NCBI GenBank assembly: GCA_028821605.1
Contig: JAPPFM010000048.1
Location: 1-64,000, forward strand
Source: Candidatus Poribacteria bacterium
GTDB taxonomy: Bacteria; Poribacteria; WGA-4E; WGA-3G
DNA length: 64,000 bases
Direction of reading: 5' to 3'
Shown here: positions 1-64,000 of the stretch, piece by piece
Position numbering within the stretch: position 1 is the stretch's first letter
How the letters are laid out: every line of letters starts with the position of its first letter
Made by a program: the position numbers and the translations under genes
The notes under the pieces: model-generated
What the model was told of the DNA's origin: nothing
Databases searched by the model: none
The model's input: only the letters and a program-made list of their open reading frames with translations

Positions 1-575
1 TTAAGAAGTTGGTGGCGTATTCCAGTATCGGACACATGGGTTTCGTCATCTTAGGACTTGCCGCTCGGAATGACACCGGTATCACAGGCGCGATTCTCCA
101 GATGTTTAACCACGGTGTCATCAGTGCAATGCTCTTTTTGCTTGTCGGTGTTCTCTATGATAGGGCGCACCATCGTGAAATTAACGGTTTCGGCGGCTTA
201 GGGAGCAAAATGCCAATCTATACCGGCATTACGACCGTTGCGTTCATGGCATCTTTAGGACTCCCCGGCTTGAGCGGGTTTGTCGGGGAAGCACTCTCCT
301 TACTCGGTGCCTACGAGAAATTCAAATTCTTGACCATCTTGTCCACAATCGGCATTGTCGTTGGTGCAGCATATTTCCTCTGGACGCTTCAAAGGGTTTT
401 CTTAGGGAACCTCAACCCTAAATATGAAGCACTTCCAGAAATCAATGGACGTGAAATTCTGACTTTGGTCCCGCTTGGGATCTTAACAATTGTGCTCGGT
501 GTCTGGCCCAACTTCGCCATTAATATGTTCAGTGAATCGGTTACCAATCTCATAAATGTCCTGAACGCGATATAG
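1..575 (+). CDS. nuoM: NADH-quinone oxidoreductase subunit M, C-terminal part
   Basis: This is the last 190 or so residues of the NuoM antiporter-like subunit of respiratory complex I. The reading frame is open at the window edge (codons begin at base 3), so roughly the first 60 percent lies outside. The visible part begins in the conserved segment KKLVAYSSIGHMG, followed by several hydrophobic helices and the conserved LPGLSGFVGE stretch typical of Nuo/Mrp antiporter subunits. nuoN follows after 16 bases, as in many nuo operons. Proton translocation in the inner membrane is the known family role. Confidence 0.95.
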   Translation, partial: KKLVAYSSIGHMGFVILGLAARNDTGITGAILQMFNHGVISAMLFLLVGVLYDRAHHREINGFGGLGSKMPIYTGITTVAFMASLGLPGLSGFVGEALSLLGAYEKFKFLTILSTIGIVVGAAYFLWTLQRVFLGNLNPKYEALPEINGREILTLVPLGILTIVLGVWPNFAINMFSESVTNLINVLNAI

Positions 576-591
576 GAGGTTTGTGGAAAGT

Positions 592-2073
592 ATGCAACCC
601 TTAAGCAACATTGAAAGCCTCCTTTATTTCAGCCCAGAAATTTTACTGGTAATTTTTGCCGTTGCTGTTGTTCTCCTCGATCTTGTTGTGAAGGATAAAG
701 AAAGTGTCGCAGTCGTATACCTATCTCTTGTTGGTCTGGTATGTGTATTTGCTGCTGTCCTTATCACACACTTTTCCTTTAGAAGTCCTGTTTCCCTCTT
801 TTTGGGAATGATCCGACTTGATGAATTTTCCACTTTTTTCAAGATTCTGCTGCTGCTTGCAACCGCCGCGACGGTTCTCTTTTCCCTCCGTTCTGAGGAA
901 CTTGACGCACGGTTAAAAGGCGAATACTACGCGCTTTTGTTAGCCATCACCCTCGGAATGTTCCTGATGGCATCGTCAACCAATTTGTTGATGATATTTA
1001 TCTCGTTGGAGACGGTAAGTCTTACCTCCTATATTCTCGCTGGTTTCTTGACACATAACCCGCGTTCAAGTGAAGCCGCCTTCAAATACATCACGTATGG
1101 TGCGGTCGCATCTGGAACGATGCTCTTCGGGTTATCCTTCCTATTCGGGATGGCTGGCTCCGGCGACCTCGGTCAAATTAGTGTGCGACTCACGGAACTC
1201 CTCGCATCTGGAGAGGTGGCTCCCCTTGCCGTGTTGATTGCGATAACCTTCGTTCTTGCGGGTGTAGGTTATAAGATCGCCTCAGTGCCGTTCCACATGT
1301 GGTCCCCTGATGTTTACGAAGGGGCACCTATTCCGATAACCGCCTTTCTATCCGTGGCTTCAAAATCCGCAGGCTTTGCCCTGTTCATCAGGTTTTTCTA
1401 TTCCGGGTTCGGCAGCTCCGAATTGATGCAAGCAGTTGACTGGACACTCATGTTGGCGATCGTCTCCGCTTTGACGATGACCGTAGGCAATCTTGCAGCA
1501 TTACCACAGCAGAACGTAAAACGTTTGTTGGCATATTCGAGCATTGCCCACGGTGGTTACCTCTTGATGGGCGGTGTTCTGCTCACGTCTGAAGGTATCG
1601 GTGCGATCCTCTTCTATCTTATTGTTTACCTCTTTATGAACTTAGGCGCGTTCTATGTCGTTGTTCTGATTGCAAATGAGGAGGGAACCGAGATGATTGA
1701 TGGATACCGCGGGCTTGCCGCGCGTGCACCGTTGGTCGCTTGGGCGATGGCAATTTTTCTTTTCTCACTGACTGGAATTCCACCCTTTGCCGGCTTCTTC
1801 GGAAAGTGGTTACTCTTTGCCGCTGTCCTTGAGCAAGGGTATTATTGGCTCGCACTTGTCGGTTTGCTCAACAGCGTCGTTTCACTTTACTATTATGCTC
1901 GCATTGTGAAAGCGATGTTTCTGGAGGATTCCGATGAGGAAACAACGCGTGTCTCCTTTTCTACGGGGACTTTTGCCCTCTTGAGCGTCTTTGTAATCCC
2001 AACGATCTTTATCGGGTTCCTAAATATCTTCTATACCTTTTCCAATATCTCAGTCTCGGTCATACCGATGTAG
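592..2073 (+). CDS. nuoN: NADH-quinone oxidoreductase subunit N
   Basis: NuoN, a proton-pumping membrane subunit of complex I. It has about 493 residues, the usual length, and about 14 hydrophobic segments. Family motifs are seen in the middle (FKYITYGAVASG, then PFHMWSPDVYEGAP) and in the second half (VKRLLAYSSIAHGGYLLMG). The frame is open from GTG 583, but that lies only 3 bases after the AGGAGG at 574-579. ATG 592, 12 bases downstream, is the better start. It is the last gene of the nuo cluster before the tRNA genes. Confidence 0.96.
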   Translation: MQPLSNIESLLYFSPEILLVIFAVAVVLLDLVVKDKESVAVVYLSLVGLVCVFAAVLITHFSFRSPVSLFLGMIRLDEFSTFFKILLLLATAATVLFSLRSEELDARLKGEYYALLLAITLGMFLMASSTNLLMIFISLETVSLTSYILAGFLTHNPRSSEAAFKYITYGAVASGTMLFGLSFLFGMAGSGDLGQISVRLTELLASGEVAPLAVLIAITFVLAGVGYKIASVPFHMWSPDVYEGAPIPITAFLSVASKSAGFALFIRFFYSGFGSSELMQAVDWTLMLAIVSALTMTVGNLAALPQQNVKRLLAYSSIAHGGYLLMGGVLLTSEGIGAILFYLIVYLFMNLGAFYVVVLIANEEGTEMIDGYRGLAARAPLVAWAMAIFLFSLTGIPPFAGFFGKWLLFAAVLEQGYYWLALVGLLNSVVSLYYYARIVKAMFLEDSDEETTRVSFSTGTFALLSVFVIPTIFIGFLNIFYTFSNISVSVIPM

Positions 2074-2092
2074 TCAATATCTTGAAAAAGAA

Positions 2093-2122
2093 TTGACAAA
2101 CGTGGTTTCTTTAAGGTATACT
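2093..2122 (+). promoter_or_regulatory. Sigma70-type promoter for the tRNA pair
   Basis: TTGACA at 2093-2098, an 18-base spacer, and TATACT at 2117-2122. It lies 35 bases before tRNA-Gln, directly after nuoN, and is the obvious driver of both tRNA genes. Confidence 0.85.
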
Positions 2123-2156
2123 TAAAAAGCATAATGGGTCTGCAAATGCGGATCAA

Positions 2157-2227
2157 TGCCCGGTCGTCTAATGGTAGGACGCATGGCTCTGGACTATGTA
2201 GTGAAGGTTCGAGTCCTTCCCGGGCAG
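2157..2227 (+). tRNA. tRNA-Gln (anticodon CTG)
   Basis: The cloverleaf was folded by hand. The acceptor is TGCCCGG/CCGGGCA, the D stem GTCT/GGAC, the anticodon stem CATGG/CTATG with loop CTCTGGA, and the T stem GAAGG/CCTTC with loop TTCGAGT. Anticodon CTG reads CAG. The U1-A72 pair and G73 discriminator fit bacterial tRNA-Gln. CCA is not encoded. Confidence 0.96.
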
Positions 2228-2250
2228 TTCTCTCTATTCTCTGTCAATGT

Positions 2251-2322
2251 GCCGCTATCGTCTAGGGGTTAGGACGGGTGGTTCTCAGCCACCAAACCGG
2301 GGTTCGAATCCCCGTAGCGGTA
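2251..2322 (+). tRNA. tRNA-Glu (anticodon CTC)
   Basis: Hand-folded cloverleaf: acceptor GCCGCTA/TAGCGGT with a G1-U72 wobble, D stem GTCT/GGAC, anticodon stem GGTGG/CCACC with loop TTCTCAG, T stem CGGGG/CCCCG. Anticodon CTC reads GAG. CCA is not encoded. It lies 23 bases after tRNA-Gln and is probably cotranscribed with it. Confidence 0.95.
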
Positions 2323-2338
2323 TCCATTTATTCGTAAC

Positions 2339-2368
2339 GGCGGGCGTACACCACCCGCCTATTGTTTT
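2339..2368 (+). terminator. Rho-independent terminator after the tRNA pair
   Basis: Stem GGCGGG (2339-2344) pairs with CCCGCC (2354-2359), followed by a T-rich run, 17 bases after tRNA-Glu. Confidence 0.75.
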
Positions 2369-2409
2369 AAGCGCGTGACCGCTAAGCCCATACATTGGAG
2401 AAAATACGA

Positions 2410-4470
2410 ATGCACGATACCCACAAGCACACCAATCGTCTCATCCATGAAACAAGCCCTTATCTGCTCCAGCACGCGCACAATCCTGTTGACTGGTATC
2501 CGTGGGGAGAGGAAGCATTGGAACGCGCAAAGCATGAGCAGAAACCGATCCTTCTTAGTATCGGCTACTCCGCGTGTCACTGGTGCCATGTCATGGAACG
2601 CGAATCCTTTGAAAACGAGGAAATCGCCGCGGTCATGAACGAACTTTTCATCAACATCAAGGTCGATAGAGAAGAGCGTCCCGATTTAGATGAAATCTAC
2701 ATGAACGCCGTCCAAGTTATGACGCGTCAAGGTGGATGGCCCATGACAGTTTTCCTCACACCGGACCTCAAACCTTTCTACGGGGGAACCTATTATCCGC
2801 CCACCGATAGATACGGTAGACCCGGATTCCCGAAGGTGATGGAGGCTGTAGCAGAGGCGTTCAACGACAAGAAAGTACAAGTCTTAGAACAGGCGGATCA
2901 ACTCACGGCACAACTCAACCAGATAAGCAACGTTGTCGATCCGCATGAGCATGAACTCACCGAACAACTCATGCAGAATGCTTTCCAACACTACCACTCC
3001 CAATTCGATTCACACCACGGTGGATTTGGCAATGCCCCCAAATTTCCACCCAGCATGGGATTGCCTTTCCTACTACGCTATTGGCATCATAGCGGCAATG
3101 CCTATGCTTTAGAGATGGTTGAACTCACGCTGGAGAAGATGGCGCGCGGTGGTATGTATGACCAACTCGGCGGCGGTTTCCACCGATACTCCACCGACGC
3201 ACATTGGCTCGTCCCACACTTTGAAAAGATGCTTTACGACAACGCGCAACTCGTCGTCGCCTATTTTGAGGCGTTTCAAGCCACGCAAAAGCCGTTCTAT
3301 CGCGACATCGCCACTGAGACGCTCGATTATGTTCTCCGCGAGATGTATGACGCAGAAAACGGAGGTTTCTATTCCACCCAAGATGCTGATAGCGAAGGTG
3401 TAGAGGGCAAGTTTTTTGTCTGGGAACCGAATGACATAGAAGACATCATCGGCGAGGAGAACGCCGAAATCTTCTGTGAGTATTACGACATTACACCACA
3501 AGGTAATTTTGAGGGAGAGAACATCCTCCACGTCCAAACGCCCCCTGACATCTTTGCTCGAAAGCTGCAAATGGATGTCGAAAAATTGGAGGCACTCCTC
3601 ACAGAGGGGAGACAGAAACTGTTTGAAGAGAGAGAGAAGCGGATTAAACCGGGATTGGACGACAAAATCCTGACCAGTTGGAACGGTATCATGATACGCG
3701 GCATGGCGATGGGGTACCAACTCACTGGGAAACCTGAGTACCTTGAAGCATGCAAAAAATCCGCCGAATTTGTCTTGACGACGCTATCTCAAGACAACGG
3801 TCTGCTCCTACGTACCTACCGTTCAGGTAAAAGCCATCTCAACGCGTATCTTGAGGACTATTCCTATTTCATCGCTGGATTAATTGCACTCTACGAAGCG
3901 AGTTTTGAACAGCGATGGCTCACCGAAGCGGAACGCCTTGCACATATCATGATTGATCAGTTCGGAGATGATGCAGGCGACGGATTCTTCTTCACCGGTA
4001 AGGCGCACGAAACGCTGATCGTCCAATCCAAATCCGCTTACGACGGTGCCACGCCTTCCGGTGCCTCCATGGCAATTCACAGTCTATTGCGACTTGCCAA
4101 ACACCTTGATAACTCCGAATTCCATGACAAAGCCGTTGAGACCTTGAAACTCTACTTTCATCAGATGGAGCGGATGCCAACAGGGTCAGGGCAGCTACTC
4201 TGTGAGTTAGCGTTCCTATTGTCTACTCCCAAGGAAATTGCCATTGTCGGTAAGAAAGGCGATGCGAAAACGGAGGCGATGTTAACAGCGTTGCACGGCA
4301 CCTATCAGCCCAACAAAATTGTCGCTTTAAGCGAATCCGCTGATGGACAGACGTTGCCACTCCTCGCCAGTAAAACCCAAGTTGACGATACCGCAACGGC
4401 TTATGTCTGTGAGAATTACACCTGTCAATCCCCCACAACGGATGTTGAGGCGTTCTTAGAGCTCCTTTAA
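2410..4470 (+). CDS. Thioredoxin-domain protein of the DUF255 (YyaL/SPATA20) family
   Basis: A 686-residue cytosolic protein. The N-terminal 160 residues are a thioredoxin-like DUF255 domain, with the hallmark [21 protein letters not shown] and the CxxC motif in [14 protein letters not shown]. The rest resembles the alpha/alpha barrel of N-acylglucosamine epimerase-type proteins (for example [21 protein letters not shown]). The molecular role of this widespread family is not settled. The frame opens at TTG 2395, but ATG 2410 has TTGGAG 9 bases upstream and is preferred. It appears to be a single-gene unit between the tRNA terminator and a palindromic repeat. Confidence 0.93.
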
Positions 4471-4503
4471 TAGTGCGTTATCCGCTTCTGCAAACACACT
4501 GCT

Positions 4504-4525
4504 GGCGAGGTTTTTCAACCTCGCC
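4504..4525 (+). repeat. GGCGAGG palindromic repeat (terminator-like hairpin)
   Basis: GGCGAGGTT (4504-4512) and AACCTCGCC (4517-4525) form a perfect 9-bp hairpin with a 4-base loop. The same palindrome core recurs at 54510-54536 and 62134-62154, so this is a dispersed element that may also end the preceding transcript. There is no T-run. Confidence 0.7.
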
Positions 4526-4532
4526 TATTTGC

Positions 4533-4561
4533 TTGCAATTCCAATATGCCTTTGATACAAT
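4533..4561 (+). promoter_or_regulatory. Predicted promoter for the AAA ATPase pair
   Basis: TTGCAA (4533-4538), a 17-base spacer, TACAAT (4556-4561). It lies 104 bases upstream of the AAA ATPase start. Confidence 0.55.
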
Positions 4562-4665
4562 ATAACCATGAGAAGCAAAAGTCTACCTGATATGTAACGG
4601 CTTTACACCCGACTTCCTGATTTCAACTTTGGCAACAATACAATGACAAATATAGAGGTGTCAGC

Positions 4666-6048
4666 ATGAGTCTGACAGTAAAGTTAAAAAACATTGGAAT
4701 CCTAAAGCAGGCAGAATTTTCGTTGGGAGACTTAACGATCATCTGCGGTGAAAATAACACTGGCAAGACTTATACTGCTTGTGCACTGTACGGCTTTTTA
4801 CAGTCTTGGCATCAATTTATCCGTTTTCCAATTAGCGACGTACAGATCCAACGGGCACTTACAAAACAGGTTAAGATTGAGTTGGAGCAAGTAACCGATG
4901 ATATGCTTACAGAAGCAAGCAAGAAATATACAAAACAATTGGATAAAATTTTTGCAGCACCTGAAGGGACATTCGGGAAGAGCGAATTCCATCTCGTGCC
5001 AGATAAGATTGACATAGAAAATAAAAAATTCAACAGCATACTCACAAGCCTCCAAAATCCGGCTTTTATATTTGCAAAGGGTGAAGGAAGCAAAGAAGCA
5101 ATACTTGCTGCGCGGATAAAGGGAGAACAAGAAAGAGAAATTGATACAGATAGTGTAAAAAGTGCGATTGATTCTATTATTATCACTGATATTTTCTCCG
5201 ACTCTTTTCCCAGACCCTTTATTGCTTCAGCTGAGCGCACGGGCATTTCAACTTTTCGGAAAGAACTCAACTTTGCTCGGAGCCGATTGCTTAAAGAGAT
5301 GGAACGAGCAGATCCACAGATTGACCTACGGGAATTTCTATCCAAAGCGTATCAAAGGTACCCATCTCCCATAGAAACTGATGTTGATTTTATAGGTCAA
5401 CTTCAAGATGTCGCTAAAAGCAAAAGTTTCATTGCCAAAGCACACCCTGAAGTCTTGGACGACTTTACAGATATTGTTGGTGGGACGTACGCTATTACAC
5501 AAAACGATCTGCTCTACTATATTCCAAAAGGCACGAGATTAAGGTTGACAATGGACCAGAGTTCAAGTGCTGTCCGTTCACTTTTGGACCTTAATTTTTA
5601 CCTCCACTGTACTGCTGAAAAAGGCGACCTACTTATGGTAGATAAACCTGAATTAAGCCTCCATCCAGAAAACCAACGTCGTATCGCCAGACTCTTTGCA
5701 CGACTCGCGAATTTAGGTGTTAAAGTCTTTGTAACTACCCACAGCGATTACATTATCAAGGAATTGAATACGCTTATCATGCTCAACCACGATAAGCCGC
5801 ACCTGAAAAGAATTGCTGAGGAAAACGGCTATCAGGACAGTGAGTTGATTAATGTCGAGCAGATCAAAGTATATATAGCGGAAAAAGCACTGTTGCCATT
5901 AGAAGAAGGACAAAAAAGACGTAAAAGAGGACATACACTCGTTCCGGCTAAGGTTCATTCAAGGTTTGGTATTGGAGTCAGCAGCTTTGACAAAACGATT
6001 GATGACATGAACAGAATTCAGGACGAAATCGTGTGGGGAGAAGAGTAA
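4666..6048 (+). CDS. AAA family ATPase (OLD/SMC-like, AAA_15/AAA_21 type)
   Basis: A 460-residue ABC/SMC-like P-loop ATPase. Walker A is GENNTGKT (residues about 28-35). The signature-like segment is DQSSSAVRSLLDL (about 303-315). The Walker B region is LLMVDKPELSLHP and the switch histidine lies in VTTHSDYIIKELN. Proteins of this kind are common in two-gene phage-defence modules, usually beside a nuclease-like effector; here a 189-residue protein follows after 5 bases. Oddity: the residue after the Walker B aspartate, normally glutamate (DEPE or EEPE), is lysine (DKPE), so hydrolysis may be altered. No N-terminal membrane segment or C-terminal TOPRIM domain is apparent. The defence role is inferred from architecture and pairing only. 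Confidence 0.85.
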   Translation: MSLTVKLKNIGILKQAEFSLGDLTIICGENNTGKTYTACALYGFLQSWHQFIRFPISDVQIQRALTKQVKIELEQVTDDMLTEASKKYTKQLDKIFAAPEGTFGKSEFHLVPDKIDIENKKFNSILTSLQNPAFIFAKGEGSKEAILAARIKGEQEREIDTDSVKSAIDSIIITDIFSDSFPRPFIASAERTGISTFRKELNFARSRLLKEMERADPQIDLREFLSKAYQRYPSPIETDVDFIGQLQDVAKSKSFIAKAHPEVLDDFTDIVGGTYAITQNDLLYYIPKGTRLRLTMDQSSSAVRSLLDLNFYLHCTAEKGDLLMVDKPELSLHPENQRRIARLFARLANLGVKVFVTTHSDYIIKELNTLIMLNHDKPHLKRIAEENGYQDSELINVEQIKVYIAEKALLPLEEGQKRRKRGHTLVPAKVHSRFGIGVSSFDKTIDDMNRIQDEIVWGEE

Positions 6049-6053
6049 ATCTC

Positions 6054-6623
6054 GTGAACGATATTCAAATACTGCGGGAAATGATTAGTTCTGAGGCCCA
6101 AGTCATGTTACAACCCGCACGAGGTAAGTCTTTTGTTCAATTAACAGACTTGACATCTGGTACAACTGTAAGGATAAATGGGGTGCCTCATGACTCAATT
6201 GTTATCAGAGCGGAAGATTTTGAGAATCCGCTTACTATCTTTAATGGGTCAAGAGGTGAACGCAAGCGAGCTGATTTTGTGATTGTGTCCAATGATGAGG
6301 ACGAAAGAAAATGGATTATTTGTATTGAAACCCAAGAAAGCGATTCCAAAAAAGCATGGCATGTTATCCAGCAATTAAAGGGAGCATGTTGTTTTATCAA
6401 TTACTGCAAATGTATTGGAAAATCCTTCTGGGGATCCGAACAATTTCTTGATGGCTATCAGTGGCGATTCATAAGCATCGTAGAAATTAACTTCAACAGG
6501 AGTAGACGAAAAACACAACACTTTTATTCCACATCGGAATTGCATGACTGTCCGGATGATTTTAAAAAACTTCCACAGAGAACTACAATCCATTTTAGTA
6601 AGTTAATCCATCCTGAACTGTGA
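6054..6623 (+). CDS. Unknown 189-residue partner of the AAA ATPase, possible nuclease-like fold
   Basis: I do not recognise a named family. The frame is open from GTG 6033, but GTG 6054 has GGGAGAAGAG upstream at proper spacing and gives a start just after the ATPase stop. The middle contains RADFVIVSNDEDERKWIICIE followed by TQ, that is, an aspartate strand and then an E-x-Q strand. This loosely resembles the PD-(D/E)XK nuclease core with the lysine replaced. A helix with QQLKGACCFINYC follows. No signal peptide or membrane segment is seen. Tight coupling to the ATPase suggests it is the effector or regulator of the pair. Confidence 0.75.
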   Translation: MNDIQILREMISSEAQVMLQPARGKSFVQLTDLTSGTTVRINGVPHDSIVIRAEDFENPLTIFNGSRGERKRADFVIVSNDEDERKWIICIETQESDSKKAWHVIQQLKGACCFINYCKCIGKSFWGSEQFLDGYQWRFISIVEINFNRSRRKTQHFYSTSELHDCPDDFKKLPQRTTIHFSKLIHPEL

Positions 6624-6660
6624 AAAATAAGACATTTCTTTGTTCATGCAAGGAGAATCA

Positions 6661-7536
6661 ATGGCAGACACAAACGAAGCAGCAATTAACCTCGACTGGC
6701 ACCCACTCTCAGAAGAAGAAATCCGACATTTTGATGACACAGGCTACCTCATCGTGCGGAATGTGCTGGACTCGGATACCATTGATGAACTTATTGAAGT
6801 AAGCGATCGGCTCATGGCGAGCGATCGGCGCGAGAACCGTCAACAAAATTTTGATGGGTTATACGACAGTTTCCGAAATAGCATCTCTATTGTCAAGGCC
6901 TTCATCCCGCTACTCACGCAAAAGACCATCCTCCCCGTTGTTGTCCAGCTGCTCGGTGCGCACTTGCAACTGATGACCTCACACCTGATATACAAACACC
7001 CAGATCCGCCCGGAACACCCGATACTACTCGTAGACCCGGTTGGCATCGCGATTACGCCATGGCAACGACAACACACGGCAACAAGGTGCCACGCATCTT
7101 GCTAAAATGTGCCTACTACTTCACCGATCTGAGTGAACCCAATTCCGGCGTAACGCTTGTCGCACCCGGTAGCAACCACCTACTGGAACGGGTTCCCATA
7201 CCAAAAGGACAGACGGATCCAGATGGCGCACTTGAAGCGAGTTTACAACCCGGGGATTGCCTACTGTTTGAAAATCGTACTTTTCATGCAGGGGCTGCGA
7301 ACTTAACGGACCAGATCCGTAAAGGTGTAATGTTCGGCTACGGATACCGGTGGTTGATGCCGATGGACTATCGGACACAGGAACAGACGTTGTTAGATAA
7401 ACTCACGCCACTTGAGCAGTATTTGGTCGGTGAACCCTTCACGAAAACGAAAGAATTCATTCCCAGCGGCAGTGAAAGTCCCCTCGCAGCGTGGTGTGAG
7501 CAGCACGGCGCGCCAGCGGTGAGACCGGTTTCTTAG
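6661..7536 (+). CDS. Phytanoyl-CoA dioxygenase family Fe(II)/2-oxoglutarate oxygenase
   Basis: A 291-residue cytosolic enzyme of the PhyH family. The metal site is visible: H-x-D in RPGWHRDYAMA, the distal histidine in ENRTFHAGAAN, and the 2-oxoglutarate-binding arginine in TDQIRKGVMFGY. The start is ATG 6661, with AAGGAG 5 bases upstream; an upstream in-frame start at 6640 precedes that RBS and is less likely. The substrate cannot be told from sequence. It is convergent with another PhyH-family gene and overlaps its stop by 4 bases. Confidence 0.9.
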   Translation: MADTNEAAINLDWHPLSEEEIRHFDDTGYLIVRNVLDSDTIDELIEVSDRLMASDRRENRQQNFDGLYDSFRNSISIVKAFIPLLTQKTILPVVVQLLGAHLQLMTSHLIYKHPDPPGTPDTTRRPGWHRDYAMATTTHGNKVPRILLKCAYYFTDLSEPNSGVTLVAPGSNHLLERVPIPKGQTDPDGALEASLQPGDCLLFENRTFHAGAANLTDQIRKGVMFGYGYRWLMPMDYRTQEQTLLDKLTPLEQYLVGEPFTKTKEFIPSGSESPLAAWCEQHGAPAVRPVS

Positions 7537-8351
7537 TTTATTTCCGTCAACGTGACGACATCCTGTTTAACAATCTCTTTCGTGTGATAGTGATCTGCCC
7601 GAGAAATCAGTTCCAAAGTTTCCGGCGAGAGCCGTCCCCTCACCTCTTCAGACACGCGACTCTCACCACGGTGTTGCGGTCTGTAGCGTAAGGTCAGGAC
7701 GCAACGATACCGATCCTTCGGTTTCCAAGGCAGCGCACCGTGCGTCAAGAGTTCAGAGATAATCACGAAATCGCCTGCCTTCGGTGTGACGTTAACCACT
7801 CCTTCTGGAATATCATCGGCATCTTCGATTTTTCCATTGCTATAGAGGTGTTCAGGACGATCGAAAACCGTTTTGTGGGTGCCGGGAACGACAAGCAACC
7901 CACCATCACCAGGATGTACGTCGTATAGGTAGGGAAAAACGACAAAATCATCGCAGAAGATGCGACCATTTCGGACCTCATAGCGGTTGCAGTGCCAGCC
8001 GAAATCTTCTCGTGCGCAATGTAGGCGAAGTCCTTCCGCCGATTCCGACACACCCGCTCGATCCGCAATCATTGTTCCGCGAAACAGTTGCGGTTTGTTA
8101 TTCGTCAGTTCCTTGATGATGGGCCACGTTGATCGATGCAGTGTGAGTGCCTCTAAGGGTTTCGCAAAGGCAAAGCCGTTTGGGAGGTTTTTTTCGCTGG
8201 AGTCAAATCCGGGCGGTAGTTCTTCGGTGGGCGTATTGATGTATTCGTTCGCTGCTGCTTGTGCTGCTTTCAGTTCTTCATCAGTTAGAGCATTCTTTAG
8301 GTGGAGGTATCCAGTTACATCAAAAAGGTAACGCTGTTCAGGGGTCATCAT
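7533..8351 (-). CDS. Phytanoyl-CoA dioxygenase family protein with altered metal motif
   Basis: A 272-residue PhyH-family protein. It starts at ATG 8351 with AAGGAG 9 bases upstream; the open frame begins at 8375, before that RBS. The usual H-x-D metal motif appears as GWHCNRY, with asparagine in place of aspartate. The distal histidine (SELLTHGALP) and an arginine-containing C-terminal strand (RYRCVLTLRYRPQH) are present. The fold is supported by VVPGTHKTVFDRPEHLYSN. Catalytic activity is therefore uncertain. Its 3' end overlaps the convergent gene ending at 7536. Confidence 0.85.
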   Translation of the reverse strand: MMTPEQRYLFDVTGYLHLKNALTDEELKAAQAAANEYINTPTEELPPGFDSSEKNLPNGFAFAKPLEALTLHRSTWPIIKELTNNKPQLFRGTMIADRAGVSESAEGLRLHCAREDFGWHCNRYEVRNGRIFCDDFVVFPYLYDVHPGDGGLLVVPGTHKTVFDRPEHLYSNGKIEDADDIPEGVVNVTPKAGDFVIISELLTHGALPWKPKDRYRCVLTLRYRPQHRGESRVSEEVRGRLSPETLELISRADHYHTKEIVKQDVVTLTEIN

Positions 8352-8390
8352 AGTATTTTGCTCCTTGTTATACAAATCCTATAATCAGCG

Positions 8391-8430
8391 CGTAGGTGTT
8401 TTTGCTTGAGTGTTTCCCTCAGATTGAACG
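8391..8430 (-). repeat. Dispersed 40-nt repeat upstream of the PhyH gene
   Basis: This segment matches 12861-12900 at 36 of 40 positions. Both copies lie 33-40 bases upstream of the start codon of a minus-strand metabolic gene. A related fragment (GGAAAACACCCAAGCAAAAA) occurs near 58037. It probably derives from a MITE-like element. Confidence 0.7.
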
Positions 8431-8454
8431 TCAAGTGAAACCCAACAATCGCAA

Positions 8455-9720
8455 CTAAGGCGATGCTTCCCACACGGGCCAATCATTCTCCTGTAGCTGC
8501 TTGAATAACTTATCAAAGGCTTCACTACCGTCATCTTCCCATTCATCCAGACGCACACCTGGGGCATAAGATTCGTCTACACCCTGTTTCATGAGGCGTT
8601 CCGCCTGCTGTAGGTTTCGGTAATAATGTTTTACGCCACCCGGTAAGGTGACAACGGAGATATGCCTATCCCATTCCAGTTCTGGTGTTTGGCTGTATCT
8701 TTTCACAGCATCCTCATCTAACGCGACCCCTAAACCATGACCTTCTGGCACTTGCATAAATCCGCGCTGAACTTTGTGCGGTGTGAGAATCAAGTCGTCT
8801 TCGTAGGCGTGACTCGCAGTGACACCGGGCAGTGTAGCTGTCGGCATAACGGCTCCGAGATGACACGCGAACGCTGCCGTAATACCGGTGCCGACATACT
8901 GTAGCAGAATTGGTGTATTCGCGGCGGCGAAAGCCCACCCCGATGCCAACGCACTTTTGACACTTTCGTGGCTACATAACGCACCGTCAAAATCACCCGC
9001 CCGCAGTCCAATCCATGGACCCGAAGGTTGACGCGACGCGCCTTCGCGGATAACGCCGACCCCGTGTAGATAAAACGGAATCCGAATCTCTTGATGCAAC
9101 CGCCGCCACCCCTCTACATCGTAAGCGAAAATCGGTTCTTCGAGACCTTTAACGACAGGAATCTTCTCCAATTCGCGTAGGATAGGCAATGCCTTCTCAA
9201 CGTTGATTAAAGAACCGTTGAAGTCAAACTCCACCCGGAAGTCTGGCGGCGCGACCTCCTGAATTGCGTTTGACTGTTCAACAACATCGTAAAAAGCGCG
9301 TGCCTTACACTTGAGACCGCGGTATCCACGTTCAGCAGCGACCTGGACCTCAGCAGCAGTGTCTTCAGGAGACATGCACGGCATCCACCACCCCATCGCA
9401 ACCCATTGCCGAACCTGTTGTCCCATCAGTTTCCACACTGGCAAGCCGAGGTGTTTCCCCATTAGGTCGTAGCACGCCATATCGAGGTTAAAACGCCCTT
9501 CACCCATGACATGGTCGAATGGGTTTGTGCCAAGATAGGTGTCCAATACATCCTGATCAAACGGCGGTCCTGGATTTTCTCCGAGACCGACGAGACAGGT
9601 ATCGGTATAGAATTTGTAGACCGTGACCAACTCGGTCATCGCGAAGTGGTAATATCTTTTACGAATCCGTTCCTCGTAAGGCACACGCAATGGAATTGCT
9701 TCAATCTCAGTAATTTTCAT
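8455..9720 (-). CDS. Enolase-superfamily enzyme (mandelate racemase/muconate lactonizing type)
   Basis: A 421-residue member of the enolase superfamily, with the N-terminal capping domain (KITEIEAIPLRVPYEERIRK) and the C-terminal barrel. The K-x-K catalytic motif is in GLKCKARAF, a metal-binding aspartate in VEFDFNGS and a glutamate in KGLEEPIF. The family abstracts a proton alpha to a carboxylate, usually of sugar acids; the substrate is not predictable here. The long insertion around VGVIREGASRQPSGPW replaces the usual pattern after the second metal ligand. It starts at ATG 9720. Confidence 0.9.
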   Translation of the reverse strand: MKITEIEAIPLRVPYEERIRKRYYHFAMTELVTVYKFYTDTCLVGLGENPGPPFDQDVLDTYLGTNPFDHVMGEGRFNLDMACYDLMGKHLGLPVWKLMGQQVRQWVAMGWWMPCMSPEDTAAEVQVAAERGYRGLKCKARAFYDVVEQSNAIQEVAPPDFRVEFDFNGSLINVEKALPILRELEKIPVVKGLEEPIFAYDVEGWRRLHQEIRIPFYLHGVGVIREGASRQPSGPWIGLRAGDFDGALCSHESVKSALASGWAFAAANTPILLQYVGTGITAAFACHLGAVMPTATLPGVTASHAYEDDLILTPHKVQRGFMQVPEGHGLGVALDEDAVKRYSQTPELEWDRHISVVTLPGGVKHYYRNLQQAERLMKQGVDESYAPGVRLDEWEDDGSEAFDKLFKQLQENDWPVWEASP

Positions 9721-10107
9721 TGAAGAAATTAGGCAAAGGACCGAATGGATTGCCTATCTCCTTGTATTCTGGGTAACTATCTTTCGCTTTAGATTATTCC
9801 TACTGTTTTTGCGTCCTCAGTATTCTATCAAAGCCAGTGAATAGAGTCAAAACTAAAATGCTAAAATCGGTTTACTCTTCTTCCCGGAGGTGTGGAATTC
9901 TGTAATTACATGCATGTTCCGTCCGAAACAGTGTGCCAAAAGTATTTTATCATACACCTTGCCACCTGAAAAGATTTGCTTTTTTAGGTTAAGGTGTAGT
10001 ACAATTGAAGTGGGTAGTTGATGTTACAGGAAAAGTAGAAAAGGTTAAGCAACAACAGAATACCTGAACTTTTACCTCAGACAATAGACAAGTGAGGGAG
10101 ATTCCAA
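9721..10107. other. Gene-free stretch between the enolase-family gene and hicBA
   Basis: No coding potential was seen. It holds the upstream region of the minus-strand enolase-family gene and, near 9976-10005, the promoter assigned to hicBA. Confidence 0.6.
9976..10005 (+). promoter_or_regulatory. Predicted hicBA promoter
   Basis: TTGCTT (9976-9981), an 18-base spacer, TACAAT (10000-10005), 102 bases upstream of the antitoxin gene. Confidence 0.5.
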
Positions 10108-10332
10108 ATGCAATCGTTCAAAATTATCGTTGAAAGGCACGAGGAAGGCTATGTTGCCTACCCGCTCGGTCTGAAAGGTATTGTCGTAGGAGAGGGGGAT
10201 ACCTACGAGGATGCTGTCGCTGACGCGACCGCTGCAATTAAATTCCACATTGAAACATTTGGGATAGAGGCACTTGAAATTGAAGAACCAGTCTTAGATG
10301 TTTTCATAACGGAAGCAGGTGTTACCGTTTGA
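10108..10332 (+). CDS. hicB: HicB-like antitoxin
   Basis: A 74-residue protein of the HicB-like/UPF0150 group. It has the typical start FKIIVERHEEGYVAYPLGLKG (partial RNase H-like fold) and the helix YEDAVADATAAIKFHIETF. There is no C-terminal DNA-binding domain, so autoregulation would need another part. It would neutralise the toxin encoded immediately downstream. Antitoxin-first order and the 1-base stop/start overlap with hicA support a cotranslated pair. A GAGGGAG RBS precedes ATG 10108. Confidence 0.9.
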   Translation: MQSFKIIVERHEEGYVAYPLGLKGIVVGEGDTYEDAVADATAAIKFHIETFGIEALEIEEPVLDVFITEAGVTV

Positions 10333-10571
10333 TGCGCCACTTTCCAGTTGATGTCCCGAAAGCTAAAGCGATTAGAACGTTGGAAAAGTTAGGCTTCCGT
10401 GTCATTCGTGAAGGAAATCATATTTCAATGGTACGGGAGAATCCAGATGGAAGCCGAACTCCATTAACTATGCCAAATCATCGTCGTATCAAAGGCACAA
10501 CTTTACGCCGAATCTGCACCCAATCAGGAATTTCCAGAGCCGATTTTCTGGAGGCTTATAAACAAGCATAA
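10332..10571 (+). CDS. hicA: HicA-like mRNA interferase toxin
   Basis: A 79-residue HicA/YcfA-type toxin with a dsRNA-binding-like fold. The catalytic G-x-H element is in REGNHISMVRE, and the C-terminal KGTTLRRICTQSGIS is typical. The family cleaves mRNA when free of HicB. Start ATG 10332 overlaps the hicB stop in a TGATG; a TTG one codon earlier is also in frame. It is a complete, apparently intact pair. Confidence 0.92.
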   Translation: MRHFPVDVPKAKAIRTLEKLGFRVIREGNHISMVRENPDGSRTPLTMPNHRRIKGTTLRRICTQSGISRADFLEAYKQA

Positions 10572-10710
10572 ACCTCACGGTCCCAGTTGTGCCTTCGCGG
10601 AGTGAACATTGAAAAATCGGTCAGGATTTCTCCAAATTTTATTCTCCAGTTATCATGGTCAGCGGTTTCGTCGGGTGTGATTCACCACTTTCTACCAGAG
10701 GTGGACTATA

Positions 10711-11310
10711 ATGGCATTTAGTGATTTCAAACAGATCTCTGAAGTCCAAGAAAAATTTAGAATCAAATACACAGCAAATGATTTTTTTAAAGTTGAGGAA
10801 GTAAGTCCCCCAGCACAATTTTTGCAAGAATTTAAGTTTACCATGGAAAACATCAACGTTTTCTCCTCTGAGGCATCACGCTGTGAAGCAATTATCTTTC
10901 CTGTTTTAAGGGAGGCATACAAAGCATACGCCGACACTTACGCGCTCTGGATAAGGCAACCGATCACCTATGATGAAACCTTGAGCGGCACACCGGACTA
11001 CCTCGTCGCTACAAAATCCGAACTGGGCATGACTGTTGTCGGAACACCGTTGATAATATTGGTTGAGGCAAAGAAGAACGACTTTGAACAAGGGTGGGGG
11101 CAGTGCTTAGCGGAGTTAGTTGCCGCTCAAAAAATAAACGATGATCTGGATACTCCGGTGTACGGTATTGTGAGCGATGGAGAACGGTGGCAATTTGGGA
11201 AACTTACCGGCGATGCCTTTACCCAAAACAGAACGAACTTTAGCATAGATAACTTGCCAACCCTATTTGGAGCAATTGATGTCGTCTTCAAAGCAGTAAG
11301 CAGGGCATAG
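10711..11310 (+). CDS. PD-(D/E)XK-like nuclease-fold protein of unknown role
   Basis: A 199-residue protein. The segment SGTPDYLVAT followed by PLIILVEAKKNDFEQGWGQ gives a PD...ExK core (D, then E-A-K) with the following helix, as in restriction-type nuclease folds and type I R-subunit N-termini. There are no helicase or specificity domains, and no methyltransferase nearby. Such stand-alone proteins are frequent in cyanobacteria and other genomes without a known function. It sits between hicBA and a small coiled-coil protein. Start ATG 10711 has a weak upstream GAGG. Confidence 0.8.
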   Translation: MAFSDFKQISEVQEKFRIKYTANDFFKVEEVSPPAQFLQEFKFTMENINVFSSEASRCEAIIFPVLREAYKAYADTYALWIRQPITYDETLSGTPDYLVATKSELGMTVVGTPLIILVEAKKNDFEQGWGQCLAELVAAQKINDDLDTPVYGIVSDGERWQFGKLTGDAFTQNRTNFSIDNLPTLFGAIDVVFKAVSRA

Positions 11311-11362
11311 TAATTGTGGGTTTTACTATAATGTTTGTGAATGATATAAGGGGATGTTTCTC

Positions 11363-11662
11363 ATGACAGAGACACTTGAAGCATTAGCAAGAAAGGTAAA
11401 TCAGTTAGAAAAGGTGGTTGCTGAGATGACGGTGCAACTCGCCCAGGTCGTTGATGCATCAATGCCTACGGAACCGAAGGGGCACAAAACAACGGATGAG
11501 CAGTATGAGGCACAAGCCATCCAGAAAATGCGTGAACATCTCGGAATTGCCGATATAGAACTCATGCCGCTTGAAGAACTTCGCAAGAGTATGGCACGCC
11601 ACGGCATTCGCGCAGAGGATAACGAGTTTAGCCGCGCGATTATTGAAGAACGTGGGAAATAG
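11363..11662 (+). CDS. Small coiled-coil protein, function unknown
   Basis: A 99-residue protein, not recognised. Residues 1-30 (LEALARKVNQLEKVVAEMTV) form a probable coiled coil with leucine heptads. The middle is polar and the C-terminus is charged (SRAIIEERGK). ATG 11363 is preferred over ATG 11354 because AAGGGG at 11348-11353 is 9 bases upstream. It follows the PD-(D/E)XK-like gene by 52 bases on the same strand. Confidence 0.6.
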   Translation: MTETLEALARKVNQLEKVVAEMTVQLAQVVDASMPTEPKGHKTTDEQYEAQAIQKMREHLGIADIELMPLEELRKSMARHGIRAEDNEFSRAIIEERGK

Positions 11663-11754
11663 ATGTGTATTATTCCTATAACCGATTCACAACAGGTGTT
11701 GATGAATTGGGTCGCTACCCAATAAACCAACCAAATAGAGAACTCTCTTGTGAT

Positions 11755-12828
11755 TTAAGGAACCAACTGCACCTTAATCGAATCCGAACCTTTCTGAACC
11801 ATCTCAAACCCTGTAATATAGTCCTCCAACGGCAGTTGATGTGTTACGATATGCTCAACCTCGATTAGTCCACGATGGATATAATCAATCGCCAACGGAT
11901 ACGCATACGGTCCCAAATGTGAGCCGTGGATATTCAACTCTTTCGTGTCGCCGATGATTGTCCAATCTACGGTGACAGGCTCTCGCATGACGCTGAATTC
12001 AACGAAGGTGCCTGCCTTCCGAATCATGTGCAGCCCCTGTTCAACCGCCTTCGGATGTCCTGTTGCCTCAATATATACATCGCACCCGTAGCCCTCCGTG
12101 AGGTCTAACACCTCTTGGACAGCATCGGTTTCTGATGGGTTAATCCCGATATCTGCTCCCAACTTCTTGGCAACCTCTAACCGGTTCGGCATCAGGTCAA
12201 TAGCGATAAGCACACCCGGATTTTTCAACTTCGCCGCGCCAATCATTCCAAGCCCAAGCGTGCCTGCACCCGCAACTACGACAACATCACCAAACTCAAT
12301 GTTGCCACGTTGGACAGCGTGAATGGAGCAAGCGAGCGGTTCAACTACTGCCGCATTTGCTATCGGAATATCGGAAGGGACTTTGTAGACAAGCGAGCGT
12401 GCCGGAAATTTCATATAGTCCGCCATCCCACCGTTGACGACCGGTTGAAACCCGTAGATATTATGGACTTGGCAGAGCCAATACTTTCCCGTTCGACAAT
12501 ACCGACACTCCCAACACGGAACGATCTGCTCCGCAATAGCGCGATCACCGATTTCAAGTTTGTATTTTTCGCCTGCTCCTGGACCGAGTTCTACGACTTC
12601 ACCGATGAATTCGTGTCCAGCGATAACGGGTGCCTCCACATACGGCTGACGGTGTTCGTCACCCCAGAAAAGTGGCGCGCCTGTGTAGCACTTGATGTCA
12701 CTGGCACAAACGCCGCACGCGTTTACCTTAATAACAACTTCACCGGGACCTGCCTCCGGCATCAAGACCTCTTCGAGACGATAATCCCACGGTTCGCGAC
12801 ACATAATCGCACGCATCGTTTTCGACAT
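11755..12828 (-). CDS. Zinc-dependent alcohol dehydrogenase family (MDR) protein
   Basis: A 357-residue medium-chain dehydrogenase. Catalytic zinc ligands are visible in ACGVCASD and AGHEFIGE. The four structural-zinc cysteines are in CWECRYCRTGKYWLC. The nucleotide-binding motif is VVVAGAGTLGLGMIG. It resembles threonine or polyol dehydrogenases, but the substrate is undetermined. AAGGAG lies upstream of ATG 12828. The start region is immediately preceded by a dispersed repeat. Confidence 0.92.
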   Translation of the reverse strand: MSKTMRAIMCREPWDYRLEEVLMPEAGPGEVVIKVNACGVCASDIKCYTGAPLFWGDEHRQPYVEAPVIAGHEFIGEVVELGPGAGEKYKLEIGDRAIAEQIVPCWECRYCRTGKYWLCQVHNIYGFQPVVNGGMADYMKFPARSLVYKVPSDIPIANAAVVEPLACSIHAVQRGNIEFGDVVVVAGAGTLGLGMIGAAKLKNPGVLIAIDLMPNRLEVAKKLGADIGINPSETDAVQEVLDLTEGYGCDVYIEATGHPKAVEQGLHMIRKAGTFVEFSVMREPVTVDWTIIGDTKELNIHGSHLGPYAYPLAIDYIHRGLIEVEHIVTHQLPLEDYITGFEMVQKGSDSIKVQLVP

Positions 12829-12860
12829 TCAGAATCTCCTTACGGAATTCACAGTAGCAT

Positions 12861-13117
12861 CGTAGGTGTTTTTGCTTGGGTGTTTCCGTCAGGTTGAGCG
12901 GAACCCAGAAAAATGATACAGACACCCCAAGTCCATTTTAACAACGCCACACCATCCTATCAATCAAGAAGGTAAAGAAACCCAACGGAAACCTGCCATG
13001 TTTGTAGCAAAGAACGTTGAGTTTCGCTGGATTTCTCTATGTCTATGCGGGTGTATCAGGTTTGATGTATTTTGAAATATCCACCCTTGGTTTTCAACCC
13101 CGCTCAACCCAACCTAC
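12861..13117. repeat. MITE-like dispersed element
   Basis: The stretch begins CGTAGGTG and ends CAACCCAACCTAC. Inner inverted repeats GGTTGAGCGG (12892-12901) and CCGCTCAACC (13100-13109) match exactly. The right half resembles the right end of the 39120-39364 element. No ORF is present. This accounts for most of the gene-free interval 12829-13193. Confidence 0.6.
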
Positions 13118-13193
13118 AGGATTTGGCGTACTCCAAGGAGTGGTGAATTGTTACATCAAGACCTCTTAACTGAAAACTGAAAACCGATAACTA

Positions 13194-13706
13194 TTAAATG
13201 TGGTGCAAGATGTGATAAGCGGCGATACCGAGTGAGACGTGGACGTTTAGGGATGCTCCGGCTCCATACATCGGAAGATAAATTACCATATCGCAGACGG
13301 CAAGCGTCCGCTTCGTTACGCCGTGGTCCTCGTGTCCCACGATGAGACAGATTTTATCGGGATAGTCTACCTCATCATAGCGAACTGACTGTGCGGTGAC
13401 TTCTAAAGCGCAACTCGTGTAACCATCAGATTTGAGTGATACGATAGCATCTGCCGCCTGCTCTGTATACCGCCATTTTACGCGTCGGTGCTTGCCTCGT
13501 CCCACTTTGCGCACCAATGGATGCGGCGGTTGCGCGCTGATACCCGTCAGGATCACTTCTTTCACGCGGCACGCGTCCGCTATCCGAAATGCCGAACCGA
13601 CATTGATCGGGTCTTGCACGTCTTGTAGGATAAAAACCAGTTCTTTTTCTGGCGGTTCCGCCTGCTTCAGAAAATCTTTGAGCGGTTTGCCGCGTAGTTG
13701 CTTCAT
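13194..13706 (-). CDS. TrmH/SpoU-family RNA 2'-O-methyltransferase
   Basis: A 170-residue SPOUT methyltransferase. The three SpoU motifs are in order: NVGSAFRIADA, LIVGHEDHGV, and IYLPMYGAGASLNVHVSLG (the SAM-binding trefoil knot). It lacks the N-terminal L30e-like substrate-binding domain of larger RlmB-type enzymes, so it is TrmH/TrmL-sized. It probably methylates a ribose in tRNA or rRNA; the target is unknown. The aldo/keto reductase upstream on the same strand is 46 bases away. Confidence 0.9.
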   Translation of the reverse strand: MKQLRGKPLKDFLKQAEPPEKELVFILQDVQDPINVGSAFRIADACRVKEVILTGISAQPPHPLVRKVGRGKHRRVKWRYTEQAADAIVSLKSDGYTSCALEVTAQSVRYDEVDYPDKICLIVGHEDHGVTKRTLAVCDMVIYLPMYGAGASLNVHVSLGIAAYHILHHI

Positions 13707-13752
13707 ATCTGATAGAAACGTCGGGGTAACAAACCCTCCTACAAGAGATAGA

Positions 13753-14529
13753 TTATGCTGCCTTATGCTGTATCAAGCGTCGCCTTGCGCTGGCACGTGC
13801 AAGTTCGACATCCAACGTGATATGGCGGTAATCACTAATACCGAGATTGATCGCATGTGCCGTTTCAAGGTTAAAACCCCACTCAATCCATTCCGGCATG
13901 TCTGCCTCTGGAATATCACCTGCGACGATAACCTTCATGATACTGATACCTTTACCGAGCGAATACGCGCGTTCAATGTATTCAAGGTGTCTGTCAAAGG
14001 GACCCCCCTCTAACATTTTGCCTTCTTTGTTCGCTGTCGTCAGGATGACTTCAAGTTCTGGATGGTCGATCACCGCATCCATCACGGGACCTGTGTAGAT
14101 ATGCGTAGAACAACCGATAACTCGGATTTTGCCAGCCGCCTTCGCTTCTCGAAACGCGTCCAACGCACCCTCTCGCGATGCCAAATCTTCGGGTGAAGAG
14201 ATACCGTGCAGCAATAAGACATCTATGTAATCCGTTTGCAACTCCTTGAGTGAACGCGCAATGCTCGCGGAGGCACCTTCGTAGTCTTTCGCACCCGTTT
14301 TCGTTTGAATGACAACCTCGTGTCGATAAATATGACGTACTGCCTCTCCGAGATGCGGTTGACTTCCATAACCCTCAGCAGTATCCCAGAACGTAATCCC
14401 TTCGTCAAGAGCCTTCAACATCAGTTTGCCACCGGCTTCGTAACTATCGCAGGTGTTATTGAGATGTCCCGCACCGAAGCAGAGCCTTGAGATTTCTAAA
14501 CCCGTTTTTCCATAAGTTAAATATTCCAT
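13753..14529 (-). CDS. Aldo/keto reductase family protein
   Basis: A 258-residue NAD(P)H-dependent reductase, shorter than the usual 280-330. Catalytic D and Y occur in FWDTAEGYGS, the lysine in VIQTKTGAK, and the histidine in YIDVLLLHGIS. The C-terminal cofactor region (INLGISDYRHI) is atypical and compact. The substrate is unknown. It probably forms a unit with the TrmH-family gene downstream. Confidence 0.88.
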   Translation of the reverse strand: MEYLTYGKTGLEISRLCFGAGHLNNTCDSYEAGGKLMLKALDEGITFWDTAEGYGSQPHLGEAVRHIYRHEVVIQTKTGAKDYEGASASIARSLKELQTDYIDVLLLHGISSPEDLASREGALDAFREAKAAGKIRVIGCSTHIYTGPVMDAVIDHPELEVILTTANKEGKMLEGGPFDRHLEYIERAYSLGKGISIMKVIVAGDIPEADMPEWIEWGFNLETAHAINLGISDYRHITLDVELARASARRRLIQHKAA

Positions 14530-14674
14530 GGTGTCCTCCAGCTGCTATCCTATTCAATAGACGTTTTGGCGTAACTTGCGAGCTAAAAAAGTGCAACAAT
14601 GATTCCATAAACTGATTTAGATGTTCTTTAATGTACTGTAACCGAATTTTGCCTAAAAATGCAACTCTTTTTTC

Positions 14675-14703
14675 TTGGAAACAAACCAGTTTTCAGGTAT
14701 CAT
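14675..14703 (+). promoter_or_regulatory. Predicted promoter for the nagA-TPR-VCBS operon
   Basis: TTGGAA (14675-14680), a 17-base spacer, TATCAT (14698-14703), 53 bases upstream of the nagA-like start. Confidence 0.55.
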
Positions 14704-14756
14704 AAAGGCAAATACACAATTCACTAAGATTTTTTACCTCAAGATATTACCAAAAC

Positions 14757-15899
14757 ATGAAATTCAGTGGACAGACGCTTTTCAACAATACCCCTGTCGA
14801 AATTGCTGTTGCCGACGCACGCGTTCAGGAAATTCGTGAAGTTCCGTCAGTCAATAGCACGACCTGGGTTGCACCTGCCTTGGTAGACATCCAAGTGAAC
14901 GGTTTCGCCGGATTCGACCTCAATGTCGCTACCGTTACACCGGAAGATGTATGTGCGATGGTCCGCTCGCTATGGCAGGTCGGCACCGGATTCTTATGTC
15001 CGACGGTTGTGACGGGTTCTTTTGATGGCGTTTGCAATTCTCTTCGTGCTGTCGTAAAAGCGTGTGAAATGGATTCGCTTGTTGCGCATTCGGTACTTGG
15101 CATTCATCTTGAAGGACCCTATATCTCCACTGAAGATGGACCGCGAGGGGCACATCCATTAGAACATGTTCGGGAACCAGATTGGGACGAATTTCAGCGG
15201 TGGCAGGACATCGCTGATGGGCAGATCTCCATCGTAACCCTTGCGCCTGAGAAAAAGGGTGCCATCCCTTTTATAAAAAGGCTGGTTGCGAATGATATTG
15301 TTGTCGCATTGGGACATACCGATGCCTCAGCAAGTGATATTCAAGCAGCAATTGACGCTGGAGCGAGACTTTCCACACACCTCGGCAATGGGGCACACGC
15401 TCTAATCCGGCGGCATCCAAATTACATTTGGGAACAACTCGGTGCGGATCAACTCTGGGCAAGTCTCATCGTTGATGGGCATCATCTGCCACCGACCGTT
15501 GCCAAGTCGATGATGCGCGCTAAGACGCTTGATAGGTGTCTCCTCGTCAGCGATGCGGTCGCTCTGGCCGGAATGAAACCGGGTATTTATGAGTTTGCAG
15601 GAAAATCGGTCGAGCTGACGGCGGATCGGTGTGTCCGGTTGGTTGGAACTGAATACCTCGCTGGTTCTGCTATTGAGTTGGCGCGTGGTATCGAGAACAG
15701 TGTCCGGTTTGCAGGCATTTCGCTTGAAGAAGCGGTTTCGCTCGCTACGCTGCAACCGATGCGTCTTCTTGACGTGGAAGCACGCGTAGAAGCGAAGACG
15801 AATCTGATCCTCTTTGCGTGGGACGCGTCTCAATTCAAAATCAACCTGATCGCGACAATTGTTGGCGATGTGTTGGTGTATCATGCGGAGGCGAAGTGA
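14757..15899 (+). CDS. nagA: N-acetylglucosamine-6-phosphate deacetylase-like amidohydrolase
   Basis: A 380-residue amidohydrolase of the NagA family. The metal site glutamate is in HLEGPYIS, histidines are in ALGHTDASASD and STHLGNGAH, and the catalytic aspartate is in LLVSDAVALAG. NagA hydrolyses GlcNAc-6-phosphate to GlcN-6-phosphate and acetate in the cytosol. No nagB or sugar transporter is adjacent, so substrate assignment rests on family similarity. The stop overlaps the start of the TPR gene (ATGA at 15899), which implies translational coupling with exported-protein genes. That is an unusual partnership. Confidence 0.85.
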   Translation: MKFSGQTLFNNTPVEIAVADARVQEIREVPSVNSTTWVAPALVDIQVNGFAGFDLNVATVTPEDVCAMVRSLWQVGTGFLCPTVVTGSFDGVCNSLRAVVKACEMDSLVAHSVLGIHLEGPYISTEDGPRGAHPLEHVREPDWDEFQRWQDIADGQISIVTLAPEKKGAIPFIKRLVANDIVVALGHTDASASDIQAAIDAGARLSTHLGNGAHALIRRHPNYIWEQLGADQLWASLIVDGHHLPPTVAKSMMRAKTLDRCLLVSDAVALAGMKPGIYEFAGKSVELTADRCVRLVGTEYLAGSAIELARGIENSVRFAGISLEEAVSLATLQPMRLLDVEARVEAKTNLILFAWDASQFKINLIATIVGDVLVYHAEAK

Positions 15900-17497
15900 T
15901 GACACAAAGATCGGTTCGCTATAATAGCACCCACGTCTATATAGGAATTGTAGGTGGCCTTCTTGTTCTCTGTTCTACGGTATCACTTGCTGCACAGCAA
16001 ACCGATGACGAAGAATCCGCACATTATGCACGCGGGATGCGTGCAATGCAGTTAGGACTTTACGATGAAGCAATCGATGCCTTTCAGCGCGTTTTACAAT
16101 TGAACCCACAAAATGCCGAAGCGCACTGTGAACTAGGAGCAGTTTATAGGCTCAAGGAAAAAACCAACGACTCCATTGACGCATATCTCCGCGCTTTGGA
16201 ATTAACCGCTTCACCTCAAACGCACGGTGTTGCCCATCTCTGTTTGGCGCGGATTTACCATTCACAAGGCAGGTTCATAGACGCTGAAAAGCACGGGCAA
16301 CTTGCCGTTGATCTACTCCCCAAAATTGCCGAACCCTTTTTCCGGCTTGCGGATACTTATGTCCAGAGAGGAAAGTTGGCGTTGGCACAGCAAGCCTACC
16401 AGCGTGCACTTGCATTGGATGCAAACCTCGCGCCAGTCTACCAAGGATTGGGTAAGATTGCCTTCCTACAGAACAGGTTAGCGGAAGCCGTGCAGTATTA
16501 TCGGAAAGCCCTTACCCTGGCACCGTATCATGCTGAAACCTATTACAATCTTGCACTTGTTTATCGGCGTTTGGGACAAAATTCTGTAGAAGGAGTTTCT
16601 AACCCCGATACCTTACAGAATCTCGTGGAAGCAAAGAACCTGATGACATCTTTCCAACAGGTAAAAACCTATAACGAGCAAACAAACCGGTATCGCAGAC
16701 TTTTACTGGAGCAACCAACTGCGCTTGAACCACGTATGAAACTGGCTGAAGCACATATTGAGATTGGAAACCGTGAGGAAGCGATTCGTGCCTATCAGAT
16801 CGCAACTGCATTGCATCCCAAAACGCTTCCGCTCTACCACAATTTGGGTGGGCTTTACATGCAGGCAGGGCAATTGACGGAAGCAATCGCAGCTTTTCAA
16901 CAGGTGCTTCAACTTGACGATACTGACACTGAGGCGTACCTTCACCTCGGTTGGCTCCACGCTCGTCAACGCAAATTCACCGATGCCCAGACTTACCTCC
17001 AAACCGCAATTCAACGAGATAAAGATTTAATCCCTGCCTACTATGGACTCGCGGAGGTTTACGTGCAACAGCACCTGTTTACCGAAGCGATTGCCGTTTA
17101 CCAGCAATTGACAGTCATCCGTCCAAATGACGTAAAGGCGTGGGTGCGGCTGGGTGTACTTCAACTCAAACAGCAGCAGGTTTCGGATGCGATTTCCACC
17201 TTTACACAGGCGATCGCTGTGGATGGAAATTCTGCTGATGCGCATAACAATCTCGCGTGGCTTTATGCGACACAGGGTGAAGAACTGGAACGCGCCGTTG
17301 AATTGGCGGAACGCGCCGTTGAATTGGAGGCGAATGCCGCCCGCTTGGATACCCTTGCCTACGCATACTATCGCCACGGGGCATATACGAAAGCCAAGCA
17401 AGCTATCTTACGCGCAATCAACTTGGAACCGAACAATACTGCCTACAAAGAGCGTTTGAGCGAGATTCGACAAACGATGGAGGATACAAAAAAGTAA
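15899..17497 (+). CDS. Exported TPR-repeat protein
   Basis: A 532-residue protein. Start ATG 15899 overlaps the nagA stop and follows GGAGGCG; the frame is open from 15818 inside nagA, which is not a credible start. The N-terminus is a signal peptide (IGIVGGLLVLCSTVSLAAQ). The rest is about 11 tetratricopeptide repeats with the usual A-Y-x-x-L-G and P-x-x-A-x-A-x-x-N-L patterns. It overlaps the next gene in TAATG. The pairing with a VCBS/UnbV protein recalls ASPIC/UnbV gene pairs in other phyla; a role as a scaffold is inferred. Confidence 0.88.
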   Translation: MTQRSVRYNSTHVYIGIVGGLLVLCSTVSLAAQQTDDEESAHYARGMRAMQLGLYDEAIDAFQRVLQLNPQNAEAHCELGAVYRLKEKTNDSIDAYLRALELTASPQTHGVAHLCLARIYHSQGRFIDAEKHGQLAVDLLPKIAEPFFRLADTYVQRGKLALAQQAYQRALALDANLAPVYQGLGKIAFLQNRLAEAVQYYRKALTLAPYHAETYYNLALVYRRLGQNSVEGVSNPDTLQNLVEAKNLMTSFQQVKTYNEQTNRYRRLLLEQPTALEPRMKLAEAHIEIGNREEAIRAYQIATALHPKTLPLYHNLGGLYMQAGQLTEAIAAFQQVLQLDDTDTEAYLHLGWLHARQRKFTDAQTYLQTAIQRDKDLIPAYYGLAEVYVQQHLFTEAIAVYQQLTVIRPNDVKAWVRLGVLQLKQQQVSDAISTFTQAIAVDGNSADAHNNLAWLYATQGEELERAVELAERAVELEANAARLDTLAYAYYRHGAYTKAKQAILRAINLEPNNTAYKERLSEIRQTMEDTKK

Positions 17498-19152
17498 TGA
17501 GGTCCTATCTCCCCTTCCTTTTTTTGATATGTGCCCTCCTCGGATCGTCTGTAGCGGATTCTGTCACCTTCGTTGAAGTCGCTGAAGAATCTGGGATTCG
17601 CTTTACACATACTGACGGTAAGAGCGGCAAACGCCTTTTTAATGAGCAATACGGATCGGGCGGTGGTTTCTTCGATTACGATAACGACGGAGATATCGAT
17701 ATTTATCTTATCAATACCCGTCCGCAGAAAGAACAGGTGGACGCTGCACTACCTACGAATGTCCTCTACCGCAACAATGGTGATGGCTCATTTACAGATG
17801 TCACCCATGTCGCAGGCGTGGGTGATACCGGTTACGGTGTCGGTGCAACCACTGGCGATTATGATAACGACGGCGACATAGACCTCTATTTAACGAACTT
17901 TGGACCCAATACTCTCTATCGGAACAATGCAGATGGCACCTTCACAGATGTCGCAGCGTCTGCACAGGTCGCAGATACCGGATGGGGGACGAGTTGTGCC
18001 TTTGCTGACTTTGACAACGACGGGTTTCTTGAACTCTATGTGAGCAATTACGCCAAATACACCCCTGATGCAGATAAACCGTGTCATCGACACGACATTC
18101 CTGTCTATTGCGGTCCGAGTTCTTATCCACCCCAGCCAGATCTGTTTTATTATAACAATGGAGATGGCACTTTTACGAACCTAACCGAACAAAGCGGCTT
18201 GTTGAATGTACCTGCCGCACACGGTCTCGGTGTTGCTGTCGGAGACAGTGATAACGATGGTGACGCTGACATCTACGTCGCCAACGATCAGGATTTTAAT
18301 TTCCTCTTCCAAAACCGTGGGGACGGCACCTTTGAAGAAATTGGATTGCTTTCTGGGGTTAGCTGCAGTGATATGGGAGAAGCGGAAGCGGGAATGGGAG
18401 TCGCCTTTGCAGACTACGATAACGACGGTAGATTGGATATCACGGTGAGCAACTTTCAGAATGAGACGAATACTCTCTATCACAATGAAGGCGACAATTT
18501 TTTCATTGATGCCACGATTCCTGCAGGCGTTGCTGAACACACGCATCGCTATCTCGGTTGGGGTATCGGCTTTTTTGATTACGATAACGACGGTTACAAG
18601 GATATATTCGTCGCGAACGGACATACAATGGACAACATCGCCGAGGTCGATCGGTCTACGACGACACCGCAGCAGAACCTACTCTTTCGGAATTTAGGCG
18701 ATGGTCGCTTTACGGATGTCACAGCACAGATGGGAGAAGGCTTCGCATTGCTTAAGACGAGCCGCGCCGCTGCTTTCGGCGATTACGACAACGATGGCGA
18801 CATCGATATCCTCGTCACAAACTGGAACCAAACCGCTGACCTTCTGAGGAACGAGGGTGGAAACCGAAATAACTGGATACAGGTGAAAGCGGTCGGCACA
18901 AAAAGCAACCGTTCTGCTATTGGCGCGCGCATCAAGGTTGTTGCCGGTGAACTCACACAATACGCAGAGGTAAAGAGTAGTGGAAGCTATCTCGCGTTCA
19001 GTGACTTTCGCGTTCACTTCGGACTGAAAGACGCTGACAACATTGATTTGTTGGAAATTCGTTGGCCCAGTGGAGTAGTTGACACTGCGACTAATCTTTC
19101 AGTGAACCAAAGGTTTATTGCGGTTGAAGGTGAAAAAATCGTCTCGGAATAG
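17497..19152 (+). CDS. Exported VCBS/FG-GAP repeat protein with ASPIC/UnbV C-terminus (CRTAC1-like)
   Basis: A 551-residue protein with a signal peptide (LPFLFLICALLGSSVA). It has seven or so FG-GAP/VCBS blades carrying calcium-loop motifs such as DYDNDGDIDIYL, DSDNDGDADIYV and DYDNDGYKDIFV, consistent with an integrin-like propeller. The last 110 residues (NNWIQVKAVGTKSNRSAIGARI and following) are an ASPIC/UnbV domain. It lies downstream of, and overlaps by one base, the TPR gene. The likely location is outside the inner membrane. It lacks the W-x-x-[IV]-K tail seen on other exported proteins here. Confidence 0.92.
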   Translation: MRSYLPFLFLICALLGSSVADSVTFVEVAEESGIRFTHTDGKSGKRLFNEQYGSGGGFFDYDNDGDIDIYLINTRPQKEQVDAALPTNVLYRNNGDGSFTDVTHVAGVGDTGYGVGATTGDYDNDGDIDLYLTNFGPNTLYRNNADGTFTDVAASAQVADTGWGTSCAFADFDNDGFLELYVSNYAKYTPDADKPCHRHDIPVYCGPSSYPPQPDLFYYNNGDGTFTNLTEQSGLLNVPAAHGLGVAVGDSDNDGDADIYVANDQDFNFLFQNRGDGTFEEIGLLSGVSCSDMGEAEAGMGVAFADYDNDGRLDITVSNFQNETNTLYHNEGDNFFIDATIPAGVAEHTHRYLGWGIGFFDYDNDGYKDIFVANGHTMDNIAEVDRSTTTPQQNLLFRNLGDGRFTDVTAQMGEGFALLKTSRAAAFGDYDNDGDIDILVTNWNQTADLLRNEGGNRNNWIQVKAVGTKSNRSAIGARIKVVAGELTQYAEVKSSGSYLAFSDFRVHFGLKDADNIDLLEIRWPSGVVDTATNLSVNQRFIAVEGEKIVSE

Positions 19153-19167
19153 AATTTTTATTTTTTC

Positions 19168-19196
19168 TTGACAAAAATAATGACATAATATATTAT
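19168..19196 (+). promoter_or_regulatory. Strong predicted promoter with long leader
   Basis: TTGACA (19168-19173), a 17-base spacer, TATTAT (19191-19196). It directs transcription toward the LamG gene 634 bases away, leaving an unusually long leader or a separate small RNA. Confidence 0.65.
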
Positions 19197-19202
19197 TTCG
19201 TA

Positions 19203-19829
19203 ACATAACGTGGTTATTATCACTTCCGCATTAGCTTTCTTATATCACGGGTCAAACTTGTATCTGTGAACGGTGAAAGGTCGATGCGAAGTGTATAATA
19301 AGTTATAGTAGTTAAGACCACGGGAAATTCCTTCCCAGTGTTTTGGTCTGTGGTGAGATAGAAACACTGTGAAGAAACTCCCATGGAATATCAAGCAAAA
19401 CTGCCGAGTGCTTAACCTGTTTAGGCAGCAACTTAAGGCATTGGAACTGCCCTGTGTAAATTTACCAAGGAGGCGTTCCTATTTGCTTTTACTTATTTAG
19501 ACAGATTTGTCCGAAAAAGGTTCAATTCTTCCGCTAAATTTTTACCAAGATAGTGTTGTATCTCATTTTTTACTCATCTCACTATTGATGGTTTTGTAGC
19601 AAGACAACTTATCGCTGTAGCGACACGTCATAAATCGCGCTACGAGAAATACTTGCCAGCGCGATGTTAGACTGTTATTTTTATGGGCAATCCATATACT
19701 TACTGCAGTTTGAAAACGAGCGAATTGGATCGTCCGAATTAAAGTTAATGCGGATAACACAAACCTACGTTCTTGTAACGCATTGGTGTGTTATTTGCTA
19801 TTGAAATCCACTAAAGGAGGATAATTTAA
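19203..19829 (+). other. Long gene-free leader with possible structured RNA
   Basis: No credible ORF. Within 19315-19368, AGACC pairs with GGTCT (19315-19319/19345-19349) around an inner hairpin GGGAA/TTCCC (19322-19326/19332-19336). AGTGTTT (19337-19343) can pair with AAACACT (19362-19368), giving either a pseudoknot or alternative folds. CTGCC/GGCAG pairing follows near 19410-19435. It could be a 5' regulatory leader of the LamG gene or a small RNA; I do not recognise a known class. Confidence 0.4.
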
Positions 19830-20663
19830 GTGAAACTGTTTATTTCAATACTTGCCATTGCTGTGTTGACGATTGGCATTTCAATTTCTGCGTTCGCAGA
19901 CCTAAATGACGGAGTCGTCGCTGCGTGGACCTTTGACGATGGCAAGGTAACGGATGCCGTTGGAAAGGCACACGGTAAACTCTTTAAGGGAGCTAAAATC
20001 ACAGGGGATGGCAAATTTGGCAAGGCATTGGATGTTGACGGAAATGACGACACACGTGCCGATATTGAATTCAACGATGCTCTTGAAAAAGTGATTGAGG
20101 GAGCGCATACCGTTTCTTATTGGCTCTATGTCCGAGAAGGTAGAGACCACTCCGGCGTTTGGAAGGGTGCAAAGGTCGGTTGGGGTGCAAACTTCACCTT
20201 CCGTATGGTAACGACCAGTAGTACCGGTCTGACGTGGGGAACCTGCAGTGCAGGTGCCGAAAATTGGTTCGCTACGGATGGTGCCATTGAGGCCGATAAG
20301 TGGTTCCATCTCTGTCAAACGGTAGATGGTAAAGAGGCAATTGGATACGTAACGCCAGAGGGCGGGAAAACCGAAATACCTGCCAGCGGTCAATCGAACC
20401 CGAGAGCCGCCGCGGAACCCTATGTTCTGTTCCCAGATCGTCCTTTGGAACTCGGTGCAGGTCGAGGTCTCGGTGGTAATGATGGCAACGATACGTTCCT
20501 TGATGGCATCATCGATGATGTTATCATCTGGGACCGTGCGCTCTCTGAAGCTGAAGTAGAGGAACTCGGAAGTGGCAAACGTCCAGATAAGGCACTCGCT
20601 GTGAAAGCGGAGGGAAAATTAGCCACGACGTGGGGCAAGGTCAAATCCTATCACCACCGTTAA
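19830..20663 (+). CDS. Exported LamG-like (concanavalin-type) protein with W-x-x-[IV]-K tail
   Basis: A 277-residue protein starting at GTG 19830 with AAGGAGG 9 bases upstream. Signal peptide: LFISILAIAVLTIGISISAFA. The body is a LamG/jelly-roll fold of about 210 residues (start GVVAAWTFDDGKVTDAVG, end FLDGIIDDVIIWDRALSEAEVEEL), a carbohydrate- or protein-binding module. The C-terminus is GKLATTWGKVKSYHHR, the tail motif shared with five other exported proteins here. A tandem paralog follows. Confidence 0.9.
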   Translation: MKLFISILAIAVLTIGISISAFADLNDGVVAAWTFDDGKVTDAVGKAHGKLFKGAKITGDGKFGKALDVDGNDDTRADIEFNDALEKVIEGAHTVSYWLYVREGRDHSGVWKGAKVGWGANFTFRMVTTSSTGLTWGTCSAGAENWFATDGAIEADKWFHLCQTVDGKEAIGYVTPEGGKTEIPASGQSNPRAAAEPYVLFPDRPLELGAGRGLGGNDGNDTFLDGIIDDVIIWDRALSEAEVEELGSGKRPDKALAVKAEGKLATTWGKVKSYHHR

Positions 20664-20688
20664 GTACGATTGAGAATCTGAAAACATC

Positions 20689-20718
20689 GCAGATTTGTGG
20701 AATTCTCCACAAATCTGC
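20689..20718 (+). repeat. Perfect 13-bp inverted repeat between the LamG genes
   Basis: GCAGATTTGTGGA (20689-20701) and TCCACAAATCTGC (20706-20718) are exact reverse complements around ATTC. It lies 26 bases after one LamG gene and 35 bases before the next. There is no T-run, so it may be an mRNA-stabilising or attenuating hairpin. Confidence 0.8.
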
Positions 20719-20752
20719 TCAATTAGGCTTAAAACAATAAGGAGCTTTTATT

Positions 20753-21597
20753 ATGAAGCAGATTGTCTGTTTTTCATTTTAGCACTTATGGTATTCAGTG
20801 CCAACAGTTACGCCGAGCTTGAAGATGGTCTCGTTTCTGTCTGGAACTTTGACGACGGGTCAGCGAATGATTCCGTCGGAGACAACGATGGCGAATTCAT
20901 GAACGGTGCCAGCACTGCAGACGGTCGTCACGGGATGGCACTCAACCTTGACAATCCCGAGAATCCCGCGACCGGTGAAAACACCGGACAATATGTTGAA
21001 ATCCCTTCCGCTGCAAGCCTTGAAAAAGAAGATGGGGTTTTCTCTGTCTCCTTGTGGGTTAACGTCAGGGAAGGCGGCGGCAGAGACCACGCCGCGATGT
21101 TCTTCAAAGGCGACAAGGTCGGTTGGGGCGATCACTTCATGGTGCGGATGTGTACGACAAGTGATACCAACATGACCTGGGGCAGCTGCTGGGCAGGCAG
21201 TGAAGGTTGGTTCGCTACCAACGATGTTTACGCAGTAGATGAATGGGTGCACGTCGCTTACGTTGTTAATGGTTCAGAAGCCACAGCGTATGTGACCTCA
21301 TCTGTCACCGATGGTACTGTGGTCCCTCCCAGTGGACAGTCCAATCCAAGGTCAATTGAGACACCGCTTCGGACGTTCCCGGAGCGTCCGGTTGAAATCG
21401 GTGTTGGACGGCAAGTCGGTGGCAATGCAGGCAACGACTTCTGGCTTGATGGTATGATTGACGAGGTCTACTTTTGGGAACGTGCGCTTAGCGAAGACGA
21501 AGTCAAGGAACTCGCTGATGGTGCGACTGTTGGTGCGACCGTCAATGTGGAAGCACGAGGAAAACTCGCTACCACATGGGCGCACATCAAGAAATGA
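20753..21597 (+). CDS. LamG-like exported protein with apparent frameshift in the signal peptide
   Basis: Paralog of the preceding LamG protein: GLVSVWNFDDGSANDSVGDN near the start, WLDGMIDEVYFWERALSEDEV near the end, and the tail GKLATTWAHIKK. AAGGAG lies upstream of ATG 20753, which reads MKQIVCFSF and then hits TAG at 20780. The downstream frame reads FFILALMVFSANSYAELEDG, a perfect signal-peptide remainder. One extra T in the five-T run at 20770-20774 would join them into one continuous exported protein. In the database frame an unlikely upstream TTG 20695 start exists. It is either a sequencing indel, a recent frameshift, or slippage at the T-run. The rest of the gene is intact. Confidence 0.8.
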
Positions 21598-21624
21598 TAA
21601 GGTGTCATTAACCTAAGACAAAGA

Positions 21625-21655
21625 GGCTCCGGATTTCATAATCCAGAGCCTTTTT
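21625..21655 (+). terminator. Rho-independent terminator after the LamG pair
   Basis: GGCTC (21625-21629) and GGATT (21631-21635) pair with AATCC (21640-21644) and GAGCC (21646-21650), with a single-base mismatch between the stems, followed by TTTTT. Confidence 0.9.
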
Positions 21656-21691
21656 GTTTATCAGGGACATCAGTGTCGGAGGAAAGACACA

Positions 21692-22072
21692 ATGGAAGAT
21701 TATTACGGCATTGGAGAGGTTTTCGTTAAAGTTGCAAACCTTGAGCGAGCAGCGAAGTTTTATCGGGATCTGCTCGGATTTGAGGTGGTGGAGCGGAACA
21801 ATCGACAACTCTATATCTACTTGGAAAATGGACATCTTGTCCTCAAAGAAGCCGGAAGTTCAGGGCACGACGCGGGCGGTCCTATGCATTTCGCCTTTGT
21901 GACAAGCACCGAGCGGATTAACCAACTCGCTGAACAGTTCGCAACGCTACCTTATCGGACCCGTGGTCCTTTTGATTTTGACGACCCGCGCGGCAAGTGC
22001 CGGGCTTTCTTCATCTTTGATCCAGACGGAAATGAAATTGAGTTTAATGATCTTTACTGTCCAACCGATTAG
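21692..22072 (+). CDS. VOC-family (glyoxalase/bleomycin-resistance fold) protein
   Basis: A 126-residue protein of the vicinal oxygen chelate superfamily, with two beta-alpha-beta-beta-beta modules: FVKVANLERAAKFYRDLLGF, and the C-terminal FFIFDPDGNEIEFNDLY with the metal-ligand glutamate. It may be a glyoxalase, dioxygenase or isomerase; substrate unknown. A GGAGG RBS precedes ATG 21692. A PhyH-family gene follows after 17 bases and is probably cotranscribed. Confidence 0.88.
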   Translation: MEDYYGIGEVFVKVANLERAAKFYRDLLGFEVVERNNRQLYIYLENGHLVLKEAGSSGHDAGGPMHFAFVTSTERINQLAEQFATLPYRTRGPFDFDDPRGKCRAFFIFDPDGNEIEFNDLYCPTD

Positions 22073-22089
22073 ATCAAGGAAAACCTAAA

Positions 22090-22884
22090 ATGCTAACCCA
22101 TTCAGAAATTGACGCTTTTGTCGAAAACGGATACATCATTCGTAAGGGAGCACTCCCCGAAACAGACATTCAAATCTACCGAAGTGCTATTGATCGGATA
22201 CTCCATAAGTGCCGTATTGAAAGGCTACACGCCGATCACCTACGCTACATAGATGGCGAACGCGACGACATTTGGGGTGTCAATAACATTTTCCACCCAA
22301 GCATTCGTGAGGAAGCACTTGTGGACGCGCTTGCGCACCCGCAGATATTAGATGTTATTGAAGCACTTATTGGGGAAAGATTAAGGTATCACCTCTGTAC
22401 CCTTCTTGTGAGTTCCGAGCGGAAACCGTATCACATTAACTGGCACCGAGATTCAGCACCGGACGGAGAAGTGCCTCTTGAAACCCTTCTTGGTCGACTC
22501 AGAAGCCACGTGCAGCTCAACGGTGCCCTCTATGACGATGAGACGCTTTACATCGTGCCGGGGAGCCATAGACGTGAACTCACTGATGCAGAACGCGCAG
22601 TCATACAGCAAACGCCAAAGGCGGCGATGCCGAATCAACTGGTCGTCAAACTAAACGCTGGCGATATCGTCTTTTACAATTCGAGTCTGCTCCACAAAGG
22701 CTGCAACCTTACGGAGTCAAAACGGCAGACGCTCCACTATGCCGTTCTCACTGCTCCATCGGAAAACGAACCTGCAAACCCAGAGAGTCCAACCAGCCAA
22801 GAATGGCTCAATGACCCCTCCTTTCTGGACAGTCTTCCCGAGCGACTCAAACCGCTTTTTGACAATTGGCTGAAATATGGATAG
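22090..22884 (+). CDS. Phytanoyl-CoA dioxygenase family Fe(II)/2-oxoglutarate oxygenase
   Basis: A 264-residue PhyH-family enzyme with an intact metal site: H-x-D in INWHRDSAPDG, the distal histidine in SSLLHKGCNLTE, and the arginine in SKRQTLHYAV. The N-terminus LTHSEIDAFVENGYIIRKGAL is the usual family start. It is paired with a VOC protein, so they may act on the same small molecule. Its stop lies just before the bidirectional palindrome at 22893-22919. Confidence 0.9.
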   Translation: MLTHSEIDAFVENGYIIRKGALPETDIQIYRSAIDRILHKCRIERLHADHLRYIDGERDDIWGVNNIFHPSIREEALVDALAHPQILDVIEALIGERLRYHLCTLLVSSERKPYHINWHRDSAPDGEVPLETLLGRLRSHVQLNGALYDDETLYIVPGSHRRELTDAERAVIQQTPKAAMPNQLVVKLNAGDIVFYNSSLLHKGCNLTESKRQTLHYAVLTAPSENEPANPESPTSQEWLNDPSFLDSLPERLKPLFDNWLKYG

Positions 22885-22892
22885 CCGTGGTA

Positions 22893-22919
22893 GTAGGGGC
22901 TGGGTAACCCAGCCCCTAC
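22893..22919. repeat. Perfect palindrome between convergent genes
   Basis: GTAGGGGCTGGGT (22893-22905) and ACCCAGCCCCTAC (22907-22919) are exact reverse complements with a 1-base centre. The stop codon of the minus-strand methyltransferase (22916-22918) lies inside it. A related palindrome with one bulge is at 52609-52636. It probably serves as a bidirectional terminator and is also a dispersed repeat. Confidence 0.8.
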
Positions 22920-23644
22920 ACTTTATGGCAAATCATCGCGGTAATCCAACAGAACCTCTTGAGGAATGAAAGACGTTTGAGGAGAGATGTGTCAATCGCT
23001 TTGAAAACGCGGAGGGTCCACCTATAGAACAGTGGAATGGTAATACATTTCTGCCAGAACAGTGCACTCACCGCAGTGAGATGAAATTCACGATGCTCTA
23101 ACTGCTCAAATTCAGCACCGACTGTTTCAATGTCCCGCATTGAAAAATAACGCAGCTTGCCAGAATACTTAAGAAACATTTTTCGATACAGCCACACCGC
23201 TGGGTGGTAGCGCATGTTTTCCATGAAGATCGCCTTACCCCCCGGCTTGAGAACACGATAGCACTCTTTCGCAATGTGGCTATGTTCTGTAAAAACCAGT
23301 ACAGATTTGGAGATAATAAAATCAAAGGTATTGTCCGGAAAGGCGAGGTGCATCGCGTCCATCAGTGCAAAATTAACTTCCTCAGCAACGTTGTGTTCCG
23401 TGGCTCGCGCTTGTGCTTCAGCGAGTCGAAAAGGTAGTAAGTCTATTCCAACAACAGAAGCACCGCGTTTCGCCAGTAGTGTTGCGGTCCCGCCTGTGCC
23501 GGTGCCGAGTTCAAGGATCCTTTTCCCTTCCAAGGTCCCCATTTTCGGAAGGACGTACTCGAAAACAGGGAGATAGAAATCTTCCCACCAGAGCAGAAGG
23601 TCTGTTTCAACACTATCGGAACGCGGTGCCTCAGATGCCAGCAA
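22916..23644 (-). CDS. Class I SAM-dependent methyltransferase
   Basis: A 242-residue methyltransferase of the Methyltransf_11 type. SAM motif I is ILELGTGTGGTA, the acidic residue after strand 2 is in VVGIDLLPFRL, motif III-like FALMDAMHLAFPDNTFD, and the post-motif CYRVLKPGGKAIF. The start is TTG 23644, 2 bases after the upstream gene's stop, so coupling is likely; no earlier in-frame start exists. The C-terminal 60 residues are basic and aromatic. Substrate unknown. Confidence 0.87.
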   Translation of the reverse strand: MLASEAPRSDSVETDLLLWWEDFYLPVFEYVLPKMGTLEGKRILELGTGTGGTATLLAKRGASVVGIDLLPFRLAEAQARATEHNVAEEVNFALMDAMHLAFPDNTFDFIISKSVLVFTEHSHIAKECYRVLKPGGKAIFMENMRYHPAVWLYRKMFLKYSGKLRYFSMRDIETVGAEFEQLEHREFHLTAVSALFWQKCITIPLFYRWTLRVFKAIDTSLLKRLSFLKRFCWITAMICHKV

Positions 23645-23646
23645 AC

Positions 23647-24405
23647 CTAAATTTTCCCCATCTTTCGTAGATTTTCAATGCAACGCTCAGCACACTCAAT
23701 CGGCGGATAGGCGTAACTTTCCTGCTCAACGATGTACCATTCGGTGCCACCGACGGTTTCACAGGCACGGAACACAGCGTCCCACGGAATTTCGCCTTCA
23801 CCTACGTTTGCTTTGTCATTCGTGGCGGAATACTCTTTAAGATGCACCACTTTGGATCTACCGGGGTAGCGTTCAATAAAAGATACAGGATCGGCACCGG
23901 CGCGAAGGGCATGACCGATGTCAATTTGCATCACGACATCATCGCGGGTGTTACTGCCGAATATATCCCATGGTATCTCGCCATCCATGGGTGTAAATTC
24001 ACCCGTGTGGTTGTGATAACCGGTGAACATCCCCTGGTCAGCGATTTTTTCAGCAATGCCATTGAAAACTTCTGATGTATCGAGCCATGCTTGCCGAGAA
24101 CCTTGGTATTCTCCGGGTAATCCAGGTACAATCAGATACGGGTTGCCGAGGTTCTGATTGAACTCAACCGTCTTAGGGAGTTCATCACCGAGAAGTGTGT
24201 TTATCCCTGTATGTGTCCCAGCAACTTTCAATCCAAGGTCATCGCACATCCCGCGTAATTCTTCGGCAGTCCGGTCATAGTAACCAGCAAACTCAACACC
24301 ATCATAACCCATCTGTGCGACAGCTTGGAGCGTCAAAGATAAGTCACCAGCACAATCGTCTCTGACGGAATACAGTTGTAATGCGATCGGGATTCTATCG
24401 CTCAT
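23647..24405 (-). CDS. Sugar phosphate isomerase/epimerase (xylose isomerase-like TIM barrel)
   Basis: A 252-residue AP_endonuc_2 fold protein, with family landmarks ALQLYSVRDDCAGDL at the start, YDGVEFAGYYD, MQIDIGHALRAGADP, and VHLKEYSA. These carry the Glu, Asp and His positions for the divalent metal. Relatives act on inositol or rare sugars; substrate unknown. GGAG lies upstream of ATG 24405. It forms a minus-strand unit with an oxidoreductase gene 53 bases upstream. Confidence 0.9.
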   Translation of the reverse strand: MSDRIPIALQLYSVRDDCAGDLSLTLQAVAQMGYDGVEFAGYYDRTAEELRGMCDDLGLKVAGTHTGINTLLGDELPKTVEFNQNLGNPYLIVPGLPGEYQGSRQAWLDTSEVFNGIAEKIADQGMFTGYHNHTGEFTPMDGEIPWDIFGSNTRDDVVMQIDIGHALRAGADPVSFIERYPGRSKVVHLKEYSATNDKANVGEGEIPWDAVFRACETVGGTEWYIVEQESYAYPPIECAERCIENLRKMGKI

Positions 24406-24458
24406 AAAATTCTCCAGATGCTCCTGTAGGCGCGATTTGGAAACGCGCTTATATTCGT

Positions 24459-25478
24459 TTACGCCATCGGCAAGTTGACAACCTGCCCACTATCTGCTGA
24501 CACCAAACCGGCTTCGAGGATTTCTTGGGCATCCCGACTCACTTTGGGGCTGCACAAGCCTTCAATGGGTTCGCCTGTCTCTAAGCAGTGAATGAAGTAT
24601 TCTGCGGCGTTACGTCTGCCCTCTGGAAGTGGTTCAGGTGTTATCACTTCGGCATCGCTACCTGCCGGATGCAGGTGTACTTCGTTTCCACTAACCATCA
24701 GCGCGCCCTCAGTGCCATAAACCACAGGATTCGGTGTGACATAACCGACTTTCTGTGTCCAAGACGCTTCCGTAATCCCGAAGGCATTGCCGTATTTCAT
24801 GACAATGACAGCGTTATCGTCGGGAATTGGGTAGTCTTTGACGAAGGTGCCGCGGAAGGCGGTCACTTGCTGCGGCGTGCCAAGGAGGTAAGCACACATA
24901 TCGGCACAATAACAGCAGTAATCCATCAACGCACCAGCACCGTTTTTCTCTTCGTCATAGAGCCATTCATAGAAGTAGCGGGAGCATCCGATTTCCTTCG
25001 GTCCGTTGTGTGCAGAACGCCATTTGAAGTAGAAGACATCACCGATAGCACCGTCTTTGATAAGATCCATTGCGGTGTTGAGTGCTGGACTCCATGCAGT
25101 GGGCCAGTTCACCATCAACAAGGTGCCAGCGTTCTCGGCAGCAGCAAGCATCCGATCCGCTTGGGAGAGACGCGCCGCCATCGGTTTTTCTGAAACGACG
25201 TGGATACCCTTTGCCGCTGCAGCTTCAACAATATCAACACCAGCGTTGTTCTCGGCTGATGCTTGGAGGATGTCTAATTCCTCATTTTCCAGCATTTCTT
25301 GCCAAGAATTATAAACATTTTCAACACCGGTTTCTGAACTGAACTGAGAGCGTAATTCCGCATTGACATCACCTGCAGCGACAATTTCAACGTTTGGATG
25401 TGCCTGCCAGTGGCCAAGTTCACCCCAGACATGATCATGCACAAGAGATGCGAAGCCAATTCGATACGTTTTTGCCAT
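24459..25478 (-). CDS. Gfo/Idh/MocA family oxidoreductase
   Basis: A 339-residue NAD(P)-dependent dehydrogenase. Rossmann half: RIGFASLVHDHVWGELGHW, then VAAGDV and the catalytic-region VSEKPMAARLSQADRML. The C-terminal half (ECSRYFYEWLYDEEKNG-like region) is the usual GFO_IDH_MocA domain. ATG 25478 is preferred because AGGAGGG is 7 bases upstream; the frame opens two codons earlier. Together with the TIM-barrel isomerase it suggests catabolism of an inositol-like or modified sugar. TnpB lies upstream. Confidence 0.9.
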   Translation of the reverse strand: MAKTYRIGFASLVHDHVWGELGHWQAHPNVEIVAAGDVNAELRSQFSSETGVENVYNSWQEMLENEELDILQASAENNAGVDIVEAAAAKGIHVVSEKPMAARLSQADRMLAAAENAGTLLMVNWPTAWSPALNTAMDLIKDGAIGDVFYFKWRSAHNGPKEIGCSRYFYEWLYDEEKNGAGALMDYCCYCADMCAYLLGTPQQVTAFRGTFVKDYPIPDDNAVIVMKYGNAFGITEASWTQKVGYVTPNPVVYGTEGALMVSGNEVHLHPAGSDAEVITPEPLPEGRRNAAEYFIHCLETGEPIEGLCSPKVSRDAQEILEAGLVSADSGQVVNLPMA

Positions 25479-25528
25479 TAACAATCCCTCCTATAGGCAC
25501 GCTGTATTAGCGCGCAATGTGTATACAC

Positions 25529-26850
25529 GTGATACCACCCACTACCTATGAGGTAGGGGCTTCGGTTTCGTCGCAACTGCGGTTTTCTCAGAGAGTTCAC
25601 CGTCTTATTATCGCTCCACCAGCAGGCTATTATTCCGTATCAGAACGGCTTTATCGCGCATTACTACGCGGGTACCCCAGCCTGCAAAATGTTTATCGCA
25701 GCGTTTACATCTCTATCGTGATGCGAACCACATTCAGGACATGTCCACTGCCTATCTGAAAGCGTTAGATTTTCGTTGTGATGTCCACAATCCGAACAAG
25801 GCTTTGTCGTAGGGGTCCAGCGACCTGCTTTGACGAGTGTTTTGCCATATTTCGCACATGTCCACTTGAGTATCAAGGCAAACTCACCGAAGGCAATATC
25901 AGAGATTTTGCGTCCCCACAGGCGTTTCATACCTTCAAGATTGAGGGTTTCTATAACAATCTTATCGTATTTTCGCACAAGACGAAGTGCCAATTTGAAG
26001 AACCAATCGCGTCTCTGGTTGGCAATCTTTTTGTGGATACGTGAGAGGCGTCGCTTCGAGCGATACCAGCCATTAGACAAATACTTCTTTCGCGAAAGCA
26101 ACTTGTTTGCCGAACGAACTGCGTTGAGACCTTGCTTGTAGAATTGTGGCGACGCTATCTTGATACCGTCCGAAAGGGTGAGGAATGTTTTACAACCGAA
26201 ATCTACCCCTGCCTCGCTACCGGTCAATGGGAGTTTCTTGGAAGGTTTAGAATCCTCACAAGTGAGATACAAATAGTAGTCGCCTACGTTATCACGCTTG
26301 ATTGTGACCTTTTTGATATGTCCAGCCCACTTACGGTGTTTCCAAAAGGTGAAGGACTTATCAAGACAGTTGATTGTCAACCGATTATCCTCTATTTTAT
26401 ACCCCGCTTGTGTGAAAGTCACAGACTTATATTTATGGGGTGGCTTGATTTTCGGTCTACCCACTTTACGTTTCGTTTCACCTGCTCTACGCGCTTTGAT
26501 ATTATCAAAGAAACGCTGATACCCTAAATCAATGCGAATAGCAACATCTTGGAGCATTTGCGAAGGTAGTTGATTCCAATGCGGTTTCGTCGTCTGCTTC
26601 AACTTCTTTATATGTTTCAGGATACGAGAAAGTGAAGCATACTTACCATAAATACGATAATAACGACGCTGCAAGCGTAGCAAATGCAAATGCACACTAT
26701 GCATATCGTCTATCAGATTGCCAAGCAGGATTATATTCGACTGGTGAGAGAACTCGTATTTGTAGGTTTTCACTATATCGTCAGCTCTTTTTTCTATCAG
26801 GTGCTTCGCCGTCTACATCCCGCAAGCTAAAGCATGGGAATTTGACGGAA
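25529..26850 (-). mobile_element. TnpB-only IS200/IS605-type element
   Basis: On the minus strand a left-end hairpin (26819-26837, CCC...TTTA...GGG type) precedes tnpB. A right-end hairpin (25538-25559; CTACCT/AGGTAG plus CCC/GGG) follows it. The hairpins resemble those of the second element at 31539-31558 and 32942-32963. No tnpA is present, so transposition would need a transposase in trans. The outer limits are approximate. Confidence 0.8.
25664..26773 (-). CDS. tnpB: TnpB, RNA-guided endonuclease (OrfB_IS605)
   Basis: A 369-residue TnpB with an apparently complete RuvC site: first aspartate in AGVDFGCKTFL, glutamate in KIVIETLNLEG, last aspartate in HDRDVNAAINI. The zinc finger is CSDCGHH...CPECG. 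The N-terminal region is shorter and differs from the second TnpB, so the two elements are not recent copies. TnpB cuts DNA guided by an omega RNA from the element's right end; here that would cover about 25530-25700. It lacks the long structured leader of the other copy. Confidence 0.95.
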   Translation of the reverse strand: MKTYKYEFSHQSNIILLGNLIDDMHSVHLHLLRLQRRYYRIYGKYASLSRILKHIKKLKQTTKPHWNQLPSQMLQDVAIRIDLGYQRFFDNIKARRAGETKRKVGRPKIKPPHKYKSVTFTQAGYKIEDNRLTINCLDKSFTFWKHRKWAGHIKKVTIKRDNVGDYYLYLTCEDSKPSKKLPLTGSEAGVDFGCKTFLTLSDGIKIASPQFYKQGLNAVRSANKLLSRKKYLSNGWYRSKRRLSRIHKKIANQRRDWFFKLALRLVRKYDKIVIETLNLEGMKRLWGRKISDIAFGEFALILKWTCAKYGKTLVKAGRWTPTTKPCSDCGHHNENLTLSDRQWTCPECGSHHDRDVNAAINILQAGVPA

Positions 26851-26897
26851 GAGCGTTAAAAAGCGCGTTTACGAATCCGATATTCTCCAATATTTGC

Positions 26898-27950
26898 CTA
26901 TTCTTCAGCTCGAACCGCAATTTTAATGGCTGTTTCACCCTTAATACGGTAGTCGCCATTGAGTGCGTGAAAACCATTTGCAACCTGTGAGAGTGGCAGC
27001 TGATGACTAATCATGTCGGCAAAGGGCAGCCCACTCTGTTCAAGGAGAGGCAAGCCGCGAACGAAGTGTTCATAACTACTTCCCCAAATCGCCTCGACGC
27101 GAAGGTTTTTGCGCATCAACAATTGGTTAATGTTGAAGTCGATTGAACCCATATCCACAAAGTGACCGACTTCAACAAAGGTGCCGCTGCGTCGGGTGTA
27201 CCCCAATCCTTCTGGTGTAGCGGGGAGAAAACCCGCACATTCAAAGACAACGTCCGCGCCCTCTTTGCGCGGGGTTTCCGCCATCACAAGTTCCGTCCGC
27301 TCTTCGGGAGAGGTGACTTCTTCAATATCAATTGTTACGTCCGCACCGAGCCGTTTGGCGAGTTCCAGTCGTCCGGCGGGCCCACCCACCATAATCACCT
27401 TCGCAGCACCGCTCAATTTCGCGCATGCCAGCGTCACAAGCCCGATAGCACCGGAACCCTGCACAACGACGGTGTCACCGAGTTTTATTTCACCCCGCAT
27501 TGCGGCATGAACACCAACCGTGAAAGGCTCCGTTAGCACTGCTACCTCAGGAGAAGCGTCGGTTTTCATAAAGCAGGTATTCGGATAGTTGAGATACATA
27601 TAATCCGCGAACCCACCGCGAAAGTGTGGTGCCTCGTCTGGGTTCCATTGGAAGCCGTAAGCACCGTAGTTTGTTCCGGGTGCGAAAATAACCCTGTCGC
27701 CTTCTTTCACCGGTTTACCTACATAATCGGTTTCCACACCTTCACCGAGTGCCTCAATGATACCAACGTTTTCATGTCCCAACAGTACTTCCTGTTGGAA
27801 ACCGTTTTGCCAGTTATGCAGGTCTGTCCCACAGATACCTGCAAGTTCCTGACGAAGTAGCACTGTATTCGGTTCAGGTTCGGGGACCGGGTATTCACGA
27901 ATCTCAAAATCTTTGCCGTACGCGACCACGGCTCTCCCTGTCCGACTCAT
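26898..27950 (-). CDS. Zinc-type alcohol dehydrogenase family (MDR) protein without structural zinc
   Basis: A 350-residue medium-chain dehydrogenase. Catalytic ligands are in AGICGTDLHNW, LGHENVG and TEPFTVGVHAA. The nucleotide motif is VVVQGSGAIGLVTL. The four-cysteine structural zinc loop is missing; the equivalent region is FAPGTNYGAYGFQWNP. AAGGAG lies upstream of ATG 27950. Substrate unknown. Confidence 0.9.
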   Translation of the reverse strand: MSRTGRAVVAYGKDFEIREYPVPEPEPNTVLLRQELAGICGTDLHNWQNGFQQEVLLGHENVGIIEALGEGVETDYVGKPVKEGDRVIFAPGTNYGAYGFQWNPDEAPHFRGGFADYMYLNYPNTCFMKTDASPEVAVLTEPFTVGVHAAMRGEIKLGDTVVVQGSGAIGLVTLACAKLSGAAKVIMVGGPAGRLELAKRLGADVTIDIEEVTSPEERTELVMAETPRKEGADVVFECAGFLPATPEGLGYTRRSGTFVEVGHFVDMGSIDFNINQLLMRKNLRVEAIWGSSYEHFVRGLPLLEQSGLPFADMISHQLPLSQVANGFHALNGDYRIKGETAIKIAVRAEE

Positions 27951-28018
27951 ATTAATTTCTCCTTAGGATTTGTCTTGGTCGGTGCGCGCTTGCGAAGCGC
28001 GCTACCGTTTAATTTTGT

Positions 28019-28303
28019 TCATACATATCTTCGCTTCTTTCGCGAGATCAGCACAATAGCTATAATAGCGACGATGAGAATTGGGACCCAGAACGCTTTA
28101 ACGAATCCCCAGAAAATGGTAAATCCGATCCAAAGCAGGACTTCAATTCCGACGATAACCGCCGTTTTATTCCACGGGAAGTCCGCGCCGTACTGTTTTT
28201 TCAACCTACTGGCATATATCCATGAAACAACCAATGTACCAACAATAGCTACGAAAAACAGCAAATTAACAAGATTTTGGATGCTCTCTAAAATGAAACT
28301 CAT
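28019..28303 (-). CDS. Small membrane protein, unknown function
   Basis: A 94-residue protein with three predicted membrane helices: around NLLFFVAIVGTLVVSWIY, AVIVGIEVLLWIGFTIFWG, and VPILIVAIIAIVLI. The C-terminus is basic (SRKKRRYV). AAGGAG lies upstream of ATG 28303. No family recognised. It lies between fdhD and the MDR gene on the same strand. Confidence 0.7.
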   Translation of the reverse strand: MSFILESIQNLVNLLFFVAIVGTLVVSWIYASRLKKQYGADFPWNKTAVIVGIEVLLWIGFTIFWGFVKAFWVPILIVAIIAIVLISRKKRRYV

Positions 28304-28413
28304 GATAATTTTGCTCCTTTGTAGGGCTTTCTAAGCCCGATTTCCTTTTACCCTTATAGAGACATCCCACCCCAAAACGATAGCAAAATTTGTCTACACA
28401 CCTTTTCGTTTTC

Positions 28414-29253
28414 TCACTCACCACTGCAAATCCGCTCCGGGCAGCTATAGACTGCCATGCTCTGCCCTCGCATGAAGCCTACTAACGTGAGGTTACCCTC
28501 CTTAGCAAGGTCAACCGCAAGTGTTGATGCAGCGGAAACAGCGACAATAATCGGGATGCGGGCAAAGAGTGCCTTCTGCACGATTTCAAAACTCGCACGA
28601 CCACTTACCATCAGAATATGACGGTCAAGTGGCACCAAGTCAGCCAATACTGCTTGTCCAATGACTTTATCAACAGCGTTGTGTCTGCCGATGTCCTCTC
28701 TGACAATTAGAAGTTCACCCTTTTCATTGAATAGCCCCGCGGCGTGGAGTCCACCTGTTTTTTCAAAAACAGATTGTGCTTTTCTTAACCGATCGTTGAG
28801 TTTATAGAACACATCTTGATTCACACGGAATCCCGAATCCAATGGCGACACCTGCTGCCGCACAGATTCAATCGTCATTTTGCCACAGAGTCCGCAGCTT
28901 GCATTCGCGTGAAAGTTCCGTTGCCACCCCGATTGTGTCTCAAGGTCCAGTTCTTTCACAAGGCGAACATTGACGATATTCTGCCACGACGATAAACCGG
29001 CAGGCGGCATTTCAGAACTCTCTTCATCACAGTAGGCAATGATTTCGATGTCATCACCAGAAGTTATGAGGCTTTCCGTATACAGAAAACCTGCGGCGAG
29101 TTCAAAATCGTGTCCGGGAGTCCGCATCACAACGATCAAACTTTGTTGCCCGACCCGAATTTCCAGCGGTTCTTCAACAACCAACTCGTCTTTGACCCGG
29201 GCAGGTTTAGCGTCTGACCAACGCGTGATAAGTTTTGTGGATGTTGGGTGCAT
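28414..29253 (-). CDS. fdhD: Formate dehydrogenase accessory sulfurtransferase FdhD
   Basis: A 279-residue FdhD. Family motifs: VVMRTPGHDFELAAGFLYTE, the reactive C-x-x-C in NASCGLCGK, and REDIGRHNAVDKVIG plus MVSGRASFEIVQKA. FdhD transfers sulfur from IscS to the molybdenum cofactor to activate formate dehydrogenase. No fdh structural gene is in the window. The start ATG 29253 has no clear RBS. Confidence 0.96.
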   Translation of the reverse strand: MHPTSTKLITRWSDAKPARVKDELVVEEPLEIRVGQQSLIVVMRTPGHDFELAAGFLYTESLITSGDDIEIIAYCDEESSEMPPAGLSSWQNIVNVRLVKELDLETQSGWQRNFHANASCGLCGKMTIESVRQQVSPLDSGFRVNQDVFYKLNDRLRKAQSVFEKTGGLHAAGLFNEKGELLIVREDIGRHNAVDKVIGQAVLADLVPLDRHILMVSGRASFEIVQKALFARIPIIVAVSAASTLAVDLAKEGNLTLVGFMRGQSMAVYSCPERICSGE

Positions 29254-29286
29254 AGTGTTTTATGTTCACACGCTTATGAACAGATT

Positions 29287-31332
29287 TCATTGAATGCTCG
29301 TGCTTACTAAGCCGTTACTGGTTGCTATCCATACCCTATTGTTTATTACAACAAGGGCTTTTGTTGTCAATTCACCTCTGGTTATCTGAGGCATTGCCAC
29401 ATATTCCCATGTCTGAGGACGTGTGTGATACGTGTAAAAATCATCGTTCGTTGTTATCCACAACACTAACGGAATTTGTGGCTTGGGTGGCGGTGGTTCT
29501 ACTTCTAATCCTGCTATTTCCGACGAAAATTCGGATATTGTCGGGTCCGGTGTTTCTTCTACTGGTATTTCCTCAGGCTCTTCTTGGACTATGGGTGAGG
29601 TGTCCAGGGCACCTCTAATGTAAATATTCCTTAGGTCATTCTCATTCTCTATGCCCCTATCGAGAGTCGTCGATTTTCCGTTCAGTCCATCTAAGTCTGC
29701 TTGGAAATAACCTTGAGATTTTTCCTCGGCGTTGAACCATGTAAAAAGCAGCTGCGCTTCTGCAGTACTGAGGTCAACAATCGTTATGCCCTCTCGAATG
29801 GCAGTGGAATGATAGGAATCCCACCCCTTAATTTCTCGGTCAAATATTCCGATAACGCCATCTGCTGAGGCAGCCCAAACTGTTTTGGGTGTTAGTAACA
29901 AGGTTTCGATATTATCTGCGGGGAGACCACTGTTGTAACTATTGTAAGGGAGGAGGGGTCCGTCACTATTGCGAATCTTACGTATAATTCCAGTATCTGT
30001 AGCGAACCAAACCTCCGTTTCGTCCATCTTGATGTCCTTGACCCACGCGGGGAGACCTTCTGCTGGGGAATAGAACTCAATTTTGCCTGTTAACTTGCTG
30101 TAATGAACAGCACCTTGAAAACGCGTCCCCACCCATATTTCCTGTTCGTTCACTGCGATGGTTCTCACATCCGGTACATTTTCTAAGGCGGTGTTAATCA
30201 ACTGCGCTGGACCTTCAATCGGTATCCATTTACCATGCACAGTCTGAAATTGCCTTACACCTTTTGGGGTCCCTATCCATAGCTGCGTGTCATCCGGAGC
30301 AATCGCTTGGATATGGTTGTCGGGGAGTCCATCTGCCTCGGTGTAAACGGTCCACTTCGTCTGGTCCAGAATCTTTTTTGCGCGTTCTTCTATCTCTACA
30401 TCGTCGCTGATGTCATCAACGAGGATCGCTTCATTCGCTGCTTCTTTCAGTCTACCGAGTTTCAGATAGGCCGCCGCACGGATGAGGTGTGCATCGTAAA
30501 TCCATTCGCTTCCCGGATAGCGTGTAACAAACATCTCTAAAGTATGCAGCGCATCTTCCAACTGATCTGTTTCTGCTTGTAGTTTTCCAATCAGGAATAG
30601 TGCTTTTTCATGTCCCGCCATGTCAGGATATTCTTTGATCGCCAGCTCAAGGAGCGGTAGCCCGATGCTATAATTCTCCAATTCTTCAACGAGTAGGAAT
30701 CCGGTGAGGTAGCTTAGCATTGGTATGTCCGCATGTTCTGGATAATAAGTTAGAATCAATTGGTAATTATCCACTGCAACAGCATAATCTTCGTTGGCAA
30801 GAGCAATATCTCCAAGCGCATGGAAGTGTGGAACTAAGTCAAAACTTGGGGCATCAAGGAGTGCTGCAGAACGAAATCGCTCCAATGCGTTTGCGTTGTC
30901 GCCATTTGCTTTGTAAAGTAAGCCGAGTTGGTAGTGCGCAGCCGGATATTTTGGATATTCTTCGATTGCAGCTTCAAATCGCCGTTGTGCTAATTCAGGG
31001 AGCCCCAACTCCAGTAGTGCAAGTCCATTGTCATAATACTTCGTGGCGGTTCTATCCGGAACGTGAGCCAAATCTGATGTGAATTTGAGCGTATATCCTG
31101 CCACTGGAAGTTTTAAAGTCTGTCCATTGTACTCGATTTCAAAATGGGTATCGGTCCCCCCGATCCAAGTCCCTGTGAGCCTGTCACCGTTTTCACTTTC
31201 AACAATGACATATTGTTCGCTGTAGACAGGGGACTGGCAGAGTAACAGGATGGCTGGAACTATCAATGCAAATAATCGGTAAGCTTTCTGTTTTTTTGTA
31301 TGCGTGTGTTTTACGAATTTCTGAGGCAACAT
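29287..31332 (-). CDS. Exported TPR protein with C-terminal beta-propeller
   Basis: A 681-residue protein. The signal peptide is near ALIVPAILLLCQSPVYS. Residues about 40-80 form a small beta domain. About 90-300 contain TPRs (ALLELGLPELAQRRFEAAIE, YPAAHYQLGLLYKANGD), and 330-681 repeat two-component-regulator-type propeller blades (EADGLPDNHIQAIAPDDTQL, then WIGTPKGV, WVGTRFQGAVHY, WFATDTGI, WAASADGV). A proline-rich linker (PIVQEEPEEIPVEETPDP) interrupts the propeller. The role is unknown; it may be a periplasmic sensor or scaffold. It lacks the W-x-x-[IV]-K tail. Confidence 0.85.
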   Translation of the reverse strand: MLPQKFVKHTHTKKQKAYRLFALIVPAILLLCQSPVYSEQYVIVESENGDRLTGTWIGGTDTHFEIEYNGQTLKLPVAGYTLKFTSDLAHVPDRTATKYYDNGLALLELGLPELAQRRFEAAIEEYPKYPAAHYQLGLLYKANGDNANALERFRSAALLDAPSFDLVPHFHALGDIALANEDYAVAVDNYQLILTYYPEHADIPMLSYLTGFLLVEELENYSIGLPLLELAIKEYPDMAGHEKALFLIGKLQAETDQLEDALHTLEMFVTRYPGSEWIYDAHLIRAAAYLKLGRLKEAANEAILVDDISDDVEIEERAKKILDQTKWTVYTEADGLPDNHIQAIAPDDTQLWIGTPKGVRQFQTVHGKWIPIEGPAQLINTALENVPDVRTIAVNEQEIWVGTRFQGAVHYSKLTGKIEFYSPAEGLPAWVKDIKMDETEVWFATDTGIIRKIRNSDGPLLPYNSYNSGLPADNIETLLLTPKTVWAASADGVIGIFDREIKGWDSYHSTAIREGITIVDLSTAEAQLLFTWFNAEEKSQGYFQADLDGLNGKSTTLDRGIENENDLRNIYIRGALDTSPIVQEEPEEIPVEETPDPTISEFSSEIAGLEVEPPPPKPQIPLVLWITTNDDFYTYHTRPQTWEYVAMPQITRGELTTKALVVINNRVWIATSNGLVSTSIQ

Positions 31333-31480
31333 AATTTTTTCCCTTTAGAATGTTGATTGATGGATATGGAGTTATAATATCAGAAACGGGCGGAAATGTC
31401 AAGAATGTTTGAGATTCATTAGTAGCAATGATATGTCGGGATTCGGAGATTCCGCCTATAAGAGTACTGAGTGCCTTATC

Positions 31481-31509
31481 TTGATACGGAATCGGCTATC
31501 GGTTATAAT
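31481..31509 (+). promoter_or_regulatory. Promoter left of the second IS element, possibly the old helicase promoter
   Basis: TTGATA (31481-31486), a 17-base spacer, TATAAT (31504-31509). It lies just outside the probable left end of the TnpB element and points toward the helicase gene. No feature was seen between 31333 and 31480 other than the upstream region of the minus-strand gene. Confidence 0.6.
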
Positions 31510-31598
31510 AGCCGTTATGAAGGGACTCCCTTAACAATCCCAATGCTTTAGCTTTGGGTCCAACCCCCGTGTCTCGTGCGTTAGAAGCGAAAAAACAT

Positions 31599-31627
31599 TT
31601 GACAAGAGGTGTGTTTTGTGGTATAAT
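31599..31627 (+). promoter_or_regulatory. Perfect-consensus promoter of the tnpB leader
   Basis: TTGACA (31599-31604), a 17-base spacer, TATAAT (31622-31627). All twelve bases match the sigma70 consensus. It lies about 7 bases before the structured leader. Confidence 0.85.
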
Positions 31628-31633
31628 TAATAT

Positions 31634-31719
31634 ATCACGGTGGCAAGCATAATGAGCGTTATCGCAAGGTGACGTGCTTGCCTACCCACTCATTAGGGGT
31701 TAAAGCCGTGAGCCGTGAT
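31634..31719 (+). ncRNA. Structured leader RNA with pseudoknot upstream of tnpB
   Basis: The outer stem pairs ATCACGG (31634-31640) with CCGTGAT (31713-31719). Inside, GGCAAGCA (31642-31649) pairs with TGCTTGCC (31675-31682). CGTTA (31657-31661) pairs with TGACG (31670-31674) over an 8-base loop. The bulge TAATGAG (31650-31656) pairs with CTCATTA (31689-31695), forming a 7-bp pseudoknot. All pairs except one G-U are Watson-Crick. It ends 5 bases before the tnpB start, which has no Shine-Dalgarno. I do not recognise the class. TnpB omega RNAs normally lie at the 3' side, so this is extra. Confidence 0.65.
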
Positions 31720-31724
31720 GTACC

Positions 31725-32879
31725 ATGATAAAGACACATAAAATGGCATTACGCCCGGAGCGCGCGCAGGTATCTTGGTTTTACCAGCAATGCGGTTATG
31801 CGAAGTTTGCCTACAATTCTGCATTGTCTGATTTTAAGGCGGAACTCGCATCGGATAATTTCTTATCTATGTATGATCTAAACAGACGCTTTAACGCGAA
31901 AAAGAAAGCGTTTGATTGGACGAAAGCACAAGATCAACGTGCTGCGATGTATGCTATCCACAACCTCGGTTCTGCTATAGACAACTGGAGGAAAAAGCGG
32001 GCGAAGTTTCCAAGACTGAAAAAACGAGGTTGCAGGCACTCCTATACAACCGATGAGCAATCCGTCCGCATGGAAGGTAAACATATCAAGCTACCCAAAA
32101 TCGGTTGGGTCAAAACGTTTGAGGAATTGCGCTTTAAAGGAAAAATCGTATCCGTTACCATATCAAGAACTGCACATCGTTGGTTTGCGTCTGTATCTGT
32201 AGAACTGCAACCCCCTATCCACCGATGTCCAGCATCATCAGAGTTTGTGGATTGGTTTGCATCTCATACCGATATTGGAACACCAAACCTGATTGAGCGT
32301 TCAATCTACCCCACAATCGGTATAGACGTAGGTATTTCCACATTAGCGACACTTGATGATGGCAGAAAATACGAAAACCCGAAGGCATTAAAGCGTTACG
32401 AGCGAAAACTCAAGCGAGAACAACGCAAGTTAAGTCGAAAGGTGTTCTTGTCTAAAAATTGGTATAAGCAAAAGCGAAAAGTGGAGCGACTCCATTATCG
32501 CATTGCGTGTATCCGTCGCGACGCTCACCATAAAGCAACAACTGAGATTCTCATAGGTGTCAGTAGTGTTGGTATAGAAACGCTACAGATCACGAACCTG
32601 CTAAAGAATAGGAAACTCTCAAAGGTGTTATCAGACGCTGCGCTTGGCGGTTTCCTTGGGAAACTCAAGACGAAAGCCGCGTCCCTGGGTATACCTATTT
32701 TTCAAGCCGATCGGTTCTTTGCCTCAAGTAAAACATGTAGCATGTGCGGACATAAGAAAGACGACTTAACACTTTCGGAGAGACAGTATCATTGTAGCAA
32801 CTGCGGAACGTCTATAGATCGAGATGTTAACGCAGCTATCAATTTAAAAACCCTCGCCGTCGGGCAGACGGAGAGCTAA
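31725..32879 (+). CDS. tnpB: TnpB, RNA-guided endonuclease (OrfB_IS605)
   Basis: A 384-residue TnpB with all RuvC residues visible: aspartate in IGIDVGISTL, glutamate in SVGIETLQI, final aspartate in SIDRDVNAAINL. The zinc finger is CSMCGHK...CSNCG. N-terminal HKMALRPERAQVSWFYQQCG is the typical OrfB start. The omega RNA would span the 3' end of the gene to the right end near 32971, with the guide read from the adjoining helicase sequence. It has no RBS of its own directly before the ATG. Confidence 0.96.
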   Translation: MIKTHKMALRPERAQVSWFYQQCGYAKFAYNSALSDFKAELASDNFLSMYDLNRRFNAKKKAFDWTKAQDQRAAMYAIHNLGSAIDNWRKKRAKFPRLKKRGCRHSYTTDEQSVRMEGKHIKLPKIGWVKTFEELRFKGKIVSVTISRTAHRWFASVSVELQPPIHRCPASSEFVDWFASHTDIGTPNLIERSIYPTIGIDVGISTLATLDDGRKYENPKALKRYERKLKREQRKLSRKVFLSKNWYKQKRKVERLHYRIACIRRDAHHKATTEILIGVSSVGIETLQITNLLKNRKLSKVLSDAALGGFLGKLKTKAASLGIPIFQADRFFASSKTCSMCGHKKDDLTLSERQYHCSNCGTSIDRDVNAAINLKTLAVGQTES

Positions 32880-32926
32880 AACGCTTGTGGAGTTTCTATA
32901 AGTCCTCCATTTGCGGGAGGCACGAA

Positions 32927-35344
32927 ATGGCGAAACAAGAATCCCACGACTTTAGACGTGGGAGTGTCAACGAAACGAATCTTCCGATTACAGAATTGAA
33001 GACAACATTTCAGGATGCGATAGCGGAAGGTCCCGTGGTGATTGTGGCACCAACTGGCAGTGGAAAATCGACACAAGTTCCGCCGTGGTGTGCTGCACTA
33101 TCAGATAAACCGGTGCTTGTTGTTGAACCGAGACGCGTTGCATGCCGTTCGCTCGCACGGTGGGTTGCACAGCAGCGTGGCGAACCCTTAGGGCACTCAG
33201 TTGGCTATACGGTGCGTTTTGAAGATGTCAGTTCCGATGCCTTAACCCGCATCCGTTTTGTCACGCCCGGTGTAGCATTGCGATATGCCGCTGGACCGGA
33301 ATTGGATCAATACGGCACTATCATCTTGGATGAGTTTCATGAGCGCGGTGTAGAGACAGACCTGTTCCTCGCGATATGCCGAAAGAAACGACGCGACGCG
33401 AGACTCGTTATCATGTCCGCCACAATAGCCGCACGACAACTCGCACAATTTGTTGGTGGGCAGGTGCTGCGTGCAGAGGGACGCGTCTATCCTGTCAAAG
33501 TGCGATACCTTGGTGGAGCGGTTGTGCCGACAGCCCATAATTTGGTGGAACGCGTTGAACCGGGGATTAAGCGTGCACTCAAAGAGACGACAGGGAATAT
33601 ATTGGTTTTCCTTCCGGGCAAAGGTGAAATTAACGCATGCCACGACGCGCTTCGTAAAATGCGGAATGTGGAATTTGTTCCGCTCCACGGTGATTTGTCC
33701 GCCGATGCCCAGGACCTCGCATTTGAGGCGCAATCCGAATATCGCCGAATTATCCTCGCAACCAACGTTGCCGAAACATCAATCACACTTCCAGGGATTA
33801 CCGCTGTTTTGGATACTGGATTGGTGCGCCAGCGTGTCCATCAAAGCAGGCGGATTGTCTTGGCGTTACGTCCCATCTCGCAAGCCTCAGCTGAGCAACG
33901 TCGCGGACGTGCAGGTCGCCTCGGTCCGGGAGTCTGCTACAGACTCTGGGAAGAACACGGGCAACTTGAACAGGAAACACCTCCAGAGATTCGTCGGGAG
34001 GATTTGACGCAATTCGTGCTCACTGTTGCCGCAACGGGTTATCGTCCACAGGACTTGACGTTTCTCGATGCACCCCCTGATTTCGCGGTGGAACGCGCAC
34101 AAACCGCATTGAAGCGTTGGGGGGTTCTCTCTGACGATGGCATGCTCACAACAGAGGGTGCCAAGATCTGTGCATTACCCATTGACCCCCTTCACGCCCG
34201 ATTGTTGGTAAAGGCTCCCCTCTCGCTCCGACGCGATCTGGTTGATCTCATTGCGACCTTGGAACGTCCTGCGCCGTTATGGCGACCTATGGTCGGTATG
34301 TCAGCTGAACGACAAGAGGCGGTTCAAAATGCTCGTCAGAAAGACCTTTTTCGTGATGGGTGCGATGCGACAACGGCAATCCGGACGTTGCGCTGCGGCG
34401 ATGCGAAACGGCATCACCTCCATAGAACTGCCCTCGCTGAGTGTCGCAGAATCGCAACGCAGCTCAGGACGTTCTTTCAGTTGCCGTCTGTCATGAAAGA
34501 AAATGCATCACCGCAACCCGACCGCGCGGCACTGATCGCTTATCTCTTACGTGAATGGGAAACTTGCGCTTATGTGCAGAGACGGAAAGGGATGGGATGG
34601 GGAAATGAACAGGGAGAGGTCTTGCTCGATTCCGATTCACTCCTGCCGGAAGGGCAGCACGCCGCTTTGATTTTGGAAACCATTGGCATTGGGAAAGGCA
34701 CGCGCGTTCAATTGATGGGACGCACTGCCATGCCTTGCGCTTTTGCTGACCTCGTTGATGCAGGAATCGGAACTTCTCAGATCACCACACCGAGACTTGA
34801 GGGTGAAGACATCGTCGCGGAGGTAGTGACCGAATATGCGGGAAGAGAGATCGGACGCGAACGGCGACCGCTACATGGCGAATTACTGAGAGAGGCGTTG
34901 GCATCGCTCATTCTCTCTGGATCCGTGTTCCTTGGTGCTGGTGAGCAGCTGACACGGGCGATTCATGCTTGGACCCTGCAGTGCGCGCTACAAACCTCGG
35001 AAATAACAGTGTTGACACCACACGAATGGTTGGTTTCACAGTTGGCTGTGTTGGGTGTGGAGGTCGCCGAGGAATGGAAACTTCTTTCGCCGGAGGATTT
35101 GGTCTTCACAGAAATAGACGCTGACACCATCGCTGAAATTGAGGCACAGTATCCAAAAGAATTTTCTGTCAACGGTGCGAAGTTCAGCGTCGAATACCAT
35201 CCTGCCGAAAAACTTGTCATGTTGCGATGGGAGCGCGGCATTCGTCAACCGACGTTGAGTTCGGTATTACTCCCACGCTGGAACAATTGGAAAGTGCAGC
35301 TTGACCTCCGTGGACAGGTGCGGACAGTGCGTCCCACTTCTTAA
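32927..35344 (+). CDS. HrpB-like ATP-dependent helicase with IS-derived start
   Basis: An 805-residue DExH helicase. Walker A is APTGSGKST, DEFH is the motif II box, MSATIAA is motif III, and QRRGRAGRLGPG is motif VI. The long C-terminal part is HrpB-type (for example RRKGMGWGNEQGEVLLDSDS). Start ATG 32927 has GGGAGG 6 bases upstream, and both lie inside the right end of the TnpB element. The first 15 residues (MAKQESHDFRRGSVN) are encoded by the IS end; the native-like segment begins near NLPITELKTTF. The cellular role of HrpB is not well defined (RNA helicase fold). Confidence 0.92.
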   Translation: MAKQESHDFRRGSVNETNLPITELKTTFQDAIAEGPVVIVAPTGSGKSTQVPPWCAALSDKPVLVVEPRRVACRSLARWVAQQRGEPLGHSVGYTVRFEDVSSDALTRIRFVTPGVALRYAAGPELDQYGTIILDEFHERGVETDLFLAICRKKRRDARLVIMSATIAARQLAQFVGGQVLRAEGRVYPVKVRYLGGAVVPTAHNLVERVEPGIKRALKETTGNILVFLPGKGEINACHDALRKMRNVEFVPLHGDLSADAQDLAFEAQSEYRRIILATNVAETSITLPGITAVLDTGLVRQRVHQSRRIVLALRPISQASAEQRRGRAGRLGPGVCYRLWEEHGQLEQETPPEIRREDLTQFVLTVAATGYRPQDLTFLDAPPDFAVERAQTALKRWGVLSDDGMLTTEGAKICALPIDPLHARLLVKAPLSLRRDLVDLIATLERPAPLWRPMVGMSAERQEAVQNARQKDLFRDGCDATTAIRTLRCGDAKRHHLHRTALAECRRIATQLRTFFQLPSVMKENASPQPDRAALIAYLLREWETCAYVQRRKGMGWGNEQGEVLLDSDSLLPEGQHAALILETIGIGKGTRVQLMGRTAMPCAFADLVDAGIGTSQITTPRLEGEDIVAEVVTEYAGREIGRERRPLHGELLREALASLILSGSVFLGAGEQLTRAIHAWTLQCALQTSEITVLTPHEWLVSQLAVLGVEVAEEWKLLSPEDLVFTEIDADTIAEIEAQYPKEFSVNGAKFSVEYHPAEKLVMLRWERGIRQPTLSSVLLPRWNNWKVQLDLRGQVRTVRPTS

Positions 35345-36339
35345 TCTGCTTTGATTTTTCCCCATATTGTTGTGAACAACTTCGGTTGTGGGGCGACAGG
35401 TAAAGCCAACGGATCAAACCAATCTGGGTCCCTGTTATAGCCTTCATCTGTCAGTTGGTGTGGATTATCACTGCCCAGCGTGATGCTGAAGAGATGGATC
35501 TCTTTTCCGACGGATTGTTCATATACGAGTTGGTTGCCGAGCGGCGACCAAGCAGGATCAGAAGTCTTGGTGTCCTCAAAAACAACCTGTTCAAGTTGAC
35601 TTCCATCACGGTTCACAGTGTAGATCGTCTCCACGGCGTTCGGCAGTTTTCCGCCGGCTTTTAAAAAATTTCCCACAACGAGCTGAACCAGATTTATACC
35701 AGTGAAAGCAATTTGGGTACCATCTGGTGACCAAACTGGATCAAAGGGAATCGCTTGTTCCATCGGAAGCACGATGTCTTCTACACCGGTTTGTAGGTTA
35801 ATGGTGTGAATTCCAAGGTCCTCCAGTGAAATAAAGACGATCTCGGAACCGTTTGGTGACCACGCTGGTTGCCAACCGCTCACGATTCGTTCCTCTTCCC
35901 CGCCGTCAATTGTAGCGATGTAGATACCTGGATTTTCAATCTGTGCATCAACACGGTAATAGGCGATCCGTTTTCCATCAGGTGCCCAGGTGCCGTGTCG
36001 TCTGTTTGCCAATTTTTGGAACACCTGTTGTACGTTTGTCCCGTCCGCGTTCATAAGAAACAGGTCCGAAATGCCATCGCGATTTGAGGTAAAAAGGATC
36101 TTATCCCCTGTCGGCGACCAGACAGGTTGAGAATCGGAGGCAGGATGTCGCGTTAATTTGATCTGCCCCGTCCCGTCTGGATTCATGATATAGATGTCAC
36201 TATTGCCCTTCTGTTTAATGTTTACTGTTTCAGAGGTATAGACGATTTTCGCACTCTCAGGTGCTCTTGAGAACACGGGAGAGAGGCTGCCGGATATCAA
36301 TAACAGACTGAGGACATAAAGAATCGGTTTGCGTTTCAT
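35341..36339 (-). CDS. Exported PD40/TolB-like propeller protein with W-x-x-[IV]-K tail
   Basis: A 332-residue protein. Signal peptide: LYVLSLLLISGSLSPVFS. The body is five or six PD40 blades ([39 protein letters not shown]) as in the TolB propeller, but without the TolB N-terminal domain. The tail is QPKLFTTIWGKIKAD. It overlaps the convergent helicase stop by 4 bases. It lies 31 bases after its paralog and is probably cotranscribed with it. Confidence 0.9.
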   Translation of the reverse strand: MKRKPILYVLSLLLISGSLSPVFSRAPESAKIVYTSETVNIKQKGNSDIYIMNPDGTGQIKLTRHPASDSQPVWSPTGDKILFTSNRDGISDLFLMNADGTNVQQVFQKLANRRHGTWAPDGKRIAYYRVDAQIENPGIYIATIDGGEEERIVSGWQPAWSPNGSEIVFISLEDLGIHTINLQTGVEDIVLPMEQAIPFDPVWSPDGTQIAFTGINLVQLVVGNFLKAGGKLPNAVETIYTVNRDGSQLEQVVFEDTKTSDPAWSPLGNQLVYEQSVGKEIHLFSITLGSDNPHQLTDEGYNRDPDWFDPLALPVAPQPKLFTTIWGKIKAD

Positions 36340-36370
36340 GTTATTACGTTGGTTTCGGATCGTGGGGCAC

Positions 36371-37399
36371 TCATTTTTTGATTGTTCCCCACGTTGTTGT
36401 TAGCAGGTGTGGTTGTGGCTGGACAGGCAGCGTTCTTGGATCAAACCAATCCGCTCCATAATTACGACCTGTGTCGGTGAGTTGTTCTGATCTACCATTC
36501 TCTACAGACACTTTGAAAATCTGGAATTGATTTAATTGATTTCCAACCTGCTGTTTGTACAGGAGTTCGTCTCCGAATGGGGACCATGCAGGTTCAAGCG
36601 CATACGTTCCTTTCTCGGAAACGATTTGCTGAAACTCGTCCCCATCACGCGCTGCGATGTAAATAGTCTGAGCATCAAACACCCTTTTTCCCCATTTGTC
36701 ATGAACCTGTTTGTCCCACAAATCCCGATCCATCCAAGAAAAGGCGAGCCATTTTCCGTCAGGTGACCACGTTGGGTTTTCCATTGTCGGCAGTCGTTCT
36801 GCAAAAAGCGTCCGTTTCACACCACTGTGTAGATTGACAACACGAATTTGTCGGCTTAAAGGCAGACGCATACCCCACTTCTTTGCTGCTCCTGCCAACG
36901 TAAAGACTATCTCCGATCCGTCGGGCGACCACGCTGGGTTTCCACCTCCATCCCCTACATCGGTAATTCTTTCGACCGTTTTTCCATCTATTGTAGCAGT
37001 ATAGATAGCCCATTCATCACGCCGCAGATAAGCAATCTGTTTTCCATCAGGGGACCATGTCGGCTCGCGTCTATCTGCTGACTTTGCAAATACCTTCCGC
37101 ACGTTCTTTCCATCTGCATCCATGAGGTAGAGGTCCCACTCGCCGTCGCGGTTAGAATTGAAAAGAATTTGCTCACCTGTTGGGGACCAGGCTGGCTCGA
37201 AATCAGCAGCGGGGTGCTCGGTTAAATTTACCTGTTGACTCCCATCGGGGTTCATGATATAGATTTCGCTGTTTCCGTCTCGATTTGATGTAAAGGCGAT
37301 TTTTGCAGTCGTTGGGGCTTTTGCCCAAACCCGATCCGCGTGAGTGAATACCAATGTTAAACTGACGCAACAAAAAATATAAATGTGAGTACTTTTCAT
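36371..37399 (-). CDS. Exported PD40/TolB-like propeller protein with W-x-x-[IV]-K tail
   Basis: A 342-residue tandem paralog of the gene at 35341-36339. Signal peptide near [23 protein letters not shown]40 blades recur with [21 protein letters not shown] and [13 protein letters not shown]. The tail is [14 protein letters not shown]. The function is unknown; soluble TolB-like propellers often bind envelope proteins or glycans. First gene of a two-gene minus-strand unit. Confidence 0.9.
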
Positions 37400-37468
37400 G
37401 AAATTTTTCCCAATAGAACAAGCAAGTAAAGGCTTTCGTTTGTGTCCGTTTTTGGACGTTCATACAAG

Positions 37469-38119
37469 TTATTCTATTCGCTCGAAGGAACAGCGGATAT
37501 TCCCGCGGTGCAGCCAACCGTCGGGGCTTAATACCATGCCGAGATCTAATGTCAAATCCATCTGTCTCTCTTTTATGGAGATTCCCAATATGTCAGGTCT
37601 TAACGTTATGGAGTGGACTTCTCCGTTATCTAACAGGACCTGTCTATGGATGCCATCTGCGAAACTAAATAGGAGATCCGGTATCTGGGTGCCAGTCGTC
37701 GGGTAGAATGCGATTCCTCCACTGTCTGGTTTGTCCTCATCATGAACCGCCCCTGTTGAGTACGTTCCATGAGACTTCGTCATCATGTTTTCGATTTGGT
37801 ACTGGTAAGAGATATCACCCCTTTTCCAGAATCGAAGTGTTAGTCCTTTAAGTCTACGGGCAGTGCGTGCGGCTTTTATTTTCAAGATGTCTTCGCTTCC
37901 ACCCCGTTCCTCAATGACGAGTTCAAGAAATCGCCACTTGCCGAGCATATCATCCGACAAAAAATTGCGTCTACGTTTAAACGTTTCTTTTCTTCGGGCA
38001 TCTTCATACGCCTCACGACGGGTGTCGCGCTCGTTCTGCATCTGCTGGTATTTCGCAGAGGTGCAACCCGTGAATACCAGAATCAGAATACAAAATGACA
38101 TTAAAATCTTCATTTTCAT
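37469..38119 (-). CDS. Lipoprotein, tandem family member 5
   Basis: A 216-residue lipoprotein. Start ATG 38119 overlaps the upstream gene's stop as ATGA; the longer frame from 38164 is not plausible. The lipobox is VFTGC, with the N-terminal heptad-like stretch YQQMQNERDTRREAYEDARRK. The shared core holds LGKWRFLELVIEE, RLKGLTLRFWKRGDISYQYQ and the C-terminal LSPDGWLHRGNIRCSFERIE. No known family recognised; the GKW and beta-rich core suggest a lipocalin-like barrel. This is the most divergent member and the last gene. Confidence 0.8.
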   Translation of the reverse strand: MKMKILMSFCILILVFTGCTSAKYQQMQNERDTRREAYEDARRKETFKRRRNFLSDDMLGKWRFLELVIEERGGSEDILKIKAARTARRLKGLTLRFWKRGDISYQYQIENMMTKSHGTYSTGAVHDEDKPDSGGIAFYPTTGTQIPDLLFSFADGIHRQVLLDNGEVHSITLRPDILGISIKERQMDLTLDLGMVLSPDGWLHRGNIRCSFERIE

Positions 38120-39027
38120 TCGATCCGTTTGAACGTGCATCGCAGACCTCCGGTTCGCATCCACCCTGTCGGTGTTAGCTCCATATCCCCATACAGGACT
38201 AAATAGAGTGTGTCCTCTGTCACCGTAATTCCTGCTATTGAGGAGATTGTATAAGAGGTTTTAGAGGCTCTCCGTCCAGCTTGTGCCCCCATCCTGCGTA
38301 TTCTCTCGGCATCCGCCTGTTTCTTTTTGGCGACCATCTGTTTTATAGGTTCGGAACCGAATAAGAACTCAAGCATCTCTGGACCCGTCCGCCGACGAAA
38401 ACTGATAAACGGAAATGGATCGTCGCCGTATCGCTTGGTGGTGATGTAACATTGCCCCGTGACACTCGTGCCGCGATTGCTACCGCTGTAGTAGTAAGAG
38501 GTGCGGTCCTCAGAAAACTCGAGTATGAGATTTTTGCGGGTAGATGCAACGAGTGAGGCTTTTGCCCCCAATATCCGCTGCTGCGATTTCTCATCTGTAA
38601 CCTCAATTGGTGGCAGACGGGTCGCATTTGCCTCTGCCTCCGGGGTCTGTGGGGTTGCCTCTGGATTTGGCAGGTTTGGTACTGCCGCTTCTTCAGACAC
38701 GTTAGGGGTTGTTGACGCTTTGCCCGCGGCAGCCGTGGGCAATCCTTCCGTAGCGGAAGATGGCGAGTTTGGTGTTTGCTGCGATATCAACTCCGCCCGC
38801 TTTGCAGTGACACTGCCCTCTTCTACTTCTAACCCGACGTACTGCCATTTGCCGACAAGAAGGTCCTTCACGGCTCTCTTGACTCTTTCGGGATTATGTT
38901 TTTCGCGTGCGGCATCGTAAGCTTCAATCAAGCTTTCCCGTTCATACTGAGTCTCCGGGGATATTAGCGTCCCACAACCTGTGAACACTATCGCTATAAT
39001 GCCCAACATTGTTAACGTTTTCATCAT
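38116..39027 (-). CDS. Lipoprotein, tandem family member 4 (long)
   Basis: A 303-residue lipoprotein; the lipobox is VFTGC. It has the family pattern VGKWQYVGLEVEEGSV, then a proline/alanine-rich insert of about 60 residues (TPNVSEEAAVPNLPNPEATP). The core follows: RKNLILEFSEDRTSYYYSGS and FISFRRRTGPEMLEFLFGS, then the C-terminal LTPTGWMRTGGLRCTFKRIE. GGAATAA precedes the ATGATG start. A 245-bp MITE-like element separates it from member 3. Confidence 0.82.
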   Translation of the reverse strand: MMKTLTMLGIIAIVFTGCGTLISPETQYERESLIEAYDAAREKHNPERVKRAVKDLLVGKWQYVGLEVEEGSVTAKRAELISQQTPNSPSSATEGLPTAAAGKASTTPNVSEEAAVPNLPNPEATPQTPEAEANATRLPPIEVTDEKSQQRILGAKASLVASTRKNLILEFSEDRTSYYYSGSNRGTSVTGQCYITTKRYGDDPFPFISFRRRTGPEMLEFLFGSEPIKQMVAKKKQADAERIRRMGAQAGRRASKTSYTISSIAGITVTEDTLYLVLYGDMELTPTGWMRTGGLRCTFKRIE

Positions 39028-39119
39028 TTATTCCTTTCTTATACTTTAACCCAAGAATGCAGAGTAGACACAAGACCTAACCCATAGCCGTCAATTTTAG
39101 AAAAACTGTATTATGGCAT

Positions 39120-39364
39120 CGTAGGTTGGGTTGAATGGATTCCACCAAAATTGTAAAATCTATAGAAAACAAATTTTTCTCCAGACACGCCACATCAACC
39201 AGAAACCGAGTGAAACCCAACATTTTTGTCTTGAAGTGCTGCAACTCTGAGGGTATGAAGTTGGGTTTCACTATGTTTTTGAGTGTATATGGCAGCCTCT
39301 TGGATTTGAGGTGTGTTTGAAACACCACCATCTGCCCTCTCAACGCCGTTCAACCCAACCTACG
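39120..39364. repeat. MITE-like element with 16-bp terminal inverted repeats
   Basis: CGTAGGTTGGGTTGAA (39120-39135) and TTCAACCCAACCTACG (39349-39364) are exact reverse complements. Nested inside are GTGAAACCCAAC (near 39212) and GTTGGGTTTCAC (near 39265), also exact. Similar flanking sequences (TTCTTATACTTT...GACACAAGACCTA) occur on both sides, suggesting that the element split a duplicated stretch. Non-coding; it fills the gap 39028-39439. Confidence 0.8.
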
Positions 39365-39439
39365 GGAACTTTCTTATACTTTCACCAAAAGTGAAGATAG
39401 ACACAAGACCTACCTCCACAGCCTACAGGTACCAGTTTC

Positions 39440-40369
39440 TTATTCGATCCGCTTGAAGGCGCATCGTAGACCACCGGTTCGTGTCCAACCGTTGGGGGTT
39501 AGTTCCATATCTCCTGCAAGGATTATATAAAGTCGGTCACTTGTCACCTCAATTCCCAATGCTGAAATTGGCATGTAGGAAACCCCTTTTGGGGTGGCTT
39601 TCTCGCTGCCTCTTCCACCCAGTCTACGGACGTTTTCGTGCTTATCCCCCCATATTGGTCGGCTGGTGTTTACGTAATTTTTCCCTTCCATCCGCTGCGT
39701 ATTTTCAGCAAACGCTTGCTTGCTTCTGGCGGTCATAAGCCTTGCGGGTTCGGAAGTAAATAGGAACTCAAGCATTTTCGGACCGGTACGCCGTCTGAAT
39801 CGGATAAACGGCAAAGGGACATCTCCAACTCGCGGGGCGATGATCTTACATTGCCCTGTGACTTTCCTGCCCCGGTTGCTGCCACGGTAGTAGTAGGAGG
39901 TACGCTCCTCATAAAATTCGAGCGTTAGATTTTTACGGTTCGCCGCGACCAAAGCCATTTTCGCCGCAGCTATCTTTTGGTTGTCTTCGCGCCCTTGGAC
40001 TGTGATCGGCGGTAATTGCACTGGATCCTGTTCGGATGTCCGTTCCTCCGTGTTAGGCTGAGACGATTCGAGTGTTGTTGGCGTTTGTACGTTGGTATCG
40101 GAAGACGGTGCTGTTCTGCCGCTTTCGGATTTTGGATTCGTCCTTTGTGCGTTGACGGTCTCGTTTTCAATTTCTATGCCTATCAGCTGCCATTTACCTA
40201 TCAGCTGTGCCTTTATCTCGCTTGTCATTTTTTCTGGATCATATTTCATGCGCGCATCTTCGTAATTCTCGATTGCATCTTTGCCTTCCTGCCGTCCTTC
40301 TTGATATAGCGCACTATTACAACTTGTAAACACGAATACGAGGATAGCGAGCGGTGCTAACATTTTCAC
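39440..40369 (-). CDS. Lipoprotein, tandem family member 3 (long)
   Basis: A 309-residue lipoprotein; lipobox VFTSC. Same layout as the member at 38116-39027: LIGKWQLIGIEIENETV, a Ser/Thr/Pro-rich linker, RKNLTLEFYEERTSYYYRGS, FIRFRRRTGPKMLEFLFTS, an additional Arg/Lys-rich region, and the C-terminal LTPNGWTRTGGLRCAFKRIE. Function unknown. Confidence 0.83.
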   Translation of the reverse strand: MKMLAPLAILVFVFTSCNSALYQEGRQEGKDAIENYEDARMKYDPEKMTSEIKAQLIGKWQLIGIEIENETVNAQRTNPKSESGRTAPSSDTNVQTPTTLESSQPNTEERTSEQDPVQLPPITVQGREDNQKIAAAKMALVAANRKNLTLEFYEERTSYYYRGSNRGRKVTGQCKIIAPRVGDVPLPFIRFRRRTGPKMLEFLFTSEPARLMTARSKQAFAENTQRMEGKNYVNTSRPIWGDKHENVRRLGGRGSEKATPKGVSYMPISALGIEVTSDRLYIILAGDMELTPNGWTRTGGLRCAFKRIE

Positions 40370-40392
40370 GGTTTTCTCTCCTTAATACGGTT

Positions 40393-41025
40393 TTATTTAA
40401 CCCGTTTGAAAGTGCAACGGATCCCTCCACTTTGTGCCCAGCCGTTTGGAGTTAGTTGCATTGCACCGTCCAAAATTATGTGCAATCTGTCCTCCGTAAC
40501 CGAGATGCCCAACCAATTTGATAGTGGGCTAATATTCATAGAGACACTCTCTCCTGTTTCAAGCCTGCTTTGTGCCATGCCAGAGATGAATTGAGGTAAT
40601 TTCTCACCTGTGTCCCGAAAGACTCGTAGGAAGGGGGACAATTCCCCGCCATAGCGGAGTGGGCTAATTTTGAAGCTTCCTGTTACTTCTGTCTCTCCAT
40701 TTTTCCCGCGGTATCGGCGGAAGACATTTCGGTCCATAAAAAATTCAAGGGTCAAATTTTTGCGAGTCGTCGCATGAATATCGTATTTTAATGCCGCTAT
40801 TTCTTCGCTGACATCACCTTCTTCAACTTCCAAACTCAATAATTCCCACGTGCCGAGAAGTTCGTCAGTGAAAGCGAGTTCCATTGTCCGTGGGTCGTGT
40901 TTCCTGCGAGCATCTTCAAAGGCAGCGCGGACGCTATTGCGTTCGTTTTGCATTTCTTGGTATTTGGCATTGGTACACCCTGCGAAAATAAACATTAGCA
41001 GGCTGAAAGCGGTTAGGATTTTCAT
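40393..41025 (-). CDS. Lipoprotein, tandem family member 2
   Basis: A 210-residue lipoprotein; lipobox FAGC. Family marks: KYQEMQNERNSVRAAFEDAR, LGTWELLSLEVEEGDV, RKNLTLEFFMDRNVFRRYRG, and the C-terminal LTPNGWAQSGGIRCTFKRVK. It starts inside the upstream gene's stop (ATGA-type overlap, 4 bases). Lacks the long insert of members 3 and 4. Confidence 0.83.
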   Translation of the reverse strand: MKILTAFSLLMFIFAGCTNAKYQEMQNERNSVRAAFEDARRKHDPRTMELAFTDELLGTWELLSLEVEEGDVSEEIAALKYDIHATTRKNLTLEFFMDRNVFRRYRGKNGETEVTGSFKISPLRYGGELSPFLRVFRDTGEKLPQFISGMAQSRLETGESVSMNISPLSNWLGISVTEDRLHIILDGAMQLTPNGWAQSGGIRCTFKRVK

Positions 41026-41651
41026 TTTTCAATCCTCCCAAAATAGCACCGCACGCCACCGCTTTGGACCCAACCGCTGGGACCTAATTGCATCTTGCCG
41101 TGCATTGTGAGATACAGCCTGTCAGGCTTAACCGAGATGCTAATCTCGTTTGCTGTGTCAAGTCCCGGCGCGCCTGATAGACCGAGCGGTTTTCTGTCGG
41201 AACTTGCTGCGAAGAGGAATTGTGGTATCTCAGGGCCGGAGCGTCTGATGAACCGGATGAATGGGAAAGGTTCATCGCCGTACCGGACAGTGATGACAGT
41301 AAATTGGCCGGACACCTCCGTATTACCGTTTTTGCCGCGGTAATTATAGATACCTTTTTCCTCAAAGAATTCAAGCGTGAGATTCTTCAAGTCAAGGGCA
41401 TAAAGTGCGGCTTTGGCTTTTGCAACCTCTTCGGTGACATCGCTTTCTTCGATTTCAAGATTCAGAAACTTCCACTTCCCGAGCAGCGTTTCGATTGTAT
41501 CGGTTTTGAGTTTGAGTTCGTTGTGCTCGCCGCGGAGGTCTTCGTAATTCTTGAGCAGCTGATCGCGTTCTGCTTGCATCTTTTGGTACTCAGCACTCGT
41601 ACAGCCGGTGAGCATCAGAACGCAGATACTAAAAATAATCCAGATTTTCAT
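41022..41651 (-). CDS. Lipoprotein, tandem family member 1
   Basis: A 209-residue lipoprotein with a perfect lipobox (LTGC). First of the five-gene series, with AAGGAGAG upstream of ATG 41651. Family marks: EYQKMQAERDQLLKNYEDLRGEHN (coiled-coil-like), LGKWKFLNLEIEESDV, KNLTLEFFEEKGIYNYRG, PFPFIRFIRRSGPEIPQFLF, and the C-terminal LGPSGWVQSGGVRCYFGRIE. Cellular role unknown; probably attached to the outer or inner membrane on the periplasmic side. Confidence 0.85.
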   Translation of the reverse strand: MKIWIIFSICVLMLTGCTSAEYQKMQAERDQLLKNYEDLRGEHNELKLKTDTIETLLGKWKFLNLEIEESDVTEEVAKAKAALYALDLKNLTLEFFEEKGIYNYRGKNGNTEVSGQFTVITVRYGDEPFPFIRFIRRSGPEIPQFLFAASSDRKPLGLSGAPGLDTANEISISVKPDRLYLTMHGKMQLGPSGWVQSGGVRCYFGRIEK

Positions 41652-41750
41652 AGGTATCTCTCCTTGTTGGACGCGTGTGGGGGTGTGCGCTCCCTACTAC
41701 AGCGGTATTATACCAGAACACCTCGTAAATGGCAAATCTCGGATTCGGAT

Positions 41751-44165
41751 TTAAAATTCAAGTGTCAACCCAACATAAGGCAGCAATGGAAGTTGCCTGG
41801 CTGTTCCGACCTCGCGTTCTTCAATTGTGACTTCCTCACCTTGTACTTCAAATGTTCCTTCATTCTGGATAAACTCGATGGTATTTTTGCGGTTGTATAC
41901 ATTGAGAACTTCGATGAATCCGCCTATTTTCATGCCCATGAAGTTCCATTTGCGACTTATCCGCAAATCTAACTTGTGATAGGGGGTCAGTTTAGCACCT
42001 AAGAGGCGGCTAAAACTTGCGAAGAGGGGGTTCAATCCGCGCGTCACTGGATCTTGGATGAGAACGATGGAGTTGATAGGTGCTTCGGCGGTACCGCTGA
42101 GATACTGCCACTTCGCGCCGATCTCAAAATCTGGGTTAAAGTTATAGTTTGCCACAATGCTAACGATGTGTGTGTTATCAAAAAGGTAAGGTTGATATGT
42201 AACATCAGGATTTTCTCGACGCTCGGCGTGCGTGTAGGCATACGAAATCCAGCCAAAGAATTTGTCTGGAACTCTGTGCCGTAGGAACAATTCTGCACCG
42301 CCGACGTACCCAACGCCTTGATTGAGATAATTTGAGACCTCATCGGGTGTTATTAGTTTCTGGATGTCTTTGTAGTAGGTGGCAAACTTGAATTCGGTGC
42401 GTGATGAAAGTTCGTGTTCTATTTCCATGATATAGTGGCGTGCGAGGCTCGATTTTAACGCTGCGTTCCCATTCTCTGATAGCAGCTCAGACAGTTGTGG
42501 ACTTTGTTCGTAGTGTCCATAAGCGAACCGGAGGTTAGAACCGATCGGAAGTTTGATGCTTATACTCCCACGCGGTTGAATGGAAACCTGCTCTATCACA
42601 TCCAGGTAATCGACCCGTACACCGAGCGCGACTGAAAGTGCCGGTAGCGGATCAAATCGTGTTTGTAGATAGCCTTCGGCGCGTTGTAAATCGTGTCCAA
42701 ATTCGTAGTCTCTGGTTTCAGTTGTGCGTATCCGCGGCGTTCCATCATCGTCAAACGTTACTTTCGTTGGATCTGTTTGAAACAGTTCGCTCGCTGTCTC
42801 GTCATCTGGTACTTCTTCTTCAAATGACGGGTAACTGGAATGCTCCGTACTGTTTGCCGGGCTGAACGCGAGGAGAAACCCGGGTTCAAGTTGGAGTGTA
42901 GGTGTTAGCCTGTAGGATACGTCTTCGCGGAGAGTATAGACAGGGACGTTAACCTTTAAGTTATACTCGATAGAATCCCTGTACTTAGAGATAATCTCAT
43001 CGTTTTCATCTGTAAGGGTAGTCTCTGATATAACCGCATCTAAGTCTATATCAAGAAAATTGAGTGAACGGGTCAGTGATAGATTAGATGTGAGATTTTC
43101 GGTGAATTCTGAACGCAGATGGATGCCTTGTCCGTTAAATCCATTTTTGAAAAAGGCAGAGGACTCAAAAGGATCGTCTATTTCCATATCATCATCTGCC
43201 TCTTCCTCTGTCTCAACATGAAAATGGTCAGTTGCGGCGAATGCATTAAGTGTGAGGCTGTGATTTTCAGTCAGTGGATAGACGAATTTGAGTTGATAAT
43301 CCGAAAAATAGGGAAACTGTTGTGTATCCCCCGTCTGGCTTTCATAAATCCGTCCAGCAATGAGATCGAAGTAACTTCGTCGTCCTGAGGCGGAAACGTA
43401 TCCCTTCTCTCCGATTTTTCCTTCAAGCAACCCTTCAGAATAAAAAATATTGAGGTTAAATTTCCCATCGAACCGCTCTGTAATGCTGTCGCGTGCGTGG
43501 ATGTCAAGCACCGCTTGCGAATCCAATCCGAATTCCGCGCCGTATCCGCCAGCATAGATGTCAATTGTTTCAATGGTTTCTGAACTGATGGTTGACAACA
43601 AACCACCCCAATGAAATGGATAACCGAGCGGTGTCCGGTCGAGATAGTAAAGGTTTGATCCGGGTTCACTCCCACGGATGTAAAGCACACCAAAGTAGTC
43701 GTTTGGGATGCCGATACTGGGGAGCGTCGTTAGTCCTTTGAGTGCGTCATTGGCAGCACCGGGAATCCGTAGGAGTTCACTGCCACGGATTTCCGTGCGG
43801 CTCACCGTGCGGGGGAGGCGTTTCCCTTCCACCACCACTGTTTCGAGCTTAAAGGCTGCGCCGAGGTGTATTTTGATTTCGGTAGTATCACCGCTGCTGA
43901 TGTCAACGGAGATTTCTGTAGGTACCGGTTCAAGCGGATGCGTAACAACAAAAGTATAAGTCCCTTCGGGGAGTTCGATGAAGCGGAAGATACCGTTTTC
44001 ATCGGTTTTTTGCGTTTGTTCTGTTTCGGTAATACGGACATCAGCGGATGCAAGGGGTTTTCCTGTGCTTTGCTGATAGACAGTTCCTTGAACATCGCCG
44101 GTTTCGGCAAGGGCAGGTAAGGCAGTAAGCACCAACAAAAATAGAATAGATAATGGCTTTTCCAT
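41751..44165 (-). CDS. TonB-dependent receptor with carboxypeptidase-regulatory N-domain
   Basis: An 804-residue outer-membrane receptor starting at ATG 44165 with GGAGGT 13 bases upstream (the frame opens at 44315, before that RBS). Signal peptide: LFLLVLTALPALA. CarboxypepD_reg-like domain about 24-105; TonB-box-like ETVVVEGKRLP; plug with NDYFGVLYIRGSEPGSNLYY; a 22-strand-type barrel ending in YVGLTLEF with terminal Phe. Substrate unknown; no TonB/ExbBD in the window. Tandem paralog of the gene upstream. Confidence 0.93.
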   Translation of the reverse strand: MEKPLSILFLLVLTALPALAETGDVQGTVYQQSTGKPLASADVRITETEQTQKTDENGIFRFIELPEGTYTFVVTHPLEPVPTEISVDISSGDTTEIKIHLGAAFKLETVVVEGKRLPRTVSRTEIRGSELLRIPGAANDALKGLTTLPSIGIPNDYFGVLYIRGSEPGSNLYYLDRTPLGYPFHWGGLLSTISSETIETIDIYAGGYGAEFGLDSQAVLDIHARDSITERFDGKFNLNIFYSEGLLEGKIGEKGYVSASGRRSYFDLIAGRIYESQTGDTQQFPYFSDYQLKFVYPLTENHSLTLNAFAATDHFHVETEEEADDDMEIDDPFESSAFFKNGFNGQGIHLRSEFTENLTSNLSLTRSLNFLDIDLDAVISETTLTDENDEIISKYRDSIEYNLKVNVPVYTLREDVSYRLTPTLQLEPGFLLAFSPANSTEHSSYPSFEEEVPDDETASELFQTDPTKVTFDDDGTPRIRTTETRDYEFGHDLQRAEGYLQTRFDPLPALSVALGVRVDYLDVIEQVSIQPRGSISIKLPIGSNLRFAYGHYEQSPQLSELLSENGNAALKSSLARHYIMEIEHELSSRTEFKFATYYKDIQKLITPDEVSNYLNQGVGYVGGAELFLRHRVPDKFFGWISYAYTHAERRENPDVTYQPYLFDNTHIVSIVANYNFNPDFEIGAKWQYLSGTAEAPINSIVLIQDPVTRGLNPLFASFSRLLGAKLTPYHKLDLRISRKWNFMGMKIGGFIEVLNVYNRKNTIEFIQNEGTFEVQGEEVTIEEREVGTARQLPLLPYVGLTLEF

Positions 44166-44334
44166 GATGGAAACATTAACCTCCGTTTTGTTTGGTTGTG
44201 TCCAAGTTAACATAAGTTTTGGACAGCGTTCGGATTCTAAATCGCCAAAAGATAGGTCGGAGTCAGCAAGTCTGTGATGCAAAATCAACAATGCCTTTTC
44301 TAACGTAATTTTCAAATTTTTAGTTTACTTAACC

Positions 44335-44523
44335 GCACCGGATTTTACACAAAAACCTTGAAAACTCCAAAACCCTCTTGAATCCCGTAGGGATGATATC
44401 TGTGTAGAAAAACGGGACCTCACAGACTCAAGCCCCGTAGGGGCGGCATTTGTGGAGTCCTCCCTAAATTGACACCTATGGTACGGTTGGGAAACCGCAC
44501 CTACCGGGTTTGGGGACTGAGAG
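44335..44523 (+). repeat. Composite dispersed repeat, copy 1
   Basis: It aligns by eye along most of its length to 57829-58037, in the same orientation. Shared blocks are CCGGATTTTA, ACCCTCTT, CCCGTAGGGA, ATCTGTGTAG, AGCCCC(G/A)TAGGGGCGGCATT, CCTAAATTGA, ACCTATGG and ACCGCACCTACCGGGT. It contains short perfect palindromes. No coding sequence; it accounts for most of the gap between the two TonB receptor genes. Confidence 0.75.
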
Positions 44524-44582
44524 TGCGGTTGGGAATGCAGGTCGCATTTGGGCGAGTACACTGCAAAACCACACCTATGGAT

Positions 44583-46964
44583 TCAGAACTCAATTGTCAA
44601 GCCGATGTAGGGAATGATAGGAAGTTGGGGTGCTTCCTGTACATCGTCACCCGCTGGATTATAAAACTTGATAGTATTTTTACGATTGTAGGCATTCAGA
44701 ATCTCAATAAATCCACCTATTTGCCATCCTTTACGATTCCAAGTTTTACTCACACGCAGATCTAATCGGTGATAGGAGGGTAACAATGCCAAAGGTATTT
44801 CCGCCACGCCCTGAACATCAGTGAAAATAGGTTGCATGCCGCGTGTTATCGGGTCTTGGATCAGAAGGATTTCGCTTACATGCGCACCGGTTGTCCCGCT
44901 TGAATACTGCCACTTCCCCCCAATCTCTAAAGTTGGGCTGATGCTATAGTTACCGACGAGACTGATAATGTGTGTGTTATCAAAGATGTGTGGTTCATAA
45001 GGTGCAGCGGGATGTGTGCGCTGCTCCCTATGTGTCCATGTGTAAGAGAACCAACCGAAGAATTTTTCATTAACACGGTGCCGCAGGAATGCCTCTGCAC
45101 CACCGATAAATCCTGTGCCCTGATTAAGATAATTAGGCGCAATTTGCGCGTCAACATTATTAACGTGTTCGGTTTGACTTGCCGTTACTAAGTCCCGTAT
45201 GCCTTTGTAATAGGTTGCGAGTTTGAGTTCTGTCTGTGATGAAACATCGTGTTTAAACTCCATAATATAGTGGTTCGCAGTGCTGGATTTTAAGTCTCTA
45301 TTTCCATTCTCGGCAAGGACCTGATACGCTAAAGGACTCTGTTCATAAATCCCGTAAGCAAAGCGGAGTGTGGCGTTATTAGAAAGTTTTACACTCAGAC
45401 TTCCGCGCGGTTGAACGGAGAGTTCCTCCGTTAGATTAAAATAGTCGAACCGCATACCAAGCGCGAGCGACAGAAATGAGAGTGGATCGTATCGTCCCTG
45501 TAGATACCCTTCTGAGCGTTGAAAATCGTACCAGAATTCATCGCGATCTGCCTCAGGGCGGATTATCTTATAGAACTCGTTATCGCTGTTTACCAATTCT
45601 TCATCTTCATGCAATATGGAAAATATATCTGAATCGGTTAACCCTTCATATATTATGCCTCGGTCTCCAAAACTATTTGCTGGGCTAAATGTGAAGAGCA
45701 GTCCTGGTTCAAATTGGAACTTAGACGTTAGCTGGTAAAAGACATCTCCACGGAGTGTATAGATTGGAACATTAACTTTTATGTTGTTGTATATGGATCT
45801 TTCGGATATAAGTTTTGATTCTATTTTTCTGCCATCCACCTCCGTTAAGAAAGATTGACCGAAAATTGCCTCAAAATCCGTATTAAGAAAAGTGAAGGCG
45901 TGGGTGAAAGAGATGTTAGATGTTAGGTTTTCAGTGAACTCTGAACGGAGATGGATACCTTGTGCCTCAAAACCGTTTTTGAAGTACGCAGAAAAATCAG
46001 ATATCACTGTAGCACTTGGTCTGATATGAAAGTGGTCGTTTGTTCCAAAGGCATTGACGGTGAGATGATGTTTTTTGGTAAGTTCATAGACAAATTTGAC
46101 TTGATAATCGGAGAAGTAGGGCCACACCAAATCTTCAAGAAACACTCCAGCAATGAAATCAAAATAACTCCGCCTTCCGGCGGCGTGAAAGTAGCCTTTA
46201 TCGCCGATTCTACGTTCAAGCATTCCTTCGGAATAAAGAACGTTAAGGTTAAATTTGCCGCTCAGCCTCCGTTTGTCTGTCCGGTCGCGGGAGTGGATGT
46301 CAAGTACAGTCTGTGAATCTAACCCGAATTCGGCACCGTAACCACCGGCGTATATATGAATGTCCTCAATGATGTCAGAGTTGATTGTTGAAACGAGTCC
46401 ACCGTAGTGAAAAGGATAACCGAAAGGTGTTCCGTCAAGGTAGTAAATGGTATCTCCAGGACCACTGCCGCGAATGTAGAGGATGCCGAAATAATCGTTT
46501 GGGATACCGATGCTTGGGAGCGTCATCAATCCTTTGAGAGCGTCGTTGGTGGTGCCGGGGATGCGTAGGAGTTCACTGCCACGGATTTCCGTGCGACTCA
46601 CCGTCGGTGGAAGCCGTCGTCCTTCTACTACGACTGTTTCGAGTTTAAAGGCTGGTCCGAGATGTATTTTGACTTCGATAGTATCACCACTGCTGATGTC
46701 AACGGAGATTTCTGTAGGTACGGGTTCAAGCGGATGGGTAACGACAAAAGTATGGGTGCCTTCGGGAAGTTCTGTGAAGCGAAAGATACCGTTTTCGTCG
46801 GTTTTTTGACTCTGGTCGGTTTCGGTAATGCGGACATCAGCAGCTGCGAGAGGTCTTCCTGTGCTTTGTTGATAGACGGTTCCTTGAATATCGCCGATTT
46901 GTGCAAGAACGGGTATGGACATGGTGGTGAACGCAAACAGAACTATGACAAATTTTAGTTTCAT
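44583..46964 (-). CDS. TonB-dependent receptor with carboxypeptidase-regulatory N-domain
   Basis: A 793-residue paralog of the receptor at 41751-44165. Signal peptide: FVIVLFAFTTMSIPVLA. The N-domain is nearly identical (GTVYQQSTGRPLAAADVRIT). ETVVVEGRRLPPTVSRTEIR is followed by the plug IPNDYFGILYIRGSGPGDTI and a C-terminal YIGLTIEF. The extracellular loops are much more divergent than the plug, as expected for receptors with different substrates. Confidence 0.93.
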   Translation of the reverse strand: MKLKFVIVLFAFTTMSIPVLAQIGDIQGTVYQQSTGRPLAAADVRITETDQSQKTDENGIFRFTELPEGTHTFVVTHPLEPVPTEISVDISSGDTIEVKIHLGPAFKLETVVVEGRRLPPTVSRTEIRGSELLRIPGTTNDALKGLMTLPSIGIPNDYFGILYIRGSGPGDTIYYLDGTPFGYPFHYGGLVSTINSDIIEDIHIYAGGYGAEFGLDSQTVLDIHSRDRTDKRRLSGKFNLNVLYSEGMLERRIGDKGYFHAAGRRSYFDFIAGVFLEDLVWPYFSDYQVKFVYELTKKHHLTVNAFGTNDHFHIRPSATVISDFSAYFKNGFEAQGIHLRSEFTENLTSNISFTHAFTFLNTDFEAIFGQSFLTEVDGRKIESKLISERSIYNNIKVNVPIYTLRGDVFYQLTSKFQFEPGLLFTFSPANSFGDRGIIYEGLTDSDIFSILHEDEELVNSDNEFYKIIRPEADRDEFWYDFQRSEGYLQGRYDPLSFLSLALGMRFDYFNLTEELSVQPRGSLSVKLSNNATLRFAYGIYEQSPLAYQVLAENGNRDLKSSTANHYIMEFKHDVSSQTELKLATYYKGIRDLVTASQTEHVNNVDAQIAPNYLNQGTGFIGGAEAFLRHRVNEKFFGWFSYTWTHREQRTHPAAPYEPHIFDNTHIISLVGNYSISPTLEIGGKWQYSSGTTGAHVSEILLIQDPITRGMQPIFTDVQGVAEIPLALLPSYHRLDLRVSKTWNRKGWQIGGFIEILNAYNRKNTIKFYNPAGDDVQEAPQLPIIPYIGLTIEF

Positions 46965-47063
46965 ACAATCGTTTTAACCTCTGCTTTGTGTATTACGCAG
47001 CAATCCAACGTTCAATTGCATTTTTTGGTTGACATAAGATTCATTCCTTCGTCAGAACACAAA

Positions 47064-47100
47064 AAAGCCAAGCGTATGGAATACACACTTGGCTTTTTCT
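47064..47100. terminator. Bidirectional-looking Rho-independent terminator
   Basis: AAAAAGCCAAG (47064-47074) pairs perfectly with CTTGGCTTTTT (47090-47100), with an inner GTAT/ATAC pairing. It lies 25 bases beyond the stop of the NHL gene on the minus strand. Confidence 0.9.
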
Positions 47101-47125
47101 ATACTTCTGTTTCACTGGCAAGGTC

Positions 47126-48139
47126 TTATTCCTGATGTAGTGTAACCGATCTACGGGGCGGACTAAATTCCTGCTCTGTCAACGGTACTGCCATATTCCG
47201 ATAAACCTGAACCCGGTAGGATTCAAAGTCAGGCACGAACATCAATCCATCATCGCTAACGGCAACGGACTTGGGTGAACGCAGGTATTTCTGCGGTTCC
47301 AGATCCGCCATGTCCCGCATCCGATTTGGACTGGCGTTCGTCATCATGTAAGCCTGTGACACCTTTGACAGCGTGGCATCACCGAGGAACTTCTGCACAT
47401 ACCGCCCTTCGGCGTTGAAGAGTTGAATGCGGTCATTCCCTCGATCAGCAACATAGATATCGCCGTGCAGATCAACGTCAATCCCGGCAGGACGGTTGAG
47501 TTCACCGTTGCCGCTGCCGGACTTGCCGAATGCGAAGAGGAATTCTCCCTCGGCATTGAACTTCTGCACCCTGTCGTTTCGCCAATCAACAACATAGACA
47601 TCGCCGAGTTCGTCTACGGCAACACCCCACGGCATGTTAAATTCACCTTCACCCTCGCCATAAGTCCCCCATCCGAAGAGGAACTTGCCGTCTTTCGTGA
47701 ACTTCTGTACCCGGTGGCTCAGACTATCGGCGACGTAGAGATTCTCTTCTGGGTCGAAGGCGATGCCAGCGGGACCGTTGAGTTGCCCCGGATCGGTGCC
47801 GTGTTCCCCCCATGTACCGATGTGTTCACCTTCGCTGTTGAAGGCAACAATCCGATGCAAGTATTCATCGGAGACATAGAGATTTTCTTCACTGTCAGGG
47901 GTAATCGTCACGGGCCATGTGAATTGCCCGTCACCCTGTCCGTAACCACCCATTGTGCCGAGGTCTTCGTCTTCAACGGTGTATTTTCGGATCATTGCGG
48001 TGCCGTCGCTGCGGCACATAATATATATACGTCCCTCTTTTCCGATTGCGATGTCGATCGGAAAATTCGTCGTGCGCCGCATGCTTAGGGTCTTATGAAA
48101 TGGAAACCCGGCACGCAGCAAGCCGTACGGTCTTCCCAT
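47126..48139 (-). CDS. NHL-repeat six-bladed propeller protein
   Basis: A 337-residue protein of NHL repeats: GQFTWPVTITPDSEENLYVS, GQLNGPAGIAFDPEENLYVA, GEFNMPWGVAVDELGDVYVV and GELNRPAGIDVDLHGDIYVA form successive blades. No signal peptide is evident, although the N-terminus MGRPYGLLRAGFPFHK is odd. A GGAGGAGG RBS precedes ATG 48139. It is last in a unit with DUF1501 and DUF1800 genes. Confidence 0.9.
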   Translation of the reverse strand: MGRPYGLLRAGFPFHKTLSMRRTTNFPIDIAIGKEGRIYIMCRSDGTAMIRKYTVEDEDLGTMGGYGQGDGQFTWPVTITPDSEENLYVSDEYLHRIVAFNSEGEHIGTWGEHGTDPGQLNGPAGIAFDPEENLYVADSLSHRVQKFTKDGKFLFGWGTYGEGEGEFNMPWGVAVDELGDVYVVDWRNDRVQKFNAEGEFLFAFGKSGSGNGELNRPAGIDVDLHGDIYVADRGNDRIQLFNAEGRYVQKFLGDATLSKVSQAYMMTNASPNRMRDMADLEPQKYLRSPKSVAVSDDGLMFVPDFESYRVQVYRNMAVPLTEQEFSPPRRSVTLHQE

Positions 48140-48194
48140 AATATGCCTCCTCCCGTTGTCCTACGTCATTTAATAGCAAGTTTCAGTTTGCAAG

Positions 48195-49337
48195 CTACAC
48201 TGAAAAGGGATGAATCTGTTCAAAATTCCCGCCGACGATGTGCGTTGGGTCTACACCCATCCACTGCTCTAAAAGCGTTCCGTATATACCACGGAAGTCG
48301 ATAGTGTGTTCAAGGTCTTCACCGTGTACCCAACGGGACGGATCAAGAGATGGGTATTCGGCGTAGAGTCCGCCTTTCACGCGATCGCCGATGATGAAAG
48401 CACCGCCTCCGGTTCCGTGGTCAGTGCCGCTGGCGTTGTCTCGGATACGTCTGCCGAATTCTGTGAAGACGTACATGACGATCTCTTCAGAGGCGTTCTG
48501 CGACCGTAGGTCGGTGAAGAATGCTTGGATGGCTTCCGTCAGTTCTGTCAGGAGCCGTGGATGCGTCGGTACCTCGTTGGCGTGGTTGTCATAACCGCCG
48601 TGCTGCGTGTAAAAGACGCGTGTGCCGAGATCAGCGAGGTGGACGCGTGCGACATCTCGCAGGCTTTTTGCGATTGAGTTTTGTGGATATTCCACCTCGG
48701 ACTTGTACATCGCCGGTGCCTTCTTGAGTTCATCCGCACCTTTAATCACATCTAATCCGGTTTGGCTGAGGTAGTCCATCACGATGCCGGTGCCGACCGT
48801 GCCACTATACATCTTCTTGAATACGTCAAGTGCTTTTGTGCGCTGTCCTTCATCGCCAATGCTGGTCATCAGTCCGTAGTTATCCAAGTCACCGACAGAG
48901 GTGACAGGAATACCTGAAAGTGCACAGGCGCGCGGCAGTCCCTGTCCAAAACTGACACCTGTTAAGACGTTCTGGCTCTGTGGATCGAGTTCTCGGACAA
49001 GCCTACCGACCCACCCCTCATCACCGATTTTCAGCGGTTCACAAGTATGCCAGATATCCATTGCCCTGAAATGCGATCGGTTTGAATCGGGGTAGCCGAT
49101 GCCCTGCACAACGGCGACATTACCGGCATCAAACATCTCTTTCAGCGGGGCAGCCTGCGGGTGCCAGCCCAAAGCGTCGTCTACTTCTGACGGTAGGACA
49201 TCTTCCGATTTGATGCCGACAACTGGACGTGAATCGTGGTAAATCCCGGCTGTGTAGGGAATGAGCGTATTCATGAAGTCGTTGCCACCGCTGAGTTGCA
49301 CAACGACGAGGACCGGGGCTTTTTTCGTAGTATTCAT
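48195..49337 (-). CDS. DUF1501 family protein
   Basis: A 380-residue DUF1501 protein (alkaline-phosphatase-like fold). Motifs: VVVQLSGGNDFMNTLIPYTA, ASGTDHGTGGGAFIIGDRVK, and VMYVFTEFGRRIRDN. Many family members begin with a Tat signal; none is visible here. Usually adjacent to DUF1800, as here (39 bases downstream of it). The function of the pair is unsettled in the literature I know. AGGAG lies upstream of ATG 49337. Confidence 0.93.
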   Translation of the reverse strand: MNTTKKAPVLVVVQLSGGNDFMNTLIPYTAGIYHDSRPVVGIKSEDVLPSEVDDALGWHPQAAPLKEMFDAGNVAVVQGIGYPDSNRSHFRAMDIWHTCEPLKIGDEGWVGRLVRELDPQSQNVLTGVSFGQGLPRACALSGIPVTSVGDLDNYGLMTSIGDEGQRTKALDVFKKMYSGTVGTGIVMDYLSQTGLDVIKGADELKKAPAMYKSEVEYPQNSIAKSLRDVARVHLADLGTRVFYTQHGGYDNHANEVPTHPRLLTELTEAIQAFFTDLRSQNASEEIVMYVFTEFGRRIRDNASGTDHGTGGGAFIIGDRVKGGLYAEYPSLDPSRWVHGEDLEHTIDFRGIYGTLLEQWMGVDPTHIVGGNFEQIHPFSV

Positions 49338-49376
49338 AGCAACATCTCCTATGTTCGGTCCAAGGCTACAAAAAGG

Positions 49377-50762
49377 TTAGCCAAGTTGATACTCTCTTGA
49401 TGCAACAATTAACTGGAGCATACTGACGAGCAGGGTTTGGTTCTCGGCTGCAGCAGCATCATCTCTAAAATCAATCTCACCGTTCGCCTCAGCGAATTCG
49501 GTCAAATACTGACGCGTCGTATCTCCCACTACTAATGGACCCGCAAATTCGAGGCAACTCTCCACAAATATTTCTGGTGAGAGCGGATTTCCGTTACTTT
49601 TCAATCGTGTAATAATATCCTGAATGCCCGGTTTCGACGCATCGCTGACTTCACGAACGGCAAAATTGACGCGGGCAGTTAGCAGACCACCATCAATCCA
49701 TTCTTTACCGGTGTGCCATCCTTCTACGGTGGGTGGATCGAGAAGTTTCTGTCCCATCAATTGGGTAGCACTCGCATATTGCGCCATCCCCGGTTGTGGA
49801 CCTTGGCAGGTCCCTATCAGTTTCAGGATTCCCGTAACGAGTTCCGTCGGGTTTTTTACCTTCTTGAATTGGGCTTCTTTGAAGAAGTCGGCATTGAAGA
49901 GGACACTGAGAACATGGGATATATGTCCATCAGATGCCATGAATGCGTCTGCGAGTGTTTCAATTGCGTCCGGGTCCTGCGGCGGTGTCACATTCCAGGA
50001 CGGTACCTGCGGTTCATCTGCGACAAAGAAGTTGTAAAGGTGTCTGGAGATGAATCTCGCACAAGCGGGTTGCTCGACAATAATATCGATGATGTCATCG
50101 CCGTTGAGGTTTCCGGTATGCCCCAAAAAGGTTTTTTCGCTATTGTCGTGTTCCTCCTCAACGAAGAGAAAAGGAGGAGCGTAGTAACCGTGGGGGTACA
50201 ATGGAATCGGTTGTCCGAATGTCCAGCCTGTAAAGGCGAGAGCGCAGTTCTTAATGTCATCTTCTGTGTAGTTGCCTACACCTAATGAGAAAAGTTCAAG
50301 GAGTTCTCTACCGTAGTTCTCGTTGGGTTCGCCTTTACGATTTTCGTTGTTGTCGAGCCAGAAGATCATCGCCGGATCTTTGGAGAGTTCGAGTAAAATG
50401 TCTCGCATTTTCCCCATACCGACGCTTCGGAACAGATCAATCTGGTTCGTGGATGCAAGGATGTGCTGATTTTTGCCCAGCCCCGTTGCAAAGACATGAT
50501 GCCAGAAGAGCGCCATCTTCTCTTGAAGCGGGCATCTACTGTTCATCATCCGATAAATCCAAGTTCCCACATAACCCCCTTCACTGCCGAAGTAGCGGTC
50601 TAAAATATCTTCATCAATGGGGGTCCCGCGTTCGGGATGGACGAGGTCGTCAACTACGTTCTCATAGCCTTTTTCTACGTAGGCTTCCAGTTCGGTGCGG
50701 GTTGTGCCAAACCCTGCGCGGCGCATGAGGTGCGCCATTAACGCAACATCGTTCTGTGACAT
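49377..50762 (-). CDS. DUF1800 family protein
   Basis: A 461-residue DUF1800 protein: N-terminal AHLMRRAGFGTTRTELEAY, NENYGRELLELFSLG, then NYTEDDIKNCALAFTGW. The start is ATG 50762 with GGAGGT 5 bases upstream; the frame opens at 50801. First gene of the DUF1800-DUF1501-NHL unit, divergent from the ABC permease gene. Confidence 0.93.
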   Translation of the reverse strand: MSQNDVALMAHLMRRAGFGTTRTELEAYVEKGYENVVDDLVHPERGTPIDEDILDRYFGSEGGYVGTWIYRMMNSRCPLQEKMALFWHHVFATGLGKNQHILASTNQIDLFRSVGMGKMRDILLELSKDPAMIFWLDNNENRKGEPNENYGRELLELFSLGVGNYTEDDIKNCALAFTGWTFGQPIPLYPHGYYAPPFLFVEEEHDNSEKTFLGHTGNLNGDDIIDIIVEQPACARFISRHLYNFFVADEPQVPSWNVTPPQDPDAIETLADAFMASDGHISHVLSVLFNADFFKEAQFKKVKNPTELVTGILKLIGTCQGPQPGMAQYASATQLMGQKLLDPPTVEGWHTGKEWIDGGLLTARVNFAVREVSDASKPGIQDIITRLKSNGNPLSPEIFVESCLEFAGPLVVGDTTRQYLTEFAEANGEIDFRDDAAAAENQTLLVSMLQLIVASREYQLG

Positions 50763-51016
50763 GTTCACCTCCGATACGTTCACTGTGAGGAGGGACCTCA
50801 CGTTGGTAGCTTTCGATGGAATACCGTTCTCACGTTTCGGTTTCGTTGGATTGGGAGAAACCGCTATCAGATTGCTTACATCTTACAATTAAAGTCAAAA
50901 AAATGTCAAGTTTTTTGTTGGGTGTGTAAATATTTTGTCAAAAGTTTAAGTTGAATGGGTGGAAGGCAGGAAGGATGGAGGTTTCCTGATGGAGTGGTCA
51001 GCATTTGCCAATTTTC

Positions 51017-51076
51017 AGATTAAAATCTAAACTTTTTCATTTTATGCAAGCATTCCGCAAAAAATTGTGTCTTTAA
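51017..51076 (+). promoter_or_regulatory. Conserved promoter-like element, copy 1
   Basis: Begins AGATTAAAATC and contains TTTTTCA, then TTATGCA, 16 bases, TTGTGTCTTTAA (ending 51076), 76 bases before the ABC permease gene. The same layout recurs at 58147-58217 and 62471-62531. The rest of the gap 50763-51151 is AT-rich, with no other signal seen. Confidence 0.7.
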
Positions 51077-51151
51077 CAACTGAAGGACAATGTTACACGA
51101 TTATTTTGTTTCAAATCTTACGATACTTTACCATGGAATGAGGATACGGTA

Positions 51152-52579
51152 ATGTTAATGACCCTGATTCAGAAAGAGATGATGCATCATATCCTGAGTG
51201 CCCGGTTTGTAGCACTCCTGCTGATGTGTCTCTTGCTTGTTCCGCTTACCTTGCATATCAATTACAGCAATTATCGCCAAAATTTAGTGGACTACCAAGA
51301 AGCGACTAAACGCGCAAACATTGAAGAGGCGGAAGTGGACCCGAAGTCACCACCTGAACCGGAAGAGGAAGTTGCCAAAGTCTTTCTCAAACCGACACCT
51401 TTGAGCGTCTTCGCAAACGGACTGGAAAACGTGCTGCCGAGTTATTTGGGTATGACCCGCAATGGGATCACACAGGGCCCCGACGCTTTAATTGCCTCAC
51501 CCCTTTCCTATCTACTGGGGCACCTCGATTTTCTCTTTGTGATAGGTACAGTTTTCAGTCTGCTGGCGTTGCTGTTTACATTCGATGCCGTTGCTGGGGA
51601 GAGAGAAGCAGGGACGTTGCGAATTACCTTAGCGAACGCGCTCGCGCGCGACGTATTCCTATGGAGCAAGTTGATTGGTGGATACCTTGTGTTTGTTGTT
51701 CCGTTCTTGGTATCGTTTATCTTCGGTTTACTCATGATCGTTTGGCAAGGATTTCCGCTCGGTGAGTCCGATATTTTTCCACGGGTACTCGGTTTAATCC
51801 TCGCCTCCTTGCTTTATATTGCGGTGTTTTTCGCGATAGGGACCGTGATTTCTATCTACCTGGATAGTGCCAAGACGGCTCTCATCATTGCCTTTACTGT
51901 CTGGGTGTTTGCCGTGCTGATTACACCACGCGTTGGGTTTCTTGCCGCCAAACTCATTGCCCCGACCCGAACGCCGCAGAGCGTCTATATGGAGAAAGCA
52001 GTCATGCAAGAGGATTTCAACGCGGTGCTTAAAAAGGAAAGAGATAAAATTCAACTCGAAGGGGAGGAGGTAACGGATGAAATGGGCCGCAGAATGACGG
52101 TAGTAATACCGGGAATGGGGAAAAATAGGGAAAAAATTGCTGAGCGCATGGGACCGCTTGAAGAGGAATATCGCTTAAAATTCCAAAGCCACTCTGATAA
52201 ACTTGAACGGGATTACAAACGTGAAACAAAAAGACAAGAACAAATCGGTGAGACGCTCTCCCGAATGACACCGACTTCTTCTTTAATCTATCTCGCTACG
52301 AACTTGACACAGACGGGAAAGGGGAAAAGAAGCGACTACTTGCAAGCAGGAGATCGCTACTGGAATAGGCTTGACATGGATGTGTTCAGCAAAATTTCAG
52401 ATCATATCCCGTCCGAGCATTACAAGCCCCCTGTCAAAGTTCCACAGCCCGCTGCGCTGGAGGAGACAACCTTAGGAGAGACACTCCGTCGATCAATTGT
52501 GGATGCGCTACTGCTCTGTTTCTTCGCAGTCGCGTTAACAACCGTGGCGTTTCTGAGATTCTTCCGTACAGATATTTGA
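51152..52579 (+). CDS. ABC-2-type permease (paralog 1)
   Basis: A 475-residue membrane protein. One N-terminal helix (FVALLLMCLLLVPLTLHINY), a soluble loop, then a cluster of helices around residues 130-270 (LFVIGTVFSLLALLFTFDAV, GEREAGTLRITLANALARD). A long soluble coiled-coil-like region follows, and a last helix (LLLCFFAVALTTVAFLRFF). The DAVAGEREAGTLR motif is typical of ABC-2 export permeases (NosY-like). No ATPase gene is adjacent. Tandem paralog of the next gene. Confidence 0.86.
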   Translation: MLMTLIQKEMMHHILSARFVALLLMCLLLVPLTLHINYSNYRQNLVDYQEATKRANIEEAEVDPKSPPEPEEEVAKVFLKPTPLSVFANGLENVLPSYLGMTRNGITQGPDALIASPLSYLLGHLDFLFVIGTVFSLLALLFTFDAVAGEREAGTLRITLANALARDVFLWSKLIGGYLVFVVPFLVSFIFGLLMIVWQGFPLGESDIFPRVLGLILASLLYIAVFFAIGTVISIYLDSAKTALIIAFTVWVFAVLITPRVGFLAAKLIAPTRTPQSVYMEKAVMQEDFNAVLKKERDKIQLEGEEVTDEMGRRMTVVIPGMGKNREKIAERMGPLEEEYRLKFQSHSDKLERDYKRETKRQEQIGETLSRMTPTSSLIYLATNLTQTGKGKRSDYLQAGDRYWNRLDMDVFSKISDHIPSEHYKPPVKVPQPAALEETTLGETLRRSIVDALLLCFFAVALTTVAFLRFFRTDI

Positions 52580-52608
52580 GAAAAAACATCAAGTTGAGGA
52601 AAACGATT

Positions 52609-52664
52609 GTAGGGGCAGGTCTTGTACCTGCCCTACATTACCGAATTAAATTCTTAATCTTCAT
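52609..52664 (+). repeat. Intergenic palindrome plus 30-nt repeat
   Basis: GTAGGG(G)CAGGT (from 52609) pairs with ACCTGCCCTAC (to 52636), one bulged G. The following 30 bases (52635-52664; ACATTACCGAATTAAATTC and on) recur exactly at 62295-62324. No coding sequence. Confidence 0.75.
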
Positions 52665-52807
52665 GAACCTCGCTCTTGTGTTGATGTATAGGTAATTACA
52701 GGTTTTACTATAATTCACTCGGATTGTAAAAGCAAATTCCGATAATTCTAATACGCTTACCTCGTCCTGGATTTTGTTACACTTTTCATGAGAATGGAGA
52801 TACTCCA

Positions 52808-54289
52808 ATGTTAATGACCTTGATTCAAAAAGAGATGATGCATCACATTCTGAGTGCTCGGTTTGTTGCCCTGCTACTGATGTGTGTATTACTCATACCA
52901 CTCAATTTGCATATCAATTACCATCATTATCTCAAACGCCAAATCGACTATCAAGAACAAGAAAAGCTCAAAGACGAAGACGCTCTCGAAGACGAAAATG
53001 GTAAGGAATCGGCAGGTCCGAAACACAACTTTAGCTTTACTGCAAAAGCGTGGACGGATCCGAATTTTGAAGTTTCCAAGTTGACTCTTAAACCGACACC
53101 TTTAAGTGTGTTTGCGACGGGTTTAGAATCTGCCCTTCCGACTTATCTCGGTATGACACGCAACGGAATAACGCGGGGAGAAGCGTCCTTGTCTACCGCG
53201 CCAATAGCCTTTCTTTTGGGACATCTCGACTTCGTATTTGTCGTCAGTACTGTCTTTAGTCTACTGGCATTGTTGTTTACGTTTGATGCTGTTGCAGGCG
53301 AAAGAGAAGCCGGAACACTTCGGATAACGCTCGCCAATTCACTGCCACGCGATATCTTTTTGTGGAGCAAACTCATCGGTGGATACCTTGTCTTCATTCT
53401 TCCGTTCTTAATCTCGTTAATCATCGGTTTACTGGTCCTCGTCTGGCAAGGCTTCCCACTGGGTGAATCGGACATTTTTCTCCGCATCTTCTGCCTTATC
53501 TTCGTCTCACTGCTCTACATTGCGGTCTTTTTTGCGGTAGGGGCGGGAATCTCAATCTATTTCGACAGTTCCAAGACAGCCCTCATCGTTGCTTTTACTG
53601 TCTGGGTGTTTGCTGTTCTGATTTTACCGCGTGTCGGGTTTCTCGCGGCACAAATCGTCGCGCCGACTTCAACAGCGGAGAGCGTCTACAGGGAAAAAAC
53701 AGCAAGGCGGGCAGAATTGCGTGCTACCCTCGAAGCGGAAAGAAGCAAAATGATGAGTGAAGTGTTATCTGAAATGATGAAATCTAACCCCGCGCCGGGA
53801 GGGACCGCCGTCTTTACAATAGGTCCAGAACACTACGAGAAAATGAATGAGAAGATGGCACCGCTTGAAGAGGAGGCTCGGTTAAAATACCGGGACCTCG
53901 CGACGCAACTCGATAGGCGTTATCAGCGAGAAAGAAAACACCAAGATGCAATCGGTGTAAATTTCTCCCGAATCACACCGACGGCTTCCTTCATTTTTCT
54001 TGCAACGGATACCACACAAACCGGTCAGGCGAAAAAAAACACTTACTTCCAAACAGGAACTCGCTACTATGAGACCCTTGATACGGAAATGTTTAGCAAA
54101 ATGTCAGAAGACCCAGGGAATCTTACCCATATAGAAGAAATCCAGTCTCCGATGCCGCCCCCACCGGTCGCTGAAGCAACCTTGGCAGAGACGCTCCAAC
54201 ACGCCGCCCTGGATCTGCTGCTGCTCTGTTTCTTCGCAATCGTGCTAACAACCGTGGCGTTTCTGAAATTCTTCCGTATGGACATTTAA
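52808..54289 (+). CDS. ABC-2-type permease (paralog 2)
   Basis: A 493-residue paralog of the gene at 51152-52579, near-identical in the first 25 residues (MTLIQKEMMHHILSARFVAL) and in the helical core. It has a longer acidic loop (DEDALEDENGKESAG). The C-terminal soluble region is again coiled-coil-like. The two proteins may form a heterodimer that needs an ATPase encoded elsewhere. No ATPase is visible in the window. Confidence 0.86.
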   Translation: MLMTLIQKEMMHHILSARFVALLLMCVLLIPLNLHINYHHYLKRQIDYQEQEKLKDEDALEDENGKESAGPKHNFSFTAKAWTDPNFEVSKLTLKPTPLSVFATGLESALPTYLGMTRNGITRGEASLSTAPIAFLLGHLDFVFVVSTVFSLLALLFTFDAVAGEREAGTLRITLANSLPRDIFLWSKLIGGYLVFILPFLISLIIGLLVLVWQGFPLGESDIFLRIFCLIFVSLLYIAVFFAVGAGISIYFDSSKTALIVAFTVWVFAVLILPRVGFLAAQIVAPTSTAESVYREKTARRAELRATLEAERSKMMSEVLSEMMKSNPAPGGTAVFTIGPEHYEKMNEKMAPLEEEARLKYRDLATQLDRRYQRERKHQDAIGVNFSRITPTASFIFLATDTTQTGQAKKNTYFQTGTRYYETLDTEMFSKMSEDPGNLTHIEEIQSPMPPPPVAEATLAETLQHAALDLLLLCFFAIVLTTVAFLKFFRMDI

Positions 54290-54459
54290 GGAGAAAAGGT
54301 TACGGTTTTAGCACTATGGGTAAAATCCAACACTTTAACGAAATAGGTAGGTTAGTGCGAATTGTTGGGTTTCACTCTATTCTCCACGAGAATTTATTGG
54401 AAAAACAGTGTTTGTGTTGTTATGATAATAGAAGTAGAGTTTCACCATGTTACTGGGTC

Positions 54460-54577
54460 TGTTCAAAACGACCAAAACCATTCATTACAGGACTTACGCA
54501 GCTTCCTTTGCTGGCGAGGTTTCAAACCTCGCCAGCAGTGCCTAATACATGTTCAAAACGACCAAAACTATTCATTA
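54460..54577. repeat. 28-nt direct repeats flanking a palindromic insertion
   Basis: 54460-54487 and 54550-54577 match at 27 of 28 positions (TGTTCAAAACGACCAAAAC...). Between them lie AGGACTTACGCA and the palindrome GCTGGCGAGGTTT (54510-54522)/AAACCTCGCCAGC (54524-54536). The arrangement looks like an element flanked by a duplication. It lies directly upstream of the sigma fusion gene. Confidence 0.75.
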
Positions 54578-54593
54578 ATCATGGAGAATTCTG

Positions 54594-57476
54594 ATGGTTA
54601 GAGATGATGTTCAGTTGATTCACAGTATCTTGTCAGGCAACGATGAAGCGTTCAGTATTTTAGTTAAAAAATACCAAAAGAGTGTTCACGCCCTCGCGTG
54701 GCGGAAGATTGGCGACTTTCACTATGCTGAAGAAATAACACAAGACACCTTCCTTCAGGCATACAAGAAACTCTCAACACTCAAGAACCCCAACCAGTTT
54801 GCCGGGTGGCTCTATGTCATCGCAAATCGGCTTTGCCTGAATTGGTTGCGCAAGAAAAAACCTGCAATCCAATCGTTGGATGGTACATCCACGGCAGAAA
54901 TAGAAAAATTATCTTATGCCCGCCATGTTTCGGAACATCGCGAGACAGAAGCCACTGAACGTCGCACTGAAATCGTCAGAAAACTTCTGGCGAGATTGCC
55001 GGAGAGTGAGCGCACAGTAGTGTCCCTCTACTATCTCGGTGAGATGACATCCAAGGAAATCGGTAAATTCTTAGGTGTATCTGTGAAGACGGTTCATAGT
55101 CGGCTTCATCGGGCACGAAAACGTCTACAAGAGAAAGACGAACTCTTAATTAGTGAAGTCCTCGGTGGTGTTCAATTACCTACTAACTTAATTGAGAGCG
55201 TCATGCAACAGGTCGCTGACATGAAACCGACAGGAACCCCGGTTGCGAAACCCTTGCTTCCATGGGCGGCTTTTGGTGCAGCTACGGTTTTGATTATGCT
55301 GCTGCTGGGTGCAAGCAATCAATATCTCGCTCGGTTTCAGCAGCCGTACAGTTTCGAGGCAGAATCTGAACTTATCATTGAAATTGTTGACGCGCCCATC
55401 GTCCTTGATACTCATACGAAACCCGCTGTGCGGAATCAGGCTGGACGTGCTGCTAACCCCAATAAAAGCAGCGGTGCCGGGCAGACCTCTGAGACAACTT
55501 TAGCGTCCAATACGTCAACGGATTCACTCAGACCTTCCATCTCTCAGTGGACTCGGACAAATGGACCGTTAGGTGGACACGTGCGTGACATCTTTGCAAC
55601 ATCTGAGAAAGTGCTTTATGCTGTTACGTCAAAGGGGATCTATAGCCTAACAGCAGAAGCAACTGCGTGGACGCTCACCAGCACGAGCGTGCCAACCACC
55701 ATGCTCCGAATGCCAATGGCAGAACATGGCAATACCCTTTATATTGTTTCCAGTGAGAAAATATTCGCTTCAAGCGACAATGGCGAAACGTGGCGTGTCC
55801 TTTGCTCTCGACCAGAGGGAGAGGCAGTTGGACTTATCGTTGTAGATGAGATACAGGGGAATAACCAAAACCCGCGTCCTGTAATGTATCTCGCCCTTCA
55901 CACGAAAGGCATTTTCCGATCCACAAATGCTGGTGCACAATGGAACCTTTTGGAGAATGGACTCGCAGACCAAAGTGTTTACGCAGTAACTGCGGTTGAA
56001 AATACGGTATTTGCTGGCACCAACGAGGGGCTCCATCGCCTCAATTCAGATGTTTGGCAACGATTATCAGTCGGTACGTCGGAACCTGTCTATTCCCTGA
56101 TAGGGTTTGAAAACAACCTCTATGTTGGAATGAACTCTGATTTTTTGCCACTGGGACCGTTTAAGCCAATACCAAGAGTGCCAAAAGAGCGTGTGGAACG
56201 ACTTATACTTTCGAGAACACCTTGGGACAACGAGAGCACAAGCAGAATTTTCCACTCGACCGACTTAGGCGCGTCGTGGACTGAGATAACGCCTAAAAAT
56301 GAATCTCCTTTCATGGATGCACTTGGTATAGTGATTGTCGAGGGGACTGGTGAAACAACACTTTTACCACACGGAACTGTCGCAGTGGACGAAAACACTT
56401 TTTACCAAGTCAGTTCACACGGTATTCATCGCACAATTGATGGCGGTGAATCTTGGCACCCATTTATGAATGGGATAATGGAAACTATGCAGGATTTGAC
56501 CGCTTGCAACGACAAATTGTATGCACAGACTGGTATGGATCTTGTTCAATCCGTTGACGGTGGTGAGACGTGGGAAACCGTTCGGATCGGCTCCAACGAT
56601 CAACCGCTCGGAGCAGACGGAAAGAATCTTTCTCTTGTTTCACAAGTAGCGACTGCTGGCGACGTTCTTTACGGAATTGCTCGTGAGGATGACGGCTTTC
56701 GCGTTTTCCATTCATCTGCAGGTGACGATGGGTTTGTTCCAGTTCAGGAAGCCCCCACTTTTGAAAGAGAATCCTCCTTGATTAAGTTGTCGACAAATAC
56801 CGAAGAAGCGAAACAAAAACGCTTGCCTAATGACCCTGAAAAAAACGAGAACCCACCAGTAACATTCTCCTTTGAACATAACGAAATTGGTGGGTTTGCA
56901 GTCAATGGACAAACCTTCTACGTGGAATACAAGCATCGGCTTTTCAAGTGGAAACCCGGCGATTCGGAATGGGAAGACACTGGATTAATAGATACCAACG
57001 ACCCGCTTCATGAGTCTGATAGAAGCTTCAAGTTAGCGGTTTCAGGCGAAACCATCTATGTCGGTAAACGGAATGGTAGGCTGTTTCAATCGCTCGATGG
57101 CGGAAAGAGTTGGAAAAATATTACACCAACCCTTCCGCTTCACTTTACCCACTTCAGGGAAATAGTGTTTGCCGGTTCTACGGTTTACGTCTCAACTGAT
57201 GAAGGGGTCTTAAGCTCGCAAACCGGCGCGCACTGGCGCGTGCTCACCGATAGAATGGGTAAACAAATTATTATAGACGACTTTGCCGTGGATGGTACGA
57301 CAATTTATGGTGCTGATGATGCGGGTGCCTATCGCCTGGATGCTCATGACAAGTGGGATCAGATTTCTCAAAGTGTTCCAGATAAAATTGTCTCTCTGGT
57401 TGTCAGTAAAAACAGACTCTACATTGCTACGCAACAGCGCGGGGTATTTCATATCCCTCTTGAAAAAGAACTGTAA
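54594..57476 (+). CDS. ECF sigma factor fused to TM segment and beta-propeller
   Basis: A 960-residue protein. Residues 15-85 are sigma region 2 (FHYAEEITQDTFLQAYKKLS, FAGWLYVIANRLCLNW). Residues 133-182 are region 4 (LPESERTVVSLYYLGEMTSK, GVSVKTVHSRLHRARKRL). One hydrophobic helix spans about 222-241 (LPWAAFGAATVLIMLLLGA). From about 310 to the end, a BNR/Ycf48-type propeller carries Asp-box-like motifs (SSDNGETW, STNAGAQW, STDLGASW, TIDGGESW, SVDGGETW, SLDGGKSW). The inferred topology puts the sigma part in the cytoplasm and the propeller outside. It has a paralog at 60464 and likely self-contained sensing. Confidence 0.9.
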   Translation: MVRDDVQLIHSILSGNDEAFSILVKKYQKSVHALAWRKIGDFHYAEEITQDTFLQAYKKLSTLKNPNQFAGWLYVIANRLCLNWLRKKKPAIQSLDGTSTAEIEKLSYARHVSEHRETEATERRTEIVRKLLARLPESERTVVSLYYLGEMTSKEIGKFLGVSVKTVHSRLHRARKRLQEKDELLISEVLGGVQLPTNLIESVMQQVADMKPTGTPVAKPLLPWAAFGAATVLIMLLLGASNQYLARFQQPYSFEAESELIIEIVDAPIVLDTHTKPAVRNQAGRAANPNKSSGAGQTSETTLASNTSTDSLRPSISQWTRTNGPLGGHVRDIFATSEKVLYAVTSKGIYSLTAEATAWTLTSTSVPTTMLRMPMAEHGNTLYIVSSEKIFASSDNGETWRVLCSRPEGEAVGLIVVDEIQGNNQNPRPVMYLALHTKGIFRSTNAGAQWNLLENGLADQSVYAVTAVENTVFAGTNEGLHRLNSDVWQRLSVGTSEPVYSLIGFENNLYVGMNSDFLPLGPFKPIPRVPKERVERLILSRTPWDNESTSRIFHSTDLGASWTEITPKNESPFMDALGIVIVEGTGETTLLPHGTVAVDENTFYQVSSHGIHRTIDGGESWHPFMNGIMETMQDLTACNDKLYAQTGMDLVQSVDGGETWETVRIGSNDQPLGADGKNLSLVSQVATAGDVLYGIAREDDGFRVFHSSAGDDGFVPVQEAPTFERESSLIKLSTNTEEAKQKRLPNDPEKNENPPVTFSFEHNEIGGFAVNGQTFYVEYKHRLFKWKPGDSEWEDTGLIDTNDPLHESDRSFKLAVSGETIYVGKRNGRLFQSLDGGKSWKNITPTLPLHFTHFREIVFAGSTVYVSTDEGVLSSQTGAHWRVLTDRMGKQIIIDDFAVDGTTIYGADDAGAYRLDAHDKWDQISQSVPDKIVSLVVSKNRLYIATQQRGVFHIPLEKEL

Positions 57477-57497
57477 AACCTGTTCTCTAAATATCAT

Positions 57498-57650
57498 AGG
57501 ACTTACGCATTCCTCTTAAAGTCCCCCTGATAAGGGGCGGGGAATGCCATACGGCATTCATACCGTTGATTCTTTAGGGGGTTAAAAATACAGAAATGAC
57601 CGATTTTTTGCGTCTGAATGTCTGATATTTTCTCAATTTGCGCAAGTCCT
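57498..57650. repeat. MITE-like element with AGGACTTACGCA ends
   Basis: Left end AGGACTTACGCA (57498-57509); right end TGCGCAAGTCCT (57639-57650), reverse complement matching 11 of 12. The interior has no ORF. The same end sequence is seen once at 54489. Confidence 0.7.
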
Positions 57651-57828
57651 GTATCAGTTTCTTGCCCCAGGTCCCCGTCCCTGCACCTCTTTATGCCCTT
57701 TTACACCTTCCCTTAACATTTCCCAATCCGCAAATTCGGTAGGCACGGTTTCAAACCGCCCCATAAGTGTCAATTTTAGAGCAAATAACCGTTGTAGTAC
57801 CAGGTCCGGCAGGTGCTGTTTCTAACTA
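57651..57828. other. Intergenic stretch without genes
   Basis: No ORF or clear signal was seen, apart from GGTTTCAAACC-type short palindromic pieces (57748) that also occur in the neighbouring repeat. Confidence 0.5.
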
Positions 57829-58037
57829 CGCCGGATTTTAGTCATAAACTTTGTACACGCCAGAAACCCTCTTCAGTCCCGTAGGGACGACATCTGTGTA
57901 GCAGCGTTAAAACCAAAGGAACCAAGCCCCATAGGGGCGGCATTTGTAAGGACGTTCCTATAAAATACAACGAAATATCCCTAAATTGAACCTATGGCAC
58001 GGTTTCAAACCGCACCTACCGGGTCCGGGGATCAGAG
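57829..58037 (+). repeat. Composite dispersed repeat, copy 2
   Basis: The second copy of the repeat at 44335-44523, with the same block order and orientation, including CCCGTAGGGA, GCCCC-TAGGGGC, CCTAAATTGA, ACCTATGG and CACCTACCGGGT. Non-coding. Confidence 0.75.
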
Positions 58038-58146
58038 AGGAAAACACCCAAGCAAAAACACTCCCATTCCCGACTTCTTACTCTCTGTACGAGGGATCTC
58101 CGAATCCCGACCCTCAACCGAAAACCGACATTCCCCTAATCGCATT

Positions 58147-58217
58147 AGATTAAAATTCAATTTTTTTCACTTTTTTTCAAATTATGCACCCTTTCCGCCC
58201 TAAAATTGTGTCTTTAA
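58147..58217 (+). promoter_or_regulatory. Conserved promoter-like element, copy 2
   Basis: AGATTAAAATTCAA, T-rich run, TTATGCA, 17 bases, TTGTGTCTTTAA (ending 58217). It lies 213 bases before the PD40 gene at 58431; see copy 1 and copy 3. Confidence 0.7.
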
Positions 58218-58271
58218 GGGGTAACAGAAGATTTGATATACGACGACCTAATGATTGATCGGATTTTGTAG

Positions 58272-58290
58272 CGCAAACTTTTAGTTTGCG
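58272..58290 (+). repeat. Short hairpin CGCAAAC/GTTTGCG
   Basis: CGCAAAC (58272-58278) and GTTTGCG (58284-58290) are exact complements around TTTTA. It lies in the leader between promoter-like copy 2 and the PD40 gene. Confidence 0.7.
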
Positions 58291-58430
58291 GCTCATCACA
58301 CGCAACCTAACAGATTCTACTACAAAAGTAGCAACTTGAGTTAGAATGTCACAGTATGGGACTTTCTACGTCCTTAAACCCATCATTGCCAAACGCACTA
58401 TTTCTAAATGACATACACGGAGAAATAAAA

Positions 58431-59402
58431 ATGAAACGGAAATTTACTTATATAGCGTTGGGAGCCACAACGATATTAATATACTTATTGCTTGCGACAG
58501 ACCTATATATCTACGCATCCGATATTCCGCACATTGCCTTTAGTTCCAATCGAAGTGGAAATTATGACATCTACATCATGGATATCAACGGCAAGAATCT
58601 CCAGAAACTGACGAATCACCCAGCCCATGAGTTTTCTCCAGCGTTTTCGCCAGACGGACAGCGGATGGCTTATGTTTCCACTCGACATGATGGCTATCCA
58701 GAAATCTATGTAATGAATCTCAGTACAAAGGTATCCCATCGGTTGACGCACCACCCAAAACATGACAGGAATCCTGCATGGTCTCCAGACGGACGATGGA
58801 TCGCGTTTGACTCTAATAGAGAAGGGACGCATCACATCTATAAAATCGAACCGGATGGCGGAAATCTCCAACGGCTGACGCATGAGAGAAACGGAAACTA
58901 CAACCCGGCTTGGTCTCCTGATGGTCAATTAATCGCTTTTGCTGCTAAAGAGGATAACAACGTTGATATCTATGTGATGAATGCTGATGGTGGTAAACTC
59001 AAACGCCTAACAAAACAAGCACAAGCGGAAAATGTTCCCACATGGTCTCCGGATGGGAAACAGATTGCTTTTAGTACTGGGCTTCTCGGAAATAGAGACA
59101 TCTATATCATGAATGCGGACGGGGCAAATGTTCGCAGATTGACACATCATCCGGCGAAGGATAGTATTTCTGCTTGGTCTCCGAATGATCAAATTGTCTT
59201 TAGTACTGAGTGGGAGGAAAATTATGACATCTACCTCATAGATGTAGACGGAAACAATCGTCGTAGGTTGACACACGATCCGGCGATAGAGCGGTCCCCG
59301 ACGTGGGTGCCTGCTGGTTTTTCCCTTTCTGTTTCTCCGAGTTCGGAAAAACTAATAACGCTATGGAGTAGACTTAAGCAATCCGAAATCGTCCCTAAAT
59401 AG
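58431..59402 (+). CDS. Exported PD40/TolB-like propeller protein with tail motif
   Basis: A 323-residue protein starting at ATG 58431 (GGAGA 7 bases upstream; the frame opens 75 bases earlier). Signal sequence: IALGATTILIYLLLATDLYIYA. Six PD40 blades ([49 protein letters not shown]). C-terminal tail SSEKLITLWSRLKQSEIVPK, a variant of the W-x-x-[IL]-K motif. First gene of a three-gene unit with the sigma fusion. Confidence 0.9.
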   Translation: MKRKFTYIALGATTILIYLLLATDLYIYASDIPHIAFSSNRSGNYDIYIMDINGKNLQKLTNHPAHEFSPAFSPDGQRMAYVSTRHDGYPEIYVMNLSTKVSHRLTHHPKHDRNPAWSPDGRWIAFDSNREGTHHIYKIEPDGGNLQRLTHERNGNYNPAWSPDGQLIAFAAKEDNNVDIYVMNADGGKLKRLTKQAQAENVPTWSPDGKQIAFSTGLLGNRDIYIMNADGANVRRLTHHPAKDSISAWSPNDQIVFSTEWEENYDIYLIDVDGNNRRRLTHDPAIERSPTWVPAGFSLSVSPSSEKLITLWSRLKQSEIVPK

Positions 59403-59460
59403 TTGACCGATTAAGCAAACTCATCATTTTTAATAGTTAATTTTTTAGGGGAGGTGTAAA

Positions 59461-60441
59461 ATGAAAATGAAATGTGTCCGAGTAGGATTTGGAATAACAG
59501 TGCTGTTCAATCTACTTCTGTTCACCGTAAACGCTTGGGCGGCTCCGTATATTTCCTTCAGCTCCAACCGAACGGGAAACTGGGATATCTACGTCATTGA
59601 TACAAACGGAGAAAATCTACGCAACTTGACGAATCACCCTGCGTACGACAGTCGCGCAACGTGGGCACCGGATGGACACGCTTTCACTTTTGAGTCAGAC
59701 AGGGATGGAAACCACGAAATTTATATCATGAAACTTAATGAACCAGAACCTCGGCGGTTGACAAACCATCCCGGACGGGATAGTGCCCCTGACTGGTCAC
59801 CAGATGGAAACTGGATCGTATTTACATCAAACAGAACGGGCGTGCTAAACCATGACATCTACAAGATAGATGTCAACGGCGAGAATTTACGACGACTCAC
59901 TAACAATGAAAAATACGATTTACATCCGGTATGGTCTCCCGATGACGAACAGATTGCTTTCTTTTCCAATCGCGATGAAGGCACGGGTATCTATGTGATG
60001 AATGCCGATGGGAAACGTCTGAGACGCATTGCGAATCTGGGACATGGAGGGACATACCCGAGCTGGGCACCCGATGGGAAACAGATTGCCTACTCTGCAA
60101 ATCTTGCGGGAAGTGGTATCTACATTATGGGTGCTGATGGACGCAATCCGTGGCGCGTGACCCCCATGAACATCTGGAGCCGTCATCCAGCGTGGGCACC
60201 CGATGGGAAACAGATTGCCTACTCTGCGGATATTAAAAATCCTTGGGGAAATCCGAATAAGGATTCAAATATTTATGTCGTTTCCGTCACAGGAGGCACC
60301 CCACGGCAAATCACAAAACATGCAGCGCAGGATGGTTATCCCGCATGGGTGCCATCCGGTTTCCTCAACGTTTCAGCAAGTCCAGAGAAACTAATCACAC
60401 TATGGAGTAGACTCAAGCAATCCGAAATCGCTCCTAAATAG
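59461..60441 (+). CDS. Exported PD40/TolB-like propeller protein with tail motif
   Basis: A 326-residue tandem paralog. Signal sequence: LFNLLLFTVNAWAAP. Blades such as ISFSSNRTGNWDIYVIDTNG and [17 protein letters not shown]. Tail SPEKLITLWSRLKQSEIAPK, nearly identical to the upstream gene's. A GGGGAGG RBS precedes ATG 59461. The sigma fusion begins 22 bases after its stop. Confidence 0.9.
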   Translation: MKMKCVRVGFGITVLFNLLLFTVNAWAAPYISFSSNRTGNWDIYVIDTNGENLRNLTNHPAYDSRATWAPDGHAFTFESDRDGNHEIYIMKLNEPEPRRLTNHPGRDSAPDWSPDGNWIVFTSNRTGVLNHDIYKIDVNGENLRRLTNNEKYDLHPVWSPDDEQIAFFSNRDEGTGIYVMNADGKRLRRIANLGHGGTYPSWAPDGKQIAYSANLAGSGIYIMGADGRNPWRVTPMNIWSRHPAWAPDGKQIAYSADIKNPWGNPNKDSNIYVVSVTGGTPRQITKHAAQDGYPAWVPSGFLNVSASPEKLITLWSRLKQSEIAPK

Positions 60442-60463
60442 TTGGCGCGTTATGGAGGTCTTG

Positions 60464-61966
60464 ATGGCAGAAGACGACGTTCAACTCATTCGCAGAATCT
60501 TATCAGGAGACGACAGAGCATTTAGTGCTTTGGTCCAGAAATACCAAAAGGGTGTTCACGCGCTTGCATGGCGGAAGGTCGGCGATTTCCACTATGCCGA
60601 GGAAATTACGCAAGACGTTTTCCTCCAAGTATACAAGAAACTCTCGACCCTCAAGAATCCCAATCAGTTTGCTGGATGGCTCTATGTCATTGCAAACCGG
60701 CTTTGCCTGAATTGGATCCAAAGACACAAACCTGCGATGCAATCGTTGGAGACAACAAGCACAGGAGAAATAGAGGACTTCTCTTATGCCCACTATGTAT
60801 CCGAGCAACGCGAAACAGAAGCACTCGAACATCGAGATGAAATCGTTAAAAAGCTGCTGGAAAGACTGCCGGAGAGTGAACGCACAGTCGTAACGCTCTA
60901 CTATCTCGGTGAAATGGTTCCCAGAGAGATAGGCGATTTCTTAGGTGTATCGGTGAATACGATTAAAAGTCGGCTTCGTCGGGCGCGAGAACGTCTACAA
61001 AACGAAGAGGAACTCTTAATTCAGGAAGGGCTTGCGATTGTCCAATTACCACCTAACCTGACCGATAATATTATGCAGCAAGTTGCTGACATAAAACCCA
61101 CACCATCCCCGGTTGGGAAACCGTTTCTTCCGTGGGCAGCTTTTGGCACGGCAGCTGTTTTGGTCCTGCTGCTGTTAGGTGTCAGTGCCCGATACCTCGT
61201 CCGTTTTCAGAAGCCCTATAGTTTCAAGGCAACATCTGAACCCACCATTGAAATTGTTGATACCGATGTCATCCTTGATATGGATTCAAGACCGGATATG
61301 CGAAACCAGCCCGGGCGTCCTGGAGACACCGGAAAAGACAATGATGCCGGTTTGCAAACTTCTGAGAGGCTTCTAACGTCCGAGGCAGAAGGAGATTCCC
61401 TCATACCTTCCACACCGCGGCGGACACAGGTGATTGGTCCGCCAGGAAGTCACGTCTTTGACATCTTTGCAACATCCAACGGCACACTCTACGCTGCTAC
61501 ACAGACAGGCATCCATAAATTGACAACAGATGCAACTGCGTGGACGCTCGTTAACACGAATGTACCAATCCCCGAAAGCCGAATGTCTATGGCAGAACAT
61601 GCTGGCGTGCTTTATGTCGTCTCTATTGATGAAATTTTCGCTTCACGGGACGATGGCGAAACATGGAATGCTTTTTGTCCGCGACCAGAAGGACATGCTG
61701 TTGGACTCATCATCACAGATGAAGCACAAGGCACCGCTTCACAAGCAAGTTTTACAATATATCTTTTTCTACAAGATAAAGGCGTTTTCCGATCTACGAA
61801 TGCAGGCGCACAGTGGGATGCCTTTAACGAAGGATTAATGATCAAACGCATTTACACAGTAGCTACGATTGGAAACACGGTGTTTGTCGGGACAAACGAG
61901 GGACTCTATCGCCTTAACTCAGGTGTTTGGCAACGAGTGCAGGAAGATGCCTTCAAAACCGACTAA
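60464..61966 (+). CDS. ECF sigma/TM/propeller fusion, truncated paralog
   Basis: A 500-residue paralog of the 54594 gene. Start ATG 60464 (GGAGG 5 bases upstream; the frame opens at 60452). Sigma region 2 (FHYAEEITQDVFLQVYKKLS), region 4 (LPESERTVVTLYYLGEMVPR), a TM helix (LPWAAFGTAAVLVLLLLGV), then only the first part of the propeller (SRDDGETW, STNAGAQW). It stops after GLYRLNSGVWQRVQEDAFKTD. Relative to the paralog about 430 residues are missing, and a C-terminal remnant lies out of frame just downstream. The sigma domain looks intact. Confidence 0.87.
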   Translation: MAEDDVQLIRRILSGDDRAFSALVQKYQKGVHALAWRKVGDFHYAEEITQDVFLQVYKKLSTLKNPNQFAGWLYVIANRLCLNWIQRHKPAMQSLETTSTGEIEDFSYAHYVSEQRETEALEHRDEIVKKLLERLPESERTVVTLYYLGEMVPREIGDFLGVSVNTIKSRLRRARERLQNEEELLIQEGLAIVQLPPNLTDNIMQQVADIKPTPSPVGKPFLPWAAFGTAAVLVLLLLGVSARYLVRFQKPYSFKATSEPTIEIVDTDVILDMDSRPDMRNQPGRPGDTGKDNDAGLQTSERLLTSEAEGDSLIPSTPRRTQVIGPPGSHVFDIFATSNGTLYAATQTGIHKLTTDATAWTLVNTNVPIPESRMSMAEHAGVLYVVSIDEIFASRDDGETWNAFCPRPEGHAVGLIITDEAQGTASQASFTIYLFLQDKGVFRSTNAGAQWDAFNEGLMIKRIYTVATIGNTVFVGTNEGLYRLNSGVWQRVQEDAFKTD

Positions 61967-61968
61967 GC

Positions 61969-62040
61969 CACAACGATAAGCTTTATATAGCCGCACAAAG
62001 GCGCGGAGTGTTTCATATCTCGATTGAAGCACAACGGTAG
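61969..62040 (+). pseudogene. Out-of-frame remnant of the propeller C-terminus
   Basis: Translating from 61969 gives NDKLYIAAQRRGVFHIS and so on, ending at TAG 62038-62040. This matches the C-terminus of the 960-residue paralog (KNRLYIATQQRGVFHIPLEKEL). It is one frame off and 2 bases after the stop of the truncated gene, so an internal deletion of the propeller also shifted the frame. Confidence 0.75.
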
Positions 62041-62075
62041 GCGCGGTTTCCCAACCTTCCCCGCTGGTGAGGTTA

Positions 62076-62189
62076 TAGTAAAACCCGAAAATAAGAGGAC
62101 ATTTTGGAAAACACAAAACACCTCACTACCGCTGGCGAGGATTGTATCCTCGCCCTTCTACAATGTCTAATTAATTGTAGGTTTTACTA
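62076..62189. repeat. MITE-like element with TAGTAAAACC ends
   Basis: TAGTAAAACC (62076-62085) and GGTTTTACTA (62180-62189) are exact complements. The interior holds the GGCGAGGAT/ATCCTCGCC palindrome (62134-62154). Single ends GGTTTTACTATAAT also occur near 11316 and 52701. Confidence 0.65.
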
Positions 62190-62294
62190 CAAATAAATAC
62201 TTCGATAATTCCATAAAAGATACTTTTCAATCAAGAAATCTATAATCCGCGTCCTCCGTGTCATCCGTGATTCAGACAAACAATTAACATACAC

Positions 62295-62324
62295 ACATTA
62301 CCGAATTAAATTCTTAATCTTCAT
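62295..62324 (+). repeat. 30-nt repeat, second copy
   Basis: Identical over 30 bases to 52635-52664. No coding sequence in the surrounding gap 62041-62756 other than the elements listed. Confidence 0.7.
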
Positions 62325-62470
62325 CCAACCTCGCCTCTCCTTTTTTTCAGCAACTGACCATATATAAAGATCTCCAAATCCTGCGAATGCTTTGGGTTTC
62401 CCTACGCTCTACCTAACCTACGAAGTGGTTAACTCCCATACACGATAGATATGGTTACCTTACCTTCATA

Positions 62471-62531
62471 GGATTAAAATTCAAATTTTTTCAAATTATG
62501 CACAATTTTTTTCTAAAAATTGTGTCTTTAA
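62471..62531 (+). promoter_or_regulatory. Conserved promoter-like element, copy 3
   Basis: GGATTAAAATTCAA, TTTTTTCA, TTATGCA, 17 bases, TTGTGTCTTTAA (ending 62531), 226 bases before the WD40 gene. Confidence 0.7.
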
Positions 62532-62756
62532 TTATAAAAGGCATGACCAACATCACGGACCGGACTATCAAGCATTAGATGGAGGTAAACCTTAAAAGGA
62601 CATTAGACGTTAGGTATCTTGATTATTTGTGCGTTGTTAGTTGTGAATGTGGATCTGTTTCAGGACACCGAACGGATCGGTTCCGTCAAATCGCAGTCCA
62701 CACATCTCCTCGATTTCACCTTGAAATCGAAAACGGATATTATAAGGAGTGGTATT

Positions 62757-64000
62757 TTGAAAAGCACAATTGTTAATCAAAAAAGCCTAACAGTGATTTT
62801 AGTTGTTGTGTTGATGAGCGTTGGTGCGCAAGGCATCAACTATTGTCAGGCCGCGGACGAGTATCCCCCGTCATCACGTATCCGCCTACTTAGGGACGGA
62901 ATTCAAGTAGCCCTTGCAGGAGGTCGAGGAATAATAGTTTATTCCACAAGGAACCAAAGGACTGATTTTATTGATCCAGTTCGCAACTCCAAATGGCAGA
63001 GGCGGGATGATTCAACGAGTCCCTGGGTCAATGTTCCTGATTCAGAAAGAGCTACTGGATTATACGGCTATGTGATAACGCTTCCCGGTGAATACAGATG
63101 GGTTGGCGAGATTAAAGTGGATGGTGTATGGGGAAAATACAGCAGCCAGAATATGCTTCGGCTCACGCCAGACGGAACAGTGACGAGCATTCCAGCAGAA
63201 GTAGAGGGTGTTCCGAGCGACCCACACAAGTTGACACTTGAGGGGCATACGGATGATGTCCTTTCCGTAGCGTTCTCTTCCGATGGTCGCACACTGGCGA
63301 GTGGGAGTCGGGACAATACGACCCGGCTGTGGGATACTGACACCGGTGAACACAAGTTGACACTTAAGGGGCATCGGGATGGTGTCACTTGCTTAGCGTT
63401 CTCTCCTGATGGTCGCACACTGGCGAGTGGAAGTTGGGACAATTACGTTCTGTTACGGGATGCTGACACCGGGAAACTCTTGCGGACACTTGAGGGGCAT
63501 ACCGATGGTGTTCGTTCCGTAGCGTTCTCTCCCGATAGTAGCACATTAGCAAGTGGAAGTTATGACAATACGGTTCAATTGTGGGACGTTGACACAGGCG
63601 AACACAAGTTGACACTTGAGGGGCATACAGATTATGTCCGTTCCGCAGTGTTCTCCCCCGATGGTAACATATTAGCGAGTGGAAGTTATGACAATACGGT
63701 TCGGGTGTGGAATGCTGATACTGGCGAACTCCTACAGACACTTGAGGGGCATACGGAGGGTGTCCTTTCCGTAGCGTTCTCTCCCGATGGTAGCACGCTG
63801 GCGAGTGGGAGTTATGACCGGACGATTCGGGTGTGGGATGCGAAAATTGGACAACACAGAATGACACTTGAAGGGCATACGCATGATGTCAATTCCGTAG
63901 TGTTCTCTCCCGATGGTGACACGTTAGTGAGTGGCGGTAGTGACAGAACATTTCTGTTGTATAACGACACGATTCGGTTATGGGATGCGAAAACAGGAGA
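62757..64000 (+). CDS. Exported WD40-repeat protein, partial
   Basis: A frame open from TTG 62757 (AAGGAG about 7 bases upstream) to the window edge: 414 residues and counting. Signal peptide: SLTVILVVVLMSVGAQG, with an uncertain cut. Residues 40-160 are a non-repetitive domain (GLYGYVITLPGEYRWVGEI). Then at least six WD40 repeats of 42 residues (GHTDGVRSVAFSPDSSTLAS, GSYDNTVRVWNADTGE) that are almost identical at DNA level. The last visible repeat has a 7-residue insertion (DRTFLLYNDTIRLWDAKT). The 3' end is outside the window. There is no shared tail visible. Confidence 0.9.
   Translation, partial: MKSTIVNQKSLTVILVVVLMSVGAQGINYCQAADEYPPSSRIRLLRDGIQVALAGGRGIIVYSTRNQRTDFIDPVRNSKWQRRDDSTSPWVNVPDSERATGLYGYVITLPGEYRWVGEIKVDGVWGKYSSQNMLRLTPDGTVTSIPAEVEGVPSDPHKLTLEGHTDDVLSVAFSSDGRTLASGSRDNTTRLWDTDTGEHKLTLKGHRDGVTCLAFSPDGRTLASGSWDNYVLLRDADTGKLLRTLEGHTDGVRSVAFSPDSSTLASGSYDNTVQLWDVDTGEHKLTLEGHTDYVRSAVFSPDGNILASGSYDNTVRVWNADTGELLQTLEGHTEGVLSVAFSPDGSTLASGSYDRTIRVWDAKIGQHRMTLEGHTHDVNSVVFSPDGDTLVSGGSDRTFLLYNDTIRLWDAKTG

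Follow-up and report, generated by a model that had tools for sequence, protein, structure and literature searches.

A conserved pseudoknotted leader RNA with a duplicated closing strand precedes tnpB and defense genes in Poribacteria

Results

A structured leader lies between promoter and tnpB

The window analyzed here is a 64,000-nt stretch of a Candidatus Poribacteria contig (GenBank assembly GCA_028821605.1, contig JAPPFM010000048.1). Its forward strand carries a single-gene IS200/IS605-type element at about 31516-32975 (ends approximate), which is closely matched from ~31516 to ~32972 by a second genome copy at G000:C1:44.6k. The tnpB gene of this element (31725-32879) encodes 384 aa and matches the Pfam families OrfB_IS605 (1.2e-25) and Cas12f1-like_TNB (3.6e-19). 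It is flanked by an LE hairpin at 31539-31558 and an RE hairpin at 32943-32962, both on the forward strand and with a common loop, CTTTAG. The RE hairpin is of the ordinary IS200/IS605 type, where the TnpB guide RNA is usually found.

Upstream of tnpB is a leader RNA of approximately 95 nt, preceded by a sigma-70-type promoter (31599-31627, forward strand) in which a TTGACA -35 box (31599-31604) and a TATAAT -10 box (31622-31627) are separated by a 17-nt spacer. The leader opens with the 5' strand of its outer stem, P0 (ATCACGG, 31634-31640). P1 follows, with GGCAAGCA (31642-31649) paired to TGCTTGCC (31675-31682), and then a 7-nt bulge, TAATGAG (31650-31656), which forms a pseudoknot with CTCATTA (31689-31695). 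The P3 apical hairpin, CGTTATC-GCAA-GGTGACG (31657-31674), consists of 7 bp between 31657-31663 and 31668-31674. Around the pseudoknot 3' strand, ACCC (31684-31687) pairs with GGGT (31697-31700) to form P4. The 3' strand of P0 occurs twice, as copy 1 (CCGTGA, 31706-31711) and as an alternative partner, copy 2 (CCGTGAT, 31713-31719), which ends 5 nt before the tnpB ATG at 31725.

A first-pass annotation of the window had described the consensus promoter, an outer 7-bp stem, an 8-bp stem (P1), the bulge with its downstream partner, and a tnpB start that lacks a ribosome-binding site and lies 5 nt beyond the structure. All of these are present at the positions that it gave. Its apical stem also exists and covaries, but is 7 bp rather than 5 bp long. 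Copy 1 of P0, P4 and the genes other than tnpB that carry the leader had been missed.

Many TnpB-type leaders from several genomes have a hairpin insert of ~26 nt (about CCCCUUCCCAGUAACGGGUGGGGACCCC) in the P3 apical loop (L105, L108, L110, L149, L164, L166, L170, L178, L188, L191, L194 and L195). The insert resembles a mobile REP-type hairpin at one tolerated site.

A second TnpB is encoded on the reverse strand of the window (25667-26773). Its LE hairpin is present and the leader is absent, as the annotation had remarked, even though the protein is ~80% identical to leader-bearing TnpBs. Elsewhere, short elements with the leader RNA and without tnpB, apparently non-autonomous derivatives, were seen at L180-L182 and L206; at L180, an RE-type hairpin (GCCCACCGCTTTAGCTGTGGG) lies within about 0.3 kb 3' of the leader. 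Local alignment of the leader with the 3' end of its own element scored below the shuffled mean, i.e., there is no sequence similarity between the two.

The leader is widespread in Poribacteria

Homologous leaders upstream of other poribacterial tnpB genes, for which the annotation had proposed a search, were found with both BLASTn and a covariance model, and they covary. BLASTn with the leader region recovered the leader in 55 of 98 relatives. The covariance model R1 identified 23 copies in the window's own genome and ~650 copies (summed over the results table) in 49 of 85 Poribacteria genomes, with up to 47 copies per genome. Another family of the order has divergent members that follow the same plan with a quite different sequence.

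A pattern scan of GTDB genomes returned Poribacteria only among the matches listed. The corresponding scan of IMG/VR returned one viral contig, IMGVR_UViG_3300033059_000057, on which one copy of the RNA precedes a TnpB and another precedes an intron-like endonuclease gene (L083, L084). Model R2 had 0 matches in sets of 291, 4, 1 and 14 genomes of other phyla (one genome being common to sets), a weak negative as the scan carried no positive control. BLASTn of phages and plasmids gave no leader match. In Rfam 15, cmscan of the window region and of 13 member-holding loci (E up to 1, 10 and 5) produced no match over the RNA, and no family reached its gathering cut-off. Our literature search, which took in few subscription journals, found no published report of this RNA.

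Covariation supports the helices and the pseudoknot

Covariation was scored in an alignment of 25 homologs (A1) and in one of 85 distinct TnpB-type leaders (A3). The A1 score was 0.351 compared to 0.145 after shuffling (0/500), and slid partners scored at most 0.073. For A3, the score was 0.582 against 0.183 shuffled (0/500), with slid controls at or below 0.057; 96% of pair cells were paired and 29 of 31 pairs had changed on both sides. Within A3, all seven pseudoknot pairs had changed on both sides, all seven P3 pairs covaried and the P1 helices were paired in 95.7-100% of cells. In P4, 2 of the 3 counted pairs had changed on both sides and 95.7% of cells were paired, and divergent members carry P4 versions such as CCG/CGG, CUC/GAG and AUCC/GGAU. 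A separate alignment of the divergent host-gene branch described below, which included the pseudoknot, scored 0.440 versus 0.162 shuffled (slid controls at most 0.059).

Over the three alignments, covariation thus supports P0, P1, P3, P4 and the pseudoknot. The covariance model used for alignment was pseudoknot-free, so the covariation of the pseudoknot is no effect of fitting. Since covariation lies far beyond the shuffled and slid controls, the leader is, on comparative sequence evidence, a real and conserved pseudoknotted RNA structure. The annotation had named a lack of covarying pairs, or a leader confined to this locus, as grounds for rejecting the structure; covariation proved strong and the copies number in the hundreds.

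Transcripts are expected to begin at P0 and lack a Shine-Dalgarno sequence

The promoter is a general property of TnpB-type leaders. In 127 of 142, no more than 2 of the 12 positions of TTGACA plus TATAAT are mismatched, a level attained by 1 of 142 after shuffling, and in 112 of 142 the -10 box ends 5 nt before P0. This distance agrees with the usual spacing between a -10 box and the transcription start site, so the transcript should begin at P0, with the P0 5' strand forming the very 5' end of the mRNA. A Shine-Dalgarno (SD)-like word precedes 2.9% of leader genes, compared to 40% of 448 long Poribacteria ORFs (background 13%); the bare start of tnpB in the window is thus typical of leader genes.

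The closing strand is duplicated next to the start codon

On the 3' side, the outer-stem strand is repeated in tandem with a period of 6-8 nt, and the one 5' strand can pair with either copy. Both copies covary equally with that strand in A1 and A3. The copy 1 helix is paired in 98.0% of cells (6/6 pairs changed on both sides) and the copy 2 helix in 96.7% (5/6 pairs). By their predicted pairing, the two closing P0 helices are mutually exclusive. Two non-overlapping complementary sites are found in 190 of 271 RNAs, which comprise 51 distinct 5'-strand types, whereas shuffling the 5' strands among RNAs gave a mean of 44.8 and a maximum of 56. Divergent members whose P0 sequence differs, e.g., UUGUCUUUC / GAAAGACAGAAAGACA, also keep the repeat. 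Pairing of copy 2 is weaker in the host-gene branch (70-78% of cells).

Relative to the start codon, copy 1 lies at about -19 to -14 and copy 2 at -12 to -6, which is the SD position; copy 2 is spaced 5 nt from the ATG in 74 of 99 leaders. Pairing potential and covariation together would place one of two exclusive pairings over the ribosome site. In 55/99 leaders, the duplex energies of both registers are at most 1 kcal/mol apart. A nested folding model put copy 1 ahead in 84 of the 99, so the copy 2 state may be rare without help. At least one member, L201, is a natural single-register variant with a single copy of the P0 3' strand, and it has an intact tnpB downstream.

The leader heads tnpB, homing endonuclease and defense genes

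In nearly all cases the leader stands directly 5' of an ORF, on the same strand and at a fixed place. Roughly 150 R1-type copies were examined; approximately nine-tenths of these directly precede tnpB genes of several divergent subfamilies, and in the window's own genome ~16 of 24 TnpB genes carry the leader. The exceptions to the tnpB association led to a second, divergent branch with P0 CCAGTTT and P1 GGGTGGCA/TGCCACCC, which we call the host-gene branch. Its model, R3, has matches in 38 of 40 genomes.

First genes of this branch include those encoding AbiTii (6e-40), a BglII-like restriction enzyme (2.6e-22), TIR_2 (3.6e-18), N6_N4 methylase (1.8e-38), D12 methylase (4.9e-37), FRG (1.1e-15) and ApeA (1.6e-35) proteins. 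PADLOC agrees with these defense genes and adds a type II REase. A GIY-YIG/NUMOD3 (homing) endonuclease gene is also headed by the leader. Among first genes other than tnpB with a length of 200 aa or more, 13 of 18 had PADLOC matches at 1e-8 or better, against at most 14 of 60 background ORFs, which were located near TnpB elements (Fisher p = 2.5e-4 with the upper bound of 14/60); several of the methylases are homologous, so these counts are not fully independent. Lower-scoring single upstream matches at a methyltransferase gene (L142) and a secreted repeat protein gene (L141) were left out of the firm members.

In the window's own genome, a host-gene branch leader (L246) precedes an operon made up of an ORF of 33 aa followed by a type II methylase gene. 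The order of leader, ORF of 29-35 aa and type II DNA methylase gene was seen at L242, L246, L254, L258 and L295, where the short ORF is possibly the leader peptide of a restriction-modification operon. Among L227-L316, the leader also heads two recurrent small proteins: one with signal-peptide, coiled-coil and TM features (MKTILxLxILF..ALPALGELTDADL) at 28 loci, and one of 86 aa (MDILEELKARDERIEKLE) at 11 loci.

Discussion

The leader combines an extreme 5' position, two equal partners for the P0 5' strand, a second partner at the SD site, a missing SD sequence and a fixed distance to the ATG. From these features we infer control of translation initiation by choice of register. On balance we lean toward the view that the leader acts in cis from the 5' terminus and, by register switching, controls the translation of mobile nuclease and defense genes, and consider it somewhat probable. 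The 5' end of the mRNA would be locked in the P0 closing helix over the P1-P3 hairpin, whose 7-nt bulge would kiss the loop of hairpin P4. With the P0 5' strand on copy 1, the start region would be free; with the strand on copy 2, the ribosome would be excluded from the SD position. Folding of the kissing core upon binding of a ligand, protein or ribosome could bias the register, and the choice would set translation of the downstream gene, which is TnpB here and elsewhere a homing endonuclease, restriction-modification or abortive-infection gene. This view presumes exchange between the registers inside the cell, opposite effects of the two, control at the step of translation and the existence of a trigger. 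Weighing against it are the lead of copy 1 in the folding model, the weaker pairing of copy 2 in the host-gene branch and the single-copy member L201 with its intact tnpB. A translational switch had been among the guesses of the first-pass annotation, which had also called a structured RNA 5' of tnpB unexpected for a TnpB RNA; the latter point holds, and the former is the reading favored here.

The main rival to register switching is a constitutive cassette for SD-independent expression and mRNA stability, in which a promoter and a folded 5' end stabilize the message and recruit ribosomes without an SD sequence (IRES-like or as a 5'-end shield); thanks to the duplicated strand, the 5' end would stay base-paired both when a ribosome occupies the start and when none does. 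Such a cassette suits the nearly perfect promoters and their fixed spacing, the 5' end inside a helix, the lack of an SD sequence, the mobile, horizontally spread genes and the preference for copy 1 in silico. By itself, however, it offers no reason for so elaborate a kissing core, and the conserved tandem partners right next to the AUG have a regulatory look; we judge it unlikely, although a serious contender. A strict small-molecule riboswitch, with the P1-P3-pseudoknot-P4 core as aptamer, would be a special case of register switching. The compact pseudoknotted core, the invariant unpaired bases of the TnpB-type branch, the switching strand and the riboswitch-like position fit this reading. 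It is nonetheless rather improbable, given that the genes form no metabolic pathway, some core "invariants" are altered in divergent branches and Rfam has no match.

Readings tied to TnpB or to transposition fare far worse. Autoregulation, in which TnpB would bind the leader as a mimic of its pseudoknotted omega RNA, gains from the tnpB gene downstream of most copies and from the pseudoknots of both RNAs. Copies before restriction, Abi, TIR, ApeA and GIY-YIG genes, together with the dissimilarity of leader and element 3' end, largely refute it, and we hold it very improbable. Those non-TnpB copies also defeat the suggestion of a guide-like RNA, and a promoter inside the element, placed for transcription from the first pair, leaves no flank-derived guide. 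A self-cleaving HDV-like ribozyme shares the strand order P1-P2-P3-P3'-P1'-P2'; this reading fails because of topology and Rfam. P4 does not precede the P2' strand but surrounds it, no catalytic-C junction was seen, the apical loop is a tetraloop rather than an L3 able to form P1.1, and no Rfam ribozyme matched at E up to 10. The annotation was thus right to claim no ribozyme, an assignment we find barely credible. Finally, with the left end of an IS200/IS605 element close by, the leader might be a part of that end which folds as single-stranded DNA recognized by the TnpA transposase. The LE hairpin is separate, the leader also occurs at non-IS genes and it keeps a set position between promoter and AUG, which makes such a transposon end the most far-fetched of the readings.

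One RNA device, present in hundreds of copies in Poribacteria, may place TnpB, homing endonucleases, restriction-modification, AbiTii, TIR and ApeA under a common translational signal, an "immune and mobility regulon" that we propose tentatively and regard as possible but not probable. Selfish DNA nucleases and anti-phage systems in Poribacteria would then sense a common cue at the RNA level. Unchecked expression of the genes concerned endangers the cell, and the data suggest that an uncultured, sponge-associated phylum controls mobile nucleases and phage defense via a single RNA with a duplicated switching strand. This is a large structured RNA family outside Rfam, with covariation about as clear as sequence can give, and the two-state design is compact and directly testable.

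Comparison with known systems sets the leader apart from several RNAs that it resembles in part. TnpB omega RNA (reRNA) is likewise a structured, pseudoknotted RNA associated with tnpB, but it overlaps the 3' end of tnpB and takes its guide from the RE flank, whereas the leader is 5', has no guide and also heads other genes; TnpB genes can thus carry a conserved 5' RNA distinct from omega RNA. The omega RNA of IscB (HEARO, RF02033) is also structured and lies 5' of the gene for a transposon nuclease. It starts with a guide derived from the LE flank, while transcription of the leader is expected to start inside the element at P0, and the Rfam scan gave no HEARO match. HDV-like ribozymes have part of the P1-P2-P3 strand order in common, and differ in their catalytic core and in a P4 between P1' and P2'. 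In the Pistol ribozyme, an internal strand lying between two stacked helices is contacted by a kissing hairpin loop. This topology is no more than a lead: the kissing loop is common to both RNAs, but the leader has a permuted domain order, no unpaired cleavage strand and no Rfam match. The closest likeness is to translational riboswitches and orphan cis-regulatory motifs (Rfam candidates), which also are pseudoknotted 5' leaders directly before a start codon, with covariation and alternative pairing near the ribosome site. The leader differs from these in lacking an Rfam match, in the duplicated closing strand at its extreme 5' end and in genes for mobile nucleases and phage defense rather than metabolism. 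We therefore file it as a new RNA family within a known kind, the structured cis-regulatory leader RNAs, in which its duplicated switching strand and its gene set are unusual.
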